A stretch of 64,000 bases of DNA from Fimbriimonadaceae bacterium (GTDB lineage: Bacteria; Armatimonadota; Fimbriimonadia; Fimbriimonadales; Fimbriimonadaceae). A program made the translations under genes and the position numbers. Under the pieces are notes generated by a model, which did no database searches, was not told the origin of the DNA, and worked only from the letters and a program-made list of their open reading frames with translations. The stretch covers positions 1 to 64,000 of the forward strand of contig JADLBH010000015.1 in NCBI GenBank assembly GCA_020847855.1, written 5' to 3'. Positions 1 to 64,000 of the stretch are shown here, one piece after another; positions within the stretch are counted from its first letter, which is position 1; every line of letters starts with the position of its first letter.

Positions 1-129
1 CTGACCTCGGTGGGGCTGGAAGGGATGTGGCTCGGCCCTCAGGACGGGTTCCTCACCTGGGACGAGCTCGAGGCGCGGTACGAGCGGCGGCTCGCGCCGA
101 AGGGCGCCCCCCCGGTCGCCGCCCGATAA
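1..129 (+). CDS. 3' end of an unidentified protein (partial)
   Basis: Frame 1 is open from the window edge to a TAA at 127-129 and encodes a 42-residue C-terminal tail containing LEGMWLGPQDGFLTWDELEA. The start lies outside the window. The tail is too short to assign to a family. Codon use (strong G/C third positions) matches the neighbours, and the same-strand gene at 207 follows after 77 nt, so it may belong to the same transcription unit. The 77-nt gap shows no clear promoter. Confidence 0.6.
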   Translation: MTSVGLEGMWLGPQDGFLTWDELEARYERRLAPKGAPPVAAR

Positions 130-206
130 CGGAGCCGCCCTTCGCACCCGTGCGGGCACCTTGAACCGGGATCGAAGCAGGCCAAGCACGATGCCGAAGG
201 TGCAAA

Positions 207-677
207 ATGGGCCCCGTGGAGTGGCGAGTTGACTGGGGCCGTAGCCGTTGGGGGCAACGGGCGGTGGTGGCCCTGGCTGCACTCGCGGCAGGCGTGGCGG
301 GCACCGTTCTCTTGCAGAGCCCGATCGTGGGGGCCCTTGCCGTGGCCGCGGTGATCGCAAGCACGGCCGAGTTGTTCTTGCCTGTTCGGTACCGCCTCAC
401 CGAGGCCGACGCGCGATCCACGTGCGGTTTCAACACGAGCGTGATCCGTTGGGCCGATGTCAAGCGTCTAGTCCCTATCGAGGGCGGAGTGCGGCTCTCG
501 CCGTTGGCCGTCACGGGCCCGATGGAGACGTTCCGCGGGGTTGTGTTGCGGTACTGCGGCAATGAAAGGGAAGTATTGGGCAAAATAGGCGAACTTTGGG
601 GCGGCGATGCAGAGCTACTGGCTGAACGAGACGGATCCGACGAGGGAGGAGGCGATGCTGGATCGGCTCGCCCTTGA
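207..677 (+). CDS. small membrane protein with PH-like soluble tail, unknown function
   Basis: The 156-residue protein has two adjacent hydrophobic segments (about residues 18-35 and 39-58) followed by a soluble stretch (YRLTEADARSTCGFNTSVIRW). That layout resembles bacterial PH-like membrane proteins, where a hydrophobic hairpin is followed by a small beta domain; this is resemblance only. It is the first complete gene of a same-strand run of membrane genes reaching 4563. The last 71 bp overlap the next gene, which is long for this window, so either the C-terminal Gly/Asp/Glu-rich tail or the next gene's upstream start may be wrong. Confidence 0.6.
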   Translation: MGPVEWRVDWGRSRWGQRAVVALAALAAGVAGTVLLQSPIVGALAVAAVIASTAELFLPVRYRLTEADARSTCGFNTSVIRWADVKRLVPIEGGVRLSPLAVTGPMETFRGVVLRYCGNEREVLGKIGELWGGDAELLAERDGSDEGGGDAGSARP

Positions 678-921
678 GGTCACAAAGCGGGGGCTCCACG
701 TTCCCGCCGTGATCTTCCTCGAGATGCACAAGCCCCTGGCGAACGTCGCCGGGCACATGATGCTCGCAGCCTCCCCATTCGTCAGCCCGTTCATCGGGTT
801 CGATCGCTTCGATGGTTATAGCCGGCTTCTCTCGCGCCCAGAGAACGTCGAGCGGCTCATCCAGCGCATCGAGAACGACGCTAGCCTGAAGCAGGCAGAA
901 CCGGAGAAACCCAAGGACTAA
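607..921 (+). CDS. hypothetical protein of the membrane-gene run
   Basis: This 104-residue protein has one moderately hydrophobic stretch (about residues 45-65, around MMLAASPFVSPFIGF) and a charged C-terminus rich in E and K. I do not recognise a family. Two starts are possible: ATG at 607, or ATG at 655, which is preceded by GGGAGGAGG and would reduce the overlap with the upstream gene to 23 bp. The latter has the better ribosome site. The stop at 919-921 lies 3 nt before the next ATG, so translation is probably coupled to the gene at 925. Confidence 0.6.
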   Translation: MQSYWLNETDPTREEAMLDRLALEVTKRGLHVPAVIFLEMHKPLANVAGHMMLAASPFVSPFIGFDRFDGYSRLLSRPENVERLIQRIENDASLKQAEPEKPKD

Positions 922-924
922 CCT

Positions 925-1938
925 ATGCAGTGGCTCGATACCGGCAAGATCGGCATCTTCGTGACTTTGTTGATGGTGGCCTTCATCCTCTTCAACATTG
1001 CAAGGGCGAGGAAGGGCAAGAAGGAGCTCTTCATTCGGCGAATACCAGGGCTCAACGCGATTGACGACGCGATCGGGCGGGCCACGGAGATGGGCAGGCC
1101 GATCTTCATGGTGCCTGGCATCGGCACCCTCAACGCGATCTCGGTCCAGGCTGTGAACATCTTCGCCCAGGTCACAAAGACCGCTTCCCAATTCGCGACG
1201 CCGATCCGCATGTGCATCGCCGACGCGGCCGTCTACACCGTCGCACAAGAAGTGATTCGGGACGTATACCAGCGTCAAGGGATGCTGGAGCGGTTCGATG
1301 TGGACTCGGTACGGTTCATCTCGGACCGCCAGTTCGCCTTCGCTGCCGGTGTGAGCGGACTCCTGCACCGCGAGAAGGCGGCCGCAACCTTCCTGCTCGG
1401 CGAGTTTTATGCGGAGTCGCTCATCTTTGCGGAGACCGCGAACAGCATCGGTGCGATCCAGGTCGCAGGCTCGACCCAGACCTCCCAGACCCCGTTCTTC
1501 GTCGCCGCGTGCGACTACGTCCTGCTCGGGGACGAGTTCTACGCCGCGAGCGCTTACCTCACCCGCGAGCCGGTGCTCGTCGGTAGCCTGGTAGGGCAGG
1601 ACTGGTGCAAGATCATGATCACGGCCGCGGTCTTCTTGGGCGCCCTTTTCCACGGGGTTGAGCGCAGCCAGGTCGCCGCCTTTGAGTGGGCTCCGTATGC
1701 CGAGGCGAACGAGGCCGCCTTCTCCGCTTTGAGCGACGATGCCAAGGAGAAGGTCGCAGACGTGCAGGTTCAAGTGCCGTCTTCGGCCGAGCGCCAAGGC
1801 ATCCAGGCGCTGAAGAAGGGCAACGAGACGATGCTATACAGGATCTTCAACCCGAACCCGAGCGCCGAGGACCTCGTGATCGAGCGCGAGAAAAAGCCAC
1901 CACCTCCGGCAGCCGAGGGTGAGGAGGGGGGCGAATGA
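925..1938 (+). CDS. DUF6754-like membrane protein
   Basis: The 337-residue protein starts with a transmembrane helix (about residues 9-26) and a basic RARKGKK stop-transfer. A mixed region follows with MVPGIGTLNAISVQAVNIF, a long soluble middle part and a second hydrophobic segment near 225-245 (ITAAVFLGALFHGV). The tail is Pro/Glu-rich. From memory it resembles the uncharacterised DUF6754 family of Chloroflexota- and Armatimonadota-type genomes; no search was possible. It overlaps the next gene by 4 bp (ATGA), which indicates translational coupling with the multi-pass protein at 1935. The biochemical role is unknown. Confidence 0.7.
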   Translation: MQWLDTGKIGIFVTLLMVAFILFNIARARKGKKELFIRRIPGLNAIDDAIGRATEMGRPIFMVPGIGTLNAISVQAVNIFAQVTKTASQFATPIRMCIADAAVYTVAQEVIRDVYQRQGMLERFDVDSVRFISDRQFAFAAGVSGLLHREKAAATFLLGEFYAESLIFAETANSIGAIQVAGSTQTSQTPFFVAACDYVLLGDEFYAASAYLTREPVLVGSLVGQDWCKIMITAAVFLGALFHGVERSQVAAFEWAPYAEANEAAFSALSDDAKEKVADVQVQVPSSAERQGIQALKKGNETMLYRIFNPNPSAEDLVIEREKKPPPPAAEGEEGGE

Positions 1939-2852
1939 TCCTCGCTCAGCTCGATCCCCGGCTCAATTTCTTCGGCAAAGCCCCTTACTCCCTCGAGCTC
2001 TGGGGTTACGTGACAGCCGTGGTCGTCCTCGGGATCGCCTTGATCGTGGCGATGACCAAGCTGCCGACACGGGCGCGCAAGCCCCTGATCTGGACCAGCA
2101 CCTTCTTGGCGGGCGGCTTCTATGTGCTCTATTGGCTCTGGCCCCAGCCCGTGGGGCGGGGGCCGCTCGACCTTCCGAGAAACTCGGTCGAGGCAATGTC
2201 CTTCTGGATGAGCGACGCACAGGTCAAGGTCGCGGACGTCGCCAATATCCTTACCGCCTTTCTGCTCTGTCTCGGGATCTACTCCCTGCTTCGTGTCCAT
2301 ACGAACCGCATCCTACGCAAGCACGAGGACCGGTTCTTCAGCTGGGTGCTCATTGCGAGCATGTTCGGCATGCTGGTCTTGGGCTACATAGACTGGAGGC
2401 AAAGAACCTTCTTGGACAAGGACGGGAAGCTCCTGGAAATGGCGAACTGGGGCTTCGCCCAGTTCGGCAAGGACCTGCTCTTTGATGGCCTCTTCCAACA
2501 GATGGACGCGGCGATGTTCAGCATGATCGCGTTCTTCATCTTGTCTGCGGCATACCGCGCCTTCCGGATCCGCTCCGTCGAGGCGACCGTGCTCATGATC
2601 AGCGCCCTCATTCTCATCATCAGCATCATGGGGGCGGTGGTGTATGGCTGGAACAACATGATCACAAGCATGCTCCCGGTGGACTCGGCGCCCGTGCTGA
2701 ACAACTTCAAGATCAGTGAGATCGCGAACTGGGTGAGGAGCACGCTCCAGACTCCCGCGATCCGCGCGGTCGAGTTTGGCGTCGGGCTCGGGGCCCTTGC
2801 CATGGGACTGCGGCTCTGGCTCGGGCTGGAGAAAGGAGGCGTGACCGTATGA
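1935..2852 (+). CDS. multi-pass membrane protein, unknown function
   Basis: The 305 residues contain about seven hydrophobic helices (near 25-43, 52-69, 100-121, 134-152, 194-210, 217-239 and 280-298). Between helices 2 and 3 lies a loop with PVGRGPLDLPRNSVEAMSFW. There are no obvious catalytic motifs or an ABC signature. The start ATG lies in the stop codon region of the previous gene, and its own end overlaps the next gene by 4 bp. The context suggests an obligate membrane complex with the products of 925, 2849 and 3811. I cannot name the family. Confidence 0.65.
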   Translation: MILAQLDPRLNFFGKAPYSLELWGYVTAVVVLGIALIVAMTKLPTRARKPLIWTSTFLAGGFYVLYWLWPQPVGRGPLDLPRNSVEAMSFWMSDAQVKVADVANILTAFLLCLGIYSLLRVHTNRILRKHEDRFFSWVLIASMFGMLVLGYIDWRQRTFLDKDGKLLEMANWGFAQFGKDLLFDGLFQQMDAAMFSMIAFFILSAAYRAFRIRSVEATVLMISALILIISIMGAVVYGWNNMITSMLPVDSAPVLNNFKISEIANWVRSTLQTPAIRAVEFGVGLGALAMGLRLWLGLEKGGVTV

Positions 2853-3814
2853 AGCAGAACCGCTCCGTTTGGGACAAGCTACAAGGCATTGACCGCAGGA
2901 TCCTGTATTCGATCCTGATGGTTCTTACTTCCGTCCCGCTTTTCATCACCGTGGCGTTACCGGTCGATCCGGACCCTTCCAGCAAGGACTTTTACGCCAC
3001 GCTCATGGCGGTGCCGCCGGATCAGACGGTCTTCCTCCAGTCCGATTGGACGAACTCGACGCGCGGGGAGAACGGTGGGCACATGGAGTCCATCTTCCGC
3101 ATCCTTATGTCGAAGAAGCAGAAGTTCGTGATCTATAGCCTTGCCGATCCCCAGGCCCCGCAGGTTTTCCGGGACGTGATGCTCCGGATCAACCAGGAGC
3201 GGGAGTCCCAAGGCTTGCCGCGATACAAACCATGGGTGGACTACGTGGATCTCGGTTTCTTCGCGAACGCCGAAGGAACCACCGTGAGCATCGGCAACGA
3301 CGTGAGGCAGACGTTCGGAAGCCGCCGGGCAAAGGACGAGACCGGAGTCGAGCGCAACGTGTTCGAGTCCCCGGTGCTCCAGCCGATCAGCAAGGTCGGC
3401 GATGCGGGGCTCTTCCTCATCGTGACGGCGAGCAACACCATTGACTATGCCGTCCAGCGCCTGAGCGGCAAGGTCAAGATGGCGTGCGCCTGCACCGGCG
3501 TCATCGGCCCCTCCGCGCTCGTCTACTACCAGTCGAAACAGCTCGAGGGCGTGGCCGTGGGCCTCAAGGGCGTCTACGACATCGAGTACATGATGAACTA
3601 CGGGCTCAATGTCCAGGGCGCCGACGGAAAGACGATGGTCAGCTTCAGCGAGAAGCCGACGGTCACCGCGCCCCCTCTCACGGAAGGTACGAAGTTCGGC
3701 CGTGGCTCGAAGTACTTTGCCTCGCTTCACGCCGCGCTGGGGCTCGTGATCCTCGCCGTGGTGCTCGGAAACGTGGGGATGTTCGCTAGCCGCAAGAAGG
3801 AGAAGCAATCGTGA
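2849..3814 (+). CDS. membrane-anchored protein with large extracytoplasmic domain
   Basis: The 321-residue protein has one hydrophobic segment near the N-terminus (about 18-38, YSILMVLTSVPLFITVALPV) and one near the C-terminus (about 293-312). A domain of roughly 250 residues lies between them and probably faces the periplasm. This domain contains LQSDWTNSTRGENGGHMESI and a small-residue stretch ACACTGVIGPSALVYY. The gene starts inside the stop of the previous gene (ATGA) and ends 4 bp into the next (GTGA). The two-anchor topology suits a sensor, scaffold or pore-associated subunit, but no function can be stated. Confidence 0.65.
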   Translation: MKQNRSVWDKLQGIDRRILYSILMVLTSVPLFITVALPVDPDPSSKDFYATLMAVPPDQTVFLQSDWTNSTRGENGGHMESIFRILMSKKQKFVIYSLADPQAPQVFRDVMLRINQERESQGLPRYKPWVDYVDLGFFANAEGTTVSIGNDVRQTFGSRRAKDETGVERNVFESPVLQPISKVGDAGLFLIVTASNTIDYAVQRLSGKVKMACACTGVIGPSALVYYQSKQLEGVAVGLKGVYDIEYMMNYGLNVQGADGKTMVSFSEKPTVTAPPLTEGTKFGRGSKYFASLHAALGLVILAVVLGNVGMFASRKKEKQS

Positions 3815-4563
3815 CGATTGACCAGTACATCGCCTTCAAGCTGAGCCTGGGCGTACTCGCGACGCTGGGACTCTACAGCGTGCTTTTCAAGGAGACCCGG
3901 TTCTATCGGTTCTTCGAGCACATCTTCCTTGGGCTGGCCGCGGGCTACACCCTCGTCGCCACGTGGACCGACACCCTCTATCAGGTGTGGTGGCAAAGGA
4001 TGATGGGGCAGTTCCAAGGCGAGGGGCCCAAGATGGCCGAACCAGGCTACTGGGCCTATGCCGCGCTTCTGCCGATCGGGCTAATGGGTTACACCGTGTT
4101 CAGCAAGAGGAACAACTGGATGAGCCGAATCCCGATCGGGATCATCCTCGGAATGTGGTCCGGGCAACAGATCCTTGTGTGGTGGAACACCTATGGCCCA
4201 CAGCTCTACAGCACGATGCAGCCCATTTGGCCGACGAACTGGTCCTCGATGACCAAGCCACCGGCCGCCGGTCTCAGCCCGGAGCAGGCCGCCGAGGTCG
4301 CTGCCAGTCTTTACCCCAGCCAAGCCTTGACCAACGTCATCTTCGTGCTGACCTTCCTGGCCGCGTTCAGCTACTTCATCTTTAGTTTTGAGCTCAAGAG
4401 CAAGTTCTTGCTAGGATTCAACAAGCTCGGAAGGTGGTTGCTGATGATCGGCTTCGGCGCGATCTTCGGAAGCACGGTCATGGGCCGGTTCGCGCTGGAG
4501 ATTGACCGAATGGCGTTCATCTGGATCGAGTGGATCCAGTCGCTTCAGAACCTCCGCCCCTAA
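3811..4563 (+). CDS. polytopic membrane protein, last gene of the unknown membrane cluster
   Basis: The 250-residue protein starts at GTG 3811, which overlaps the preceding TGA stop. About six hydrophobic helices are visible (near 10-27, 33-52, 72-90, 103-123, 165-190 and 207-225). The loop between helices 4 and 5 is aromatic and proline-rich (YSTMQPIWPTNWSSMTKPP). It is the last member of the coupled membrane run; recO follows after 1 nt. No catalytic residues or known family were recognised. Confidence 0.65.
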   Translation: MTIDQYIAFKLSLGVLATLGLYSVLFKETRFYRFFEHIFLGLAAGYTLVATWTDTLYQVWWQRMMGQFQGEGPKMAEPGYWAYAALLPIGLMGYTVFSKRNNWMSRIPIGIILGMWSGQQILVWWNTYGPQLYSTMQPIWPTNWSSMTKPPAAGLSPEQAAEVAASLYPSQALTNVIFVLTFLAAFSYFIFSFELKSKFLLGFNKLGRWLLMIGFGAIFGSTVMGRFALEIDRMAFIWIEWIQSLQNLRP

Positions 4564-4564
4564 G

Positions 4565-5311
4565 GTGGCTGACTCCGTAGCGGAAGCGGTCGTGCTCTTG
4601 CGCAGAGACGTTGGCGAGAACGACCGCCTGCTTCACCTCCTCACCCAGGAGGCGGGCATCGTGGTGGCTCTGGCGAAAGGCTCTCGGAAGCCAGGGTCGA
4701 GGCTCGCCGGGGCCTCCGAGCCGCTCTCAGCTTCCAAGTTTGACCTGGCGTCGGCGCGGCACCGATCCATTGTGCGGGCCGCCCATCAGACTCGCGCCTG
4801 GCCCGGACTCCGAAGAGACTTTGGCAAGCTATCCGCCGCACTCTCGCTCGTTGAGATTGTGGATCGCTCCATGCCGCACGGGTGCCCGGCACCGGACGTT
4901 TATGCCTGGCTCATGGGGTCGCTGGCCGCGCTCGATCATAGCGAGGATTGGCGAATCGGGTACGCATGGGCCGCCGCCAGGCTCCTGGAAGTCGAGGGGC
5001 AACGGCCAGCGTGGAGCCGATCCGCGGAAGCGGGGGGTCCGCTCGACGCCAACCCGGCATGGATCAGTGCGGCAGCAGGAGGGCACGTTCCTATGGGACG
5101 GCACAACCGATTCCCCGATGCCTTCCTCACTCGTGCCGAAGCACTGATCGCGCTGGACAAACTCACCGACCTGGGTGCCCCGCCGCCTCGTCTCAAGTTC
5201 GCAAACGAGACTGTCACGGCGGTAGCTCGCTACTGGCTGGCTGTGATCGGCGCCCGCCTTCCGGCGACCCATGCAGTCATGACCTACGTCACCCAGGCTG
5301 CCGATTCGTGA
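4565..5311 (+). CDS. recO: DNA repair protein RecO
   Basis: RecO helps load RecA by acting with RecF and RecR on SSB-coated single-stranded DNA. The 248-residue reading starting at GTG 4565 begins ADSVAEAVVLLRRDVGENDR. This is the family's N-terminal OB-fold pattern, followed by LLHLLTQEAGIVVALAKGSRKPGSRLAG. The rest is the helical C-terminal domain; the length is normal for RecO. An upstream ATG at 4502 would add 21 residues lying wholly inside the preceding gene, so the GTG directly after that stop is preferred. The 3' end overlaps the convergent gene at 5289 by 23 bp. No zinc-binding cysteine cluster is visible. Confidence 0.85.
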   Translation: MADSVAEAVVLLRRDVGENDRLLHLLTQEAGIVVALAKGSRKPGSRLAGASEPLSASKFDLASARHRSIVRAAHQTRAWPGLRRDFGKLSAALSLVEIVDRSMPHGCPAPDVYAWLMGSLAALDHSEDWRIGYAWAAARLLEVEGQRPAWSRSAEAGGPLDANPAWISAAAGGHVPMGRHNRFPDAFLTRAEALIALDKLTDLGAPPPRLKFANETVTAVARYWLAVIGARLPATHAVMTYVTQAADS

Positions 5312-5948
5312 GCAGACCGCGCATCCTCAGGTTGCCGCGCAGGACTTCGTTCCACTCGACCTTGGCCTCGAGACTGGCGGCCGTGCCTTGTGCCCTAGAC
5401 CGTAGGTCTTCCAGATGGTCGAAGTTGCCGCCGTTCTGAAGCACCGTCCTTTCGAAGGCGGCGTTCTCCGAGTCGAGTGCCTTGGCCAGGTCTGCTGCTC
5501 CTGTAGGGTCCGTTCGCGGCAGCTCGCTGGGCCCCTTCACAGTGGCATCCACTTGCCAATCGCCAGGAGGCAGGGAAGGGGTGGTGCCGTACTCGGGTGC
5601 GGTGGGGGCGGTCCCGTCCGGAACCACCGTCGTTGCGCCCCCCGGAAGGGGCGGGGCAGTGGCCGGGCCTAAGGATGTAAAGAAGAAACCGGCAAGCACG
5701 AACGAAAGAAGCACGAGGATCAAGGCAATCACGGTCCAAAGGGCCGGCCTTCGTGGTGCCTTCCGCTCCCTGACCGCCCGCAAGGCAGCCTCGGCGATCT
5801 CCGGTGGCGCACCCAAGGAGTGGGCCACATCGGACAATGTGCGGCTCTCGGCAGGGGCCGCGAGCATCCGCTTGCGGATCTCCTGGGCCACCTGCTTCGC
5901 CTCTCTCGGGTCCAGGGGTTCCTCCGATGATCGGTGTTCGTGGGTCAC
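5289..5948 (-). CDS. single-pass membrane protein, unknown function
   Basis: The 219-residue protein has a soluble N-terminal region (about 1-68) with a helical pattern, one strong transmembrane helix (about 70-92, around VIALILVLLSFVLAGFFF) and a Pro/Gly/Thr-rich, then charged, extracytoplasmic part. The start is placed at GTG 5948 because it overlaps the TGA stop of the upstream gene (GTGA), the normal coupling in this window; a longer ATG version has a low-complexity Arg/Pro extension inside the neighbour. It forms a two-gene unit with 5945-6958. No family recognised. Confidence 0.6.
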   Translation of the reverse strand: MTHEHRSSEEPLDPREAKQVAQEIRKRMLAAPAESRTLSDVAHSLGAPPEIAEAALRAVRERKAPRRPALWTVIALILVLLSFVLAGFFFTSLGPATAPPLPGGATTVVPDGTAPTAPEYGTTPSLPPGDWQVDATVKGPSELPRTDPTGAADLAKALDSENAAFERTVLQNGGNFDHLEDLRSRAQGTAASLEAKVEWNEVLRGNLRMRGLLTNRQPG

Positions 5949-6958
5949 GGCTGCCCTTGCGGGGCTGCCTGAGCCTCCAGCATTCGCTCTTGGAAGTACT
6001 CGGCTGCCCAGATCGCCCGCGTCGAGAAGGTCACACAGAGCCCCTCCAGGGCGCCATCGGCGTGGAGGGCGTTCGGCAGGAACGTGCGATAAGCGAGGAG
6101 GCCGCCGTGCATGCACCACGAGCCGAGGGTGTGACAGCGCCGATATTCGTTGCGCTCGTAGCTATTGAGGTCGAGGACTAAGTGGCCGATCGCTTGTGGA
6201 CTCAGCTGCAAGGGTAGGGTCAAAGTCGCGTGGAGACCGTTGCCGAGCGAGGCGTGCGGCTCGTCCGCGCATACCTCCAACCGAATCAAACCTTCGCCGC
6301 ACGGCCAGTCGTAGTCGGCGTTCAATCGGCTCTGGCCGTCCGTTTCGAAAGAACGGGCCTCCCTTTCCATCACCCAACCCGCCCGCTGCCATGTAGGGTC
6401 GTCGAGCCATTTGCTCGGACCGTCGCCCGAGGGGTGAAAGAGGCACTCCGCGTGGGAGAGCATCGCGTCCGGTTGGGCGCGGAGCCCCGCACTAGGATGA
6501 CCGGAGGTAGCGGCGATCGCCCTGAACTCCGATTGGAACCGCCGAGCCATGGCCATGGCCTCGGAGATCTGGACGGCCACGGCGGCTGCGAAAGTCCGCT
6601 TGAGCCAGTCCACGTCGTCCCCAGTCGCATAGACTGCGGCATAGAGTCGGAACGTGTCGTCGGTACCGTCGTAGACCGGGCCGCTGAAAGTACACTCGTC
6701 CATGGCGGACTCGAGCGCCATGGCAAGCTCCTTGAGATGGCCCCGGCCCTTGATCATGTCCGTCTCGGCCGTGACCTTGTAGACGCTCTGCGAGCCGCGG
6801 AACACCCCCATGTCGGTGTTGACCCGAGTCGCCAAGTCGCACGCCCAATAGGTGAATCCGCTCGGGGTCGCGACCATGTACTGGTCGTCAATACGGAGAA
6901 GGTCGTGCGCCTCGCAGACGATGTCCTCGCCGGGAGTCTCTCGGTGCTTCCAAGCCAT
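5945..6958 (-). CDS. uncharacterised soluble protein
   Basis: The 337-residue protein has no signal peptide or membrane helix. It contains an aromatic and acidic N-terminal region (HDLLRIDDQYMVATPSGFTY), a helical middle part and a C-terminal part with NSYERNEYRRCHTLGSW. I do not recognise it. A -10-like TATAGT lies at 6979-6984 on the minus strand, and a GGAG ribosome site ends 6 nt before the ATG, so this start is well supported and the mRNA has a short leader. The downstream gene overlaps by 4 bp. Confidence 0.6.
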   Translation of the reverse strand: MAWKHRETPGEDIVCEAHDLLRIDDQYMVATPSGFTYWACDLATRVNTDMGVFRGSQSVYKVTAETDMIKGRGHLKELAMALESAMDECTFSGPVYDGTDDTFRLYAAVYATGDDVDWLKRTFAAAVAVQISEAMAMARRFQSEFRAIAATSGHPSAGLRAQPDAMLSHAECLFHPSGDGPSKWLDDPTWQRAGWVMEREARSFETDGQSRLNADYDWPCGEGLIRLEVCADEPHASLGNGLHATLTLPLQLSPQAIGHLVLDLNSYERNEYRRCHTLGSWCMHGGLLAYRTFLPNALHADGALEGLCVTFSTRAIWAAEYFQERMLEAQAAPQGQP

Positions 6959-7040
6959 TCGTCGGTCTCCTTCCCAAGACTATACGGCCCGCCAGCCCTT
7001 CGGGTTCGGGTGCGAGTCGAATCATGGTAGCCTTTTTTCC

Positions 7041-8081
7041 ATGCCTATCCGCCGAGTGGCGACCCCGGTGATCGCATTGGCCGCGTGTGTGTTCCTGGTC
7101 TTCCTCGTGCTCCGCTCGAGTGCCCAGGATGCGAACCGCACGACCCTACGGGCCATGACCTACAACATCGAGTGGTTCTCGGAGGATGCGAACCCGGTCC
7201 GCGTGGCCAATCTCAAGGCCGTGCTCGCCGATGTGAAGCCCGACATCGTGGGGATGGAAGAGATCCAGAGCCGAAAGGCACTGGAGCAGGTGTTCGACAC
7301 CAAGCAGTGGCAGCTCGGCCTGGACGACGACCCAAAGGAGGCCCAGGAGTTGGCGATCGCGGTCCGCAGGCCCTATGTGCTGATCGGCACCCAGATGGTG
7401 TTTCGGGGCCCTGCCCTGGATCGCGCCTACCCCAACGATCGGGACGCCCTTCGCGCCGTGGTCCAAACGCCCTCGGGAGGGCAGATCGTCGTCTACGTCC
7501 TCCACATGAAGAGCCGCAGCGGGGGCCGACGCACAACGGACGTCCAGCGGGAGATGGCGTGCTCGCTCCTTTCGGCCTACATCGCCCACCGACCCGAGGA
7601 GCCCAACGTCCTCGTCATGGGGGACATGAACGACGCCCCGAACGACCGGAGCGTGAACATGCTCGAGACCGGCGACGTGCTCGCCCCCGCTGGCAAGACG
7701 AAAGCTCGAGTGCTCTTCAACCTCACCGAAGGTCTGGCAGAGCGCGACCAGGTCACGTTTGGCCTCAGTGAGCTCTATGAGGATGGGAAGCCGTTGAGCC
7801 CGGTGGTCAAGGGGGCGTATGCCGAGAACGAGCGGCTTCGCGGCCAAGACTACCGATACCCTCAGGACGTGAAAGTGGTGCAAACGTTCATGGACCAGAT
7901 CCTGGCCTCGCCGGGAATGGCTCGTGCGTGGAACGGCAACGTGAAGGTCTACACCGGGGCGGCTGCGATGAGGGGTACAGGAGGCCGGACCCAACTCTCC
8001 AACGGTGTGGCCAACTACACGCAGAAGGGCGATCTGGCAAGCGACCACGCTCCCGTCTATGCCGACTTCCGTGCGCCCTGA
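7041..8081 (+). CDS. secreted endonuclease/exonuclease/phosphatase (EEP) family protein
   Basis: The 346-residue protein starts at ATG 7041 with a signal sequence (about residues 8-28, VIALAACVFLVFLVLRSSAQ). The EEP metal-dependent hydrolase fold is shown by TYNIEWF (Asn42), GMEEIQ (Glu73/74), VLVMGDMND (metal/catalytic Asp and Asn) and the C-terminal SDHAPV. All four family motifs are intact, so it should be active on phosphodiester or phosphate-ester substrates outside the cytoplasm; DNA, RNA or lipid headgroup cannot be separated from sequence. An upstream ATG at 6852 is rejected because its extension lies antisense to the neighbouring gene and is not signal-like. The gene is monocistronic and divergent from 6958. 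Confidence 0.8.
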   Translation: MPIRRVATPVIALAACVFLVFLVLRSSAQDANRTTLRAMTYNIEWFSEDANPVRVANLKAVLADVKPDIVGMEEIQSRKALEQVFDTKQWQLGLDDDPKEAQELAIAVRRPYVLIGTQMVFRGPALDRAYPNDRDALRAVVQTPSGGQIVVYVLHMKSRSGGRRTTDVQREMACSLLSAYIAHRPEEPNVLVMGDMNDAPNDRSVNMLETGDVLAPAGKTKARVLFNLTEGLAERDQVTFGLSELYEDGKPLSPVVKGAYAENERLRGQDYRYPQDVKVVQTFMDQILASPGMARAWNGNVKVYTGAAAMRGTGGRTQLSNGVANYTQKGDLASDHAPVYADFRAP

Positions 8082-8245
8082 GACAGCTACCCGGTACTTA
8101 TGCTGGAAAAGTCTCGAGGGGCTAGCATTTGTCTGGGAACTCGTTCAGAATGGAAGAAGCACCTGATTGGTCATGGGCGCTCGCGCTTAGGGTGTGCCGC
8201 GAAATGCGGGACTGGCCACGGATCCATCTTTTGGAGACAACAAAA

Positions 8246-8845
8246 ATGAAGAAGCAGCTATTTGTTCTCGCTCTCGCCACCGTCGGGGCCCAGGCCTTCG
8301 GCCAAGCCGCCTTCTGGAGCGGCGACACCACGGGTGACCCGGTCTGGAACCGGCCCGTATCGTTCACCTCGCTCTCGGGCGTGGGCACCGCGACTCCCTA
8401 CGAGGTTCAGCCGTTCTACGTCAAGCAGGACGACCAGTACGTCTTCGAGGTCAACGGCGTCAGCCACCCTGACACCTTTATCCTCGTCTACGGCCCGTCC
8501 TTCAACCCGGCAACCCCGCTCGTCGGCCTCATCAACGGCGACGACGACTTCAGCGGCACCTTCACCGTGCTCAGCGGCTCGGGTCAAGGCTTCGCCTCCT
8601 CGCGCATCGCGCTGGGTGAGACCTCCAACTTCGACGGCGGCAGCGGAGGACTCTTCCTCACCGCCGGCGTGCAGTACTACGCGGTCGTCACCGGCTTCGG
8701 CAACACTGACTTCGGTACCTACGACGCCGGTATCGGCGGCCCTGCGGGCACCCGAGTCAATCTCGGCATCGTTCCTGAGCCGGCCACGATGATCGCCCTC
8801 GGCGCAGGCCTCGCGGCGATCGCCGCCCGACGCCGCCGCAAGTAA
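8246..8845 (+). CDS. PEP-CTERM sorting-domain protein
   Basis: The 199-residue exported protein has a signal peptide at residues 1-19 (MKKQLFVLALATVGAQAFGQ, cleavage near AFG-Q). Its beta-rich body ends with the PEP-CTERM tripartite tail: a VPEPAT motif, the helix MIALGAGLAAIAA and the basic tail RRRRK. Such proteins are thought to be processed by an exosortase and displayed on or released from the cell surface. The body pattern (DQYVFEVNGVSHPDTFILVY) resembles pre-peptidase C-terminal-like beta folds. The start at 8246 follows TTGGAG; the longer in-frame version is not signal-like. A strong hairpin terminator follows 25 nt after the stop. No exosortase gene is in the window. Confidence 0.85.
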   Translation: MKKQLFVLALATVGAQAFGQAAFWSGDTTGDPVWNRPVSFTSLSGVGTATPYEVQPFYVKQDDQYVFEVNGVSHPDTFILVYGPSFNPATPLVGLINGDDDFSGTFTVLSGSGQGFASSRIALGETSNFDGGSGGLFLTAGVQYYAVVTGFGNTDFGTYDAGIGGPAGTRVNLGIVPEPATMIALGAGLAAIAARRRRK

Positions 8846-8870
8846 GCTAGATCCCTAGCTTCGGCTACAT

Positions 8871-8902
8871 GGGGCCCCGTAGGTGACTACGGGGCCCCTT
8901 TC
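8871..8902 (+). terminator. intrinsic terminator after the PEP-CTERM gene
   Basis: A perfect 12-bp stem, GGGGCCCCGTAG (8871-8882), pairs with CTACGGGGCCCC (8887-8898) across a 4-nt loop and is followed by TTTCTT. It serves the plus-strand gene ending at 8845. Because the converging minus-strand gene ends at 8904, the same hairpin may also stop transcription from that side. Confidence 0.85.
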
Positions 8903-8903
8903 T

Positions 8904-9485
8904 TCACGTAGCCTGGCCCCTACGGATCGTGCGCATCGAGGTCACCGCCTTCCGAACGATCAAGACGGCGAGGAGCACCATGACTGCGACGAAGCCGATC
9001 CCGACAGCGGGGATGAATGCGGCCGTGAAAAGTCCGACCCCGGCTGCAGCGTCCTCGCCAAGACTCAAGGCGACGTTGGAGAACGGCTCCGGGCTGAGGT
9101 TCGCGGCCAAGCGCGTTGCCGACTTGCCCGCATGGGCAAGGAACGAGAGCCCGCCGCCCAGGAGCACCGCGATGGCCTGCACCGCAGGATCGGTGTCGCT
9201 AAAGGCCGACCAAGCGAGCACCGCGCCCGCCGGGATACGAAGAAACCCGTGCACGGCGTCCCAGGCACTGTCCACCGCGGGTACCTTGTCGGCGACGAAC
9301 TCGAGAAGGAACATCAGGCCCGCGATAGAGAGCACCCAGGGGTTCTCCACGATCGCCATGGAGCCAGGAAGCTTCACATATCCGAGCCTGCCTAGCAAAC
9401 CGAGCGTAGCGACCGCGCCATAGAGGCGGATGCCGCTGGCCCAGCTTGCTCCCAGTGCGAGTGCGAAGGCGGTGATACCGTCCAT
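8904..9485 (-). CDS. DUF4126-like membrane protein
   Basis: The 193-residue protein carries several hydrophobic helices and the pattern ASGIRLYGAVATLGLLGRLG, then ENPWVLSIAGLMFLLEFVADKVPAVDSAWDAVHGF. From memory this matches the DUF4126 family of small membrane proteins with no known function. The C-terminal helix ends in a basic stretch (RKAVTSMRTIRRG). It lies 45 nt downstream of the same-strand gene at 9531 and may be cotranscribed with it. The stop lies next to the 8871-8902 hairpin. Confidence 0.75.
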   Translation of the reverse strand: MDGITAFALALGASWASGIRLYGAVATLGLLGRLGYVKLPGSMAIVENPWVLSIAGLMFLLEFVADKVPAVDSAWDAVHGFLRIPAGAVLAWSAFSDTDPAVQAIAVLLGGGLSFLAHAGKSATRLAANLSPEPFSNVALSLGEDAAAGVGLFTAAFIPAVGIGFVAVMVLLAVLIVRKAVTSMRTIRRGQAT

Positions 9486-9530
9486 TCCACTCCCTTTGAC
9501 GACAAACGGGGCGCTTCGGCTGCGTTCGAC

Positions 9531-9968
9531 CTAGGGGATCGAGCGCCAGTCTGCAAGACAGATATCCTTGTCCTCGCCCGTGAGGGCTTCGGCCAGGGTA
9601 AGTGCAGCCTCCTTCGCCTGGGTCGCTCGGGGGTCGGAAAGGAGGCTGAAGGCCCTCGCTCGCGCCGCAAGGAGGAAATAGGCGTCCCACGGCTCCCAAT
9701 CGTCCGCCCCCTCGGCAAGGGCATAGAGCGAGGCGTGCTCCAGCGCCAGATCCGCCTTGCCCGCGAGGAGATAGGCCCTAGACACTGTGCCGTGGGCGCG
9801 GGCGACGTGGATTGGGCCTCCCGCCTCGCGCCAGTGGAAAAGGGACGCCCAAGCAAGCTCCAGCGCACGACCGGCATCGCCTGGAGGGTCAATCTCAGCC
9901 CAGGCGGCATTGTTCGCCTCCACGGCAAAGAAGCGATGGGTCTGCTTAAGCAGCTTCGCGGAGTCCAT
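9531..9968 (-). CDS. TPR-like small soluble protein
   Basis: The 145 residues are almost entirely alpha-helical in pattern with alanine/leucine spacing typical of TPR-like repeats (for example GTVSRAYLLAGKADLALEHA). There is no signal peptide or catalytic motif. A -10-like CATACT on the minus strand (9975-9980) is separated by only 6 nt from the ATG, suggesting a leaderless transcript. The function is unknown; a scaffold or regulatory helper role is possible but not shown. Confidence 0.6.
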   Translation of the reverse strand: MDSAKLLKQTHRFFAVEANNAAWAEIDPPGDAGRALELAWASLFHWREAGGPIHVARAHGTVSRAYLLAGKADLALEHASLYALAEGADDWEPWDAYFLLAARARAFSLLSDPRATQAKEAALTLAEALTGEDKDICLADWRSIP

Positions 9969-10060
9969 CAGACTAGTATGATCGTCCCAGCCGAGTTGAA
10001 TCCAAGGCGGGTCATGTGTCAGTATCGCAGTTGCCTGGCATGAAGCCGGGAGGAAGCGTC

Positions 10061-10306
10061 ATGAAAGCCGGTACCCACCCTGTCAACCATCCTGTCCTTT
10101 TCGTGGACGGCGAGCACGAGTGGCAGGGCGTGAGCACCGCGACCAGCAAGGAGACGAGGACGATTGACGGCATCGAGCACTATGTCCTCCACTTGGACAT
10201 CAGTGCTTTCACCCACCCGTTCTATACGGGTCAGAAGAAGATCGTGGACACCGCCGGTCGAGTCGAGAAGTTCATGCGTCGCTACGGGAACCAAGCAAAG
10301 AAGTAA
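10061..10306 (+). CDS. rpmE: 50S ribosomal protein L31
   Basis: The 81-residue protein matches bacterial L31: KAGTHPVNHPVLFVDGEHEW at the N-terminus and HPFYTGQKKIVDTAGRVEKF at the C-terminus. It sits at the base of the 50S central protuberance and bridges to the 30S subunit. No zinc-binding CxxC pair is visible, so this is a zinc-independent (C-minus) form. The start ATG 10061 follows GGGAGG with 7-nt spacing; an upstream in-frame ATG at 10016 gives a non-family extension. The C-minus form may help growth under zinc limitation, by analogy with other bacteria. Confidence 0.92.
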   Translation: MKAGTHPVNHPVLFVDGEHEWQGVSTATSKETRTIDGIEHYVLHLDISAFTHPFYTGQKKIVDTAGRVEKFMRRYGNQAKK

Positions 10307-10321
10307 CCTTCGCGCCTCGCC

Positions 10322-10327
10322 CATAAT
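10322..10327 (+). promoter_or_regulatory. -10 hexamer of a probable leaderless promoter
   Basis: CATAAT ends 5 nt before the ATG at 10333. A start point about 7 nt downstream of a -10 would fall on or beside that ATG, and no ribosome site is present. No convincing -35 was seen. Confidence 0.55.
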
Positions 10328-10332
10328 GGGGC

Positions 10333-11658
10333 ATGCCGAACGACGGGAAGTATCGGGATCGTTCCGTCCTCATCCACGGGAAGTTCCACAGCGCGAAGTG
10401 GGACTTTGAGGATCACATCCTCCCTCCGATCACGACGGCGGTCAGCTTCCGCCTACGCTCGGCAGAGCGCGGTGCCGAGGGGTTCCGCCGGTTTGCCAAC
10501 CCTGAGGTGAATCGGGACACCAGCGAGCCCATCTTCATCTATAACCGGTTGGACGAGCCATGCACCGGGCTCTTGGAGGAGACCCTCGCATTCAGCGAGA
10601 AGGCAGAGTGCGCGGTCTGCTTTGGAACTGGCATGGCCGCGATCAGCGCGGCCATCGGCATCCATGTCCGAGCGGGCGACCACGTGGTCTTCCATCCCGC
10701 GATCTATGGCTGCACGTTCTCGCACATCACGAACTGGCTCGCTCGCTTCGGGGTGAGCAGCTCGACCTCCCGGCTCGGATCGCCCGAGGCGATTCGCGAG
10801 GCGATCACCCCCCAGACCCGCGTGGTTTTCTTCGAGTCACCGAGCAACCCGACCATGGAGCTTGTGGACCTACAGGCCGTCGCAAGGACGCTGAGGGAGG
10901 TCAATGAGCAACGGCCGGAGGACAGGAAGGTGGTGAGCATCGTGGACAACACCTTCGCCTCCCCGTTCTGCCAGCGACCCCTGGGGGACGGCATTGACCT
11001 CGTCGTCCACTCGCTCACGAAGCACATCAGCGGGTTTGGCGCGACGATGGGCGGTGTCGTCCTTGGTTCCCGAAGCGTCGAGACCGACCTACTGCTCTAC
11101 CGAAAGGACTACGGCGGCTCGATCGCCCCCGACGCCGCCTGGCACATTCTCGTTTATGGCGTGCCGACCTTGGCGGTCAGGATGGAGCGGCAACAGCAGT
11201 CGGCTTTGAAGGTGGCGGCCTTCTTGGAGGCTCACCCGAGTGTGGCGCGGGTCCACTATCCGGGCCTGGCCAGCTTTGCCCAGCGCGACCTAGCGGAGCG
11301 ACAGATGGTGGACTTTGACGGCGGCTTCGCCCCTGGTTCGATGGTGTACTTCGAGCTCGCGGGCGATCCTGCGACTGCGCAGGCGAGGGCCGTCCAACTT
11401 TGCGACCAGATCGCCTCGAACGCCCTGTCGGTCACGCTCGCCGTCTCGCTGGGCCAGATCCGAACCCTGATCGAGCACCCCTCCTCGATGACCCATTCTT
11501 CCATTCCCCCCGAGGAGCAGGCCGCTGCCGGGATTTCACCGGGGGGCGTGAGGCTCTCGATCGGCCTCGAAGACTCGGACGACATCCTGCGCGATCTTGC
11601 CGCAGGCCTGTCCGCGGTACAGGACGGGTCAGCCCCGAGGGTCGCCCAGCCCCGGTGA
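10333..11658 (+). CDS. Cys/Met metabolism PLP-dependent enzyme (cystathionine gamma-synthase / methionine gamma-lyase type)
   Basis: The 441-residue enzyme has the fold-type I trans-sulfuration signature. The internal aldimine lysine is Lys230 in HSLTKHISGFGATMGG, the PLP-binding VVSIVDNTFASPF precedes it, and the small-residue loop CFGTGMAAIS (about 96-105) holds cofactor phosphate. The usual YSR-NPT motif is changed to YNRLDEPCTGLLEE, so substrate preference may differ. It could be a cystathionine gamma-synthase, O-acetylhomoserine sulfhydrylase or methionine gamma-lyase; sequence alone does not decide. Transcription is probably leaderless from CATAAT at 10322-10327. It stands alone downstream of rpmE. 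Confidence 0.85.
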   Translation: MPNDGKYRDRSVLIHGKFHSAKWDFEDHILPPITTAVSFRLRSAERGAEGFRRFANPEVNRDTSEPIFIYNRLDEPCTGLLEETLAFSEKAECAVCFGTGMAAISAAIGIHVRAGDHVVFHPAIYGCTFSHITNWLARFGVSSSTSRLGSPEAIREAITPQTRVVFFESPSNPTMELVDLQAVARTLREVNEQRPEDRKVVSIVDNTFASPFCQRPLGDGIDLVVHSLTKHISGFGATMGGVVLGSRSVETDLLLYRKDYGGSIAPDAAWHILVYGVPTLAVRMERQQQSALKVAAFLEAHPSVARVHYPGLASFAQRDLAERQMVDFDGGFAPGSMVYFELAGDPATAQARAVQLCDQIASNALSVTLAVSLGQIRTLIEHPSSMTHSSIPPEEQAAAGISPGGVRLSIGLEDSDDILRDLAAGLSAVQDGSAPRVAQPR

Positions 11659-11702
11659 CTGACGGCGGGGCGTGTTCGCTACAGCCTCTGGGCGTCTTGT
11701 GC

Positions 11703-11708
11703 TATAGT
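11703..11708 (+). promoter_or_regulatory. -10 hexamer for the repeat-disrupted secreted protein gene
   Basis: TATAGT is separated by 6 nt from ATG 11715. This spacing matches other leaderless-type starts in the window and supports 11715, not a later codon, as the native start. No clear -35 is visible. Confidence 0.5.
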
Positions 11709-11714
11709 ACGTAT

Positions 11715-13326
11715 ATGAGGATGCTCAGCATCATCCTCGCGGCTCGCGGCTCGCGGCTCGGGGCTCGCGGTCGTAGTGGCGGTTCTCGCAACGTCGTCCG
11801 TGCCTAGCGAGGCAGGGTACTACTCGGTGTCCTTCACCAGCGGGAACGTCCACGTCACCGACGCCGACCCGCCTTGCGCGGAGGACTTTCCGTACCAGTC
11901 CTCCGGCAGCACCCGCAGCGGGGTGGGGATCACGGGAGTGTGCGGCACGCCGCCCGGACTGCCCGGGGCGGGGACGGTGGACTGCACGGGGACCTTGACC
12001 GCGACTTTCACGTTCGTGCCGGAGTGGGCGAACGAAGAACCGCCGCCCTATGCGGTGGTCTATGAGCTGAGCGAAGCCTCATGTGTCGGCGACTCGGGCG
12101 ATTGTGCGAACGGCCTCGGGCACCCGGCGGTTCCTCCCATCGGGTTTGCGAAGACGAGCATGGGCGAGCGGTGGACTCTCCGCGCCAACCCGGGCTCGAG
12201 CTTCTCGATCACGGTCACGCCATCGGCCTCGTCGGTGTGGGCGACCGGGGTGTGCGGCGAGTCCGAGGGCGAGGCCTCGGTCTCGTACACGGCGGAGTGC
12301 TATCCCGTGTACGTGAAGCTGGAAGGGACGCTAAAGGTTTACGCAGGCTCCGTCCCCGGGCAGACCTCGTATGCGAAGCACGAGTGCATGATCGGGCAGC
12401 AGGTGATGGCGACGCTGGTGTGCCCGGGCTGGCCGGACAACACGAGGAGCTGGGCGGTGGAAGGGGGGAACCCCTTCGCCGATTACCAGGTGGCCCCTCC
12501 CGACGGGGACTCGGCGAGCCTGCTGCTCTACTCGCAGGGGCAGACGGGGCAGTACACGACTGCGATCTTCCGGGAGTCGGGGGCGGCGAAGTTTCAGTGC
12601 ACGGCCTTCCTGGGAGGCCCGATCCAGCAACAGGTGACGGTGAAGGGGGACATGGTCACGGTCACTCCAGAGGATGCCGTCCTGGAATTCGAGCTGGGCG
12701 ACGTGAAGCTTGGTTATCCAATGGGTGCCCTATGGTTTGGGCTACTGGACGCAGACCCATTGTTTGGCGAGTACCAAGACGAGCCCGCATTCGCAGGTAT
12801 ACGGTATCGGGGAAGGTTCGTGACTCCCGTGAGGCACCGGCTGGGGCCATACGTCGGTGGGTGGCATTTTGTCCAACTCGTCTCGCCAGGTCGGTTTCGA
12901 CTCAATTGGGGCAATTGGCAGAACCTTCTGAACAACGGCATCCAGGGTTTGGACTTGAGATACCCTACCTTTCCAGAACCGCCAGGCTTCCCTCCGCCTA
13001 GGTATCCAGCTACGACGATCCGAGCCGTCGGCGGCGACGGGCCTGGCCAACCGCTCTTGAGCATCCAACCTAGCAGATATCGGACGGACGGCGAAACGAT
13101 GAAGGTGTACGCAATGTACGAGCCTCCGGCCCGAGACGGTCTTGCCGTTCGGTGGGTGCCTTTGCAGGTGTTCTCCTGGGGGTGGGGAGGCGAGGTTTGG
13201 TGGGACGTCACCCACTGGGCGGGGCCATCGCCCAAAAACGCATGGGCGACTTTTAGCCAGGCTCACCCGCCTCATCCTCAGTGGAGCCTAAGACACCACG
13301 CTGGGAACCTCGTTTGGATCCCGTGA
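11715..13326 (+). CDS. large secreted protein, signal peptide out of frame through a heptamer repeat (candidate phase-variable)
   Basis: A 516-codon ORF is open from GTG 11776 to TGA 13326, but that start has no ribosome site and truncates the signal peptide. ATG 11715 sits 6 nt after a TATAGT -10 box and begins MRMLSIILA, then enters five CTCGCGG repeats (11736-11770) and runs out of frame to a stop at 11805-11807. With 1, 4 or 7 repeats the ATG joins the long ORF; with one repeat the N-terminus reads MRMLSIILAVVVAVLATSSV, an ideal signal peptide. The mature part is beta-rich with many cysteines in its first third; no family was recognised. The lipoprotein gene at 13348 follows after 21 nt. 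Sequencing or assembly error is the main alternative. Confidence 0.65.
11736..11770 (+). repeat. five tandem CTCGCGG heptamers in a signal-peptide region
   Basis: Units run at 11736, 11743, 11750, 11757 and 11764; units 1-3 and 5 are identical, while unit 4 reads CTCGGGG. A 7-bp unit changes reading frame with each gain or loss. The tract lies 21 bp inside the natural ATG of the secreted protein gene, the typical position of slipped-strand contingency repeats. Confidence 0.9.
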
Positions 13327-13347
13327 TAAGGCATGCAGTGAACTCAA

Positions 13348-14238
13348 ATGAAAAAGAAACGACGAAACGATCCGCAACGATGGTCGAGCCTGAGGGCCAA
13401 GCCGTCGCAAACTCGAGCGCCGCACTCTGCGGCTCTCGTCATCTCGGTTCTCATTCTGGTTGTAGGCTGCTCCTCAGGCGTAGGCGAGAAAGCCGCGCCG
13501 GGGTTCCAATCCCCGGCAAGGCAACCGATGACCGCCGAACGCTGGAACGAGGGAATCCGGCGAGGAACCGAGATGGAGCGCCACACCTCGGAGGCGAACT
13601 TGGCCGAGCTCGAGGGTCGGTTCGACGATGCGGAGCGGGTGTGGAAGTCGCTCGATCGTCCCAGCGTCTGGCGCAACCTGCTGATGCTCTACGTTCACGC
13701 CGAGAAATGGGAGGAGGCTCAGGAGGTGCTCGGTACGAAAGGGGGCGAGCCCGGCGTACAGTACGGCTTGGTGCCTTACGCGGCTTCGATCGTTCGGTAC
13801 GGGCTCGGCGACCGGGCGGGCGGAGACGCCGTGGCACCCCACGAGACGGTGGACTGCGGAGTGTGGTACACGTGGGACCGGGACGCGCAGGAGGGAGACG
13901 AAGGGCCAAACAAGCCGGTGCTGGACTCGACCCGGAAGCGGGAGGCGGCGGCTTGGCACGGGTTGGCCGTCGAACAGTCAAAACTTGGTTCGGACCTTGC
14001 GAAGAAGCGCTGCCTCGTGTTCGCCGAGAAGGCGGCGAGGATGTTCCCGGACGAGCCCGCGTTCTCCTACGTCTACGCGAGGGCTCTGGACAGTAGCGGC
14101 TACGCCACCGGGGCGTTGGAGCAGTACGAGCGCTCGGTGAGGAACGGCCGCGGCTACTTCGTCGGTACGCTCGACGAGACGATTCGCGTTGCGAGGTTTC
14201 ATGCCGGCAAGCCGTACGACCGCGGGCGGCGGCCCTAG
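13348..14238 (+). CDS. TPR-like lipoprotein
   Basis: The 296-residue protein has an unusually long basic N-terminal region (about 27 residues) and then a hydrophobic helix ending in the lipobox LVVGC (Cys near residue 41). It is therefore probably lipid-anchored in the envelope. The mature part is helical with TPR-like repeats, for example NLAELEGRFDDAERVWKSL and LMLYVHAEKWEEAQEVLG, and a later FSYVYARALDSSGYATGALE. It follows the phase-variable-type secreted gene after 21 nt and is probably cotranscribed, which suggests the two act together at the cell surface. A shorter start within the basic region cannot be excluded. Confidence 0.7.
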   Translation: MKKKRRNDPQRWSSLRAKPSQTRAPHSAALVISVLILVVGCSSGVGEKAAPGFQSPARQPMTAERWNEGIRRGTEMERHTSEANLAELEGRFDDAERVWKSLDRPSVWRNLLMLYVHAEKWEEAQEVLGTKGGEPGVQYGLVPYAASIVRYGLGDRAGGDAVAPHETVDCGVWYTWDRDAQEGDEGPNKPVLDSTRKREAAAWHGLAVEQSKLGSDLAKKRCLVFAEKAARMFPDEPAFSYVYARALDSSGYATGALEQYERSVRNGRGYFVGTLDETIRVARFHAGKPYDRGRRP

Positions 14239-14617
14239 TCGAACCCCGCGTGCCCAAGGAGGCCGGAAAGCACCCGGAGCGGAGCGGCGGGGTGGACGCC
14301 TGGCCCCCCGTCGGCTGGCGATGGTTCGCGTTTTGCAGTGACGCTGGGCGGACGCCCTGGCAACGGCGCGGGCTCATCGCGCTGGGCGTGGGTCGAGGCG
14401 TGCTCGGGACGGGTCACGGTGCGCCCAGTGCGCTCCCAAGACGGACCTTGGTGCCTCAAAAGTCCGCCACCGGGCACTCCGAGACGTCCACCGGGCACTC
14501 CAAGACCGCCCGCGGCGACCGCGATGGGAAGCGAGAGGCGGCGGAGAGCCCGTCGGTGGGTCGAGCTATGCCTGCCCTGCCCGGCAAGGCACGCCGATCC
14601 GAGGACCGGGAGCGTTG
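14239..14617. other. intergenic stretch without a supportable gene
   Basis: About 380 bp of GC-rich sequence lies between the lipoprotein stop and the phenylalanine hydroxylase promoter. The open frames through it give Arg/Pro/Gly-rich translations with no family character, so I call no gene. The only structure seen is a short direct repeat at 14467-14501. It may be a decayed gene end or a long 5' region. Confidence 0.5.
14467..14501 (+). repeat. 14-bp direct repeat, 21-bp period
   Basis: CCACCGGGCACTCC occurs at 14467-14480 and again at 14488-14501, separated by GAGACGT. The 21-bp period equals two DNA turns, so paired protein sites are possible, but the phenylalanine hydroxylase -10 box is 117 bp downstream. 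Confidence 0.6.
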
Positions 14618-14623
14618 TATCAT
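14618..14623 (+). promoter_or_regulatory. -10 hexamer of leaderless-type promoter for phenylalanine hydroxylase
   Basis: TATCAT lies 6 nt before ATG 14630, so the transcript would begin at or next to the start codon. Confidence 0.45.
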
Positions 14624-14629
14624 GGGGGA

Positions 14630-15568
14630 ATGGCCAACGCGACCGGCGAGGTTCCCGGTGCATTTCCTCCAGGGATCGGCATGACCACGACGATGTCTCC
14701 CTTCATCGAGCGGGCCCAGGCGAAGGGCGAGGTCTATATCGAACAGCCCTACGACCTCTACTCGGAGGAGAACCACGAGACTTGGAGGCGGCTCTATGCC
14801 CGCATGCTCCCGAGATGGGAAAAGTATGGCAACGAACACTTCCTCCAAGGCATCGCGAACCTATGCCTCAACCCCGATCGCGTTCCGCGGCTCGAGGACG
14901 TGAACCAGTTTCTCAGCCCGCTCACCGGGTTCCGGGCCAAGGCCGTCAGCGGGTACGTCCCGGCCTTTCAGTTCTTTGACTGCCTGAGGAACCGCGACTT
15001 TCCGACGACGATCACCGTTCGCCACGGCGACAAGATTGACTACCTCCCCGAGCCTGACATCTTCCACGACATCGCGGGCCACGTGCCCATGCACACGGAC
15101 AAAGCGTTCGCCGAGACGCTTGTGCGGTTTGGGGACTGTGCCCACACCGCCGCCGAGCTCGCCAAGGGGGTGACCGATCCCGAGGAGCGAATCCGCAGGC
15201 TCACCTCGGTGATCAAGGCGATGGCGCGCTTTTTCTGGTTCACGATCGAGTTCGGCCTCATGAAGGACCGCTCCGGGACCGGCTACAAGGCCTACGGAAG
15301 CGGGTTGCTCTCGAGCTTTGGCGAACTGGAGCACTGCATCGAGAGCCCGGAGGTGCAGCGATACCCGGTGCAGCTCGAATGGGTCGTCAACCAGTATTTC
15401 GAGATTGACCACTACCAGCCGTTGCTCTTCGTCGTGGACTCCTTCGACCACCTTTTCTCCCTGGTGGACGAGCTCGAAGGTTGGATGCGCAAAGGCAAGC
15501 TGGACAATGTGTCGCCCGGAGAGCCTGGGGTCGGCGAGGCGGACTTGCGGAGCTTCCTGCACGACTAG
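14630..15568 (+). CDS. phhA: phenylalanine 4-hydroxylase
   Basis: This aromatic amino acid hydroxylase converts L-phenylalanine to L-tyrosine with O2 and a tetrahydropterin, using non-haem iron. In the 312-residue reading the iron ligands are His146 and His151 in FHDIAGHVP and Glu207 in FFWFTIEFGL, all present. Substrate and pterin contacts around GYKAYGSGLLSSFGELEH are also family-like. There is no N-terminal ACT regulatory domain, as usual for bacterial forms. The start at ATG 14630 follows a -10 box by 6 nt; a TTG at 14615 and an internal ATG (MTTTMSPF) are alternatives. It points to phenylalanine catabolism or tyrosine synthesis; the E2 gene follows downstream. Confidence 0.9.
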   Translation: MANATGEVPGAFPPGIGMTTTMSPFIERAQAKGEVYIEQPYDLYSEENHETWRRLYARMLPRWEKYGNEHFLQGIANLCLNPDRVPRLEDVNQFLSPLTGFRAKAVSGYVPAFQFFDCLRNRDFPTTITVRHGDKIDYLPEPDIFHDIAGHVPMHTDKAFAETLVRFGDCAHTAAELAKGVTDPEERIRRLTSVIKAMARFFWFTIEFGLMKDRSGTGYKAYGSGLLSSFGELEHCIESPEVQRYPVQLEWVVNQYFEIDHYQPLLFVVDSFDHLFSLVDELEGWMRKGKLDNVSPGEPGVGEADLRSFLHD

Positions 15569-15641
15569 AGGGTTCGACGATCGAGCCAGGATCGGACCGA
15601 TTCGGGCCTTCCAACCCACCTGAGCAACGGGCACTATTGGC

Positions 15642-15647
15642 CATAAT
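15642..15647 (+). promoter_or_regulatory. -10 hexamer of leaderless-type promoter for the E2 gene
   Basis: CATAAT is separated by 7 nt (TGGGCCT) from ATG 15655, with no ribosome site in between. The predicted first transcribed base is the A of the start codon. Confidence 0.55.
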
Positions 15648-15654
15648 TGGGCCT

Positions 15655-16908
15655 ATGCCCGTCGAGATCTTGATGCCGGAACTGGGTGAGTCCGTCCACG
15701 AAGGCACCGTCAGCAAATGGCTCAAACAGGTGGGTGACTTCGTGAAGGAGGACGAGCCGGTCGTCGAGATCATGACGGACAAAGTGAACACCGAGCTGGG
15801 TGCGCCTGCGAGCGGATATCTCGTCCAGATCATCATCCCCGAGGGCTCGGACGTCGAGGTGTTCAACCCCATGGGTCTCATCGAGCCGGACGAGGCCGCG
15901 GCGAAGGCCGCACTCAAGGGTGGAACGCCACCCGCCGAGGCGACCCCGGCAGCCCCCACCCCCACCATGCCCGCAGCACCCACGGCACCGGCCCCGGTGG
16001 GCCAGCCCGTTCCCGCCGCAGAACGAAGAAGGCTTTCGCCGCTGGTCAGAACGATGGCGAAGGAGCACAGCGTGAGCGCAGAGGAGCTTGCCTCGATCCC
16101 TGGTTCGGGAGCAGGGGGACGAGTGAACCGACGCGACCTGGAGGGGTTCCTCGCCCGGCGAGGCGCACCTGGAACACAACCGACCGCCGCTCCCACCGTA
16201 GCCTCGGGACCGGACAAGGATACCTACGCGCTCACCGGAATGCGGAAGATGATCGCAGACCACATGGTGAGGAGCTCGCAAGTGCCGACGGTGAGCACGC
16301 TCACCGAAGTGGACGTGACCGCCCTCGTGCAGTTCCGCGCTGCGAACAAGGACTCCTTCCTAGCCCAGTACGGGGTGAAGTTTACGTACACACCCTTCTT
16401 TATGAAGGCGCTCGCGGAGTGCCTCACCGAGTTCCCGGCGCTGAACTCCTCGATTGACGGGTACCAGGTCACCGTCAACAAGAACGTCCACATGGGAGTC
16501 GCGGTCTCACTGGGAGAGAAAGGGGAGGGCGGCTTGATCGTGCCTGTCATCCGCGACTGCCAAGCCAAGACGGTAGTCGAGTTGGCCAAGGATCTCGAGG
16601 TCATCGCTGCCAAGGCCCGCACCAGCACCCTCGACGTCACGGACGTACAGGGGGCGACGTTCACCCTCACGAACCCCGGCTCGTACGGGGCGATCCTCGG
16701 CACCCCCATGATCAGCGCGCCCCAGGCGGGAATCTTGGGAACCTACGGCATCGTGAAGCGGCCCGTGATCGTGGAGGACATGATCGCGGTCCGATCCATC
16801 ATGAACCTGGTGCTCACCTACGACCATCGGCTCGTGGACGGCTTGATGGCGGGCAGGTTCCTGCAGAGCCTCAAGGCCAAGCTCGAACAGTTCCTGTTCT
16901 TCCGCTAG
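15655..16908 (+). CDS. 2-oxo acid dehydrogenase E2 (dihydrolipoamide acyltransferase)
   Basis: The 417-residue protein has the standard E2 order. The lipoyl domain covers residues 1-77 with the lipoylated Lys43 in EIMTDKVNTEL. An Ala/Pro-rich linker follows (about 90-120), then a peripheral subunit-binding domain (about 122-160, LSPLVRTMAKEHSVSAEELA) and the catalytic acyltransferase core, which ends with the active-site YDHRLVDGLMAGRFL. It transfers acyl groups from E1 to CoA. Whether it belongs to pyruvate or branched-chain complexes is not clear; the E1 genes in this window lie about 41 kb away at 58048-60040. No E3 gene is visible. Its stop TAG shares the CTAG with the convergent gene's stop. 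Confidence 0.9.
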   Translation: MPVEILMPELGESVHEGTVSKWLKQVGDFVKEDEPVVEIMTDKVNTELGAPASGYLVQIIIPEGSDVEVFNPMGLIEPDEAAAKAALKGGTPPAEATPAAPTPTMPAAPTAPAPVGQPVPAAERRRLSPLVRTMAKEHSVSAEELASIPGSGAGGRVNRRDLEGFLARRGAPGTQPTAAPTVASGPDKDTYALTGMRKMIADHMVRSSQVPTVSTLTEVDVTALVQFRAANKDSFLAQYGVKFTYTPFFMKALAECLTEFPALNSSIDGYQVTVNKNVHMGVAVSLGEKGEGGLIVPVIRDCQAKTVVELAKDLEVIAAKARTSTLDVTDVQGATFTLTNPGSYGAILGTPMISAPQAGILGTYGIVKRPVIVEDMIAVRSIMNLVLTYDHRLVDGLMAGRFLQSLKAKLEQFLFFR

Positions 16909-17300
16909 TCGGGGAGACAATCCACGAGGTCGTCGTGGCCGCAATAGAAGTGTTGAGTGACCGTGCCTGGCCGAAACCAGACCAGTCCGGGCGGAACCCC
17001 AGGCAAGCTGAACTCGGCCACCGCCCTGCCCTCCTCCGGGGATAGCTCGCTTCCGTCCAATCGTGCAACGATGAGGTGCAAGAGGTCGTCCTCACCTTCG
17101 AACTGATAGCGGAAGTCCCCGATCCTCCCCCCGAAGTCGTTCTCCTCGATCCCGACGCTCGCAAGTGCGACGACTCCAGGCCGATCGTGGGCCGGGTCGA
17201 ATGCGGGCAACCGAATCGTTTCCCCGGCCCGGGTGCAACGCGCGACCTGGGCGAGGACCGCATCTCGCCGTGCGAGTTCCTCGGGCGTGGGTGCCAACAT
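16905..17300 (-). CDS. small hypothetical protein downstream of tRNA-Ser
   Basis: The 131-residue protein starts at ATG 17300, 10 nt after the tRNA gene's 3' end, and ends at a TAG that shares bases with the E2 stop. It has a helical N-terminus (APTPEELARRDAVLAQVARC) and a beta-rich remainder with IRLPAFDPAHDRPGV and VWFRPGTVTQHFYCGHDDLV. There is no signal peptide. A longer reading through the tRNA is rejected. No family recognised; it may be transcribed together with the tRNA. Confidence 0.55.
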   Translation of the reverse strand: MLAPTPEELARRDAVLAQVARCTRAGETIRLPAFDPAHDRPGVVALASVGIEENDFGGRIGDFRYQFEGEDDLLHLIVARLDGSELSPEEGRAVAEFSLPGVPPGLVWFRPGTVTQHFYCGHDDLVDCLPD

Positions 17301-17309
17301 TCTTGAGCC

Positions 17310-17400
17310 TGGCGGAGTGGGTGGGATTCGAACCCACGATACGGTTTTGCCGTATACGCGATTTCCAATCGCGCTCCTTCGACCACTCGGACACCACTCC
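17310..17400 (-). tRNA. tRNA-Ser (anticodon GGA)
   Basis: The 91-nt minus-strand sequence folds as a class II tRNA. The acceptor stem is GGAGTGG with CCACTCC, followed by discriminator G and an encoded CCA. The D-arm contains GAGTGGTCGAAGGA, and the anticodon stem CGCGA/TCGCG holds the loop TTGGAAA, giving anticodon GGA. A long variable arm (ATACGG-CAAAA-CCGTAT) and a T-arm GTGGG-TTCGAAT-CCCAC complete it. It decodes UCC and UCU. A CATAAT -10 box lies 11 nt upstream (17412-17417, minus strand). Confidence 0.96.
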
Positions 17401-17411
17401 GCGAGGCTCAG

Positions 17412-17417
17412 ATTATG
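17412..17417 (-). promoter_or_regulatory. -10 hexamer of the tRNA-Ser promoter
   Basis: CATAAT on the minus strand is 11 nt upstream of the tRNA 5' end, between the M32 gene stop and the tRNA. Confidence 0.45.
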
Positions 17418-17422
17418 ACCGG

Positions 17423-18907
17423 TCAGGCCAGCCCGTAGACGGCACGGTACTTCGAGGTGATCCCGGCAAGATAGTCCTCGGGCCCAAGAGGCTTGCCTGT
17501 GACCCGTTGGATCAGTTCGGTGGGTTTGTACTTGCTCCCGTGCCGGTAGACCTTCTCGACCAGCCACGCTAGGATCGGAGCGAAGTCGCCTCGGGTGAGC
17601 ATTGCGTCGGTATCGCCAAGATCCCGCTGGAGGCAAGCCCAGATTTGATAGCTAAGCACATTGCCCATCGAGTACGTCGGGAAGTACCCAATCGAGCCGC
17701 TGCTCCAATGTACGTCCTGCATGCATCCCACGGCGTCGGTCTCCGGCACGATGCCGAGATACTGGCGGTACTTTTCGTTCCACGCCTCGGGAAGGTCCTT
17801 GACGTCGAGCTTTCCAGCGACCATGTCGCACTCGAGCTCGAAACGGACCATGATGTGCATGTTGTAGGTGACCTCGTCGGCCTCGACCCGGATCAAGGAG
17901 GGTTTCACCGTACAGTTCGCTTTGTAGACCGCCTCCGGCCCGACGTCCGGAAGGGCGGGGAAGGCCTCGCGTAGGGGCGCATAGCACCATTGCCAAAACG
18001 CCCGGCTCCTTCCGATGATGTTCTCCCAGGTGCGCGACTGGCTCTCGTGAATCCCCAAAGAGACGCCGCCGGCAAGCGGCGTTCTATCCCACGTCGCGGG
18101 GGAGTTCTGCTCGTAAAGCCCGTGGCCTGCCTCGTGCAGCCCGGAGTAGAGCGAGCTCGTCACGACCTCGTTGTAGCGGTTCGTGAGCCTCACGTCGTTC
18201 ACCGAGAAATTGGTACAGAACGGATGGGGAGCGGCGTCTTGTCGGCCGCTCTCCCCACGGAAGCCCAACTTCTGGATCACGGCCCACGTGAAGCTTGCCT
18301 GCTTCTCGGCGGGCCATTGACCTACGAGGAAGCCATCCTCGATCGGGCTTGCCAGTTGCGTCTCCTCGATGAGCTCGACAAGTGGCTGGCGGATGCCATC
18401 GAACATTGCTTGCCAACCCGCCGCGGTCGCGCCTTCCTCGTACTGGTCCGTGAGCGCGTCATAGGGATGGTCGGTGAAACCGAGGTGGCCTGCCTCTTCC
18501 TTGCAGATCTCCACGAGCTCGCCCAGGATCGGACGGAACATCGCGTAATCGTTGGCTTTGCGCGCCTTCATCCAAAGCTCGTGGCCCTGGGTGGCGAGCA
18601 GAGCCTTGCGTCCCACCAGTTCGCTGGGGAGCTTGGTTGCAAGATCGAGCTCTCTCCTCACCACGCGGGCGAGGGCGCGATCGTCCTCAGACTCCGCCTC
18701 GGCCTCCGCTTGGCCGAGCGCAGCGCGAGTTTGGTCGCTGACCAGGGACTCGTGGAGCTTCGTGCTCAAGATCCCGACTTGCTCGGCCCTGGCCTCGGCG
18801 CCCCCGCTCGGCATGTTCGTTTGCTGGTCCCAGTCCATGAGGGCGAGGGCAACGCCCATCGCGTTTACCTCGTACATCCTATCCTTGAGCCTCTCGACGC
18901 CATACAT
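17423..18907 (-). CDS. M32 family metallocarboxypeptidase (carboxypeptidase Taq type)
   Basis: The 494-residue protein has the normal M32 length and removes C-terminal residues from peptides using zinc. The zinc site HEAGH is at 258-262 (SGLHEAGHGLYEQ), followed by the M32 signature HESQSR in GVSLGIHESQSRTWEN. Further family features are NFSVNDVRLTNRY before the site and a C-terminal YFPTYSMGNVLSYQIW. It lacks a signal peptide, so it is cytoplasmic and probably works in peptide turnover. The start is ATG 18907. It is followed on the same strand by the tRNA-Ser, which has its own -10 box. Confidence 0.9.
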   Translation of the reverse strand: MYGVERLKDRMYEVNAMGVALALMDWDQQTNMPSGGAEARAEQVGILSTKLHESLVSDQTRAALGQAEAEAESEDDRALARVVRRELDLATKLPSELVGRKALLATQGHELWMKARKANDYAMFRPILGELVEICKEEAGHLGFTDHPYDALTDQYEEGATAAGWQAMFDGIRQPLVELIEETQLASPIEDGFLVGQWPAEKQASFTWAVIQKLGFRGESGRQDAAPHPFCTNFSVNDVRLTNRYNEVVTSSLYSGLHEAGHGLYEQNSPATWDRTPLAGGVSLGIHESQSRTWENIIGRSRAFWQWCYAPLREAFPALPDVGPEAVYKANCTVKPSLIRVEADEVTYNMHIMVRFELECDMVAGKLDVKDLPEAWNEKYRQYLGIVPETDAVGCMQDVHWSSGSIGYFPTYSMGNVLSYQIWACLQRDLGDTDAMLTRGDFAPILAWLVEKVYRHGSKYKPTELIQRVTGKPLGPEDYLAGITSKYRAVYGLA

Positions 18908-18949
18908 TGCCTCAGGCTACCGCCTCGCGATCGCGGGCGCAGGACGTGG

Positions 18950-19543
18950 CTACCGCGTGAGCACGGGCTGAAGGATCGGCTGGACGGCCAAGAAGGCGTC
19001 CACGACCTCTGGCGCGAACTTGTGACCGCGATAGCTGGCGATGAGTCGAGTGGCCGCCGCTTCACCGTGCGCCGAGAGCCAGGGCGCCCCGAAGGCGTGA
19101 ACGTCGAAGGCCTCGGCCAGGCCCACGCACTGCGCCAGGAAGGGAAGGCTCGCCCCTCGCAGCCCCTGAGGATAACCGCTCCCGTCCCATCGCTCGTGGT
19201 GGTTCCGCACGGCCTCTGCGACCTCGCCGCCAAACCCGGCTTCGAACAAGACATCACGGGCGAGTTCGGTGTGCTCACGCATTACAGCGAGTGACTCTGG
19301 GTCCACCGGGCCCCGCATGGTGAGGATGGATTCCTCGACCGCGAGCTTGCCCACATCGTGGAGCAGGGCCGCGCGGTGGAGCACGACCAATTCGTCGTCG
19401 CTGAACCCGTATCGCTCCCCCGTCGCGACCGCGTACACAGCCACCCGGTGAGCGTGCGCACGCTCTCCCCGAGAGTGAGCCTCGAGGCGCAGCAACAGGT
19501 CCCGAGCAAGGTTCATTTCCAAGGCTTCAGAAGGCAGGCTCAC
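18950..19543 (-). CDS. HD-GYP domain phosphohydrolase
   Basis: The 197-residue protein is a stand-alone HD-GYP domain: HRAALLHDVGKLAVEESIL (HD metal ligands and Lys), then NHHERWDGSGYPQGL, carrying the GYP-type motif. Such domains hydrolyse cyclic di-GMP or related nucleotides. No receiver or sensory domain is attached. The start ATG 19543 overlaps the end of selA by 4 bp, so synthesis is coupled to selA, an unusual partner. A housekeeping HD hydrolase with another substrate remains possible. Confidence 0.8.
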   Translation of the reverse strand: MSLPSEALEMNLARDLLLRLEAHSRGERAHAHRVAVYAVATGERYGFSDDELVVLHRAALLHDVGKLAVEESILTMRGPVDPESLAVMREHTELARDVLFEAGFGGEVAEAVRNHHERWDGSGYPQGLRGASLPFLAQCVGLAEAFDVHAFGAPWLSAHGEAAATRLIASYRGHKFAPEVVDAFLAVQPILQPVLTR

Positions 19544-20835
19544 CCGCCGAGCACCCTACACGTGTACCGAACCTCGTCAGGGGTGGCCGTGCGAGGGTCG
19601 AGCCAAAAGTGCCCATCCTTGATGTAGCCGAGTACGGGCGGATCGGCCGCCCGGAGCCGCTGGGCAAGGGCGTCCGGCGACTCCGACCGAACCCGGCAAG
19701 CCCAGGACGCGACCCCGCTTCCGGGCAGGGAGCCCCCGCCCACGACCGTCACCGCCCTGACGGCATTTGCGGGCCCAGGGGAAGACTTCGCGAGCCGCTT
19801 CGCGTCGCGAAGGACCTGTTCCAGTGGCCTTTTCAACGAAGCCCATACCGGAATCTCGTCGTGACGACCCTCCAGGTAGAGCCGCAGGGTCGCGGCCAGG
19901 GCCGCGAGGGTCAGCTTGTCCACCCGGAACGCTCTCGCGAGCGGATGCTTTGCGATAGCGCGGACCGCCTGTGACGATCCCAAGATGAGTCCGGCCTGGG
20001 GACCCCCGAGCAGCTTGTCCCCGCTCGCGACGACCATATCCGGACCCGCAGCGATTGCCTCAGCGAGGGTTCGCTCCGAGGGCAAGCCATAGGCCGTGGT
20101 ATCCACGAGGCATCCACTTCCCACGTCATCTATGAAGATCCCTGACCGTGCCCGGCACATCGCTGCCAAATCCTCCGGGGCGGGCGATTCGACGAATCCC
20201 ACGATCTGAAAATTGGACGGATGGCAGCGGAGCACCGCTCCGGTTTGGTCGTGCCACGCCGCTTCATAGTCCGCCAACCGGGTCTTGTTCGTGCATCCCA
20301 CCTCCCGGAGCACGGCTCCTGAGGCGGCGACGATCTCCGGGAGACGGAACGAGCCCCCGATCTCCACCATCTCGCCCCTAGAGAGCAATACCTCCCGGCC
20401 CTGGCAGTGCGCCGCAAGACACAGGACGATCGCGGCTGCGCAGTTGTTCACGACCAGGGCGTCCTCGGCACCGGTGAGCGCCACCAGGTACTCGCGAACA
20501 CGCTCCTGCCGGTCGCCGCGTGCGCCGCTCGAGACGTCCAGTTCGACCACAGCGTGTCCGAGGCTCGCTTGTAGTATCGCCCCCACCGCTTCGCGGGCGA
20601 GGACGGCGCGGCCCAGACCCGTATGGAGGACGGTGCCGCTCATGTTCACCGCAGGGGCAGGGAACGCACCGCTCATGCGCGCGAGTTCTGCCAGGGCAAG
20701 TTCTTGGGCATCGCCGCCTGTCGAGCGCACTCGAGAGATCGCCGATCGTGCCGCCATGACTCGCAGGCGCACTGGCCCTTCGCCCAACGTTCGGGCCAAA
20801 GCGTCAACGCTCGGTGGTCGGTTCGTACCCCTCAT
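19540..20835 (-). CDS. selA: L-seryl-tRNA(Sec) selenium transferase
   Basis: SelA is the PLP enzyme that converts Ser-tRNA(Sec) to Sec-tRNA(Sec) using selenophosphate. The 431-residue protein has the N-terminal helical domain (RPPSVDALART), the NMSGTVLHTGLGRA motif, VVNNCAAAI, and the PLP lysine Lys274 in ASGDKLLGGPQAGLI. Length and motifs are those of functional SelA. A TACAAT -10 box and a GGAGG site 5-9 nt upstream of the ATG support the start. It overlaps the HD-GYP gene by 4 bp. Neither selB, selD nor the tRNA(Sec) gene is in the window, and I saw no recoded in-frame UGA gene nearby. Confidence 0.9.
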   Translation of the reverse strand: MRGTNRPPSVDALARTLGEGPVRLRVMAARSAISRVRSTGGDAQELALAELARMSGAFPAPAVNMSGTVLHTGLGRAVLAREAVGAILQASLGHAVVELDVSSGARGDRQERVREYLVALTGAEDALVVNNCAAAIVLCLAAHCQGREVLLSRGEMVEIGGSFRLPEIVAASGAVLREVGCTNKTRLADYEAAWHDQTGAVLRCHPSNFQIVGFVESPAPEDLAAMCRARSGIFIDDVGSGCLVDTTAYGLPSERTLAEAIAAGPDMVVASGDKLLGGPQAGLILGSSQAVRAIAKHPLARAFRVDKLTLAALAATLRLYLEGRHDEIPVWASLKRPLEQVLRDAKRLAKSSPGPANAVRAVTVVGGGSLPGSGVASWACRVRSESPDALAQRLRAADPPVLGYIKDGHFWLDPRTATPDEVRYTCRVLGG

Positions 20836-20887
20836 CAGACCTCCAGTGGCAACCGATTGTAGCCAAGACGTGTACTATCGAGCAGCG

Positions 20888-21583
20888 ATGAGCGTCACAC
20901 CTCCTCCTTTTCAGGTGCAACAGGCCCCTCCGCGCTCCGGTGGCGGCAACAAGGCGTGCATTTGGGTCGCCGTGGGTCTTGTGGTGTGTTGCCTGGTCCT
21001 CATCGGGCTGGCCGCAATGTTCTTCAAGACGATGATGGGCACGGTATCGCCCTCGGTAGGTTGCATGGCGACCTTGGACGGCGCCGCCGATGCGCTCCAT
21101 GCGTACGCGGCGGACCACAACGGCAAGTACCCGGCCGCGGAAACCTGGATGGACGATATTCAGCCCTACTACGAAAAGCAGGTCGAGGAGTTCAAGGACG
21201 CACCCGAGTTCGTTCGTGGCATGGCTCCTGCCGCCGCGGACAGCGAGCTGGGATGCGACTGGTCGAAGGGCGTTGTCACGGGCGTCTCCTACAATTCGAA
21301 TCTCGCAGGAAAAGTCCGATCCGACATCCCGAATCCCACGACGACCCCGCTCGTCTACGAGGTTCCCACTGCTGCCCGGAACCAGCACGCGCCCTACACG
21401 GGCCCGCCCGCGACGGCCCCCCCAGGGGCGTTCGGGAACCCTCGAGACTGGGCGATCCACTACGTCGAAGGCGACAACGACTTTGGGATGGACTCGTCGG
21501 GCACGGGCTTTAACGTGAAGTCCGGGGGCCGAAAGATCGAGGTCAAAGGGGACCTTCACCAGGACGAAGGTGCCGGAAAGTGA
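20888..21583 (+). CDS. single-pass membrane protein with pseudopilin-like domain
   Basis: The 231-residue protein has a short Pro-rich cytoplasmic N-terminus, one transmembrane helix (about 24-46, IWVAVGLVVCCLVLIGLAAM) and an extracytoplasmic domain. That domain begins DGAADALHAYAADHNGKYPA and then ETWMDDIQPYYEK, a pattern seen in pseudopilin-like (GspG-type) globular domains. It lacks a prepilin peptidase site (no GFTLIE), so it is not itself a processed pilin. A weak -10 (TACTAT, 20873-20878) lies 9 nt upstream of the ATG. It precedes tatA. The function is unknown. Confidence 0.6.
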   Translation: MSVTPPPFQVQQAPPRSGGGNKACIWVAVGLVVCCLVLIGLAAMFFKTMMGTVSPSVGCMATLDGAADALHAYAADHNGKYPAAETWMDDIQPYYEKQVEEFKDAPEFVRGMAPAAADSELGCDWSKGVVTGVSYNSNLAGKVRSDIPNPTTTPLVYEVPTAARNQHAPYTGPPATAPPGAFGNPRDWAIHYVEGDNDFGMDSSGTGFNVKSGGRKIEVKGDLHQDEGAGK

Positions 21584-21627
21584 ACACCTCGGTCGAACCC
21601 TATCGTCTTTAATTATGGAACCGATAC

Positions 21628-21633
21628 TATAAT
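21628..21633 (+). promoter_or_regulatory. perfect -10 TATAAT of a leaderless-type tatA promoter
   Basis: TATAAT is 7 nt before ATG 21641. An upstream ATG at 21632 overlaps the hexamer itself and would lie before the predicted start of transcription, so 21641 is preferred as the start codon. Confidence 0.65.
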
Positions 21634-21640
21634 GGAAGCC

Positions 21641-21853
21641 ATGTGGATCCTCCCGCTGTCGTTCATCCAAGGACAAGAGTGGCTGATCATACTGATCGCC
21701 ATCCTCGTACTCTTCGGAGGGACGAAGATCCCTCAGCTGATGCGAGGGATCGGAAAAGGGGTCGGCGAGCTCCAAGAGGGCCTGAAGGAAGGGAAGCGAA
21801 AGTTCAGCGAGGAGTTGAACGACAATTCCCCCGAGCCCACCGAGAGCAAGTAG
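21641..21853 (+). CDS. tatA: Sec-independent protein translocase TatA/TatE
   Basis: The 70-residue protein shows the TatA layout: a short N-terminus, one transmembrane helix with LIILIAILVLFGGTKIP, an amphipathic helix (LMRGIGKGVGELQEGLKEG) and a charged acidic tail. TatA oligomerises to form the export pathway for folded proteins recruited by TatC. Likely substrates exist in this window: the NHL protein (SRRELLR) and the Gfo/Idh protein (TRRDFLRR). tatC is not in the window. The start at 21641 matches the promoter geometry. Confidence 0.85.
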   Translation: MWILPLSFIQGQEWLIILIAILVLFGGTKIPQLMRGIGKGVGELQEGLKEGKRKFSEELNDNSPEPTESK

Positions 21854-21895
21854 AGCCGAGGGCGGTGTAAGTGCAGTTTGCTGTACGATAGCAGC

Positions 21896-22864
21896 ATGAC
21901 CGCGATCTCCCCCGAGTCGCTGGTCGAGACCGTCCAACGTGCTCTCAGCCGGGTCGAGCCCTCTGCCGCGCTCCCCATCGGGCACCGGATCCCGTTCCAC
22001 TGGCCCCCGCACTTGCTGAGCGGCGACTATCATATCGCCCCGCACGACTGGAGCGGGAACACTTCGTTCCAGGACATGGACGAGACGTTCGCGGTCGAGC
22101 TTGCGCACAACTCGGCCGGCGTGTTCGGCCGCACCGTGGACCTCTGGAACGAGGCCAAGGGCGCGAGCGCCGAGGAGGTCGTGGAGTTGCTCAAGCTCGG
22201 TGCCCAGCCGCTTCTGAACCGCCAACGCGCGGCCTCGGAGGCCCTGGGCCTTACTTCAAGGCTCACTGCGCCGATCCCCGAGCTCGAACCGCACCAATGG
22301 CTCTGCCTCCTGCTCTGCCGGGACCGTGACGTCGCGCACGACGCCATGACCCTCATCGAGGCCCATGCCAGCGAGGTTCCTTTCGGTCGCGCCCTGATCT
22401 TGTTGCTGCGAGATCGGCGGCACCCGTACCGGCGCGTGGCGCATTGGTGCGTGCTCGACATGTTCGAGGATCTTCCGTCGCTTTGCCCCAGTTCCACGCT
22501 CCAAACCGAGGCCGTGCGCGCGATCCGAGACCTCATTTGGGATGCTGAAGACGATTACGGAAGGGCGGTGTACAAGGCCGGGGTCGTGCTCGGGGGCCAT
22601 ATCTGCACCGCGGAATCGGCAGAAGTGTTGTTCGAGTGTGTGAAGGCACCGTCCAAAATCGGGCGGAGAAGCGCCCTTCACGCCCTCTTCCACGTCGCCG
22701 AGTGGATGCCAGAGCTGCGCGAGCGGGCCGTCGTAACCCTTCACCAGGCTGCGGAGGCCGACCCCGAACCCATGCTCCGCCAATACGCCGCTTGCATGGC
22801 GGCGGACGTCGAAGCGGGAGGGATTGACCACGTCGCTGAACCCATGTTCCCGGAGGAGCCGTGA
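21896..22864 (+). CDS. HEAT-repeat-like soluble protein
   Basis: The 322-residue protein is helical and rich in Leu/Ala/Arg. Several stretches resemble HEAT repeats, for example FGRALILLLRDRRHPYRRVAHW and KIGRRSALHALFHVAEWMPEL. No signal peptide is present. A TACGAT -10 box ends 6 nt before ATG 21896, again leaderless in style; an upstream TTG reading at 21878 is rejected. The stop overlaps the next start by 4 bp (GTGA), coupling it to the PBP4-type gene. I infer a scaffold function only from the repeat pattern. Confidence 0.6.
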   Translation: MTAISPESLVETVQRALSRVEPSAALPIGHRIPFHWPPHLLSGDYHIAPHDWSGNTSFQDMDETFAVELAHNSAGVFGRTVDLWNEAKGASAEEVVELLKLGAQPLLNRQRAASEALGLTSRLTAPIPELEPHQWLCLLLCRDRDVAHDAMTLIEAHASEVPFGRALILLLRDRRHPYRRVAHWCVLDMFEDLPSLCPSSTLQTEAVRAIRDLIWDAEDDYGRAVYKAGVVLGGHICTAESAEVLFECVKAPSKIGRRSALHALFHVAEWMPELRERAVVTLHQAAEADPEPMLRQYAACMAADVEAGGIDHVAEPMFPEEP

Positions 22865-24174
22865 CGATCCTCGCCGCCTGGATCGCTGCCGCCCACACCG
22901 GACTCGCCGCCGACCTTGACCGAATCCTGGGTTCCTCTGTTTTCGAGGGTGCGACGCTAGGAGTTTGCGTGACAAGGATGGACGGCTCGGTCGTCTACGA
23001 ACGGAACGGAGATCGGCCCTTGGTCCCCGCCTCTTGCCAGAAGGCGTACACCGCCGCGCTCTGCCTGTACCGGCTGGGTGCGGACTACCGGCCCGAGACC
23101 AAGATATGGCGCACGGAGTATGGTGCCTATGTCGAAGCCCCAGGCGACCCCGGACTGAGCGCGAGCCAGCTTCGCAAGGCCCGTGAGGAGCTCTCGATCC
23201 CCAAGGGGGCCACTGTGCGGGTTCGAGAGGCGTACCGACCGGGTCACGGCCCCGGATGGACTTGGGACGACCTGCCCTACGACTATGCCGCCCAAGTCTC
23301 GGCGTTCTCGGCGGACCACTGTTCGTTCGTGGCCCAGGCGACGGCAGGGAGGCTGCTCCCGCTCGATCCTGCTCTCAATATCCGCGTACGGCGGGTCGGC
23401 ACGAGAGGCAAGTGGAAGGTGCAATACGACCCCACACGAGCTGCGATGACGGTCTCGGGTCGGCTTCCTCAAGCGGCGACCGACCTCGAAGAACTGGCCC
23501 AGCCCGACCCGAGTGCCTACGCGGCCCGTCTCCTGGGTGGCAGATACGAAGCGGCTCAGGAAGGGCCCCCCGATCGCCCGCCCGACCTTACTATCCAAGG
23601 AGCCCCGATCCACACCCTTCTCAAAGAATGTTGTGAAGAGAGCATGAACCCGTCCGCCGAGCACTTCCTTTTCCTCGGCTCGAAAGCACGGGATTATTCC
23701 GGCGCAGGACGGGAGATGCGCTCCTTCTTGGAGACCACCGTGGGCGTCGCCCCCGGTTCGGTGGAACCGGTGGACGGCTCTGGACTGAGTCGCCGCAACC
23801 GCACAAGCGCCGAGGCCATGTGCCAACTCTTCCGGTGGGCCGCTTCAGCGGGCCTGTCCGCCGAGCTCGAGGAAGTCTTGGCAGCGGGGGGCGAGGGCAC
23901 GTTGGAGAAGCGGCTCACGGGGTCGTCGTTCGTAGGGAAGACAGGCACGATGACGGGGATCGTGGGCCTGTGCGGCGTTCTGACCGACGCCAGTGGCACA
24001 AAGCTTGCGATGACCTTCCTCGTCAATGGAAGCAGGGGGCCGGCAAGCAAGGTTCGGAGCGCTCAAGACGAGTTTGTCCGGACGCTGGAGGAGAGCACTG
24101 GAAGCGGAAGGGAAGTGGCGGACCTGGCTCCCTTCCCGGGCCCTGGGCCTGCTCGTAGCCGTCGCGACGATTGA
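22861..24174 (+). CDS. dacB: D-alanyl-D-alanine carboxypeptidase/endopeptidase, PBP4 (S13) type
   Basis: The 437-residue exported enzyme trims peptidoglycan stem peptides and can cut cross-links. The start at GTG 22861 gives a short signal (TILAAWIAAAHTGLAA). Active-site motifs are present: SxxK as PASCQKAYTA (nucleophile Ser and Lys), SxN as SMN in CCEESMNPSAEHF, and KTG in FVGKTGTMTG. The PBP4-type insert between SxxK and SxN is present and contains QVSAFSADHCSF. The length suits the family. The C-terminus overlaps the next ORF by 149 bp in another frame. Confidence 0.85.
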   Translation: MTILAAWIAAAHTGLAADLDRILGSSVFEGATLGVCVTRMDGSVVYERNGDRPLVPASCQKAYTAALCLYRLGADYRPETKIWRTEYGAYVEAPGDPGLSASQLRKAREELSIPKGATVRVREAYRPGHGPGWTWDDLPYDYAAQVSAFSADHCSFVAQATAGRLLPLDPALNIRVRRVGTRGKWKVQYDPTRAAMTVSGRLPQAATDLEELAQPDPSAYAARLLGGRYEAAQEGPPDRPPDLTIQGAPIHTLLKECCEESMNPSAEHFLFLGSKARDYSGAGREMRSFLETTVGVAPGSVEPVDGSGLSRRNRTSAEAMCQLFRWAASAGLSAELEEVLAAGGEGTLEKRLTGSSFVGKTGTMTGIVGLCGVLTDASGTKLAMTFLVNGSRGPASKVRSAQDEFVRTLEESTGSGREVADLAPFPGPGPARSRRDD

Positions 24175-24502
24175 CCTCATCGCAACCGCGCTTCTTCATG
24201 CCAACGGCATGATTGTCGAGCAGAACCCGCTCATGCGCCCCTTGATCGAGCGAAGCGAGTGGCTCTTCGCCAGCGTGAAGTCCTTGACGATCCTAGGCGT
24301 GTACGTGGTGATGCGGGGGTACGGGCAGTCGAACCGGGACTTTGTCCGCAAGGCGGCGATGATCGGCGTGAGCGCCTATGTTGTCTTGTGGGCGGCTTGG
24401 TTCGCCGCGGGCACCGCGCACAACCTGAAGACCGAGGCCCACGTGCCCGAAGTCGTCCTGGTCGCTCCGGTCTCGCCTGCCGCGGCTAGGCACACGTTTT
24501 GA
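24026..24502 (+). CDS. DUF5658-like membrane protein
   Basis: The 158-residue reading has about three membrane helices (ALGLLVAVATIDLIATALL, then SVKSLTILGVYVVMRG, then AAMIGVSAYVVLWAAWFAAG). It carries the NPLM motif in EQNPLMRPL that I associate with DUF5658-like proteins. The only ATG that keeps the first helix is at 24026, which overlaps the PBP4 gene by 149 bp. TTG 24074 would shorten the overlap to 101 bp, and no better site is visible. The helices and conserved NPLM argue that the gene is real and that only the start is uncertain. Confidence 0.55.
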   Translation: MEAGGRQARFGALKTSLSGRWRRALEAEGKWRTWLPSRALGLLVAVATIDLIATALLHANGMIVEQNPLMRPLIERSEWLFASVKSLTILGVYVVMRGYGQSNRDFVRKAAMIGVSAYVVLWAAWFAAGTAHNLKTEAHVPEVVLVAPVSPAAARHTF

Positions 24503-24528
24503 CAGGTATCGGGCGGTATGGCTATAAT
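24499..24528 (+). promoter_or_regulatory. near-consensus sigma-70 promoter for infC-rpmI-rplT
   Basis: TTGACA (24499-24504) and TATAAT (24523-24528) are both perfect consensus hexamers with an 18-nt spacer. Start of transcription is expected near 24535, giving an infC leader of about 35 nt. It is the strongest promoter-like sequence in the window, as fits a ribosomal protein operon. Confidence 0.85.
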
Positions 24529-24569
24529 CGCATTCGGATGATCCGGAAGCAACATAGAGGTGGCGACCG

Positions 24570-25163
24570 ATAGCGCGCAAGTTCTACAGGCGTAGAGGGC
24601 CCGACGCTGGCCCGCCCATCAACGAACGCCTGCTCCGGATTCCCAAGCTTCGCGTGATCGGTGCGGACGGGCAGGCCCTCGGGGTGCTCGATTCACGGGA
24701 CGCGCTGGAAGCAGCCAGGGACGCCAGCCTCGATCTGGTGCTCGTGGCCGACAAGGCAGACCCGCCGGTGGCGAAGATCACTGACTTTGGCAAGCACAAG
24801 TACGAACAGTCCAAGCTGAAAAAGGACAAGAAGCCCAAGGTCCAGAACGTCAAGGGTATAAAGATCAGTCCGAACATCGCAGTCCACGACGCAGCCGTGA
24901 TGAGCCGCCGAGCGAGGGAGTTCCTCACTCAAGGCGACAAGGTCAGGTTGGTCTGTCGGTTCAGGCAGCGAGAATTGGCACACCAGGACGTGGGGCTCAA
25001 GAAGCTAGCGGCCATGATCGAGGAACTGGACGACGTCGGGAAACCCGACCGAGACCCGGTTCTGAACGGTCGGGAGATGGTCGTGGTGTTGAACCCGCGC
25101 CCGCCAGGAAAGACGAAGAATGCCCAAGCTGAAGACAAGCAAGACGGCGGCGAAGAGGTTTAA
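24570..25163 (+). CDS. infC: translation initiation factor IF-3 with probable AUA start codon
   Basis: IF-3 keeps 30S subunits free and checks start codons. The family N-terminus [20 protein letters not shown] begins right after ATA 24570-24572. Between the in-frame TAG at 24555-24557 and this ATA there is no ATG, GTG or TTG codon, while GAGGTGG (24557-24563) sits 6 nt before it. The first standard internal ATG (24846 or later) or the GTG codons would remove conserved N-terminal residues. infC is known to use rare starts (AUU, AUC or AUA) for self-regulation in other bacteria, so AUA is plausible here. The N-domain, linker and C-domain ([15 protein letters not shown]) are complete in 197 residues. 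The 3' end overlaps rpmI by 44 bp. Confidence 0.88.
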
Positions 25164-25314
25164 GATCTCAGGCTCCGGGAAGATCATGCGGCGCAAGTCG
25201 TACAACAACCACATGTTCTTCCACAAGTCGGGCTCGCAAAAGCGCCGCCTGGACAAGGACGCCGAGCTCTCAGGCACCGAGCTCAAGCGCGTGAAGCGCT
25301 TGCTCGGGCTCTAG
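25120..25314 (+). CDS. rpmI: 50S ribosomal protein L35
   Basis: The 64-residue protein starts [20 protein letters not shown] and continues [13 protein letters not shown], a full match to bacterial L35. It lies in the conserved infC-rpmI-rplT order. The start ATG 25120 is fixed by homology, although it lies 44 bp inside infC in another frame; translational coupling to infC is likely. No strong ribosome site is seen ahead of it other than GGAAAGACGAAG. Confidence 0.95.
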
Positions 25315-25406
25315 GCTGGGCAAAGGGCCGTTCCTACCGCTACCTCCGGCAAGCACGGACGGGACACGGTCGGCCCGGAACGATGAAACCATAAAGAGAA
25401 AGGAAC

Positions 25407-25754
25407 ATGGCAAGAATCAAACGCGGCCTGATGCGCCACAAACGGCACAAGAAGGTCATCAAGAGCGCATCGGGGTACTTCCAGCGCAAGAAGAACGTCT
25501 TCAAGAACGCCCACGAACAGGTGATGAAGAGCGGTCAGTACGCTTTTCGCGACCGTCGTCGGCGCAAGCGCGACTTCCGTCGCCTCTGGATCGTGCGCCT
25601 GAGTGCTGCGTGCAAGCAGTGCGGGGTGCGGTACAGCGACTTCATCCATGGGCTGAACTCCAAAGGCATGCAAGTGGACCGCAAGATGCTCAGTGAGCTC
25701 GCGATCAGCGATATGAAGGCATTCGAGGCGGTCGTCAAGCAGGCAACGGCCTAA
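25407..25754 (+). CDS. rplT: 50S ribosomal protein L20
   Basis: The 115-residue protein is a standard L20: ARIKRGLMRHKRHKKVIKSA at the N-terminus, then the globular C-terminal domain with YSDFIHGLNSKGMQVDRKML. It is an early 23S rRNA binder. The 92-nt gap after rpmI holds AAAGGAAC directly before the ATG. In other bacteria L20 represses its own operon by binding mRNA; I did not find an obvious pseudoknot by eye. No clear terminator follows. Confidence 0.95.
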   Translation: MARIKRGLMRHKRHKKVIKSASGYFQRKKNVFKNAHEQVMKSGQYAFRDRRRRKRDFRRLWIVRLSAACKQCGVRYSDFIHGLNSKGMQVDRKMLSELAISDMKAFEAVVKQATA

Positions 25755-25859
25755 GGACGACCCTTCCGGAGCCCAACGACTGGGGTGCGAATCCTGTGAC
25801 ACTCGTGTGACGGTGGGTTCGGCATTCTCGGCTCATCGCGCACGTTTTCAGTCACGAGT

Positions 25860-25905
25860 CCGCAGATCGGCAAGTTCTGCGGGCTCAGATGCCGATCGTT
25901 ATACT
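25860..25905 (+). promoter_or_regulatory. palindrome and -10 box upstream of the SARP/STAND regulator
   Basis: CCGCAGA (25860-25866) is repeated inverted as TCTGCGG (25876-25882) across 9 nt. TATACT at 25900-25905 is a good -10 for the gene at 25933. The palindrome therefore covers the -35 area, where a repressor or activator dimer would bind. No U-run follows, which argues against a terminator for rplT. Confidence 0.45.
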
Positions 25906-25932
25906 GGGCTCCAGGGCACCGGCTGAAAAGGC

Positions 25933-28782
25933 ATGTATCAAGTTCGGCTTTTGGGGGGGTTCGCGCTTCAAGACGCAGCCGGGGCACCCTTGCGCTTCCG
26001 AACCCGGAAGACTGCCGCCCTCTTCGCCTTCCTCACTTACTTCACTGACCGGGCCCATCCCAGGGAGAGCCTGGCGGACTGGTTCTGGCCGGAAGCCGAT
26101 GCCGAAGCCTCTCGTCAGAGCCTGCGAATGGCCCTTAGCGATATCCGCAAGGTGGTTTCGGAACCGGGCCTGGTTCGCGCAGACCGGGATACCGTGGAAC
26201 TCGACACGACGGGCTTCAGCGTGGACATTGCCCGGTTTCGTGAACTTTCGCGAGACGGTACCAAGGAATCCCTCGCCGAGGCCGCTGAACTCTACACCGG
26301 GCCACTTTTGCACGGCATCGAGGAGGGGTGGGTGATGCCTCAGCGAAGCGTCCTCGAAGAAGAATACGCGCAGGCCGTGGTTCGCCTCATGCAGCTCTAT
26401 GGCGCGTCCGGCGAGTTCTCCCAAGGGTTGGCGGTGGGGAAGCGGGCCCTCGCCCAGGTGGGGGATCGGGAAGACATTCACATCGGCCTGATCCGGCTCT
26501 ATTCGCTGAGCGGGGCCCCTAGCTTGGCCATCGCCCAATACGAGGAGTTGGAGCGGCGCCTGGACGAAGAATGGGGCGAGCAGCCGAGCGAGGCTGCGCG
26601 CCATGCCCTGGAAGCGGTACCTCAAGCACACGCGCCCGCGGTCACCAAAAACCCCTCCGCACCCTCTGGCAGGATCTTTGGCAGGGACTCGGCCTTGGAA
26701 GCCATCGCCGGGCTCCTCCTCGATGACCAGGAGTCCAGGCTCGTCACGCTTCACGGTCCCGCAGGTTCGGGAAAGACCACGCTGGCGCAGCACGTTGCTG
26801 CCCGGATTGTCCGCTTCTTTCCGGGGAGGTGTTGGTTGGTGGACCTTACGACGTGCTCGTCCGTGGACTCTCTCCCAGGCTCGATCGCCAGTTGCCTGGG
26901 AATCATAGGCGTCGAGCCCAACTCACAGATCGCGGCGTGCGCCCACCATCTGAGCAACGCACCTTCTTTGCTCGTACTGGACAACCTGGAGCACCTGCTG
27001 CCCCATGCGGCGGGATTCGTCGAGAAGATCTTGGCCGGGGCCCCGTTGCTCCGAGTCCTCGCTACGACCCGGAGGATTCTCGAGATCGAAGGGGAGTTGG
27101 TCCAGACCGTCCCACCGCTAGCTCTGCCCGATCCGGAAGCGACCTTTGAGGAAGTGCAGGCCGCACCGGCCGTCCAAATGTTCGTTGCACGGGCTACGGC
27201 GGCGAACCCTTCGTTTCGGCTCACGCCGGACAATGCCCGCTCGGTCGTGGCCCTGTGCCAACACGTAGAGGGCCTCCCACTCTCAATTTCGCTTGCCGCT
27301 CGCCAAGCGAGCAGTAAGAGTCCGGCACAGATTCTCGCTTCTCTGAGTCTGCCAGGCGAGCACCTCCGCCATGCCGAGGGTCGGAGCGGGAGCTTGGCGG
27401 CTGCGCTGCGGTGGAGCCTCGACCTGGTCTCGCCCGAGGCTGCGGGGTGCTTCGTCGCTGTCTCCCAGTTCCGTACGCCGTTCACCGCGTTGGACGCGGA
27501 GGTGCTTACCGGCGGGGCTGAGGTCCATGAGACCTTGTCCGAGCTCGTGAAGTCGGGCCTCATCGAGTGCGATCCGGACGGCGAAGTTGCAGAGTTCCAC
27601 CTCTTTGAGATGTTCAAGGAGGTGGGCAGAGCGCTTCAGGCGGATCGTGCCGAGGGAATCGCCGTGCTCCACTTTGACTGGGTTCGCGGCCTGGTCGCGA
27701 GGGCGGAGGTGCCGATGAACCGTGCGTTGGGCCCTCGGGAGGCAGACATCTTGGCCGCTCTCGATGCCCCCGTACCCGCCGGAACCTTGGGGGCCTTCCT
27801 CCTGGAGTTGGAACCTTGGCTTCAAGAAACAGACCGGCTCAAGCCGCTGACCGATGTCCTTCGCACCGCCTACGATCGGATGAGCGATGCCCGGTTGAAG
27901 GCGCGCATCGGGGTCATGTTCATCCTTGCCACCTCCAACGTCGGTTCCATTTCGGAAGCGATGGAGGCGGGCGAAGCGGTGGTCGCGCTCGCCCGGAACT
28001 CGGGGGACGAGGACGCGATCCTCCGTGCGCTCCTAGCCCACGGGAACATCCTCAAGGCAGCGGGAGACTATGCCTCCGCGGAAACGCTCTATAAGGAGTC
28101 CGTAGCAAGGAGCGAGGGGCTGAGGGACGTTGAACGGCTTGCCCAGTCCTACTACTCCTTGGGCCTGGTGCGCTACTGCGTTTCCGACAGCGTCGGATCC
28201 TTGGCCTATCACCTCAGGGCCCTGGAGGTCGCCAGGAAAGGGAGAGACTACCGCTCGCTGGTCAGGATCCTCTTCGACACGGGATCGGAGCTCGTCAAGC
28301 AGGGAGAGCCGGAGCGCGGCCTCGCCATGGTGGAGGAGAGCGTCGCCCTGGCCCAGGAACTCGGCATCGTGAGGCTCGAAGGGCTCGCACGCTGGCAGGA
28401 GGGAGAGGCCCGACGAACCTTGGGACAAGGCCGTGAAGCGGTGTGCGCACTTGTGGAATCCGCACGGCTCGTGAGGAAGGCTGGGTTCGAGGCGGGACTG
28501 AACTGGATCGCGCTCACGATCGCCGGGGCCCTTGTGACCGTGGAAGACTGGACCCTCGCCACCCGCTTCCTAGCACGGATGACGACCCAGCGAGAGGCCG
28601 ACTCCAGGCCGCTTGCGGGCTATGAGGTGGACGACTCGAACGGGATCAGGGAGCGGATTCTCGCCGGCATAGGCCAGGCTCGGTTCGATCGAGCCTGGGG
28701 CGAGGGAGCGAGGTCGAACTGGGCAGTCCTTGTCTCGCACCTCGAAGACCTCGTGTCGTCCTGGGAGCCGATGCACGAGTGA
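25933..28782 (+). CDS. AfsR/SARP-type transcriptional regulator with STAND ATPase and TPR domains
   Basis: The 949-residue protein combines a SARP-type N-terminus with a winged-helix-like part (1-95, KTAALFAFLTYF) and a bacterial transcriptional activation (BTAD) helical domain (95-225). A STAND/NB-ARC-like ATPase follows, with Walker A GPAGSGKTT (275-283), Walker B LLVLDNLEH (347-355) and a sensor-like ATTRR. The C-terminus is a TPR-like region (about 650-930). Such proteins are signal-responsive switches that bind DNA. No receptor or biosynthetic cluster is adjacent; the next gene is an acyl-CoA dehydrogenase. The promoter and palindrome are at 25860-25905. Confidence 0.8.
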   Translation: MYQVRLLGGFALQDAAGAPLRFRTRKTAALFAFLTYFTDRAHPRESLADWFWPEADAEASRQSLRMALSDIRKVVSEPGLVRADRDTVELDTTGFSVDIARFRELSRDGTKESLAEAAELYTGPLLHGIEEGWVMPQRSVLEEEYAQAVVRLMQLYGASGEFSQGLAVGKRALAQVGDREDIHIGLIRLYSLSGAPSLAIAQYEELERRLDEEWGEQPSEAARHALEAVPQAHAPAVTKNPSAPSGRIFGRDSALEAIAGLLLDDQESRLVTLHGPAGSGKTTLAQHVAARIVRFFPGRCWLVDLTTCSSVDSLPGSIASCLGIIGVEPNSQIAACAHHLSNAPSLLVLDNLEHLLPHAAGFVEKILAGAPLLRVLATTRRILEIEGELVQTVPPLALPDPEATFEEVQAAPAVQMFVARATAANPSFRLTPDNARSVVALCQHVEGLPLSISLAARQASSKSPAQILASLSLPGEHLRHAEGRSGSLAAALRWSLDLVSPEAAGCFVAVSQFRTPFTALDAEVLTGGAEVHETLSELVKSGLIECDPDGEVAEFHLFEMFKEVGRALQADRAEGIAVLHFDWVRGLVARAEVPMNRALGPREADILAALDAPVPAGTLGAFLLELEPWLQETDRLKPLTDVLRTAYDRMSDARLKARIGVMFILATSNVGSISEAMEAGEAVVALARNSGDEDAILRALLAHGNILKAAGDYASAETLYKESVARSEGLRDVERLAQSYYSLGLVRYCVSDSVGSLAYHLRALEVARKGRDYRSLVRILFDTGSELVKQGEPERGLAMVEESVALAQELGIVRLEGLARWQEGEARRTLGQGREAVCALVESARLVRKAGFEAGLNWIALTIAGALVTVEDWTLATRFLARMTTQREADSRPLAGYEVDDSNGIRERILAGIGQARFDRAWGEGARSNWAVLVSHLEDLVSSWEPMHE

Positions 28783-28806
28783 CCCCTGCCCTGCACGCAT
28801 CGGCCT

Positions 28807-28829
28807 CTCCGAGTAGAATCCGCTCGGAG
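28807..28829 (+). promoter_or_regulatory. palindrome spanning the -10 box of the acyl-CoA dehydrogenase gene
   Basis: CTCCGAG (28807-28813) and CTCGGAG (28823-28829) flank TAGAAT (28814-28819), with the same 7-9-7 geometry as the palindrome upstream of the SARP gene but different sequence. It could be an operator. The second arm also contains a possible ribosome site (CGGAG) 5 nt before ATG 28835. Confidence 0.4.
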
Positions 28830-28834
28830 ACCGA

Positions 28835-29968
28835 ATGAGCTTGCAGACGTCCGCGAGTCCCGCACAGTACGAATCCGAGGCCGCATTCCTCGAAGGGGTC
28901 GAGCAGTTCGTTCAAGACTACGTATTGCCGAGCACACGGGCTTGGGAGGCCGACCGTCTGCCGGACGACGTCTTCCGGCGCTGCGCGGAAGTCGGGCTCA
29001 TGGGAATGACCGTGCCGCGCGAGCACGGCGGCAACGAGGTTTCTTGCGTCGCTTATTGCGAGGCGTGTCGGCTGGTCGCCCAGGGCGACCCGGCCCTCAG
29101 CATGAACCTGGCCGCGATCAACGCGCTCTGTCTCGGCCACTTGGTGAAGCTCACGACCCCAGAGCAACGGGAGAAGTACCTCGGGCCCGCGGTGCGAGCC
29201 GAGATCGAGCTGGCATGGGGGCTCACCGAGCCGGATGCGGGCTCCGATGCGAGACGGGTTCAAACATGGGCGACCCCGATCCAGGGCAGGGAAGGCTACT
29301 ACCATCTCAACGGTCAGAAGATGTTCATCACCAATGGCGGCCGGGCGGATCTTATCATCATGATCGCCAGGACGAGCGAGAAGGAACTGAGCGCCTTCCT
29401 CATGGAGACCGATCAGCCAGGCTTCCAGCTCGGGCCCCGGATTCCGACCATCGGCGTGCAAGCGAGTTGGACGAGCCAGTTCGAATTGAAGGACGCGGTG
29501 GCGTGGCACACCCCTTGTACCTTCGAGGAGGCGATCAGCTTCCTTGGGCGCGGCAGGCTGGGCATCGCGGCCATGGCCCTCGGCATCGCCGAGAAGGCCC
29601 ACGAGCTTGCCGTTGCCTACAGCATGCAGCGACAGCAGTTCAAACGTAGGCTCTGCGACATGCAGAGCGTCCAGAACTTTATCGCGGACAGCGAGATGGA
29701 GATCGAGGCGGCGAGGCTGCTCGTGCGCAAGGGAGCCGAGATGTTCGACCGGGGCGAGGACGTCACCAAGGCGGCGAGCATGGCCAAGCTCTACGCGAGC
29801 GAGACCTCGAACCGGGTCACGAACCGAGCGATCCAGATCCACGGGGGACGAGGCATGACCTTCGAGCACCTTGTCGAGAAGCTATGGCGCGATGCGAAAC
29901 TTACCGAGATCGGCGAGGGTTGTAGCGAGATTCAGCGAATGGTGATCGCAAAACAGGTCTGTAAGTAG
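28835..29968 (+). CDS. acyl-CoA dehydrogenase
   Basis: The 377-residue flavoenzyme oxidises acyl-CoA to enoyl-CoA and passes electrons to ETF. Family motifs are WGLTEPDAGSDARRVQT (FAD/substrate binding), GQKMFITNGGRADLI and QIHGGRGMTFEHLVEKLWRDAKL. The catalytic base is probably Glu361 in IGEGCSEIQRM, where short- and medium-chain enzymes have IYEGTSEIQR; the Glu is kept, but the Tyr and Thr are replaced by Gly and Cys. Chain-length preference cannot be read. It follows the SARP gene by 52 nt and may be under its own palindromic promoter. Confidence 0.88.
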   Translation: MSLQTSASPAQYESEAAFLEGVEQFVQDYVLPSTRAWEADRLPDDVFRRCAEVGLMGMTVPREHGGNEVSCVAYCEACRLVAQGDPALSMNLAAINALCLGHLVKLTTPEQREKYLGPAVRAEIELAWGLTEPDAGSDARRVQTWATPIQGREGYYHLNGQKMFITNGGRADLIIMIARTSEKELSAFLMETDQPGFQLGPRIPTIGVQASWTSQFELKDAVAWHTPCTFEEAISFLGRGRLGIAAMALGIAEKAHELAVAYSMQRQQFKRRLCDMQSVQNFIADSEMEIEAARLLVRKGAEMFDRGEDVTKAASMAKLYASETSNRVTNRAIQIHGGRGMTFEHLVEKLWRDAKLTEIGEGCSEIQRMVIAKQVCK

Positions 29969-30004
29969 TACCAACCTGCCGCCCCAAACGTAGAATACAG
30001 GTTC

Positions 30005-30961
30005 ATGCTAGCAGTCTTGTTCGCCGCGGCCGTCCAAACGCCTCCTTCGACCCACATCGAACTGAGCCGAGCCTTTCGACCCGGCGACACCCTGAACTAT
30101 GAGTTCAAGACACACCTGCTCTCCGAGCAAAAGCAGCTCGGTATGGCGTTCTATCTGCCGTCCGAGTTCTCCTTGGACTACAAGTTCTCGCTTGCCGTGC
30201 AGAAGGTCACGAACGAGGGGTTTGGTGAGATCGTCTACTCGCGGCCGGTGATGCGCTTTACGGAAGGGGAGACCGCCGATTCCCCACCCAAGACGAAGAC
30301 GGAGAAAGTGGACTGGAAGGTCCTGCTGACCCTCTCGCCCGCCAATGAAGTCACTGCCACGAAGGACTTGAACCCGAAGAAGGAGAAAGGGAAGGACGGC
30401 GAAGGTTTGTACGCCACGACGTCAGGGGCGACGGGGTTGGCCCAAGACTTCGTGGGCGACCTGGTGCGCGAAGTACACGGGCTTGCCATGTTCGCAGGCG
30501 CGCTCGACTCCTCCCTCGACCTCAGCCCCAAGCTGCCCTTTGAGGAGGTCGAGCAAGGCGATACTTGGAAACGCACGGTCGGTTTCCAGCCCAGACAGCT
30601 CAAAGGAAGCGACGAGCACGCGATGCAGCGTCTGGACTACACGTACACCTACGGAGGAAAAGTGATGGGGGACACGACCTTGGTGGATCGGGTGGTCGCC
30701 ACCCTCAGCCTTGAGACCGACGCCGCACCTTTCCTCCTTCAGAGCATGGGGGTCAAACCCGAGGACACTGGCTTGAAGAGCATCCATCTCAAGCTCCAGA
30801 CCAAGATCGTGTACGACCTCGATTCCAAGACCTTTGCTACCCTGAAGGCCGACGCCGTTTCCACCGGGGTGTTCTCGATTACGGTGAAGAGCGAGAGCGA
30901 GGCCGTGGTCGAAGAGAAGTTCACGGGCACCGCGAGCCTCACCTTGCTCTCCAGGTCATGA
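30005..30961 (+). CDS. secreted hypothetical protein
   Basis: The 318-residue protein has a short signal-like start (MLAVLFAAAVQT) and a beta-rich body with FRPGDTLNYEFKTHLLSEQK and many alternating polar/hydrophobic stretches, consistent with an envelope lipid-binding or barrel-like fold. I recognise no catalytic motif. TAGAAT at 29991-29996 lies 8 nt before the ATG. The stop overlaps the next gene by 4 bp (ATGA), so it is coupled to the membrane glycosyltransferase-like gene. Confidence 0.6.
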   Translation: MLAVLFAAAVQTPPSTHIELSRAFRPGDTLNYEFKTHLLSEQKQLGMAFYLPSEFSLDYKFSLAVQKVTNEGFGEIVYSRPVMRFTEGETADSPPKTKTEKVDWKVLLTLSPANEVTATKDLNPKKEKGKDGEGLYATTSGATGLAQDFVGDLVREVHGLAMFAGALDSSLDLSPKLPFEEVEQGDTWKRTVGFQPRQLKGSDEHAMQRLDYTYTYGGKVMGDTTLVDRVVATLSLETDAAPFLLQSMGVKPEDTGLKSIHLKLQTKIVYDLDSKTFATLKADAVSTGVFSITVKSESEAVVEEKFTGTASLTLLSRS

Positions 30962-32625
30962 GCGAGGCTCCGTCGTGGTTTCGCTGGTGCGGACCGAGCC
31001 TCTTCGCGATCGCATTTTTGATCCGTCTTTTGGGCATCGGATGGGGGCTTCCTACGGCGGAGCGGCACTGGAGCCTGCATCCTGACGAGCCCGTCGTGCT
31101 GGCCGCCGCCAACCGGCTCGAGCCCTGGGCTGCCAAGCTCGATCCAGGCTTTTACAACTACGGGACGTTCCCGCTGGCCCTGTTCCGGGTGGGGGGGGCG
31201 ATCTGGCCGGGTGGAGGGGACGACTGGCAGGGGCGGGCCTCCGACCTCCTGGCAGGCAGGCTGGTCTCGGCCCTTGCGGGGGCCGGATGTGCGTGGGTGG
31301 TGTTCCTGGCACTGCGAGGTCGCACTGCGTGGCTGGGCACCGTTCTTGGCGGACTGGCGGTCGCCTTCGCGCCGGGCCTCGTCGTCCATTCCGACTTCAT
31401 GACGGTGGACGCGCTCGCGTCGTTCTGGGTCGTGCTCGCGGTCTGGCTCTCGCTGGAGGCGGGATGGCCCTCCGTCGAGCGCGCGGAAGCCTCCCGATGC
31501 CGGTGGTTGCTTTACGCCGGGTTGGCGGTCGGGCTGGCAACGTCCACGAAGTATTCGGGGCTCGTGGCGATCTCGGCCCCGATCCTCGCGGGCGTGTGGC
31601 TCGCACCGGAGCGTCGGATCACATACATCGGGAGCACGTTCCTCACCGCGATCGTTGCCTTTGTCGCCACGACGCCGGGCCTTCTTCTCCAGCCCGAAGC
31701 GTTCAAGCGCGACTTTCTCTTCGAGATGCAGCACGTGGCGACTGGGCATGGGCTCGTCTTTGCTGGAACCTCGCCCGCCTGGCTCTTTCAGCTAGGGAAC
31801 CTGGTGATCACGTTGGGGCCGTTCCTTGTCCTGCTGGGAGCGGTAGGGTGGGCGGTCGCGGCACGAACCAATGCGACATGGATGTGGCCGGTGCTCGCGG
31901 TGGCCCTTCTCTCGTACGTGCTGATCGGGCGGGCCGAGGTCAAGTTCCTTCGTTATGCGTTGCCGCTCGTGCCGTTGCTCGGTATAGGGCTCGGCTACTT
32001 GGTCGGGGAGGCGCACAAGCGCGGTACTTTGCTCGGGAAGCTGACGGTCGCAATGGCGATCCTGGGGATCGGGGGCATGCCCAGCGGCGGGGCGGCGGCC
32101 TCCCTCATCGCCCTCAAGGCGATGTCGGAGACAGACCCAAGGGACGCGGCCGGTGCCTACTTTCGATCCATGCCCGAGATGACCCGGGTCTATCTCCCCA
32201 ACGACCCGTGGTTCTACAGCCCGACCCTTTCACCGGACCTCGGTGCTCCGCGTTGGGTTCCCGAGGAAGTTCGGCACTCCGAAGCCCTCGCACTCATGCG
32301 CCCCAAGGTATTGCTTGCCCGGCACCCGTGGGATCATGGGCCCTTGGACGAATCGCCCGACTACGTCGTATTCTCGAGCTTCGAAAACGAGGGTGAGGCA
32401 CGGCTCCTCGAACAAGGGGTGAAGGACGAGCGCAACTCTGCGTACGTGGAGTTCCTGGATCGCTTGGAGCAAGGGTACGTGCGCGACCGGGCGTTCCCCG
32501 CGGGCGGATTCGTCCCGGCGGGCCTGACCGCGGTCCACGACATGATGTATGTCCGTCCTATCCTATGGGTTTGGAGACGCAAGACCGATTCGATGGCCCC
32601 ATCGTCGAGTTCCTCGACTCCTTGA
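30958..32625 (+). CDS. GT39/PMT-like membrane glycosyltransferase
   Basis: The 555-residue protein has about 10-12 hydrophobic helices. A first luminal-type loop contains HWSLHPDEPVVLAAANRLE; an acidic pair in this position is the hallmark of GT39/ArnT-like, lipid-sugar-dependent transferases. A second acidic loop, HSDFMTVDALA, is also family-like. The C-terminal third is soluble and probably periplasmic (VYLPNDPWFYSP and following). It would transfer a sugar from a polyprenyl phosphate donor to a protein or lipid; the acceptor is unknown. The 3' end overlaps the Xer gene by 61 bp. Confidence 0.75.
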   Translation: MSEAPSWFRWCGPSLFAIAFLIRLLGIGWGLPTAERHWSLHPDEPVVLAAANRLEPWAAKLDPGFYNYGTFPLALFRVGGAIWPGGGDDWQGRASDLLAGRLVSALAGAGCAWVVFLALRGRTAWLGTVLGGLAVAFAPGLVVHSDFMTVDALASFWVVLAVWLSLEAGWPSVERAEASRCRWLLYAGLAVGLATSTKYSGLVAISAPILAGVWLAPERRITYIGSTFLTAIVAFVATTPGLLLQPEAFKRDFLFEMQHVATGHGLVFAGTSPAWLFQLGNLVITLGPFLVLLGAVGWAVAARTNATWMWPVLAVALLSYVLIGRAEVKFLRYALPLVPLLGIGLGYLVGEAHKRGTLLGKLTVAMAILGIGGMPSGGAAASLIALKAMSETDPRDAAGAYFRSMPEMTRVYLPNDPWFYSPTLSPDLGAPRWVPEEVRHSEALALMRPKVLLARHPWDHGPLDESPDYVVFSSFENEGEARLLEQGVKDERNSAYVEFLDRLEQGYVRDRAFPAGGFVPAGLTAVHDMMYVRPILWVWRRKTDSMAPSSSSSTP

Positions 32626-33470
32626 GGATCGAGAGAGGGGCCTCGCCGCATACCCTTGACGCCTACGGGAGGGATCTGCGGTTCGCCGCGGCCTACCTTG
32701 CGGGTCAAGGTTACACGGGTTGGAAGGAGGTGGACGATCACTCGATCGAAGGGTACGTCTCCGACCTTGCGCCCCGCGTCTCAGCGTCCACGCTCCGGCG
32801 GCGCCTTGCGAGCCTTCGAGGGCTTCTCGCCTTTCTTCAGCGGCAGGGTGCCGGTCCGTCCTGCCGTCCCCCCAGCTTGAGCGGTGCGCGGCTTCCCAAG
32901 CGGTTGCCCAAGGCCTTGAGCCAGGTCGAAGTGGAGCGGCTCCTTGCCTCCCCTGACGTGTCCACACCGATCGGGCTTCGCGATCGTGCGCTCCTGGAAG
33001 CGCTCTATGGGTGCGGTTTGCGTGCGAGCGAGGTCGCGGGGCTCACCTTCCAGTGCCTCAGCATGGACACGGCCTCTCTTCGCGCTGACGGCAAACGGGG
33101 CAAGACCCGGTGGGTTCCCATACCAGGGGGAACGATGGAATGGCTCGAGCGGTACCTTGCGGGCTCCAGGCCCGTGCTCCAGTCCAAACCTTCCTCCAAC
33201 GTCTTCTTGGCGGACCGTGGGGGTGTGATGAGCCGGAGCCTGGTGTACCGCGTTCTGGAGCGGCACGCGAGGCGAACCGGGCTACGCGCACCGATCGGGC
33301 CGCATGTCCTGCGACACACCTATGCCGTACACCTGCTCCAGGGGGGCGCGGACCTGCGCGTCGTCCAAGAACTGCTAGGCCACGCCTCGCTCGATACGAC
33401 CCAGGTCTATACCGAGCTCAAGACGGACCACTTGCGGAAGGCGTACGACCAGGCGCACCCGCGGAGCTAG
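32565..33470 (+). CDS. xerD: tyrosine recombinase XerC/XerD type
   Basis: The 301-residue recombinase has the SAM-like core-binding domain (1-95, SPHTLDAYGRDL) and a complete catalytic domain: Arg153 in YGCGLRASEV, Lys177/180 in DGKRGKTR, His247 and Arg250 in HVLRHTYA, His273 in LLGHASL and nucleophile Tyr282 in TTQVYTEL. This set is typical of chromosome-dimer resolvases; the D rather than C name is tentative. It overlaps the preceding gene by 61 bp; a later ATG is not available before the core domain. No dif-like site was found by eye. Its TAG stop shares a CTAG with the convergent gene. Confidence 0.88.
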   Translation: MGLETQDRFDGPIVEFLDSLRIERGASPHTLDAYGRDLRFAAAYLAGQGYTGWKEVDDHSIEGYVSDLAPRVSASTLRRRLASLRGLLAFLQRQGAGPSCRPPSLSGARLPKRLPKALSQVEVERLLASPDVSTPIGLRDRALLEALYGCGLRASEVAGLTFQCLSMDTASLRADGKRGKTRWVPIPGGTMEWLERYLAGSRPVLQSKPSSNVFLADRGGVMSRSLVYRVLERHARRTGLRAPIGPHVLRHTYAVHLLQGGADLRVVQELLGHASLDTTQVYTELKTDHLRKAYDQAHPRS

Positions 33471-33955
33471 TCAGGCAGCGTGACCCGGATCCAGCCCCAA
33501 GGGGTGCTGCCCGTCCCTTGGCGAAGTGGTGCCCAGTAGCCGTCGGGTCTCCGCGCCGGAGCGACGGGATCGGGCGGCGTCGCAGGAGGCTCGGTGGCCA
33601 CCGTCGAGGCGAAAACCCTTCCTTGGGGGTCGAAAAAGGCAACGCTGCTATAACCTCCTTCTCGGACGAGCCACTCCGCCATGCCACGGAGCTTCTCGGT
33701 GTCTCCGGACGAGACGCTCACCGAAGCGGCGGCTGCCACCCCCTTCACGCCCTGGATCGTCGCCGCTTGGGCTCGTGCGCTCGCCTGGAGCCCCATCGCC
33801 CCGGCCACGAGGGCCAGTAGTCCGAGCACGATCACCGTGATCCCCAAGGATCTTCGAACGCTGTCCAAGTTGGAGGGAACCGGTGCGGGGGTGGTCGGCG
33901 ACGGCACGGTCGGCACCGTTCCCTCAGACGGCGAGCTGACCGGGGTCTCGTCCAT
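33467..33955 (-). CDS. membrane-anchored hypothetical protein
   Basis: The 162-residue protein has a Pro/Thr/Ser-rich N-terminus, one transmembrane helix (about 36-58, LGITVIVLGLLALVAGAMGL) and an extracytoplasmic part with GYSSVAFFDPQGRVFAS. That pattern is faintly like a small sensory (PAS/CACHE-like) fragment, but too short to be sure. TAGAAT on the minus strand (33962-33967) is 6 nt before the ATG, so it probably has its own leaderless transcript even though it lies 9 nt downstream of tsaD. Confidence 0.55.
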   Translation of the reverse strand: MDETPVSSPSEGTVPTVPSPTTPAPVPSNLDSVRRSLGITVIVLGLLALVAGAMGLQASARAQAATIQGVKGVAAAASVSVSSGDTEKLRGMAEWLVREGGYSSVAFFDPQGRVFASTVATEPPATPPDPVAPARRPDGYWAPLRQGTGSTPWGWIRVTLPD

Positions 33956-33964
33956 GGCTCGATT

Positions 33965-34972
33965 CTAGCCCAACGGCTCGCAGTCCGGGATCGGGGCTTG
34001 TGCGGATACGTCAAGCGCGGTTGACCGTTCGCCCCGCGCGAGGCGGATAGACCCAGCGATGGCGATCATGGCCCCATTGTCGGTGCTGAGGTCGGGTCGT
34101 GACGCGACGAAGCCCCTACCCCATCCGCGGGCCACGGACTCGACCGCAGTCCGAAGCGCCGAGTTGGCCGCGACCCCGCCGACGAGCGACACGGTGGCCG
34201 CATCGCTCACGCGCAGTGCGCGCTCTATCTTCTCGGTGAGGCTCGCGACGATCGCGCTTTGCACGGCGAGGGCCGCGGAAGCGGCGTCGAGGGATGCTCC
34301 TTCGGCCTCGACCAGTCGCATCGCCGCGGTCTTCAAGCCGCTGAAGCTGAAGTGGCGGGGGTCGTGACGGATCGCCACCGGTAATTTGTACTTGCCCGGC
34401 GTTCCCGCTCGGGCGAGGGCCTCCAGTGCCGCCCCGCCAGGATAGCCGAGGCCGAGCAGCCGTGCACACTTGTCGAACGCCTCCCCGGCTGCGTCATCGA
34501 GGGTCTCAGCCACGGTGCGGTACTTACAAGGTTCCAGCACCTCGATGAGCTCGGTATGTCCCCCCGAGACGACGAGGCAGAGGTGGGGCAACGGCGGCAG
34601 GTCACGGTTGGCAAGAACACTGAGGATGTGGCCCTCCAAGTGGTGTACGCCGATCAGGGGGACGTCCCAAGCGAGGGAGAGCGCCTCCGCTGCTGCAACC
34701 CCGACCGCCAGGGCCCCGACCAAGCCAGGCCGGTTTGTCACTGCAACCGCATCGGGAACGGCGCCCTCGACCGCAGCGGCGAGCACCGGTACGAGAGACT
34801 CGATATGGGCTCGGGCCGCGGCTTCCGGGACGATGCCGCCCCACTGCGAGTGCAGCTGAGCTTGGCTGGCGACGACGTTCGTCAGGACCTTTCCCTTGCG
34901 GACGACGGCCGCCGCCGTCTCATCGCAACTTGTGTCCATGCCCAAGACCGAGCCCTCGAACCAGAGACTCAT
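33965..34972 (-). CDS. tsaD: tRNA N6-adenosine threonylcarbamoyltransferase
   Basis: TsaD works with TsaB and TsaE to add the threonylcarbamoyl group to A37 of ANN-decoding tRNAs. The 335-residue protein has GMDTSCDETAAAVV at the start, the metal-binding HHLEGHILSVL, VSGGHTELI, AGEAFDKCARLLGLGYPGG and GGVAANSALR: all family landmarks. The start is placed at ATG 34972, which overlaps the rimI stop (ATGA), rather than 34993. It is in the unit livF-rimI-tsaD. No tsaB or tsaE is visible next to it. Confidence 0.93.
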   Translation of the reverse strand: MSLWFEGSVLGMDTSCDETAAAVVRKGKVLTNVVASQAQLHSQWGGIVPEAAARAHIESLVPVLAAAVEGAVPDAVAVTNRPGLVGALAVGVAAAEALSLAWDVPLIGVHHLEGHILSVLANRDLPPLPHLCLVVSGGHTELIEVLEPCKYRTVAETLDDAAGEAFDKCARLLGLGYPGGAALEALARAGTPGKYKLPVAIRHDPRHFSFSGLKTAAMRLVEAEGASLDAASAALAVQSAIVASLTEKIERALRVSDAATVSLVGGVAANSALRTAVESVARGWGRGFVASRPDLSTDNGAMIAIAGSIRLARGERSTALDVSAQAPIPDCEPLG

Positions 34973-35418
34973 GCTGGAATCTCGTGAAGCCACATGATCA
35001 CGGCGTTGGCGATGCCTTCGTAGTACCGCTTGCGCAGACCGGCCTCCTCGAAGCCGAACGAGCGGTAGAGCCCAATCGCGGCCTCATTGCCTTCGCGCAC
35101 CTCCAGGGTGGCGCAAGTCGCGCCCCGTTTGCGGGTCTCTTCCAGGAGCAGGGCCACCAAGGCTCGGCCCGTGCCTTCGCCCCGGTGCTCGGCCTCGACC
35201 GCCACGTTCACGATGTGAGCTTCGTCCACGATCACCCAGGCAAGCGCGTACCCGATCACCTTGCCTTCGTGGCACGCGACGAAGAAGAGCCCGTCCGGGT
35301 TGGTCAGCTCGCGTCGGAACGACTCGAGCCTCCATGGGGTCATATGCGCGTCCTTCTCGATGGCGGCCACCGCCTCGATGTGCTCCGCCGAGGCGGTGAC
35401 GATCTTGGGCTTTGCCAC
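34969..35418 (-). CDS. rimI: N-acetyltransferase, RimI (GNAT) family
   Basis: The 149-residue GNAT protein has the acetyl-CoA-binding motif A, VEAEHRGEGTGRALVALLLE, and the later EVREGNEAAIGLYRSFGFEEAG. RimI-type enzymes acetylate N-termini, classically of ribosomal protein S18. Its position between livF and tsaD fits the common rimI-tsaD linkage. It starts 4 nt after the livF stop and overlaps tsaD by 4 bp. Substrate identity is inferred from context only. Confidence 0.85.
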   Translation of the reverse strand: MAKPKIVTASAEHIEAVAAIEKDAHMTPWRLESFRRELTNPDGLFFVACHEGKVIGYALAWVIVDEAHIVNVAVEAEHRGEGTGRALVALLLEETRKRGATCATLEVREGNEAAIGLYRSFGFEEAGLRKRYYEGIANAVIMWLHEIPA

Positions 35419-35422
35419 GAGC

Positions 35423-36124
35423 CTAGCCGCCGAGGTAGGCCTCTTTTACCTTGGGATCCACCAAGAGCTCCTTGCCGGCTCCCTCCAGGACGACGTTCCC
35501 GGTCTCCAGCACATAGCCCCGGTTCGCGATTTCCAAGGCTCGATGCGCATTCTGTTCCACGAGCAATACGGTCACACCCTGCCCATTGAGCTCGATCACC
35601 ATCTCGAATATCTCGGTCACAAGGTTGGGGGCGAGGCCCATCGAGGGTTCGTCGAGCAGGAGGAGTCGGGGACGGGACATGAGCGCGCGGGACATGGCCA
35701 ACATCTGTTGCTCGCCGCCGCTCAGCGTCCCCGCGTTCTGATGGAACCTTTCTCGAAGTCGCGGAAACCTGTCTAGGCACTTCTCAATGTCTTTCCCGAC
35801 CTCGCTGTCCTTGCGGGTGTAGGCTCCCAGCAAGAGGTTCTCCTTCACTGACATTTCGGTGAAGATACGCCTTCCCTCGGGCGATTGGCTGATCCCCATC
35901 TGGACGATCTTGTCCGGAGAAGCCCCATGGATCGGCGTCCCCATGAACTCGATAGAGCCCGAGCGTGGCTTGACGAGGCCGCTCACAGTTCGTAGAAGGG
36001 TGCTCTTCCCGGCACCGTTCGACCCGATGATGGAAACGATCTCGGCCTCCCCCACTTCGATCGTGACGTTATCCAGGGCTTGGATCGGCCCATAAAAGAC
36101 CTGAAGGCCTTGGATGGAGAGCAT
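35423..36124 (-). CDS. livF: ABC transporter ATPase, LivF type
   Basis: The 233-residue ATPase has Walker A GSNGAGKSTLL, signature LSGGEQQMLAMSRAL, Walker B LLLLDEPSMGLAP and the H-loop region VEQNAHRAL. Sequence features (GISQSPEGRRIFTEMSVKENL) are those of branched-chain amino acid ATPase LivF. The partner genes livG, livH, livM and livJ are not in the window, so it may serve permeases encoded elsewhere. TACACT lies 8 nt before the ATG as a -10. It heads the livF-rimI-tsaD unit, an odd mix of transport and tRNA/ribosome modification. Confidence 0.88.
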   Translation of the reverse strand: MLSIQGLQVFYGPIQALDNVTIEVGEAEIVSIIGSNGAGKSTLLRTVSGLVKPRSGSIEFMGTPIHGASPDKIVQMGISQSPEGRRIFTEMSVKENLLLGAYTRKDSEVGKDIEKCLDRFPRLRERFHQNAGTLSGGEQQMLAMSRALMSRPRLLLLDEPSMGLAPNLVTEIFEMVIELNGQGVTVLLVEQNAHRALEIANRGYVLETGNVVLEGAGKELLVDPKVKEAYLGG

Positions 36125-36209
36125 CGGATCCCAGTGTAGCCGAACCGGGACAAGTGGGCCCTACAGCGAATCCTATGGGCTGGGCCGTCGGTATGGTGAG
36201 AGGGGTTCT

Positions 36210-37850
36210 ATGAAGAGCGGGTACTGGGTCGGTATCGGGGCGCTGGTCGCCTTTTGCGCGTTTGGCGGGTTCGCGGTGCAGCAGTTCCAAAAGACGATGA
36301 ACGCCAAGAAGGACAAGAAGCCCGAGGTCACGGTCCAGCGAGGCGAAGTGAGCGTCAGCGTCATCGAGAACGGCACCTTGAACGCGATCAAGTCGGTGGA
36401 GGTAAAGAGCCGGGTCTCGGGCCGCGTCGCCAAGCTCCTCGTGGACGAAGGGGACGAGGTCGAGGCGGGCCAACTGATCGCCGTGATTGACCCTCAAGAG
36501 ACCCAGCTACAGGTTCAGCAGAACGCGGCCCAGGTGCGCGGGGCCCAGGCCGGGGTGGAGCGCGCCGGAATCGAGATCGAACAGCGAAGAGTAACCGCGC
36601 AGACCGCCCTGCAACGAGCCGAGGCGACCCTGCGCCAAGTCCAGCTCGAGCTCAAGGCCCAGCCGACTCTGACGAGTGCGGCAGTGCAAGCGGCCGAGTC
36701 CGCCTTGGTCCAAGCCGAGGAGTCGGAGCGGCAACTCATCTCCGTGACCCAGTCCAACGCCAGGGTGACCGCAACCACCTCCGTCCAGGACGCTCAAGCC
36801 AACCTGAAGAACGCCAGCGACGAGATGGATCGCCAGCGCCAACTTCTGGACAAGGGCTATGTCGCGCGACGGAGCGTGCAGGAAGCGGAAGTGCAGCTCC
36901 AACTCGCGCAGAGCCGACTCGCCAACGCGAAGGAGAGCCTCTCGACCCTCGAAGCCTCGCAAAATGTCGAGCGAAAGCTCGCCGCGGAGAGGGTCCGACA
37001 AGCCGAGGCCGACCTTGACCGCGCGAAGGCGAACTCGATCCAGGACGGGGTCAAGCGCGAGCAGTATCGCCAAGCCCAGGCCGCGGTGAGGGAAGCGAGG
37101 GCGCAGCTCAAGGACGTGGGGGCGCTCCAAGCATCCCGCAGGCAACAGGCAGCGACCGTCGAGCAACTGAGCACCGTCCTGCGTGACGGCCAACGGCAGT
37201 TGGGCGAGACACGCATCGTGGCCCCGATCTCAGGGGTCGTAACAAAGCGGTACATGCAGATCGGTGAGCTTGTGGCGAGCTTGAACAGCTTCTCGGCGGG
37301 CAGCCCCATCTTCCGGATCGAGGATCGCTCGAAAATGCTGGTAAAGCTCCAGGTCAACGAGATTGATGTGGCGAAGCTCCGGATCGGCATGCCCGCGAAG
37401 ATCACGGTGGACGCTGCCGAGGGACAGACCTTGGCCGGGAAGGTGGCCAAGATCGCGCCGACCAGCATCGGGGCGATCCAGACTGCGCCGAGCGCAGACC
37501 CAGTGGTGAAGTATGAGGTCGAGGTCACGGTGCTCGATCCTGGCGCTGCGCTCAAGACCGGAATGTCCGCCAAGTGCGCGATGAAGGTGATTGAGCGGAA
37601 GAACGTGCTCCGCGTCCCTGTGGACTATCTCGGGCAAGACGGCGAAAAATACTTCCTAATGATCCGGGCCGAGGGCTCCAAGCCGGAGGACAAGGGCAAA
37701 CGGACACCGGTCGAAATTGGAGAACGATCCCAGACCCATGTGGAGATCACGAAAGGGGCCGCTGAGGGTGCGATCCTTGCGCTCCCTGCGTTCAGCGGTC
37801 CCGAGCGCAAGGGAATGATGTCCTTCGGGCCCGAAGAAGGCGAGGAATAG
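36210..37850 (+). CDS. MacA/HlyD-type periplasmic adaptor protein
   Basis: The 546-residue protein has an N-terminal membrane anchor (about 8-25), a biotinyl-lipoyl half motif (VKSRVSGRVAKLLVDEGDEV, about 60-90), a very long Ala/Gln/Glu-rich coiled-coil hairpin (about 100-340), the second lipoyl half (TRIVAPISGVVTKRYMQIGE) and beta-barrel parts. It links an inner-membrane transporter to an outer channel. The coiled coil, about 240 residues, is longer than in most MacA proteins. The start ATG 36210 follows GAGAGGGG; an upstream ATG has no signal character. It lies 6 nt before the permease gene, so a MacA-MacB-like pair is likely. Confidence 0.82.
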   Translation: MKSGYWVGIGALVAFCAFGGFAVQQFQKTMNAKKDKKPEVTVQRGEVSVSVIENGTLNAIKSVEVKSRVSGRVAKLLVDEGDEVEAGQLIAVIDPQETQLQVQQNAAQVRGAQAGVERAGIEIEQRRVTAQTALQRAEATLRQVQLELKAQPTLTSAAVQAAESALVQAEESERQLISVTQSNARVTATTSVQDAQANLKNASDEMDRQRQLLDKGYVARRSVQEAEVQLQLAQSRLANAKESLSTLEASQNVERKLAAERVRQAEADLDRAKANSIQDGVKREQYRQAQAAVREARAQLKDVGALQASRRQQAATVEQLSTVLRDGQRQLGETRIVAPISGVVTKRYMQIGELVASLNSFSAGSPIFRIEDRSKMLVKLQVNEIDVAKLRIGMPAKITVDAAEGQTLAGKVAKIAPTSIGAIQTAPSADPVVKYEVEVTVLDPGAALKTGMSAKCAMKVIERKNVLRVPVDYLGQDGEKYFLMIRAEGSKPEDKGKRTPVEIGERSQTHVEITKGAAEGAILALPAFSGPERKGMMSFGPEEGEE

Positions 37851-37856
37851 GCGCAA

Positions 37857-39086
37857 GTGAGCGTTTGGGAATCCGCCAGGGTCGCCCTGGACATGCTCCG
37901 CCTGCACAAGCTGAGGGCGTTTCTCACGATGCTCGGCGTGATCATCGGCGTGATGAGCGTCACGATCATCGTGATGGCCTCCACTGGCTTCCAGTACTTT
38001 CTTACCTATCAGATCAAGAAGCTCGGGAGCGACACCCTCATCATTTTCTACGACCCCAGCCGAGTCCGCGAGGGCGACACGATGGGGGGCATCGAAGGGC
38101 TCACCACGCAGGACGTCCGCTTGATCGAGGAAAGGGTCCCCAGCGTGGATATCGCGAGCGGGATCCTCCAGGCACCTTCCTCTAAGGTCTCCTTCGGCGA
38201 GAAGAGCATGAAGGATCCGGAGGTGATGTGTACGGACGAGAAACAGCTCCTGCTCAGTCGGATCGGGATCGAGAAGGGAAGGGCGTTCTCCCGCGGCGAT
38301 ATGGACGCGCGGGCCAACGTTTGCATGATCGGTGTGGACGTCGCCTCCCGGCTCTTTGGGAAGGGCGACCCCATCGGTCAGCACATCACCTTCCAAGGAC
38401 TGACGCTACAGGTGATCGGTGTGATGGAGAAGTTCGATATCCTCGGCCAGAGCAACGGGAAGAACATCTGGATCCCAATCACCACCGCCCACGACAAGTG
38501 GATGGGCGGCGACCAACTCAGCTACATCACGGCCAGGCCCAAGGAAGGATACGGCGTGGACCGGGCCATGGACGATATCTGGCGCCTCCTGATGCAGAAG
38601 TCTGGGAACAAGCCGATCTACCGCGTGGACTCGCGCGAGAGCATCATCCAGGTCTTCGGCGCGATCATCGGCTTTGCCCAAGTGGTCTTGGCCGCCATCG
38701 CCGCCCTGAGCCTGCTTGTGGGCGGGATCGGCATCATGAACATCATGCTCGTGAGCGTCACCGAGCGGACCCGCGAGATTGGGCTCCGCAAGGCGGTCGG
38801 GGCGAGGTACACCACCATCCTGGCGCAGTTCCTGGTGGAGAGCGCGGTGTTGTCCTTGGTCGGCGGGCTCATCGGGATGGGGATAGCCTTCGGGGTGGGT
38901 CAGGCGGTCCAGATCGGCACCGCCATCGCGCAAAAGCCGACGCCGGAGGGACTGCCCTTGCCGTTTCCGTGGGTTTTCGGTCTCATCGCGGCGGGCTTTT
39001 CCGCCCTCATCGGGGTGGTGTTCGGCATGTATCCCGCTGCGAGGGCGGCCGCCCTGAGCCCGATCGAAGCTCTGCGCACCGAGTAG
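37857..39086 (+). CDS. MacB-type (FtsX-like) ABC transporter permease
   Basis: The 409-residue protein starts at GTG 37857 and has the MacB permease layout. The first helix (LRAFLTMLGVIIGVMSVTII) precedes a large periplasmic MacB_PCD domain (about 50-260), and three C-terminal helices follow with the motif GIGIMNIMLVSVTERTREIG and LRKAVGARYTTIL. It lacks the N-terminal ATPase of E. coli MacB, and no ABC ATPase gene is adjacent on this strand. Mechanical transmission to the adaptor is implied by gene order. The cargo is unknown. Confidence 0.82.
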   Translation: MSVWESARVALDMLRLHKLRAFLTMLGVIIGVMSVTIIVMASTGFQYFLTYQIKKLGSDTLIIFYDPSRVREGDTMGGIEGLTTQDVRLIEERVPSVDIASGILQAPSSKVSFGEKSMKDPEVMCTDEKQLLLSRIGIEKGRAFSRGDMDARANVCMIGVDVASRLFGKGDPIGQHITFQGLTLQVIGVMEKFDILGQSNGKNIWIPITTAHDKWMGGDQLSYITARPKEGYGVDRAMDDIWRLLMQKSGNKPIYRVDSRESIIQVFGAIIGFAQVVLAAIAALSLLVGGIGIMNIMLVSVTERTREIGLRKAVGARYTTILAQFLVESAVLSLVGGLIGMGIAFGVGQAVQIGTAIAQKPTPEGLPLPFPWVFGLIAAGFSALIGVVFGMYPAARAAALSPIEALRTE

Positions 39087-39140
39087 GCCAGATTCGCCAC
39101 CCTTCGTTGCCCCTTGGCCCTCACGAACAGACCTAGGGGA

Positions 39141-39169
39141 TTGCATTTGTGGGCAGACGTATGTATACT
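39141..39169 (+). promoter_or_regulatory. sigma-70-type promoter of the VOC gene
   Basis: TTGCAT (39141-39146) and TATACT (39164-39169) are separated by 17 nt. Transcription would start near 39176 and leave a leader of about 35 nt that carries GAGAG before ATG 39211. Confidence 0.7.
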
Positions 39170-39210
39170 ATATGTTCAGCTTGGCTCGATCCAGGCGATG
39201 AGAGAAGCAC

Positions 39211-39630
39211 ATGTCACAGCAACTTGACGATAAGGAAATGCAGCACGTTGTCGCCCAGGGAAGCACTTTCACCTGGCACGAGGTCTACACGCCGGACGTT
39301 GCCGGGACGACCCAGTTCTATACGAACGTCCTGGGTTGGGAGACCGACAGCATGGATATGCCGGGAGGAGAAGGCACGTACCATCTGTTCAAGGCGAACG
39401 GGACGCCGGTCTGCGGCGTGTTCGACTCGGCCATGGCCGAGGGTGCGCCGCCTCACTGGGCAACCTACATCGCAGTGGACGACGTCGCAAAACGGCTCGA
39501 CTTGGCAGTGACGGCCGGTGCCAAGGTGCTGGTGCCGATCATGTCCGTGCCTACCGTCGGCACTATGGGCTTGATCCAGGATCCGTTCGGCGCGACGGTT
39601 TGGTTCTTCACACCGAACCCAGGCGCGTAG
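39211..39630 (+). CDS. VOC family (glyoxalase-like) protein
   Basis: The 139-residue protein is a single VOC module: FTWHEVYTPDVAGTTQFYTN at the N-terminus, a middle FKANGTPVCGVF, then THW-type aromatic stretches and a C-terminal GTMGLIQDPFGATVWFF. Metal-ligand positions (His near 23, Glu/Asp near 130) are only partly clear, so it may be a binding protein or dioxygenase/glyoxalase. A clear promoter (39141-39169) precedes it and a hairpin terminator follows, so it is a one-gene unit. Confidence 0.75.
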   Translation: MSQQLDDKEMQHVVAQGSTFTWHEVYTPDVAGTTQFYTNVLGWETDSMDMPGGEGTYHLFKANGTPVCGVFDSAMAEGAPPHWATYIAVDDVAKRLDLAVTAGAKVLVPIMSVPTVGTMGLIQDPFGATVWFFTPNPGA

Positions 39631-39639
39631 GGGCCCTCG

Positions 39640-39659
39640 GCCCCCGGCGTGCCGGGGGC
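39640..39659. terminator. hairpin terminator between convergent genes
   Basis: GCCCCCGGC and GCCGGGGGC form a 9-bp perfect stem with a 2-nt centre, directly between the VOC stop and the NHL-gene stop. The U-run is weak on both strands, so efficiency is uncertain. It may serve both directions. Confidence 0.6.
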
Positions 39660-40681
39660 TAGTCCCGCACGAGGGAGAGCAGGGTCACCCGTCCGACCGG
39701 AACCCACTCGGCTACGAGGATGTCGCCGTTGCGGAGGAAGATGGCATCGTGCGGATGGATGAATCTTCCTGGAATGAACTCCTCCCTCGGCTTGCCGCGC
39801 AAGTCGCTGGGATCACCGTCGCCTAACTGTACGATGACCTCGTTGTCCTCGTCGAGCAACGTGACCACGCTTTGGAGATCGGGAACGAGCATCTCGCCGC
39901 CACGGGTGTCGAAATGGCAGGGCAGCCGCATGCCGCGCGACTCGAACCGGACGTGCCCGCCTGCCATGTCGAAGTATTGAATCCTGCGGTTCGCACGGTC
40001 CGCGACCGCGAGAAGAGGTTCGGGGCCACGGTCGGCCACCCAGAGTCCGTGAGGTTGCTGCACCTTCCCTGGCTCGCTTCCGGGCCCGCCGAACGTCTTC
40101 ACGTAGTCGCCGTCCCGAGTGTACTTATGGATCCAGTGGGAGCCGTAGCCGTCGGCTACCCACAGCCCGCCGCTCGGAGAGAACGCCACGTTCGTGGGCA
40201 CGTATGGCTGGCCCTCGGAGTACTTTCCTGACTCAACGGGGACTCCGCGCTCCCACACGACCTCCCCTTCGAGAGAGGTCTTCACCACGAGGCGCGCCTT
40301 CGTGTCGCAGTGGTAGAGATACTCGGTTTCTGCCTCTTCACGAAGGTCGAGACCGTGCGCTCCGCCCGCGAACCGCGAACCCCACGACCGCAGAAACCTC
40401 CCTTCGGGTGAAAAGACGCACACTGCGTCCTGAGATGTGCTCGAAGAGTGGACGGTGTGGGCGAGGTAGATGAGGCCGGCACGATCCTGGGCCAGGCCGT
40501 GGGTGTCGCCGAAAGCCATGCCAAGGGGAGGTGTCAACCAGTCGTGTCGGCAAGTGTAGCGGTGACTTCCGGAGCCGAGGAAGATAGGACGCCCGTCTTG
40601 GGCACGAAGCAACCGCCCGCCCAGCACCGCACCCACGCCCGCGGTGGTCGAATATCGGAGCAGTTCGCGGCGCGAGATCAC
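39659..40681 (-). CDS. Tat-exported NHL-repeat beta-propeller protein
   Basis: The 340-residue protein starts with a twin-arginine signal (ISRRELLRYSTTAGVGAVLG). The mature part shows NHL-type repeats: HGLAQDRAGLIYLAHT, NVAFSPSGGLWVADGYGS, PHGLWVADRGPEPLLAVADR and HPHDAIFLRNGDILVAEW. A six-bladed propeller that binds a ligand or lyses a substrate is expected; peptidylglycine-lyase-like proteins share this shape, but no catalytic residues can be confirmed. It begins 9 nt after the thioredoxin gene, in an operon with the Gfo/Idh gene. Confidence 0.75.
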   Translation of the reverse strand: MISRRELLRYSTTAGVGAVLGGRLLRAQDGRPIFLGSGSHRYTCRHDWLTPPLGMAFGDTHGLAQDRAGLIYLAHTVHSSSTSQDAVCVFSPEGRFLRSWGSRFAGGAHGLDLREEAETEYLYHCDTKARLVVKTSLEGEVVWERGVPVESGKYSEGQPYVPTNVAFSPSGGLWVADGYGSHWIHKYTRDGDYVKTFGGPGSEPGKVQQPHGLWVADRGPEPLLAVADRANRRIQYFDMAGGHVRFESRGMRLPCHFDTRGGEMLVPDLQSVVTLLDEDNEVIVQLGDGDPSDLRGKPREEFIPGRFIHPHDAIFLRNGDILVAEWVPVGRVTLLSLVRD

Positions 40682-40690
40682 GAGCTTCGG

Positions 40691-41245
40691 CTAGCCGCCT
40701 AGCTTCTGGGCCTTGAGGTAGGTCGAGAGCACGCCCCGGTCCGCCGCGGACATCTTCGTGCCTACTTTGAGCATGTGCTCGAACCAAGCGATCTCCTCAG
40801 GCTTGGCCGGATGGCCGATGTTGCCCTGCTTGGCGCCGGCGGCGTCCTCGCGGTCAGAAGTGACGAGCACCTTGCCATCGCCATCGAGAAACGCCGAATA
40901 GGGAATACCTTGGCCTTTGCCACCGAGCTTTTCGAGCCAGTTGTCGCCGCCTGGGTTCTCGAGGCTCTTGTGTGCGGGATCTTCCAGAACCGTGACATGG
41001 ACGGTCACGACGGACTTCTCCCAGACTGGCTTCACAGCCTCGCTGGCAAGCATCTTGTCCATGACCTTGCACCATCCGCACCAGGATGCGTGGAAGACGA
41101 GGAACACGGTTTTGTTCTCCTTTTTGGCCTGCGCGCACGCGGCCGCGACGAGCGCATCGGCGCTCGGCGGCGCGGCAACGTCGGCGTCCTGAGCGGAGCC
41201 GAGGGCGGCGAGGAGAAGGGCGGGAAGGAGCAAGGCGCGCTTCAT
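40691..41245 (-). CDS. secreted thioredoxin-like protein
   Basis: The 184-residue protein has a signal peptide (RALLLPALLLAALGSAQ) and a thioredoxin fold with the redox motif WCGWCK (Cys56, Cys59) in FLVFHASWCGWCKVM. The cis-Pro region IPYSAFLDGDGKVL is present. It probably reduces or exchanges disulfides in the periplasm, perhaps for the neighbouring exported proteins. The gene follows the Gfo/Idh stop by 18 nt. A TAGACT 7 nt before the ATG could also give an own leaderless transcript, but AGAGGG may instead be a ribosome site. Confidence 0.8.
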   Translation of the reverse strand: MKRALLLPALLLAALGSAQDADVAAPPSADALVAAACAQAKKENKTVFLVFHASWCGWCKVMDKMLASEAVKPVWEKSVVTVHVTVLEDPAHKSLENPGGDNWLEKLGGKGQGIPYSAFLDGDGKVLVTSDREDAAGAKQGNIGHPAKPEEIAWFEHMLKVGTKMSAADRGVLSTYLKAQKLGG

Positions 41246-41263
41246 ACCCTCTAGTCTACACGA

Positions 41264-42589
41264 CTACCAAGAATCGGCGTACTTTGGAAGCTTGAATCCT
41301 GCTCGGTACTCGCGGTCATAGGCCATGGTCTCCCGCCCGGCCTTGCCCGCGATGTCCATCGCCTCCGGGTCCCACCGAACGGTCGCGCCGGAAAAGAGCG
41401 CGGCGTTCGCAAGGTGGCAGACCATGGTCGTACGTGCGACGGACGCCAGGTCGGCCCTGGGCTTGCCTCGCATCTTGACGCAGTCCACCCAGTCGCGCCA
41501 ATGGCTCGTCGGGTATGCGTCGGACCCTTCCTTCGGGAGTTCCTTGCCCTCGGCGTCGAGGATCACCCAGCCCCCGCGCCAAACCCGAAGCGTCTTGCCA
41601 TCGGCGGCAATGAACTCGGTTCCGTGCCCCGGCTTGCCGGGATGGTCGCGGTTCACCGTCCAGCTGATCGAGACCGGTGAATCGTCGAAGGCAAAGAGGG
41701 CGTCCACGGTGTCGGGAGCGTCGCGGTCGTCGTCGGTGATCGCCCACTGCCCGCCGATGCTGCTCGCGCTCGTGGGCATCTTGAAGTCTTGGTCGGGCGA
41801 AAGCCCAAGCAACGCGATATCAAGCATGTGTACGCCCCAGTCCGTCGTGAGGCCACCTCCGGTGTTCATCACCCAGCGCCAGTTCCAGTGAACCTTGTTC
41901 GATTGGTACGGGTGCATCGCGGCGGGCCCGATCCAAGCATTGTAGTCAAGGCTGGAGGGCGCATCCGAGGGCTTCACCTTGCCGATTCTCGTACCGTCTG
42001 AGATCCAGGCCCGGCAATGGACGACCTTCCCGAGCTTGCCGGAGCGAACGTATGCGAGGGCGTCCACGAACTCTTGGGAGCTTCGCTGCCAGGTTCCGAC
42101 CTGGACCACGCGCCCAAACCGCTGCTGGGCGCCCACCATCGCCTTCGCCTCGCGTATGTTGTGGCTGATGGGTTTTTCGCAATAGGCGTCCTTGCCGGCT
42201 TCACAGGCGTGGACCAAGTTCAGAGCGTGCCAGTGGTCGGGCGTGCCGATGATGACGGCGTCAATGTCCTTCCGATCCAACATCTGGCGGTAGTCGCTGT
42301 AGACATCGGGTGCCTGGCCGACCTTGTCCTTGACGAACTTATAGTCGCCAGGGATCCGCGAGCTGTCCACGTCGCAGAGCGCAGCCACCGTCACGTCGGG
42401 GAACTCGAGGAGGCTCCTCATGTTCGATGCGCCCATGCCTCCGCACCCGATCAACCCCAGAACGAGCTTATCGTTGGCAGATTGCGGGGCTCGTGTCCCC
42501 CCCGCGCCGAGGGCTTGTGCGACCGGCGAGGCTGCGATCGCGGCGGCTCCGGTGCGACGTAGGAAGTCACGACGAGTGGGCTTATCCAT
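41264..42589 (-). CDS. Tat-exported Gfo/Idh/MocA family oxidoreductase
   Basis: The 441-residue protein begins with a twin-arginine signal (TRRDFLRRTGAAAIAAS). The Rossmann fold GLIGCGGMGASNMRSLLE, the catalytic-type EKPISHN and the C-terminal alpha/beta domain are those of NAD(P)-dependent Gfo/Idh/MocA sugar oxidoreductases. NWRWVMNTGGGLTTDWGVHM is typical of the secreted subfamily. The substrate is probably a sugar or cyclitol. It is first in the three-gene unit with thioredoxin and the NHL protein. Confidence 0.85.
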   Translation of the reverse strand: MDKPTRRDFLRRTGAAAIAASPVAQALGAGGTRAPQSANDKLVLGLIGCGGMGASNMRSLLEFPDVTVAALCDVDSSRIPGDYKFVKDKVGQAPDVYSDYRQMLDRKDIDAVIIGTPDHWHALNLVHACEAGKDAYCEKPISHNIREAKAMVGAQQRFGRVVQVGTWQRSSQEFVDALAYVRSGKLGKVVHCRAWISDGTRIGKVKPSDAPSSLDYNAWIGPAAMHPYQSNKVHWNWRWVMNTGGGLTTDWGVHMLDIALLGLSPDQDFKMPTSASSIGGQWAITDDDRDAPDTVDALFAFDDSPVSISWTVNRDHPGKPGHGTEFIAADGKTLRVWRGGWVILDAEGKELPKEGSDAYPTSHWRDWVDCVKMRGKPRADLASVARTTMVCHLANAALFSGATVRWDPEAMDIAGKAGRETMAYDREYRAGFKLPKYADSW

Positions 42590-42650
42590 GTTCGGAAGTT
42601 ACCCCCGATAGTGGACGTTTGGCATAGAGACGCGACCCGACCTTGCGAGG

Positions 42651-42683
42651 CCGGGCCGCTGGAGGGCCCGTACGAGGGCCCGG
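42651..42683 (-). terminator. possible terminator of the T2SS/Spy-like operon
   Basis: CCGGGCC (42651-42657) pairs with GGCCCGG (42677-42683), and internal GGGCCC palindromes allow alternative folds. It lies 2 nt after the Spy-like stop on the minus strand. There is no U-run, so the call is weak. Confidence 0.35.
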
Positions 42684-42685
42684 AC

Positions 42686-43390
42686 TTAGCCGCCGAAGCC
42701 GCCGCGCCCGATGTTGGGATCGGCCTTGAACGGAGCGCCACCCATCTTCTTGAGCGACTCGTTCTGCTCTGCGGTGAGAACCTTGGCGATCTCCTCGCCA
42801 AGAATCTTGTCGTTCTGGGCGCGAAGCTCGCCGAGCTGCTCTCGTTCGATCTCGCCGTCGCGCATCCGCTGCATCAGCTCTTGGTTGGCGGCCTGTTGCT
42901 TCTGCATGAGTGCATCGAGGCTGTTCTTTTGCTCTCCGGTTAGTTCGAGGGCCTTCTGAACCTCGGGCATCAGGGCAGCCCTGGGGCCTGCGAGCTGGAT
43001 TTGGATCTCACCCAGTCGCTTCCACTGCTCCTCGGAGACGATGGACTTCATCTTCTCGTCCTGCTTCTTCTGGAAGGCCTCCATTTCGGCCCGCATGCCT
43101 TCGCGATCGAAGCCACCGCCGCCTCCGTTGTTGCGCATTTCCTCCATCCGGTTGCGCATCTCTTCCATGGCGGCCTCTTGCGCGGCCTTCACGTCGGTCT
43201 TTTGCTGTTCGGTCAGCTTGAGGTCGGCTTGGACGTCGGTGCGGTTGAGGAGCATGGAGCGGCTTTGGTTCCCGCGTCCGCCCATCATCATCATTCCACG
43301 GCCTTGTCCACCGCCGCCGCCTTGGGCAAAGGCGCTGGCGGAAAGGGCGAGCACGGCAAGGATGCCGAATAGGTTCTTTGTCAGTGTCAT
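42686..43390 (-). CDS. Spy/CpxP-like periplasmic protein
   Basis: The 234-residue exported protein has a signal peptide (residues 1-23, ending ASAFAQ), a Gly/Met-rich segment, then a highly charged helical region. LTEQQKTDVKAAQEAAMEE, LTGEQKNSLDALMQKQ and LTAEQNESLKKM are LTxxQ-type repeats as in Spy/CpxP periplasmic chaperones. Such proteins bind unfolded envelope proteins or metals. It is 22 nt downstream of gspD, with GGAGAAACC before the ATG, so it is probably the last gene of the T2SS operon. The start at 43390 is chosen because the longer version adds a non-signal basic stretch. Confidence 0.72.
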   Translation of the reverse strand: MTLTKNLFGILAVLALSASAFAQGGGGGQGRGMMMMGGRGNQSRSMLLNRTDVQADLKLTEQQKTDVKAAQEAAMEEMRNRMEEMRNNGGGGGFDREGMRAEMEAFQKKQDEKMKSIVSEEQWKRLGEIQIQLAGPRAALMPEVQKALELTGEQKNSLDALMQKQQAANQELMQRMRDGEIEREQLGELRAQNDKILGEEIAKVLTAEQNESLKKMGGAPFKADPNIGRGGFGG

Positions 43391-43412
43391 GGTTTCTCCT
43401 GCGTAGGGTTCT

Positions 43413-45791
43413 CTATTTTTTGACGGGCGGCTTCTTCTTGAGTTCACTGCCTTGCGGAAGGGCCTCCTGGACCTTCTTCTGGCTACTGGGCGAGAGCTTT
43501 GCGGCCTCGTCCTGCGCGACTTGGGAAGCCTGTTGCTGGTTGCGGACGACGCGGGGTGTCAAGAATACGAGCAACTCGGTCTTGACCTCTTGCTTGGAAC
43601 GGGACTTGAAGAGTTCTCCCAGGATGGGGATGTCTCCGAGGATGGGGAGCTTCTTGACCTTACTGGTCACTTGCGACCGCATGATGCCACCGAGGACGAC
43701 CGTCAGGCCGTCCTGGACGGACACCGTAGTGCTCGCTTGACGTTGGTTCACGATGGGGGCATTGAAGTCCGTGAAGCCCTGGAGGTCGTTCGCAGTCTGG
43801 AGGACATCGAGCGTCACCATCCCGTTGGCGGTGATCCTCGGGGTCACGTTCAGCACGATCCCGACATCTTGGAAGGAGTAGTTGAAGATGAAGTTGCCGT
43901 TCACGTCCTCGCGCTGGCTCACAATGAACGGAACGCTTTGGCTGATATTGATCTCGGCCTCGACGTTGTTCGACGTGAAGATCTTGGGAGTGGAGAGCAC
44001 TTGGAAGCGGTCGTCGGTGTTCAGCGCATTGAGGAACCCGCCGATGTTTCCCCCGGTCACGCTGTATCGGAAGCCCTCGGGCAAGGGGTTGGTCTGGAGC
44101 CCGAAGTCGGTTCCTCCGCTCGCGTTCGTGCCCGAGCTCCCGAAGGCGGTGCCGTTGGAGAGGTTCCACTCGATGCCGAGCTTTTGGGACTTGTCCACCG
44201 TGGCCTCGACGATCACCGTCTCGATCACAACCTGCTCGGGGATCTTGTCGAGCTGTCCGAGCACGCTCTGAACGACGGCGGCGTTCTCCGGATCACCGAC
44301 AACGATGATGCTGTTCGTATTGGGATCAGCAATGATCGTGACGTTGCCCGCGGTTTGGCGGGTGTTCACGATCCTGCCGTCCTGGGTTCGTCCGGTACCG
44401 CCTTGGTTCTGCTGCTGCTGGCCGCCGAAGTTCAGTCCACCCCGGAACTGAACCGAGGTGAGCAGCTCGCCATCGAGGCCAGTGTCGAGCGCGAGCTCTT
44501 CGGCTGTGTCGGGGATGCTGGCGCCCGCTTCGCGCCCACCCAGATTGCCGCCGCCCCCACCGCCTTGGTTGCCACCGCCTCCACCTCCCTGGTTGTTGCG
44601 CTGGTTCCGGTTGCGGTTCGCGTTGGTGTTCGAGCCGAAGTTGCCTTGGCGGTTTTGCCCGCCGTTCCTCGTGTTGCCAAAGGCTTGGTTGAGCAGGCTC
44701 GCCACGTCGTCCGCCCTTGCGTTTCCGAGGGGGATCACGGTCGCGGCGTTCACATACTCCACGTCGCGGTCAAGTTCCTTGATGACCTCGGCCACCACGG
44801 TCTGGTTCTCTTTGGTCGCGGTGACGATCAGGCTGTTCGTCCGGAGGTCGGACGCGACAGTGCCGAAGGCGGCCTGGGAGTTCCCAAACCGCGCAGCGGT
44901 CTGGAACCGCGAGAAGATGTCGTTGTTCCGGCCCGAGTTCGCGCCACGCCCAGTCGGTTGGGAAGAAGCAAGAACGTTTTGAACGGAGACCGCAACCTCG
45001 GTGGCGTCTGCGTAGACGAGCGGGTAGACCTGGGTCACTTGGGGTTGGTCGGTCTGCTGGTCAATCTCCTTGATCAGGTCCTCGACCTCTCGCTGCTTGG
45101 ACTCGGCCGCGTTCACGATCACCGAGTTGCTGAAGTCGTCGCTGGAGGCCCGGACGTCCGGCCCTTGGCTGTCGCCACCAAAGTTGAAGCTCTGGCCGCC
45201 ACCAAAGCCTCGCCCTCCTCGGCCTCGACCCCCGAACTGCATGAAGCTGAACGGGTTGTTGCTCTGCTGTTGGGCGGCGAAGACTTCGTTGACCACGCGA
45301 GCGACCTCGCTTGCGGCGGCGTACGTGACTTTGTAGACCCGCAGAACGGTGCGCGAGTTGCCCCCGCCCATCATCTGCTGCATCTGTTCGGGCGACATGT
45401 TCTCCATGCCGCCGCGCTCCCGTTTCTCCCGAACCACCATGAGGTTGCCCTCCTTGCGGAGTTCATAGTTGGCGAGCCCGATCGCGGCGCTAAAGATCTC
45501 GAACGCCTCCTTTAGGCTCACCGCCTTGGGGCTCGAAACGGTGAGCCGCTGGGTCATTTTGGGGTCCTTGACGATCGCGATCCCGGACTGCTTCGAGAGC
45601 AAATCAATGATCGGATCCACGCTCGCGTTGCGGAAGTTCAATTGGACGCGCTTGTTCGGATCCAGCTTGAACTGCTCCCAGGCTGGGCGGGAAGGGATGT
45701 CCTCTCCCCTGGTGAACTGGCCGTACGCGGGTGCGGACAGCGCCGCGAACAGCACCACGGCAGGAATGAGCTTACTGAGATGTGCGCGCAT
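43413..45791 (-). CDS. gspD: type II secretion secretin GspD
   Basis: The 792-residue outer-membrane secretin has a signal peptide (ending PAYGQ) and N-domain repeats (SKQSGIAIVKDPKM, then RVYKVTYAAASEVARVVNEV, VYPLVYADATEVAVSVQNV and ATVIPLGNARADDVASLLNQ). Gly/Asn-rich insertions occur near 170-210 and 380-430. The C-terminal secretin domain carries FQDVGIVLNVTPRI and QDGLTVVLGGIMRSQV. It forms the outer-membrane pore of the T2SS. The length is longer than average because of the glycine-rich inserts. It is downstream of gspC with a 20-bp overlap. Confidence 0.9.
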   Translation of the reverse strand: MRAHLSKLIPAVVLFAALSAPAYGQFTRGEDIPSRPAWEQFKLDPNKRVQLNFRNASVDPIIDLLSKQSGIAIVKDPKMTQRLTVSSPKAVSLKEAFEIFSAAIGLANYELRKEGNLMVVREKRERGGMENMSPEQMQQMMGGGNSRTVLRVYKVTYAAASEVARVVNEVFAAQQQSNNPFSFMQFGGRGRGGRGFGGGQSFNFGGDSQGPDVRASSDDFSNSVIVNAAESKQREVEDLIKEIDQQTDQPQVTQVYPLVYADATEVAVSVQNVLASSQPTGRGANSGRNNDIFSRFQTAARFGNSQAAFGTVASDLRTNSLIVTATKENQTVVAEVIKELDRDVEYVNAATVIPLGNARADDVASLLNQAFGNTRNGGQNRQGNFGSNTNANRNRNQRNNQGGGGGGNQGGGGGGNLGGREAGASIPDTAEELALDTGLDGELLTSVQFRGGLNFGGQQQQNQGGTGRTQDGRIVNTRQTAGNVTIIADPNTNSIIVVGDPENAAVVQSVLGQLDKIPEQVVIETVIVEATVDKSQKLGIEWNLSNGTAFGSSGTNASGGTDFGLQTNPLPEGFRYSVTGGNIGGFLNALNTDDRFQVLSTPKIFTSNNVEAEINISQSVPFIVSQREDVNGNFIFNYSFQDVGIVLNVTPRITANGMVTLDVLQTANDLQGFTDFNAPIVNQRQASTTVSVQDGLTVVLGGIMRSQVTSKVKKLPILGDIPILGELFKSRSKQEVKTELLVFLTPRVVRNQQQASQVAQDEAAKLSPSSQKKVQEALPQGSELKKKPPVKK

Positions 45792-46449
45792 TGGGAGTCT
45801 CGCTTGTAATTCTAGTACCGGTCGTGCTCGGGGAAGAGTTCCCCGATCCTGGGTTTCTCGAACCTACGATGGGGCCGTTCAAAGTCGGGGTGACGGGGGC
45901 GAAGGAGCCGGGGATCGGGGCTGGCCCATCCGGTTCGTCCGGTGCGACGTCCGCCAAGAGCTCGAGGCGCACTCCCGGCCCCGACTTGCCCGATGCGACC
46001 AAGAAGCTCGGGCCCACTTGGACGATGCGAGCAAGGCCGACCGTGTCCCCGACACCGACGAAGATCGCTTCTCCCGTCGAGGTGTTTTCCACCAGGGCGC
46101 GGGGAACTTGGTTCACGATCGCCGTTCCCGTGAAGTACCAAGGGGTCGTCCCTCCGGTCAGCGAGAGGGGGAACTCATTCGGGCTTCGGTTCGCCTGGTT
46201 GCCAGTGGTCGCCTTGGACACCAAGGGCTGAAACACGTTGCGAGCGGGCGAGCTCACCCTCGCGAACTTCGCGGTGCGGTCCTCCTCTGTGATCCCTTCC
46301 GTCGTCGGGGTGCTCGAGTTACCTCGGGAGTTGCGCTTGGGCGCGCCTTTGCGCGTGACCGCCTCCGGTTGGGTCAGGAGAAAACCGCCGATCCCCAGAA
46401 CGACGACCGCGCCATAGATCATCTGCCTGCTGGGCTTGAAATTAGCCAC
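45772..46449 (-). CDS. gspC: GspC/PilP-like inner-membrane protein of the T2SS
   Basis: The 225-residue protein starts at GTG 46449 (VANFKPSRQMIYG), has one transmembrane helix (about 10-26) and a periplasmic part. FVGVGDTVGLARIVQVGPSF is the small HR/PilP-like beta domain; the rest is low-complexity Pro/Ser/Thr. GspC-type proteins connect the inner-membrane platform to the secretin. It overlaps gspM by 8 bp and gspD by 20 bp. The name is by position and domain type; sequence identity to classic GspC looks low. Confidence 0.6.
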   Translation of the reverse strand: MANFKPSRQMIYGAVVVLGIGGFLLTQPEAVTRKGAPKRNSRGNSSTPTTEGITEEDRTAKFARVSSPARNVFQPLVSKATTGNQANRSPNEFPLSLTGGTTPWYFTGTAIVNQVPRALVENTSTGEAIFVGVGDTVGLARIVQVGPSFLVASGKSGPGVRLELLADVAPDEPDGPAPIPGSFAPVTPTLNGPIVGSRNPGSGNSSPSTTGTRITSETPNARTSQ

Positions 46450-46966
46450 GCTCGACCCCCGTCGGTGCGTAAGCGACGACGCCGATGTTAGCGCGCACCC
46501 GGTCGCTCTCGCCATCAGCGCTCGAAAGCTGGAGCGTTCGGACGCTGAGGATGCTCTCCGGCGTTTCGAACTCAGCCAAGAACTTCACCATGTCGGGGAA
46601 GGGCCCCTCCATGGTGAGGAGATAGTTGTACTGGAGCGAGTTCTCGGTGCGTTCAGTCTTCTGTGGCCGGGCCGAGACCATTCCTACGCCGGTCTTGCCC
46701 GCCCATTGGCCGATCTGCCGCATGAGATAGGGCCCAAACTCGTCTGTGCTCTTGGCCCAGGTCGTGGCTTGAAGGTCCTCGTTGAACCTCTTCAGCTCGG
46801 CTCTGTCCTCTACGACATCGCGATTCCTTCGTTTCTCTTGCATCTTGAGCGTGGCAGGTCGCGCCTCGACCGGGCTCCGTGGGGTCAGCCCGTCATAGAG
46901 GGCGACGACGGTGAGGGCGACAAGGCCGGCGATCGCAGCCGGGCTCAGGATGCCGGGCAGCTTCAC
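46442..46966 (-). CDS. gspM: GspM/PilO-like inner-membrane protein
   Basis: The 174-residue protein has an N-terminal transmembrane helix (about 8-25, AAIAGLVALTVVALYDG), a charged coiled-coil-like linker and a ferredoxin-like periplasmic domain. NYLLTMEGPFPDMVKFLAEFE is the best-conserved pattern of the PilO/GspM family. It would dimerise with GspL in the assembly platform. It overlaps gspL by 4 bp and gspC by 8 bp. Confidence 0.7.
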   Translation of the reverse strand: MKLPGILSPAAIAGLVALTVVALYDGLTPRSPVEARPATLKMQEKRRNRDVVEDRAELKRFNEDLQATTWAKSTDEFGPYLMRQIGQWAGKTGVGMVSARPQKTERTENSLQYNYLLTMEGPFPDMVKFLAEFETPESILSVRTLQLSSADGESDRVRANIGVVAYAPTGVERG

Positions 46967-48243
46967 CGCTTCCTCCTGACCGGGGCCTTCTTCTCCACGA
47001 GCGGGAGGTTCCCGACCACGAAGGCACTGACCGAGAACTGGATCACGGCGGTGTCCTCGATCTTGGCGTCATTGGCGAAAACGATTGTGACGTCGCGGTA
47101 GCGGTCGGAGGCGGCGAGGTTCGCGGCGAACTTACTGATCGCCTCGCGGTCCATTGCGTTCCCGCGCATGACCAAGGGCCGGCCTCGCTCATACGTCAGG
47201 CCGGTGAACCATAGCCCGGAGGGGGCGGAATTGGTCACGTAGCGGATCACGTCGGTGGGGCGTTGTGCGGGATCGGAAGCTACCGTTACCAGTTTGCCGA
47301 CTTCCTCGAACCGGTTCTTTTGCTCCGTGAGAAGACCGGCCACGGTGTCGAGGCGGTCCATGGTCGCCTTGTGTTTAGCGTTCCTCTCGCGAGCGAGCGC
47401 GGCAGCTTCGTCCCGGTCGAGCCATGCCAAGCTACCGAGGACCACTGCCGCGATCCAGAGCAAGCCTGCGAGTCGTTTGCGGCTGCCCTGGAGCGCCCTT
47501 TCCCGGCGGTTCTGAACCTCGGGGAGCTCGAGATCCAGGTCTGTGGCCGTATGACTCGCGAGGGCTTGCAGGGTGCCTGTGCCCAGCGGGCTTCCCACTC
47601 CCTCCGATGCGATTCCAGGGCAGACAAAGACCGGAAGGTCGGCGCACTCCAGGGCCGCGACCGTACGTTGGAGCTCGGCACGGAGCTCTTCCGCGGTGTC
47701 GCCGACCGGTACGGACCTGGAGTGTCGCAACCGACCCGTTCGGACGACGTCGAACGAGACTTCGGCCCCGTTTCGGTCGAGCACGAGGCCGTCCTGGTGG
47801 CCCGCCAAATCCAAGGCGTAAGCGGCACCAAGGCCCGCAGGTACGTACCATACTGCTCTGCACCCGTTCTGCGAGAGTTCTGCTGCTGCCTCTCGGATGG
47901 TGTCCGCACGGGCCGCGACGAGGGTGGTCGGTCTACCGTCGGCGGTGATCGTCTCTTCCGCCGCGAAGTCAAAGGCAAGCTCTTCCACCGGGACCGGGAA
48001 CTGCTGCGCCATCTGAATGGCGAGCGCCTGCCGCACTGTTGCCGCATCTGCGGGCGGAGTGTGCGTCTCGCGCACGAAGGCAAGCCTCCGGTGCAGCGCG
48101 ACGCCAGCCGTCGCTACCCCAGGGACTTGCGCGACCACCTCGCCGACTCCTCGCCCCTCGACGACGGGGCCGGTGGGCGTACATGCGCGAACGCGCCCAG
48201 GCGACCACTCGATCAGTCCGTTCGGAGCGACGCTCTTCCTCAT
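46963..48243 (-). CDS. gspL: GspL-like protein (PilM-like plus PilN-like fusion)
   Basis: The 426-residue protein joins an actin-like cytoplasmic part (about 1-240, with AIQMAQQFPVPVEELAFDF), one transmembrane helix (about 256-275, LLWIAAVVLGSLAWL) and a PilN-like periplasmic part with LVMRGNAMDREAISKFAANL. This is the GspL architecture, which in type IV pilus systems is split into PilM and PilN. It anchors GspE to the membrane. The start at ATG 48243 overlaps the gspK stop (ATGA); a longer version at 48411 is rejected. Confidence 0.78.
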   Translation of the reverse strand: MRKSVAPNGLIEWSPGRVRACTPTGPVVEGRGVGEVVAQVPGVATAGVALHRRLAFVRETHTPPADAATVRQALAIQMAQQFPVPVEELAFDFAAEETITADGRPTTLVAARADTIREAAAELSQNGCRAVWYVPAGLGAAYALDLAGHQDGLVLDRNGAEVSFDVVRTGRLRHSRSVPVGDTAEELRAELQRTVAALECADLPVFVCPGIASEGVGSPLGTGTLQALASHTATDLDLELPEVQNRRERALQGSRKRLAGLLWIAAVVLGSLAWLDRDEAAALARERNAKHKATMDRLDTVAGLLTEQKNRFEEVGKLVTVASDPAQRPTDVIRYVTNSAPSGLWFTGLTYERGRPLVMRGNAMDREAISKFAANLAASDRYRDVTIVFANDAKIEDTAVIQFSVSAFVVGNLPLVEKKAPVRRKR

Positions 48244-49475
48244 GGTTCTGCCACCAATACTGTTTCTGTGGTCTGATCCGTCTCCCAACCCCATTGGACT
48301 GGGGCGTCTGGCAGGGGGTAAGGGAGGATTCTCAAGATTCGGGGACCGGTCTCTCCCATTTGGACGTACGCGAGGATCGCAACGCTCCTGGAACCGTACG
48401 AGCCTTGACACCGGATCAGGAACGTGTCGCTCCCCGTCGTGAGCCGACCCACGAACTGTCCTAGGTTCGCAATCGTGATCCCTGGGACGGCCACGAGGTC
48501 AGACAGCGAGGCGAACGTCCCTTGGCGGCTCAGGATCGCTTCCGACATGTCGGTCTCGATGCCGGGCAGTGTGGAGAGACTCTCGGGAAGCGCCGTGTTG
48601 ACGTTGATCCGCCCGAGACCACGGTCGGTCTGATCCAAAGTGCAGGCGTCGAGCACTTGGCCCACGTTCTGCTGGTTGATCCCCTGGGTTTGCAGGAGCT
48701 GCGTCCACGATGTGAAGGTTCCCACCGTGTTTCGTTGTTGGACGATCGCGGTCGCAAGTTGGTTGGTCAAGCCTGCCTGCACCAACTGCTGGGTGGTCGC
48801 GACGTTGACGTTGGATTTCGGCGTCCCCGTCGGCGTCGTGTTCGGCGATCCGGGATTCACGGTAAAGACCTCATAGAGCGGCAGGAGCTCCTCGTCCTGA
48901 GTGGAGATCGAGAGGCCGCTCGTCTGGGTTTGGGGTTCGAAGAGGGTCGCCGGGAGCCATCCTTTCACGAGCAAGAGCTCGTCCACGGACTGGAAGCCCT
49001 GCAATCGCGCATTGTAGGGAGTGTCCAGGGCGTTGTAGAACTCGTCCTTCGCACCTTCGATCCTCGGTTGGAGGTCGGGCTCGCGCCAATCGAGGAGGCT
49101 CTCCACCTGTTCTGTGGTCAAGGGAAGTTGCTCGAGTTGCTCCTCGGGCACGGTGTTGAGGTCGAGCCGAGCCGAAGCGTCGGTGACTTCGACCCGGAAG
49201 CCCCCCCCGCCCACGCGAACGAACTGGTTGCCGCGATCCCCGATGGAGGCCCAAGCGTCGTCCAAGGTGACGGTCGCCGTGTTCACGTCGGTGAGTTGCG
49301 CAAGCGCATACTCGATTCCGGACCGTGCCATTCTTCTCGCCCGTTCCCCGTCGAGCTCGTGGAGCTGGGCGCGAGCGGCCGCGCTGGCATCCGCGGCGGC
49401 CGTCGCCAAGACGACGGTGAGCACCACAAGACCGGCGAGCGCGAGCATGAACGCGCTGCCTCGCTGCCTTCTCAT
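48240..49475 (-). CDS. gspK: minor pseudopilin GspK
   Basis: The 411-residue protein starts RRQRGSAFMLALAGLVVLTV, a short class III-like leader with Gly-Ser before the hydrophobic helix. As usual for GspK, the usual Glu at +5 is absent. The body has helix-hairpin-helix-like units, such as LDLNTVPEEQLEQLPLTTEQ, VNVATTQQLVQAGLTNQL and INVNTALPESLSTLPGIETD, that match the GspK family domain. GspK caps the pseudopilus with GspI and GspJ. It overlaps gspJ and gspL by 4 bp each. Confidence 0.85.
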   Translation of the reverse strand: MRRQRGSAFMLALAGLVVLTVVLATAAADASAAARAQLHELDGERARRMARSGIEYALAQLTDVNTATVTLDDAWASIGDRGNQFVRVGGGGFRVEVTDASARLDLNTVPEEQLEQLPLTTEQVESLLDWREPDLQPRIEGAKDEFYNALDTPYNARLQGFQSVDELLLVKGWLPATLFEPQTQTSGLSISTQDEELLPLYEVFTVNPGSPNTTPTGTPKSNVNVATTQQLVQAGLTNQLATAIVQQRNTVGTFTSWTQLLQTQGINQQNVGQVLDACTLDQTDRGLGRINVNTALPESLSTLPGIETDMSEAILSRQGTFASLSDLVAVPGITIANLGQFVGRLTTGSDTFLIRCQGSYGSRSVAILAYVQMGETGPRILRILPYPLPDAPVQWGWETDQTTETVLVAEP

Positions 49476-50170
49476 GCCCCCCCCTCCTGAAGTACTGGGT
49501 TCTCGGGGGTCACGTCGCTGTTTTGGAGAGGGCAGGTGACCACGCGGTCAAAGTCCTCCTCGCCCCAGCGATAGGTGAGCCGAACCGCGGCGGGGAGCCT
49601 TCGGGACTGTGCGAGGGTGTCCCACTGCGTCTGCCAGACAGTGCCGTCCCAGAACTCCCAGGAGACCGGGGCGACCTCTGCCGCGAACGTGCTCTGCCTC
49701 CCTCCCTGGGTCGGGTCACCGTCCGACGGCTTCTGCACCCGCAGAAGCAGGCCGCCCTCCGTCCCTTCGCCAATGACGGCGGTGGAGAAGGCGATCTCGC
49801 TCGGCCCCCCTTGCGGACCTAGCTTCGCGATGCGGTCAGGGAGTTCGTCCTGGGAGGCGACGGCTGCGCCAGGGATCGGGTCGCCTAGGGTTGTGAAGGT
49901 CACGGTGTCCACAGTGGCGAGGTCGCCTCCGCTCGCGCTGGCTACAAAGTAGGACTGCTGGTCCGACGCGTCCGCCGTGAGGTATGCGGTCCGGAACCGG
50001 CCTTGTAGGTCGTTCTCGAAACGATGAATGAGTTGGAAACGGGAGACCGCGCCGAGGGTCCGCTCTTGGAACCGGACTCCAGCGTTGTGGGCGATCGTGA
50101 GGGAGAACACCAAGATTACGGTGATCGCGAGCGAGACCAAGAGTTCGACAAGGGTAAGGCCGCTCCTCAT
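49472..50170 (-). CDS. gspJ: minor pseudopilin GspJ
   Basis: The 232-residue protein has the prepilin peptidase site RSGLTLVELLVSLAITVI (Gly before Leu, Glu at +5) and a beta-rich globular domain with a late RLPAAVRLTYRWGEEDFDR. Position and size identify GspJ, part of the pseudopilus tip complex. It overlaps gspI and gspK by 4 bp. Disulfide cysteines typical of some GspJ proteins are not clear. Confidence 0.75.
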   Translation of the reverse strand: MRSGLTLVELLVSLAITVILVFSLTIAHNAGVRFQERTLGAVSRFQLIHRFENDLQGRFRTAYLTADASDQQSYFVASASGGDLATVDTVTFTTLGDPIPGAAVASQDELPDRIAKLGPQGGPSEIAFSTAVIGEGTEGGLLLRVQKPSDGDPTQGGRQSTFAAEVAPVSWEFWDGTVWQTQWDTLAQSRRLPAAVRLTYRWGEEDFDRVVTCPLQNSDVTPENPVLQEGGA

Positions 50171-50556
50171 GGGACGTTGACGGCCTCCTGCGGCGGCCGG
50201 GCAAGGCCCGCGGCCCGTCCCTCGAGCCGACTGTCGCCCTCGTTAGGGCGGACGATCACCTCGAAGGACAGCACCCCATCGAGCGCCGTGGGCTCGAGGG
50301 ACGCCGTCCAACCGAACCGGGAGTAGGATGGTTCCTCGAAGGTCCCGCTGGTCGCGATCTGCCACTCCCCGGTTGCGATCAGTTCGTCGTATTTGGCCTG
50401 TGCGAGCTCGGTGACCACGGCTCGGTCCTCCATCCGAGAATATGCCCGCGTCACAGACGCCAATCCGCTCACGGTCGCGGCGATCCCCACACCGAGGAGC
50501 GTGGCGGCGACCAAAGCTTCGATGACGGTGAAGCCCCTATGTGCCGCGTTGCTCAA
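50167..50556 (-). CDS. gspI: minor pseudopilin GspI
   Basis: The 129-residue protein starts SNAAHRGFTVIEALVAATLL, a prepilin site with Gly-Phe and Glu at +5, then a small globular domain. GspI starts tip assembly. It overlaps gspH by 20 bp and gspJ by 4 bp. Identification rests on size, site and order. Confidence 0.72.
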   Translation of the reverse strand: MSNAAHRGFTVIEALVAATLLGVGIAATVSGLASVTRAYSRMEDRAVVTELAQAKYDELIATGEWQIATSGTFEEPSYSRFGWTASLEPTALDGVLSFEVIVRPNEGDSRLEGRAAGLARPPQEAVNVP

Positions 50557-51070
50557 GCGAGCCAGCCTCCCAGGATGTCATCGGGTTTTCCGCGAGCGCG
50601 CCTTGCGTGACCTCCGCATGGCCGTCGGCAGGGAAGACACGGACCGTGTAGGTGCCGCCCGGCTCTTCGATCTCCCAAGCCCCGGAAGAGGCGGAGCCGT
50701 CGGCATAGAACTCGATCCTCCAATCGGCCTCCTCTGAAGGCTGCCCGTCCGCCTCGAAGGCGGTCACGGACTCGTCCTGGCCCAACGGGACGGATCGTAG
50801 CTGGGTTGCCTCGTTCTCCTCACCTGCTTGCAGGACGAACGCGGAACTCTCGCCGTCGAACCGGAGGGCAACGGTCTCCCCTCGGTCAATCGCAAGGGCC
50901 CTCGCTTCCGAACCGAGGCGAACGATGTTGGCACGGGCGGCACGGGCGTTCGTCCCTCGCTGCATCGCAAGGATGCGGGGGGTGAGCACGCTGACGATGA
51001 GCACGAGCACCACGATCACCGTGCTCACCTCGATCAGCGTGAAGCCCGAACGCCTACTCGCCCGACTCAA
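50537..51070 (-). CDS. gspH: pseudopilin GspH with probable TTG start
   Basis: The reading from TTG 51070 gives SRASRRSGFTLIEVSTVIVV, with the GFTLIE prepilin site close to the N-terminus and 177 residues in total. No ATG or GTG lies between that TTG and the cleavage site. The ATG choices further upstream (51370 and 51130) lie deep inside gspG in another frame and would make a leader far too long. A GGAGAGG site lies about 12 nt upstream of the TTG. The beta-rich body (ALAIDRGETVALRFDGESSA) is GspH-like. It overlaps gspG by 17 bp and gspI by 20 bp. Confidence 0.75.
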   Translation of the reverse strand: MSRASRRSGFTLIEVSTVIVVLVLIVSVLTPRILAMQRGTNARAARANIVRLGSEARALAIDRGETVALRFDGESSAFVLQAGEENEATQLRSVPLGQDESVTAFEADGQPSEEADWRIEFYADGSASSGAWEIEEPGGTYTVRVFPADGHAEVTQGALAENPMTSWEAGSLEQRGT

Positions 51071-51491
51071 CGATGTCTTCGGCCTCTCCGGTACCTCCGT
51101 CCGCTCCGTCCGAGCCCAAGGAGAGGAGGACATAAGAGTCGTCCCCGTCCACACCAGGGAACTCGTAGACGTAGTCGTAACCCCACGGATCGGCAGGGAT
51201 GGGCTTGGTGAGATAAGGCCCCCGCCAACCAGAAGTGTCGCCTGGCGAGGTTCGGAGCGCCTCGAGCCCTTCTTCTTGGGTCGGGTAACGACCCACGTCG
51301 AGGCGGAACTGCTCGATCGAGCGTCCGAGAGCGGCGAGGTCGGAGCGAGCGGCAGCGCGTTTTGCATCACTGGATCGGTTCACGACCCGCGGGACGATCA
51401 AGGCCGCGAGAACAGCGAGGATCAGAATGACGACAAGGAGCTCGATCAAAGTAAAGCCCTTGCGCCCTTGGGGTTGGTGGTGTCTTCTCAT
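51054..51491 (-). CDS. gspG: major pseudopilin GspG
   Basis: The 145-residue protein has the prepilin site QGRKGFTLIELLVVILILAV and the GspG core IEQFRLDVGRYPTQEEGLEA, followed by GWRGPYLTKPIPADPWGYDY. These include the residues that build the calcium-binding loop in known GspG proteins. It polymerises into the pseudopilus that pushes cargo through the secretin. It lies 2 nt after gspF and overlaps gspH by 17 bp. Confidence 0.92.
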   Translation of the reverse strand: MRRHHQPQGRKGFTLIELLVVILILAVLAALIVPRVVNRSSDAKRAAARSDLAALGRSIEQFRLDVGRYPTQEEGLEALRTSPGDTSGWRGPYLTKPIPADPWGYDYVYEFPGVDGDDSYVLLSLGSDGADGGTGEAEDIVESGE

Positions 51492-51493
51492 AA

Positions 51494-52714
51494 CTATTTC
51501 ACTAGCTCCTGCGCCTGGAAAATGGGGAGCATCACACTCAAGACGACGAAGGCGACAAACCCGCCCATCGCCAGGACGATGACCGGCTCCAGAAGGGAAG
51601 TGAGCCTTCGCAGGCCCTGCTCCACCTCAAAATCAAGACTGTCGGCGACCCGGCCCAGCATCTTGGGAAGGTCGCCCGTCTCCTCACCGATCGCGACCAT
51701 GTGGGTGAGGACCGGGGGAAACTCTCCCGAGTCCCTCATGGCGCTCGCCACGGTCGCCCCGCTTCGGACATCGTCCTGGATCGCGACGTTGCGCTTGGCG
51801 AAGATGGCGTTGCCCGCGGCGAGTCCTGCGAGGTCGAGCGCGCGCAGGATCGGGACGCCGCCCTGCACCAGGGTGCCAAGCACCCTCGCATATCGGGAAA
51901 CCACGGCCTTCGTTACGATTTTGCCGAAGCCGGGAAGCCGTAGCATCGCCGCGTCGCGCGCCTCCTTGCCCGCCGGGGTCGCCATCCAGCCCCGCGCAAG
52001 GACGTATGCCACCACGACGCCGATCCCGAGGTACACGCCGTTGGCGGTCAGGAAGCCGGTCGTGGCAAGCAGCACCTTGGTGGGCAAGGGGAGATCGTCG
52101 CCTAGCCCTTCGAAAACGCTCGACAGCCTGGGAACCACGAACGCCAGCAGGAAGATGACGACGAAGATCGCAGTGGCGGTGAGGACTCCTGGATAGATGA
52201 GAGCACTGACGATCTGACTGCGTCGTGCCACCTCGTTCTCGAGGAGGTCTGCCAGCTTCTCGGCGGCCTCGGGGAACTGTCCGCTCTCCTCGCCCGAGGC
52301 GAGGGTCTGGGTGTACATCTCGGGAAAGAACCGCGGGTGCTGCGAGAGGGCAGTGCTGACCGGGATGCCCTTCTTCACCTCGTCCAAGGCTTCGGACGCT
52401 GCCAGCGCGAGACCCGTGCTCTCGCTCTGCTCCGAGAGGATGGCGAGAACGCGATCCAGCGGCAGGCCCGCGGAGGAGAGGTCCGCCAAGCGGCGCATGA
52501 AAAGGGCGATGTCGGCCTTGCTCGTCCGCCCTCGCCGCACGGGTGCGGCTTGCTCCTTCCTCGCCGCCGCGCCCTCGGCCTTGGCCTCGATCTCGATGAC
52601 GAAGCGCCCTTCCGCTGCGACCCTGGAGATCGCCGCCTTCTGGTCCGGTGCCTCGACGATGCCGGACTTCCGCTTCCCGGCGGCATCCACAGCGACATAG
52701 GCAAAGTTGGCCAT
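51494..52714 (-). CDS. gspF: type II secretion inner-membrane platform protein GspF
   Basis: The 406-residue protein has two T2SSF domains. The first, near 70-195, contains LFMRRLADLSSAGLPLDRVL, with hydrophobic segments near 170-195 and 220-240. The second, near 270-395, contains FGKIVTKAVVSRYARVLGTL and ends in a membrane helix. It anchors the ATPase GspE to the membrane. It is 3 nt downstream of gspE. The N-terminal FAYVAVDAAGKRKSGIVEA is also family-like. Confidence 0.92.
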   Translation of the reverse strand: MANFAYVAVDAAGKRKSGIVEAPDQKAAISRVAAEGRFVIEIEAKAEGAAARKEQAAPVRRGRTSKADIALFMRRLADLSSAGLPLDRVLAILSEQSESTGLALAASEALDEVKKGIPVSTALSQHPRFFPEMYTQTLASGEESGQFPEAAEKLADLLENEVARRSQIVSALIYPGVLTATAIFVVIFLLAFVVPRLSSVFEGLGDDLPLPTKVLLATTGFLTANGVYLGIGVVVAYVLARGWMATPAGKEARDAAMLRLPGFGKIVTKAVVSRYARVLGTLVQGGVPILRALDLAGLAAGNAIFAKRNVAIQDDVRSGATVASAMRDSGEFPPVLTHMVAIGEETGDLPKMLGRVADSLDFEVEQGLRRLTSLLEPVIVLAMGGFVAFVVLSVMLPIFQAQELVK

Positions 52715-52717
52715 GGC

Positions 52718-54274
52718 TTAGAGATCGTCCCTCTGACAGACGCGGAGGACTTCTCGCGGGGTGGTCAGGCCCTCGAGGACGGCGATGCGGCCGTCCCCCA
52801 GGAGGGTGCGCATGGAGAGGTGCTTCATGGCATGGTCGCGCATGAGGCTTGCCGAGACCCTGTCCACGGTCATTCTTCGGATCTCCTCGTCCACGCCCAT
52901 GAGCTCATAGACCCCGCGTCGGCCCTTATAGCCAGTGCGGCCGCACCGTTCGCACCCTTTGCCTTGCATGAAGTTGCCCCCTCGCGCGGCCTCGGCGGAG
53001 ATCCCCATGGCCTGGAGCGCCTCGTAGTCCGCCTCGACGGGCTCGCTACAGTTCGGGCAGTTCAGCCGAACCAAGCGCTGAGCGAGGACGCCGACGATTG
53101 AGCTTGCCGCAAGATAGGGCTCGACGCCCATGTCGAGAAGTCTGGTGATGGCCGAGGGGGCGTCGTTGGTGTGGAGGGTGCTGAAGACCAAGTGGCCGGT
53201 GAGCGCCGCGTGGATCGCGATCTCCGCCGTTTCATGGTCGCGGATCTCGCCCACCATGATCACGTCGGGGTCTTGACGGACGATCGAGCGGAGCCCGCTC
53301 GCGAAGGTCAGTCCTATGTTCGCCCGCACCTGGATCTGCCCGATCCCCGCCACCTGATACTCGACCGGATCCTCGATGGTAAGGATGTTCAAGGAAGGCG
53401 AATAGATCTCCTGGAGCGCGGCGTAGAGCGTTGTGGACTTGCCCGACCCGGTGGGCCCGGTGACGAGGACCATTCCATAGGGCACGTTGATGAGCTTTCG
53501 GAACCGCTCCAGGGCGTCGTCCCGCATGCCGAGCTGGGTGAGACCCAGCATCGCAGTCCCCTTGTCGAGGATGCGCATCACGCACCGCTCGCCCAGCACC
53601 GTCGGGATGATCGAGACGCGGACGTCCACGCTTCGACCGGCCACGGTCACCTTGATGCGTCCGTCCTGCGGCAGCCTGCGCTCCGCGATGTTCATCTCGC
53701 CAAGGATCTTGACCCTCGAGACGATCGCCGCGTGCTTGTGCTTGGGGGGCGACATCACGTCGGTCAAAATCCCGTCGGTACGGAACCGGACCTTCACTTC
53801 ACGCTCGTAGGGTTCGATATGGATGTCGCTGACCCCGTCCCTCACCGCCTGGGCGAACATGAGGTTTACCATCTGGACGACGGCGGCCTCTCCTGCCATC
53901 CGCTCCAGATCGGCAAGGTCGGCCGAGTCGCCCGAGTCGAGGAGATCGTCCTCGGCGGGCATGTCCGCCATCATTCCGGCAAGGAAACGGTCCTCGATCT
54001 TGGCGCGGATCTGTCCCGCGTCCGCGAGCATCGCCCGTACCGGCATGTCGGTGAGCACGCTCAGTTCGTCGAGCGCGGCGAGTTGCTGGATCGAACTGAT
54101 CGCGGCCACAAGTGTGCCGTGGTCCACCATCAAGGGGAAGACCTGCCGCCGGAGCGCAAACTCGCCAGGGACCAGGTCGAGGGCGGACGCCTGGGGCACG
54201 AACTCGGTCAGGTCTATGCGCTCGAGGCCATAGTCCGGGCCGAAGTCCTCCTGTATCGCAATGCTCTCGGCCAT
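52718..54274 (-). CDS. gspE: type II secretion ATPase GspE
   Basis: The 518-residue ATPase has an N-terminal MshEN-like domain (about 1-110), then the catalytic core with Walker A GPTGSGKST (273-281), Asp box LNILTIEDPVEYQ, Walker B DPDVIMVGEIRDHET and His box GHLVFSTLHTNDAPSA. A zinc-binding tetracysteine (CPNC ... CERC) is present, as in GspE/PilB. It powers pseudopilus extension. It heads the operon gspE-F-G-H-I-J-K-L-M-C-D. AAAGGAT before the ATG is a likely ribosome site. A prepilin peptidase (GspO) is not in the window. Confidence 0.93.
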   Translation of the reverse strand: MAESIAIQEDFGPDYGLERIDLTEFVPQASALDLVPGEFALRRQVFPLMVDHGTLVAAISSIQQLAALDELSVLTDMPVRAMLADAGQIRAKIEDRFLAGMMADMPAEDDLLDSGDSADLADLERMAGEAAVVQMVNLMFAQAVRDGVSDIHIEPYEREVKVRFRTDGILTDVMSPPKHKHAAIVSRVKILGEMNIAERRLPQDGRIKVTVAGRSVDVRVSIIPTVLGERCVMRILDKGTAMLGLTQLGMRDDALERFRKLINVPYGMVLVTGPTGSGKSTTLYAALQEIYSPSLNILTIEDPVEYQVAGIGQIQVRANIGLTFASGLRSIVRQDPDVIMVGEIRDHETAEIAIHAALTGHLVFSTLHTNDAPSAITRLLDMGVEPYLAASSIVGVLAQRLVRLNCPNCSEPVEADYEALQAMGISAEAARGGNFMQGKGCERCGRTGYKGRRGVYELMGVDEEIRRMTVDRVSASLMRDHAMKHLSMRTLLGDGRIAVLEGLTTPREVLRVCQRDDL

Positions 54275-54464
54275 ATCCTTTGGAACGAAGTGAAGGCACC
54301 GAGCGATTCCACCCTGGGCCCTCGTTCACTCGGCACTACTGCCTCCTCGCCAAGTTGGTTCCCCGTGCCTACTTCGGGCCGATCCTTCGCGGCACTGAAC
54401 CCTGGCCCGTGCCCTGCGTCTCCACGTTGGCAGGGTCCCGTGAAACGGCCCTCAGGAAACAAGA

Positions 54465-54884
54465 ATGCGAAAACTTTTGTGCTTGCTCGGCTTCGCGGTG
54501 CTCGCCACGGTCTCGATGGCCAACTTCGGAGTCTACGCCCGTGGGTCGAACTCCACGAACCTGCAAGGGTGCGAGATGCACGCCGCGAAGAACGGCAACG
54601 TCGTGCGGGGAGACTTCTTCGCGACCGTGACCATAGAGGGGAACGCCGTCAGGGTCCGGGCCGTGGTCGTAGACATGCAGATCGGCCCTGGTGATCACCC
54701 TCAAGTGACCTTCGTCGCCCGCGGTATGGCGGGGGATCGCCCGGTCATGGTTCGGGGCGTCGTCGAGGACAACGGCGCTTCCGAGCGCGACAAGGTCAAC
54801 TTCGCTTTGAGCGGGCCGAACGGCCCGTTCTATCACACCCGCAGCGAGAGACAGTCGGTGAACATCCGACGGATCCGAGCCTAA
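54465..54884 (+). CDS. small secreted hypothetical protein
   Basis: The 139-residue protein has a signal peptide (RKLLCLLGFAVLATVSMANF) and a beta-rich body rich in Val, Gly and Arg (DFFATVTIEGNAVRVRAVVV). The gene is divergent from gspE with a 190-nt gap that should hold both promoters, and AGGAAAC lies before the ATG. Divergent placement next to the T2SS makes it a candidate cargo, but this is only inference. Confidence 0.6.
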   Translation: MRKLLCLLGFAVLATVSMANFGVYARGSNSTNLQGCEMHAAKNGNVVRGDFFATVTIEGNAVRVRAVVVDMQIGPGDHPQVTFVARGMAGDRPVMVRGVVEDNGASERDKVNFALSGPNGPFYHTRSERQSVNIRRIRA

Positions 54885-54964
54885 CGCGGGCCTGAGCCCT
54901 CACGGGCGTTGTTAGCATCGGCCACCGAGCGCAATGCATGGTGGCCTTTCCTTTGCCCGGTCTC

Positions 54965-56026
54965 TTACCCCTTGCGCCTCCTGCGCGCGAGGGCGGCCAG
55001 GCCCAGCGCGAGGGCGGCGAGCAGGCCGGGCTCGGGGACGGGGTTGAAGACGAAGCTCGTGTACTGCCCGTCCCACTTGCCCTCGCCCACGATTTGTCCG
55101 TGGTCGTTGATGTCCCACAGGATCAGGTCGGAGACGTGGGGGCGCTGGCTGGGCAGGAGCAGGTCCTCCATGTAGGCGGCCCCGACCCCGTCCCGGTAGT
55201 AGTAGCCGTAGCCGCGGGTCTCGTCCCTGGTCCGGCCCACGACCTCGAAGCGGTCGTTGATCGCCTCGGGCCCGCCCCCGAACTGGGGGAGCGCAGGGTG
55301 GGGGAGCTCCCTCATCTCCCCGGTGTGGGCGTTGTAGGCCCAGCCGTCGCTGCTGCCGCGGCCGACCACCCAGCCCAGGTCGTTGATGTCGGCCGAGAGC
55401 ATGAAGAGCGTGCCGGGCATCGGTGGGATCTCGAAGACCGACCCGTCCTCGCGCCAGACCAGCGCACCGCTCGGGCGGGTCCACCCGCCGAACGACCCGG
55501 CGGCCCATCCCGAGGCGTTCACCGCGACCGGCGCCACGCCCCCCTGGTCCAGGTAGAGCCTGTCCAGCAGGTGCTGGGTGCCGTCCGGGTCTATGCGGAA
55601 GCCTAGCGAGAACCCGAGCTCGGGGATGTCCTGGATGCCGGTGATGTGCCCGGCGTCGCTGATGTCGGCGGCCTCGGCCCGTGCCTGGAACTCCCCGACC
55701 AGGCGGCTCGTGTCCGTGGCCGGGTCGTAGACGAAGGGATGGCGGCCGACGCGGTCTGCGCTCGCATACCCCGTGACCTGGCCCGAGGCGTTGATGCCGT
55801 AGCCATTGGCGTTCGTCCGGCCCGGCGGCAAGGGGAGGTCCCGCCGCCCCCGCACCGGGTCCCAGGTGATCGCGCGGTCGAAGCTCGACCCCGCGGCCAC
55901 CCCCCCGTCCCCGATGGCATGGTAGCCCACGCCCGGGGTCTGGGTCAGGATGGTCGCCTCGTAGACCGGGAATCCCTGCCCCGCCCCCAGGGAGGGGAGC
56001 AGGACTAGGGCGAGCACGAGCCTCAC
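54965..56026 (-). CDS. PEP-CTERM protein with HAF-type repeats
   Basis: The 353-residue exported protein starts at GTG 56026, overlapping the previous stop (GTGA), with a short signal (RLVLALVLLPSLGAGQ). The body repeats a pattern like GINASGQVTGYASAD, VNASGWAAGSFGG, INDLGWVVGRGSSD and DINDHGQIVGEGKWD, the signature of HAF extracellular repeats, which make a propeller-like fold. The C-terminus VPEPGLLAALALGLAALARR followed by a basic tail is a PEP-CTERM sorting signal. It is coupled to the gene at 56023-57764, which lacks this tail. Confidence 0.8.
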   Translation of the reverse strand: MRLVLALVLLPSLGAGQGFPVYEATILTQTPGVGYHAIGDGGVAAGSSFDRAITWDPVRGRRDLPLPPGRTNANGYGINASGQVTGYASADRVGRHPFVYDPATDTSRLVGEFQARAEAADISDAGHITGIQDIPELGFSLGFRIDPDGTQHLLDRLYLDQGGVAPVAVNASGWAAGSFGGWTRPSGALVWREDGSVFEIPPMPGTLFMLSADINDLGWVVGRGSSDGWAYNAHTGEMRELPHPALPQFGGGPEAINDRFEVVGRTRDETRGYGYYYRDGVGAAYMEDLLLPSQRPHVSDLILWDINDHGQIVGEGKWDGQYTSFVFNPVPEPGLLAALALGLAALARRRRKG

Positions 56027-57764
56027 AGCGACGGCCTCACGAGGATGCGGCACTGCTCGAAGGAGTTCGTCCAGAGCGGCTGCGACCCACCGGAGAGGAA
56101 CCGCCGCACCTCGACCCGCGCCCGCACCCGTCCGTCCGAGTTCTGGACGAAGCGGCCGAAGTTCGTCTGCCCGGTGAGACTCTTGAGCGGTGTGCTCATA
56201 TACCTTTGGAGCAGGTGCCCGTCGTTAGACGTGGTCCCTGGCTCGAGCTCGAACCAGACTTGGGCGTCCCAGTCCCAGAAGAGGGTCTTCATCCGGAACA
56301 GCCCGGAAGAGTCTGCTCGGGCCGTGGTCCTGAGCGCGATGTCCACCGGCACCGACACGGGGCAGGTGCCTTCGACCTCAAGGATGATCCCGGCCGCGCC
56401 GGAGTTCGGCTGGGGGCCCTTCTCGATCGTGGCGAACCTTCCTTCCACCTTGGCCAGGTCGTTCGTGGACCCGCCGAGCACGGTCCCGCGCACGAGGGTT
56501 TGCGTCGGGCTCGCGGCCAGCTCCCAGCCCGCGGTGTCGGCTGCCGTCGTCCGGAAGAGGGCCGGGGCCGTGGAAGCCTTCGGCGAGAAGCCCACCCCGC
56601 CTGCGACGAACGCCGACTCCAGCCCGGTGGCGTTCGCGGCTGTGAAGTCGTCGTCCCCTGGCTGGGGGACGTACGGGTGCAGGAAGGCCCAGAGGTCGCA
56701 CTCGACCCCGTCGTTCGGCAGGGTGGGGTCGGGGGAGCCCACGTAGATGTAGGGGAGCGTTCCCCTCCCCACGAAGGAGACGACCGGGCTCGACGGTGTG
56801 TAGGCCCGGTTCGAGGCCTGGAGGGGCTCGAAGACGTAGGGGCTGCCGAACTTCACCCGGTTGGAGCCGAGCGACCAGACAAAGGGTCGGCCCGGATCGA
56901 AGCCCGAGGCCTCGACCCAACCGACCGCGTAGGGCCTTGCCGGATCGCCCGGCACGGTGTCATAGAGGCTGACCACCCTGGCGGAGCGGTCTGCGACCGG
57001 GGCCCAGTCCGCGGACGAGGAGACGAGCACCGGGTCGTAGTGCAGGCCGTTCCAAGTCCAGACGCAAGCCGTGTTCCCGGAGGTGCCGCCGAAGACCTGC
57101 CCGCCGATGAGGCCGATCACGGGGCCGTCGTCGTTGATCGCGTTCGCCTCGGAAGCGATGTAGCCCGCAGGGAGGTCGTCATCATCGAACACATACACGT
57201 CCGCAGCTGCGTTCGACGAGTTCCACACGATGCCTTGGTGGACACCGTCAAAAACTCCCATGCCGACGCAGTTCTCGGGCAACCGGCCGTCCACGTCGCG
57301 GAACTGGCCGGTGCTCGCCCCGGAAGGCTTCACTATCCTATAGGCGAGCGCGGCGTCCCACCGGGCGGGAAGCGGTTCCGGCACGATCGGGTCGTCGTCC
57401 GAGAACCCGGCCGTGACGCCGTCACGGTTCGCGGCCAAGGCGGCGGCCTCCGTCCAATCGGGCGGGTGCAGGTTCAGCCCGATCCCGTTGTTCGGTTCCA
57501 GGTTCCAGAACGCTCCCTTGTACTTGACCGGCGGGTCGCCGATGGGGTCGTAGGCCATCTGCATGGCGAGACGGGCCAGTCCGCCTCCTCCACGGGTCGC
57601 AAGCTTCGCGGCTCCGAGTGGACCGAGGTTGTGCTCAACCGGTGCCGTTATGTTGATCACTATGCCTTGGATCTGTGGCGGGTCATTGGCGAGGGCTACC
57701 CCCCCCCCCCGCAAATTGACGAGAGCGCGAGCCCGAGGGCAGCGCGGCGGATGTTTGTTCTCAT
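56023..57764 (-). CDS. large secreted HAF-like protein, signal peptide out of frame at a G12 tract (candidate phase-variable)
   Basis: ATG 57764 has a perfect GGAGGAAT ribosome site and encodes MRTNIRRAALGLALSSIC, then glycines from a 12-G run (57699-57710), and then reads straight into TAG. The long frame that follows the run (VALAND and about 560 residues) is open to the TGA at 56023. With 10 or 13 Gs the two parts join and the signal peptide ends VALA-ND, a good cleavage site. The mature body is beta-rich with HAF-like pieces (ANAINDDGPVIGLIGGQ, SARVVSLYDTVPGDPARPYA). No PEP-CTERM tail is present. It overlaps the PEP-CTERM gene by 4 bp. The homopolymer makes a sequencing error the main alternative. 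Confidence 0.68.
57699..57710 (-). repeat. 12-bp poly-G (plus-strand C) tract in a signal-peptide region
   Basis: Twelve consecutive C residues on the plus strand, read as G12 in the minus-strand gene, are the longest homopolymer I noticed in the window. They lie 53 bp after the ATG at 57764. A one- or two-base change alters the frame of the secreted protein. Confidence 0.9.
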
Positions 57765-57785
57765 CGTCGGGATTCCTCCATGCCA

Positions 57786-57791
57786 AGTATG
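57786..57791 (-). promoter_or_regulatory. -10 hexamer for the G12 secreted-protein gene
   Basis: CATACT on the minus strand is followed 7 nt later by the expected start of transcription, and a GGAGG ribosome site lies between it and ATG 57764. A -35 is not clear. Confidence 0.4.
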
Positions 57792-57934
57792 GTAGGGACG
57801 TCAGGGCATTTGTGGTTCGCTCTTCGGCCCGATTGGAAAACCCGGTAGTTGTGCGGGGATGATCGTTCATGCTCTGCGGCTCCACCTTCGGCATGAAGAC
57901 CTCGGGCCGAACCTTCGTCACGCCCCATCCATGC

Positions 57935-57977
57935 GAGAGACTGGGACCCTTGTGGCTCGGTGAGCCGCTGGTCTCTC
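57935..57977 (+). promoter_or_regulatory. nested inverted repeat upstream of pdhA
   Basis: GAGAGAC (57935-57941) pairs with GTCTCTC (57971-57977), enclosing GGCTC-GGT-GAGCC (57954-57966). TATAAG at 57988-57993 may be the -10. The structure could be an operator or an RNA element of a longer leader; it does not match a riboswitch I know. Confidence 0.4.
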
Positions 57978-58047
57978 CCAGAACGGGTATAAGAATCTGG
58001 CCCCCCAACGACGCGGTGCCCGCCCAACTCAACCTGAGGCACGCAAC

Positions 58048-59061
58048 TTGGCAGAACTGAAATCAAAGCTCCCCTATACGACGGCTCAACTCGAAGACCT
58101 CTTCCGGCAGCTCGTCTTCATCCGGCACTTCGAGGAGAAGACGAACTTTGCCTATCGGCAGGGCAAGGTCGGCGGATACATGCACGTCTACATCGGCATG
58201 GAGGCCACGGCGATCGGCTGGAACGCCGCCCTTCGGCACGGCTATGACTACGTGATCACCGCCTATCGCGACCACCCCCAGCCCCTGCTTATGGGGACGG
58301 ACCCTGTACACGTCATGGCCGAGATCATGGGCCGTAGTGGAGGTACGAGCAAAGGGAAGGGCGGCTCGATGCACATCTATGACATCGAAAAAGGCTTCTT
58401 CGGAGGCTGGGGCATCGTGGGCGGGCACACCGCCTTGGGCGCCGGGCTCGCCTTCGCTGCAAAGTACCGCGACGAGGACAGGGTCACGCTCTGCTACCTG
58501 GGCGACGGGGCGGCGAACGCCGGGGTCTTTTTCGAGTCGCTGAACATGGCCGCCCTGTGGGACCTGCCCGTGATCTTCATCATCGAGAACAACAAGTTCG
58601 CGATGGGGACGCGGTTGGAGTACCACGCCGCCGACACCGAGATGCACAAGCGGGGTTTCCCGTTCGGGATGAGGCACGAACGGCTGGACGGAATGGATCT
58701 CTTCCAGGTCTGTGATGACGCGAAACGGATCGTGGAGACCGTCCGCAAGGAAGGGAAGCCCTATCTGGTCGAGGCGATGAACTACCGGTTCGCGGGCCAC
58801 GGGGCTGCCGACAACGACCGCCAGCTCTACCGGACCAAAGAGGAGGAGGACGAGGCGATGAAGCGCGACCCGATCGCCCTCTTCCAGGCGAAGGTCTTGG
58901 CCGAAGGCGCGCTCACCAAGGAAAGGATGGCCGAGATTGACGCCGAGCAAGCCGCGCGGGTCGAAGAGATCTACGCCCGAGCCGACCAGAGCCCGCACCC
59001 CGACCCGAGCGAGGTCTATGAGGACCTCTATACCGACATGGAACCGGAGAAAGGGCACTAG
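58048..59061 (+). CDS. pdhA: pyruvate (2-oxo acid) dehydrogenase E1 alpha subunit
   Basis: The 337-residue protein starts at TTG 58048 (AELKSKLPYTTAQLEDLFRQ), preceded by GAGG. It has the E1 alpha core: RDHPQPLLMG, TSKGKGGSMHIYDIEKGFFG, and the TPP-binding motif GDGAANAGVFFESLNMAALW ending in NN. The C-terminal YRFAGHGAADNDRQLYRTKEE is PDH-like. With PdhB it decarboxylates a 2-oxo acid and passes the acyl group to lipoyl E2. Pyruvate is the probable substrate; other 2-oxo acids are possible. It lies 1 nt before pdhB. Confidence 0.9.
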   Translation: MAELKSKLPYTTAQLEDLFRQLVFIRHFEEKTNFAYRQGKVGGYMHVYIGMEATAIGWNAALRHGYDYVITAYRDHPQPLLMGTDPVHVMAEIMGRSGGTSKGKGGSMHIYDIEKGFFGGWGIVGGHTALGAGLAFAAKYRDEDRVTLCYLGDGAANAGVFFESLNMAALWDLPVIFIIENNKFAMGTRLEYHAADTEMHKRGFPFGMRHERLDGMDLFQVCDDAKRIVETVRKEGKPYLVEAMNYRFAGHGAADNDRQLYRTKEEEDEAMKRDPIALFQAKVLAEGALTKERMAEIDAEQAARVEEIYARADQSPHPDPSEVYEDLYTDMEPEKGH

Positions 59062-59062
59062 G

Positions 59063-60040
59063 ATGGCGATCGAGACCACATACCGCGACGCACTTCGCAC
59101 CGCGATCATCGAGGAGATGGAGCGGGACGAGGACGTCTTCGTCGTCGGGGAGGACATCGGCCGCTACGAGGGCACGTTCAAGGTCACGAAGGGGCTTTTC
59201 CCCAAGTTCGGCTCGGGCCGGGTCGTGGACACCCCCATCTGCGAGCCGGGCTTCACAGGGATCGCCATCGGTGCGGCCATGACCGGGCTCCGCCCGATCG
59301 TGGAGATGATGACGATGTCCTTCTCGATCCTCGCAATTGACCAGATCATCAACCACGCAGCGAAGATTCACTATATGACGGGCGGGCAAGCCAAGGTGCC
59401 GCTCGTGATCCGGGGCCCAGGAGGGGCGGCGCATCAGCTCTCCGCCCAACACTCCCACTCGCTGGAAGGTTGGTACGCCCACGTCCCTGGACTCAAGGTG
59501 GTCGCCCCGGCGACGGTCGAGGACGTGTACGGGATGTTCAAGCAGGCCGTGCGCGACGACAATCCTGTGATCTTCACGGAGAACCCTGGACTCTACGGGA
59601 TCAAGGGCGCAATCCCTGAGGACAAGGACTTTACCGTGCCGTTCGGCCAAGCGAGGGTTGCGAGGGAAGGGAAGGACATCACGCTCGTCTCCTATTCGAG
59701 GATGGTACACGTCTGCCTCGGCGCGGCGGAGGCGCTGGAGAAGGAAGGCGTTTCGGCTGAGGTTGTGGACGTGCGGTCGCTCCTCCCGCTCGATACCGCG
59801 ACGATCTATGGCTCGGTTCGGAAGACGCACCGAGCCATGGTGGTCTATGAGGACTGGCGGAGTGGCGGCTTTGGCGCCGAGATCGCGGCCAGGATCGGTG
59901 AGGACTGCTTCGACGACCTGGATGCTCCCGTGGGGAGGGTCGGCGGGCTCAATGTGCCCATGCCCTACTCGCGGATCCTCGAACTGGAATGCACGCCGAA
60001 CGAGGACGACGTCCTCGCGGCGGTGCGAAAACTAGGCTAG
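59063..60040 (+). CDS. pdhB: pyruvate (2-oxo acid) dehydrogenase E1 beta subunit
   Basis: The 325-residue protein has the E1 beta pattern: TYRDALRTAIIEEMERDEDV, FVVGEDIGRYEGTFKVTKGL, CEPGFTGIAIGAAMTGLRPI, PLVIRGPGGAAHQLSAQHS and the C-terminal VVYEDWRSGGFGAEIAARIG. The first Glu-rich loop (GEDIG) contacts TPP. The start ATG 59063 is fixed by its position 1 nt after pdhA and by homology. The E2 gene is not next to it; it may be the one at 15655-16908. Confidence 0.92.
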   Translation: MAIETTYRDALRTAIIEEMERDEDVFVVGEDIGRYEGTFKVTKGLFPKFGSGRVVDTPICEPGFTGIAIGAAMTGLRPIVEMMTMSFSILAIDQIINHAAKIHYMTGGQAKVPLVIRGPGGAAHQLSAQHSHSLEGWYAHVPGLKVVAPATVEDVYGMFKQAVRDDNPVIFTENPGLYGIKGAIPEDKDFTVPFGQARVAREGKDITLVSYSRMVHVCLGAAEALEKEGVSAEVVDVRSLLPLDTATIYGSVRKTHRAMVVYEDWRSGGFGAEIAARIGEDCFDDLDAPVGRVGGLNVPMPYSRILELECTPNEDDVLAAVRKLG

Positions 60041-60116
60041 AGCCTGCTGGTGACGCCGCCCCGTTCGGGATTGGCTCTGTGACGCAATAGGGAGCTCGAG
60101 GGTATCTTCCGCGACG

Positions 60117-60941
60117 ATGGTTGCGAGCAGGACGGGGCTGTTTCGCCGCCGATCCCGGCAGTATGCAGGGTTGTTCCGGATCTATCTGAGCGACATGCTC
60201 GCTTACCCGGCCACGGTGACGATATGGGTCCTCACCGACGTGGTCGGCGCCTTCGTGATGCCCCTGGTGTGGCTCGCGGCGAAGGGGAGCGGCGAACTCG
60301 GTGGCTATACCCCGGAGGGCCTCGTGCTCTACTACGTCTCGATGCTGCTGGTGGCCGGTTTCGTCACGAGCCACTTCATGTGGGACATTGGTATGGAGAT
60401 CAAAGAAGGGGTCTTCAGCGCCCATATCATCCGCCCGATCTCGTATTTGGAGTTCATTCTTTGCCGAAACGCGGCCTGGCGCTTGGGCCGGACCCTGGTG
60501 ACGCTGCCGTGGTTCGTCCTCATCGCCGTGGCCTTCAGCGGCTCGTTGGGCGCAGCGAACGTCCACTTAGGTTGGGAGACTTTCGCCGCCCTGCTCCTCG
60601 GTCACTTGGTGAGCATCGCCACCGTGCTGGCCATGGCCATGCTCGCCCTCTTCTTCGAGCAGGCCCGCTCGATCTTCGAGATGTACTACGTCCCGATGCT
60701 CTTTTTGAGCGGTCAAATGTTCCCAGTGTCTATGTTGCCCGGCTGGACGGTGTGGCTTGCGAAGGGAACGCCGTTCTACTACACGACGGGCGTTCCCACG
60801 GAGATCCTCGTGGGCAGACTGGCCGGGGCGGACGCGCTCTGGGCGATGGCGGGCCAGATCGGATGGATCGCCTTTGGGCTCGTGGCGTACGGCATCCTGT
60901 TCCGACTCGGGATGCGCAGGTATACCGCGGTAGGACTCTAG
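60117..60941 (+). CDS. ABC-2 type transporter permease (DUF990-like)
   Basis: The 274-residue protein has six hydrophobic helices (near 31-52, 65-85, 118-140, 156-180, 186-206 and 236-258). A conserved-type cytoplasmic piece, EIKEGVFSAHIIRPISYLEF, resembles ABC-2 permeases of the DUF990 group. The partner ATPase and second permease are not visible on either side in this window. It follows pdhB by 76 nt and shares no obvious function with it. The substrate is unknown. Confidence 0.72.
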   Translation: MVASRTGLFRRRSRQYAGLFRIYLSDMLAYPATVTIWVLTDVVGAFVMPLVWLAAKGSGELGGYTPEGLVLYYVSMLLVAGFVTSHFMWDIGMEIKEGVFSAHIIRPISYLEFILCRNAAWRLGRTLVTLPWFVLIAVAFSGSLGAANVHLGWETFAALLLGHLVSIATVLAMAMLALFFEQARSIFEMYYVPMLFLSGQMFPVSMLPGWTVWLAKGTPFYYTTGVPTEILVGRLAGADALWAMAGQIGWIAFGLVAYGILFRLGMRRYTAVGL

Positions 60942-60969
60942 GGACACTTGGTATGCCCGAACCGCGTCC

Positions 60970-60975
60970 TAGGAT
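60970..60975 (+). promoter_or_regulatory. -10 hexamer of leaderless-type promoter
   Basis: TAGGAT is followed by 6 nt (TGCACC) and ATG 60982; no ribosome site lies between them. Confidence 0.45.
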
Positions 60976-60981
60976 TGCACC

Positions 60982-62250
60982 ATGATCGCCAGCATCGCAA
61001 CTTTCGCCCTGCTTGCCGCGCCCTCGCAATCGTCGTCGTGGGACGTGCGCCGCCTCGGCAACGGGGGGGAGACCTTTGTCGCGACAGACGGGGCGGGTGC
61101 GGTCTATGCCACGAGCCATCTTCCCACCCAAGTCTTCTCCAGCCAGGACTGGGGCGCGAGCTTCGCCTCCCCCAAGGTCTTTGGCGACGCCTTGGGGGAC
61201 ATGATCGTCCTCGTGAGGGGGAAGGGGGAGGCTACCGTGTGCTACATGCCCAAGTCGCTCGACGGCATGGTGACCCATGCGACGAAGGACTTTGGAAAGA
61301 CGTGGGAGCGAGGGGACGGCATCCGGGGCAGGCCGCTCGACCGCGAATGGCTCGCCTATGACCCCGCCACCAAGCGGACCTATCTGAACTACTCCGACGG
61401 TTACATCGGCGGGCCGAGGTCGAAAGGCGTCTTCGTGGCCGCTTCCACCGACGGCGGCCTCAGCTTCGGTACCGACGTCCGTGCCGACAACCTGACCGAG
61501 GGCAACTATGCTATTGATCCCGGTCTCTCGATCTCCTCGACCGGGACGCTCTACAACATGTACACGAGCTCGAGCGACTACAACACGGTGGACTCCTATC
61601 ACTTCAGCTACTCCACCGACCAAGGCAAGACCTTTACGGGCCACCGAAAGATCGAGGGGGTGAACAAGGATCTCGGCGACACCCAAGAGCGGTGGATGCT
61701 GGGAGGCGTGACCGCCCACGGCGAGTCGCTGGTCACCGTCTTCTATGTGAACTACGTCTCGGTCACGATCGAAGGGAAGGAGTATCGGCCGCTCCTCGCA
61801 ATGTATCGCACCAGCACGGACGGCGGGAAGACCTTCGAGCCTTCCAAGATCGCAAGCCCCCAAGGGGAACTGGAGAAGGCGGTCCTCGCTCACGCCAAGT
61901 CCCGAGGGGCAGACTCCGAGGCACCGTTCGTACAGTGCGTGCCTTGGGCCTGCTACGACGCCGCAGGGAGGCTGCACATGGTATGGCAGGACAACCGCGC
62001 CGGCTCCGCGGAGGCGGGACGGTCGAAGTGGACGGTGCGCCATGCCGTCGCGGGGGAGAAGGGCACCTTGGGAGCGAGCGAGCAAGTCAGCGCGCCCTAC
62101 GAGGCGATCCGTCCCCCCATGGACTTCATGGCGTGCGCAGCCGATAGCAAGTACATCTACGTGACTTGGACCGAGAACCCAGGCTCGACGAACGCATGGG
62201 ACTTCACGGGCACGTTCTACTTCGCCAAAAAGTCCCTAGGAGGACCGTAG
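60982..62250 (+). CDS. secreted BNR/sialidase-like propeller protein
   Basis: The 422-residue exported protein has a signal peptide (IASIATFALLAAPSQSSS) and several Asp-box/BNR-type repeats: SQDWGASFASP, TKDFGKTWERG, STDGGLSFGT, STDQGKTFTGH and STDGGKTFEPSK. This S/T-x-D-x-G-x-T-W/F pattern marks sialidase-like propellers. The catalytic residues of true sialidases (Arg triad, Tyr/Glu) are not evident, so a binding or uncharacterised hydrolase role is more cautious. TAGGAT 6 nt before the ATG suggests a leaderless transcript. Confidence 0.75.
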   Translation: MIASIATFALLAAPSQSSSWDVRRLGNGGETFVATDGAGAVYATSHLPTQVFSSQDWGASFASPKVFGDALGDMIVLVRGKGEATVCYMPKSLDGMVTHATKDFGKTWERGDGIRGRPLDREWLAYDPATKRTYLNYSDGYIGGPRSKGVFVAASTDGGLSFGTDVRADNLTEGNYAIDPGLSISSTGTLYNMYTSSSDYNTVDSYHFSYSTDQGKTFTGHRKIEGVNKDLGDTQERWMLGGVTAHGESLVTVFYVNYVSVTIEGKEYRPLLAMYRTSTDGGKTFEPSKIASPQGELEKAVLAHAKSRGADSEAPFVQCVPWACYDAAGRLHMVWQDNRAGSAEAGRSKWTVRHAVAGEKGTLGASEQVSAPYEAIRPPMDFMACAADSKYIYVTWTENPGSTNAWDFTGTFYFAKKSLGGP

Positions 62251-62294
62251 TACGGCGAAACCCACGGGCCGGACGAACGTCCGACTATGGGACA

Positions 62295-62942
62295 ATGGAA
62301 TTGAGGCAGACATTGCGTCTCGATTTGCACCAGGCGGCAAGGATGCAGGTGGCGGATAAGGCGGTCGGTTATGAGACCGACGCCGACCTCGTAGTTCGTG
62401 CCCGAGGTGGGGACTTCTCGGCCTACGAGGTCCTCTTTGAGCGGCATCGCGCCCTGGTCTACCGGTTCGTGTACCAGATGTGCCGTAAGCAGGACGATTC
62501 CGAGGACTTGACCCAAGAAGTGTTCGTCCGGGCCCTGAGGAACTTGGACCGGTATCGAGATCAGGCGAAGTTCACGACCTGGTTGCTCCGAATCGCCTCG
62601 AACCTCGTCGCGGACCGGGCTCGGTCCCAGAACCGTCGCTCGGTGCTCGAGATCGAGCAGGCGAGCGACGGCTTGGCATGGATGACCCGGTCGAAGGCGA
62701 CGGACCCGGTCGAGAACTTGGAGCACGAGCGGCTTCAAGAGGCCGTGGAACGCGCCCTGGCACAACTCAAACCCCAACAGCGGGAAATCATCGTGATGAG
62801 GGACGTGCAAGAGCTACCCTATCAGGATATCGCCGACGTTCTGGGCTGCACCGTCGGCGGGGCAAAGCTCCGGGCACTCCGGGCTCGCAAAGCCTTGCGA
62901 GACCTCACCCTCGCGCTCATGGGCGGGGAGATCAAACTATGA
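62295..62942 (+). CDS. ECF-type RNA polymerase sigma factor (RpoE family)
   Basis: The 215-residue sigma factor has region 2 (YEVLFERHRALVYRFVYQMC, then DLTQEVFVRALRNLDRYRDQ and FTTWLLRIASNLVADRARSQ) and region 4 (LKPQQREIIVMRDVQELPYQ with the helix-turn-helix DIADVLGCTVGGAKLRALRA). Region 3 is absent, as in ECF factors. The start ATG 62295 is preceded by GACTAT at a 6-nt spacing. Its stop overlaps the next gene by 4 bp (ATGA). It probably controls an envelope stress regulon and its own operon. Confidence 0.9.
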   Translation: MELRQTLRLDLHQAARMQVADKAVGYETDADLVVRARGGDFSAYEVLFERHRALVYRFVYQMCRKQDDSEDLTQEVFVRALRNLDRYRDQAKFTTWLLRIASNLVADRARSQNRRSVLEIEQASDGLAWMTRSKATDPVENLEHERLQEAVERALAQLKPQQREIIVMRDVQELPYQDIADVLGCTVGGAKLRALRARKALRDLTLALMGGEIKL

Positions 62943-63634
62943 AGGAGTTTCGCGAGATCAACGACCACGTCTTCGAGGGCGAGCCCTTGAGTCCAGGCAT
63001 CAGCCCGCGCGAGACACGACACGCCGAGGCGATCCGTGCGGCGCTTAGGTCGGTGAAGACGCCTGAGTGCAGGCTTCAAGTCGAGCACTTGCGGAACGCC
63101 GTGCTGGACACTTCCTCGCGCCGGCCCGCCCGGCCCGTCAAGTGGGGCTGGCTGGGTTCGGGGCTCGGCATCGCGGTGGCAGCCAGCATGCTCGCCGTAC
63201 TCCAACCCAAGGCGGACGTGGAAGCACCCGTTCTGGGCCAGGCTGGCCAGCCTGGCATCGTGGCCCTTCAAACGGAGCCCGCCGAGGGCCAAGCTGTGCC
63301 CAAGGTAAAAGCCGAGGTCTCTGAGCCCCCTGCCGCCGCCAAGGCGACAAACGTCGCACCCGAGCCGATGCGAAGGCCCAGGTCGAGGATTCGCGTTCGG
63401 CCCAAGTCTGAGTCCAAGCCACCCTTGAACGAGGCGACCCTGCTAGCGAGACAAGAGCCGCAAGCGAAGCGCGACGCCCCAGCACAGAAAGCCGAGACAC
63501 CCGCCGAGGCGGCCGTGGCGCCAGCCGCAGGCTCCACAGCGTCCGAGCAGGTCGTAGTCGTAGTGCAGCCCGGCACCGATCACGGGAAGGCTATCGAGGT
63601 GGGCCTTGGTCAAGACGTTCTGTTTGGCGGCTAG
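62939..63634 (+). CDS. anti-sigma-factor-like membrane protein
   Basis: The 231-residue protein has a short cytoplasmic region (1-67, with TPECRLQVEHLRNAVLDT), one transmembrane helix (about 69-88, GWLGSGLGIAVAASMLAVL) and an Ala/Pro/Lys/Glu-rich extracytoplasmic tail. Its 4-bp overlap with the sigma gene and this topology make it the probable anti-sigma factor. The zinc-finger HxxxCxxC motif of ZAS proteins is absent, so the binding mode may be unusual. The start ATG 62939 lies in the sigma stop codon. Confidence 0.65.
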   Translation: MKEFREINDHVFEGEPLSPGISPRETRHAEAIRAALRSVKTPECRLQVEHLRNAVLDTSSRRPARPVKWGWLGSGLGIAVAASMLAVLQPKADVEAPVLGQAGQPGIVALQTEPAEGQAVPKVKAEVSEPPAAAKATNVAPEPMRRPRSRIRVRPKSESKPPLNEATLLARQEPQAKRDAPAQKAETPAEAAVAPAAGSTASEQVVVVVQPGTDHGKAIEVGLGQDVLFGG

Positions 63635-64000
63635 TCTCCTCGGAGCCTTCCTGCCACAGGAGCGAGCGGCCGTGGATGGCACCGCGTGGGAACGCGCGCA
63701 GGGCGGGATCCTTGTCCTAGAGCACCTGGGTGTGCCGACCGGGGTCGCGGCGGTGATTGACGAGCGCGGCCTCTTGCTCGCGCACAAGACCTCGTTGCGG
63801 ACGGGCCCCATGGCGGTGCGAATGCGCGATGGGAGCATCCTTACCGCAACCGTCGTGGCGCAAGACGAGGTCACTCAGGCAACGCTTCTCCAGATCCCCC
63901 CGATCCGCACTGAACTGCGAGCCCTGAGCGTCGCGCTCACCGCACGGGCCGGTGAGCGGGTCCTTGCCGCCACTCCTGCGGGCCCGGTCTATGGGCAGAT
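63606..64000 (+). CDS. secreted trypsin/HtrA-like protein, start of gene (partial, possibly inactive)
   Basis: An open frame runs from TTG 63606 (VKTFCLAASLLGAFLPQERA, signal-like) off the window end at 64000, with no stop. It reads GVPTGVAAVIDERGLLLAHK, then TSLRTGPMAVRMRDGSILTA and TVVAQDEVTQATLLQI. This has the spacing of HtrA/S1C proteases (G-x-VID-x-G-xLLTNxHVV, VRLxDG, D-x-A-LLxI). However, the His of NxH is displaced (LLLAHKTSL) and the usual DLALL Asp is QATLL, so the catalytic triad may be broken. It is the third gene after the sigma and anti-sigma genes, the position of degP/mucD in envelope-stress operons. It overlaps the previous gene by 29 bp. Confidence 0.5.
   Translation, partial: MVKTFCLAASLLGAFLPQERAAVDGTAWERAQGGILVLEHLGVPTGVAAVIDERGLLLAHKTSLRTGPMAVRMRDGSILTATVVAQDEVTQATLLQIPPIRTELRALSVALTARAGERVLAATPAGPVYGQ

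Follow-up and report, generated by a model that had tools for sequence, protein, structure and literature searches.

Repeat-driven phase variation has been studied mainly in host-adapted pathogens, where it is explained by immune escape. The poly-G tract of the neisserial pilC genes is reportedly situated in the signal-peptide region (so Jonsson et al. 1991 are said to have found). In Neisseria pilC1/pilC2 this tract ranges in length from 9 to 20 and gives translational phase variation (PMC5320596, PMC5953494), while the opa genes of the same genus carry CTTCT pentamer repeats in the 5' coding part (PMC5320596). A survey of homopolymers in prokaryotes by Orsi et al. 2010 described tracts near gene 5' ends that inactivate genes by frameshift, with A/T tracts stressed (PMC2831843). 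Is there any comparable switch in the Armatimonadota? A full-text search of the open-licence literature found no paper on phase variation in this phylum.

The locus described here lies in a stretch of 64,000 nucleotides, hereafter the window, at positions 1 to 64,000 of contig JADLBH010000015.1 from a Fimbriimonadaceae bacterium (assembly GCA_020847855.1). A preliminary description of the window had proposed that a run of 12 G breaks the signal peptide of a large secreted protein, as at classic contingency loci. The features concerned are as follows.

57775..57779, minus strand: ribosome-binding site GGAGG, read directly from the sequence, with a 10-nt spacer to the ATG.
57762..57764, minus strand: start codon ATG of the putatively switched gene, read directly from the sequence.
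57688..57764, minus strand: signal-peptide coding region MRTNIRRAALGLALSSIC-G(n)-VALA, called by inspection.
57699..57710, minus strand: the G12 tract, the proposed switch; exactly 12 G, preceded by C and followed immediately by TAG in the start frame.
56023..57696, minus strand: body of the secreted protein (P0001) in the other frame; 557 open codons from 57696 to 56026, stop at 56023-56025.

Translation from the ATG at 57764 on the minus strand gives MRTNIRRAALGLALSSICGGGG and then meets TAG, and the tract lies 54-66 nt from this ATG. No alternative in-frame start (ATG, GTG, TTG or CTG) occurs between the ATG and the upstream stop. By inspection, the putative signal peptide is probably cleaved before ND. 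The GC content of the P0001 body at codon positions 1/2/3 is 0.64/0.52/0.87, a clear coding signature. When tract lengths from 9 to 14 were tried in silico, a continuous product was obtained only with 10 or 13 G (579/580 aa); lengths of 9, 11, 12 and 14 led to a stop inside 21-27 codons, with a 22-residue peptide at the assembled length of 12. The preliminary description was thus exact on the start with its GGAGG and signal peptide (the latter again by inspection) and on the shift by 12 G directly into TAG. Its estimate of roughly 560 open codons in the next frame corresponds to the 557 counted, and its statement that 10 or 13 G would fuse start and body holds for these two lengths alone among those tried.

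We propose, with a probability of roughly 0.83, that G12 is a slipped-strand switch for translational phase variation, placed in the signal peptide of a protein that is secreted and probably located at the cell surface. Slipped-strand mispairing would alter the G count and so bring the signal peptide into frame or take it out of frame. With 10 or 13 G, start and signal peptide would join the 557-codon body, and the protein would be made and exported; with 12 G, the TAG would end translation after 22 codons. The locus has the features expected of a contingency locus, namely a repeat at the 5' end, a frame that switches with repeat length and an intact downstream coding sequence. This reading implies that repeat number would change in living populations.

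What is the protein behind the tract? P0001 has no match in Pfam or NCBIfam, and neither collection gives a family match to PilC/PilY1. Likewise, it does not match the HAF repeat model TIGR02913, whereas the neighbouring gene does; a profile search of 85 Fimbriimonadaceae genomes yielded weak matches of the P0001 family to HAF-like proteins. No relatives were found in a protein search of GTDB genome contigs other than those of the window's own genome, nor in the PDB by profile, and an AlphaFold2 model from the single sequence was uninformative (pLDDT 32.5). The neighbour lies immediately downstream.

54965..56026, minus strand: HAF-repeat/PEP-CTERM gene; its GTG start overlaps the stop of the putatively switched gene (GTGA).

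The P0001 product is probably secreted and exposed at the cell surface; surface exposure of these proteins is suggested because they carry signal peptides and P0001 has a PEP-CTERM neighbour. The OFF state may also lower expression of the overlapping PEP-CTERM gene through lost coupling, a polar effect that would follow from the overlap. A type II secretion/type IV pilus-like cluster is found close by, at 49472-54274 on the minus strand, with a GspE-like ATPase, a GspF-like protein and pseudopilins. The window GspE shows 65-71% identity to proteins of Fimbriimonadaceae and of other Armatimonadota metagenome-assembled genomes, and in one genome with a P0001 homologue (G010) a PilB/GspE-like gene lies just upstream of it.

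The N-terminal comparison of homologues that the preliminary description had suggested was carried out with a family profile against the 85 Fimbriimonadaceae genomes. Eight members in five genomes matched it well, and the N-terminus of each was read by hand; G000 denotes the genome of the window. The 5' ends of these members are as follows.

Window gene (G000): G12; out of frame.
57677..57788, minus strand: 112-bp cassette of the window gene, from the ribosome site to ...NDPP, with a 98% identical copy at contig positions 99740-99851 (minus strand) in a paralogue; the paralogue has G12 and is out of frame.
G010 homologue: MKTTLTRSLFALSLFA, G12, AFAQD; out of frame.
G091 homologue: MKHTKTTLRLALAALAVC, G11, EALAQS; out of frame.
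G007 homologue: MTRTKILTLIFVLVT from a TTG start, C9, VTAQS; out of frame.
Second G007 homologue: ATG, (CAGTCGC)9, then LAASLLLILLVSGTALS; out of frame.
G083 homologue: MKRTIKKRTLVASLAVLVASQAVA-QS, C9; out of frame.
Eighth member (G083 L275): no repeat; signal peptide in frame.

A simple sequence repeat is thus found within or next to the signal peptide in seven of the eight members (G12 three times, G11, C9 twice and a 7-bp unit nine times over), and all seven are out of frame. The slot is retained while repeat numbers differ. Homologues in three other genera have the same layout with different repeats, each followed by a long open body. The body of the G010 homologue contains a stop, which speaks against the proposed switch. 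The loci with G tracts align around TTTGC-G(n)-nAGC, so that the tract is probably homologous among them. The C9 and 7-bp repeats seem to have arisen independently at this slot; (CAGTCGC)9 is the sole such array in its genome. The recurrence of the slot in four genera with different repeat types, together with the in-frame state of the repeat-free homologue, argues for the contingency-locus reading of the preliminary description.

The paralogue lies 42 kb from the window gene, and its protein is only 39% identical, in contrast to the near identity of the cassette. AAG replaces ATG in the paralogue cassette, which has no other in-frame ATG, GTG, TTG or CTG, and the one start listed in its body frame is a TTG that immediately precedes the tract. 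Cassette identity stops at GACCCGCC. The window gene has this 8-bp word again at the distal end of some 50 residues that are exclusive to it, which would fit a joining of the cassette through GACCCGCC. No copies of the cassette were found in IMG/VR.

Is the design confined to one family? Near the other end of the window a gene for an unrelated secreted protein shows the same arrangement, which lends further support to the contingency-locus reading.

11715..13326, plus strand: second candidate switch gene; ATG at 11715, the array, then 517 codons open in another frame.
11736..11770, plus strand: (CTCGCGG)5 array, detected by Tandem Repeats Finder, inside the signal peptide.

As assembled, this gene is out of frame. 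Its homologues carry (ACGGCTC)3 in the window's own genome (contig C38, OFF), C10 in two genes of G026 (both OFF), C12 in G104 (OFF) and (TGGCGGT)3.9 in G010 (ON). Two further copies are in frame, one with 2.4 units of CATCGGG and one without a repeat, the latter in G007. General decay and a systematic artefact are both made less likely by the in-frame repeat-bearing allele of G010. Over both families, 12 of the 13 repeat-bearing genes (at least 3 units) are out of frame, against two-thirds expected at random. As many of the 13 genes are related, this excess is no more than a hint that the OFF state is common.

How likely are such repeats by chance? The length of G12 is not remarkable in itself. 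Runs of at least 12 G number 4 on both strands of the 2.53-Mb genome, against 0.4-7 expected depending on Markov order, which is within expectation for a GC-rich genome. It is the position of the tract, not its length, that is far beyond chance. Runs of at least 9 G/C number 37 in G000, 15 in G007, 19 in G010, 7 in G083 and 22 in G091, which gives any one gene a probability of 2e-4 to 1.5e-3 of having such a tract within its first 105 bp. All five genomes examined encode both MutS and MutL, so a mismatch-repair defect that boosts slippage was rejected as the cause of the repeats.

Tandem arrays of 3.3 or more copies whose period is not divisible by three were then searched for in 1.33 Mb of G000, about half of the assembly. 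Nine were found, and eight of them fall within the signal peptide of an ORF longer than 150 codons or immediately ahead of it. By a mechanical criterion the comparison is 8/9 against 7.35% of random positions (P = 7e-9), and with arrays of shared unit counted once it is 6/7 (P about 1e-6 by our own arithmetic); the criterion was set after the arrays had been seen, and these P values are descriptive. The units of the eight are CTCGCGG, AGCCTCA (twice), CGGCGCTT, TCGGCGCA (twice), ATGCGCTA and TCAGG, and none of the eight proteins has a Pfam match. This clustering agrees with the contingency-locus reading as well. The scope of the genome-wide result is G000 only. In a 0.41-Mb sample of G007 and G010, too small for the test, the arrays at signal peptides were the heptamer already described and one of 10 bp; three poor 11-bp arrays (75-85% matches) lay elsewhere. 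An order-wide crude scan for G/C tracts of at least 11 placed 10/155 at signal peptides against 2.6-3.3% (P 0.007-0.03), a weak enrichment obtained with a filter that misses several real cases; the comparisons based on homologues and on arrays were preferred to it.

Individual loci can also be listed. The signal-peptide repeats of G000 include AGCCTCA x5.4 and x8.4, CGGCGCTT x3.9, TCGGCGCA x5 at two sites, ATGCGCTA x7.8, G13 and TCAGG x11.8; their positions are C37:182538, 185425, 225082, 227536 and 230229, C10:112557 and 104695, and C2:29492. Several of these genes are out of frame from the nearest ATG, and the two TCGGCGCA genes have TTG/GTG starts in frame. In another family of the order (genomes G058 and G041), four loci for large proteins (L162, L164, L165 and L168) carry G11-G12 just after the signal peptide or near the N-terminus, with a stop in the start frame immediately after the tract; L164 and L168 match DUF6531, and L168 also matches RHS repeats. 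Loci L160 and L161 of G058 have near-identical 5' ends (NQSFRWMKA) with G12, G11 and G12 tracts in differing frame states, and their bodies differ (Big_1/invasin-like, PKD). Other repeats precede the start of the gene. In G010, about 13 copies of a 10-bp unit (L355:2119-2259, contig C1 near 962119) immediately precede the start of a gene with a signal peptide, MKLNTITLIAAAATLFAAVPSVSYA, and may form a leader or promoter switch. L101 in G032 and L110 in G026 have G11 and G12 tracts, which lie a few bases ahead of the start of a signal peptide and may act as transcriptional or leader switches.

Could the frameshift be an artefact instead? The true tract might be 10 or 13 G in every cell, given that 12-nt homopolymers are hard to call and that the genome is a draft of 41 contigs, and a skeptic may read 12 out-of-frame genes among 13 as consensus error or as decay. 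We regard an assembly error as unlikely. In other assemblies the slot is likewise out of frame but is occupied by C9 or by a 7-bp array, where homopolymer miscalls are less likely. Exact copy number, for its part, has no bearing on the finding that non-3n arrays cluster at signal peptides. A wrong count would alter the state of the G12 locus, but not the presence of the slot or the pattern. Another explanation is recoding at the RNA level, in which slippage of RNA polymerase on the G run, or a ribosomal frameshift there, would give a fixed fraction of full-length product from unchanged DNA. For the G run this is a fair rival, and a conserved recoding site would also leave nearly all repeat-bearing members out of frame. 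However, homologues use 7-bp units besides G/C runs, and units of 8 bp and 5 bp are found at further signal peptides; we know of no RNA-level slippage on 5-, 7- or 8-bp units. With the in-frame repeat-bearing allele of G010 also against it, recoding appears quite improbable.

Decay of the gene after a chance inactivating frameshift would account for its out-of-frame state and for the lost ATG of the paralogue. It would not be expected to leave 557 open codons with strong codon-position bias, nor the same arrangement with different repeats and long open bodies in three other genera, and we consider a pseudogene very improbable. It may also be asked whether translation simply begins elsewhere, with the upstream ATG and signal peptide unused. 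The body frame is open upstream to 58032 and holds possible starts there, so that a start without signal peptide is possible on paper, though unlikely. Such a start would leave unexplained a precise unit of GGAGG, ATG and signal peptide that recurs in homologues; the body frame itself encodes no signal peptide, and in the paralogue its one listed start is the TTG mentioned above. This last explanation is hardly credible.

Slippage at the signal peptide thus stands as the preferred reading, and G12 would be one of a lineage set in which G/C runs or 5-, 7- and 8-bp units occupy the same 5' slot. Since other short repeats occur at the same spot in relatives and in unrelated genes, the lineage probably switches secreted proteins by slippage. 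We further suggest, with moderate confidence, a Fimbriimonadaceae phasome aimed at export. Within the signal peptide or immediately ahead of it, many unrelated orphan secreted proteins would share a standard slot, where different repeats arise and replace one another, and the whole cassette could be copied between paralogues. If true, this phasome would be the first described in Armatimonadota, and its target would be the export signal, in a lineage that is not known to be pathogenic. Signal-peptide switches in uncultured Armatimonadota would then point to pressures other than immune escape, such as, speculatively, phage adsorption or neighbour recognition. Unnamed secreted families would gain a testable role as variable surface components. 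A practical consequence is that gene callers will split or miss such genes in metagenome-assembled genomes.

How does the locus compare with the known systems? As in Neisseria pilC, a G run of comparable length lies early in the coding sequence of a gene for an exported protein, where length shifts the frame and leads to an early stop. It differs in that P0001 has no Pfam or NCBIfam match and its host is an uncultured member of the Armatimonadota, and in that repeat variation is known in Neisseria while here it is proposed. Like opa, the lineage has multi-base non-3n repeats close to the 5' end of the coding sequence in several genes for exported proteins within one genome. The opa genes, however, are one family with one unit, whereas here unrelated proteins carry different units. 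Unlike the A/T tracts stressed in the survey of Orsi et al. 2010 (PMC2831843), the repeats found here are G/C runs and longer units at signal peptides.
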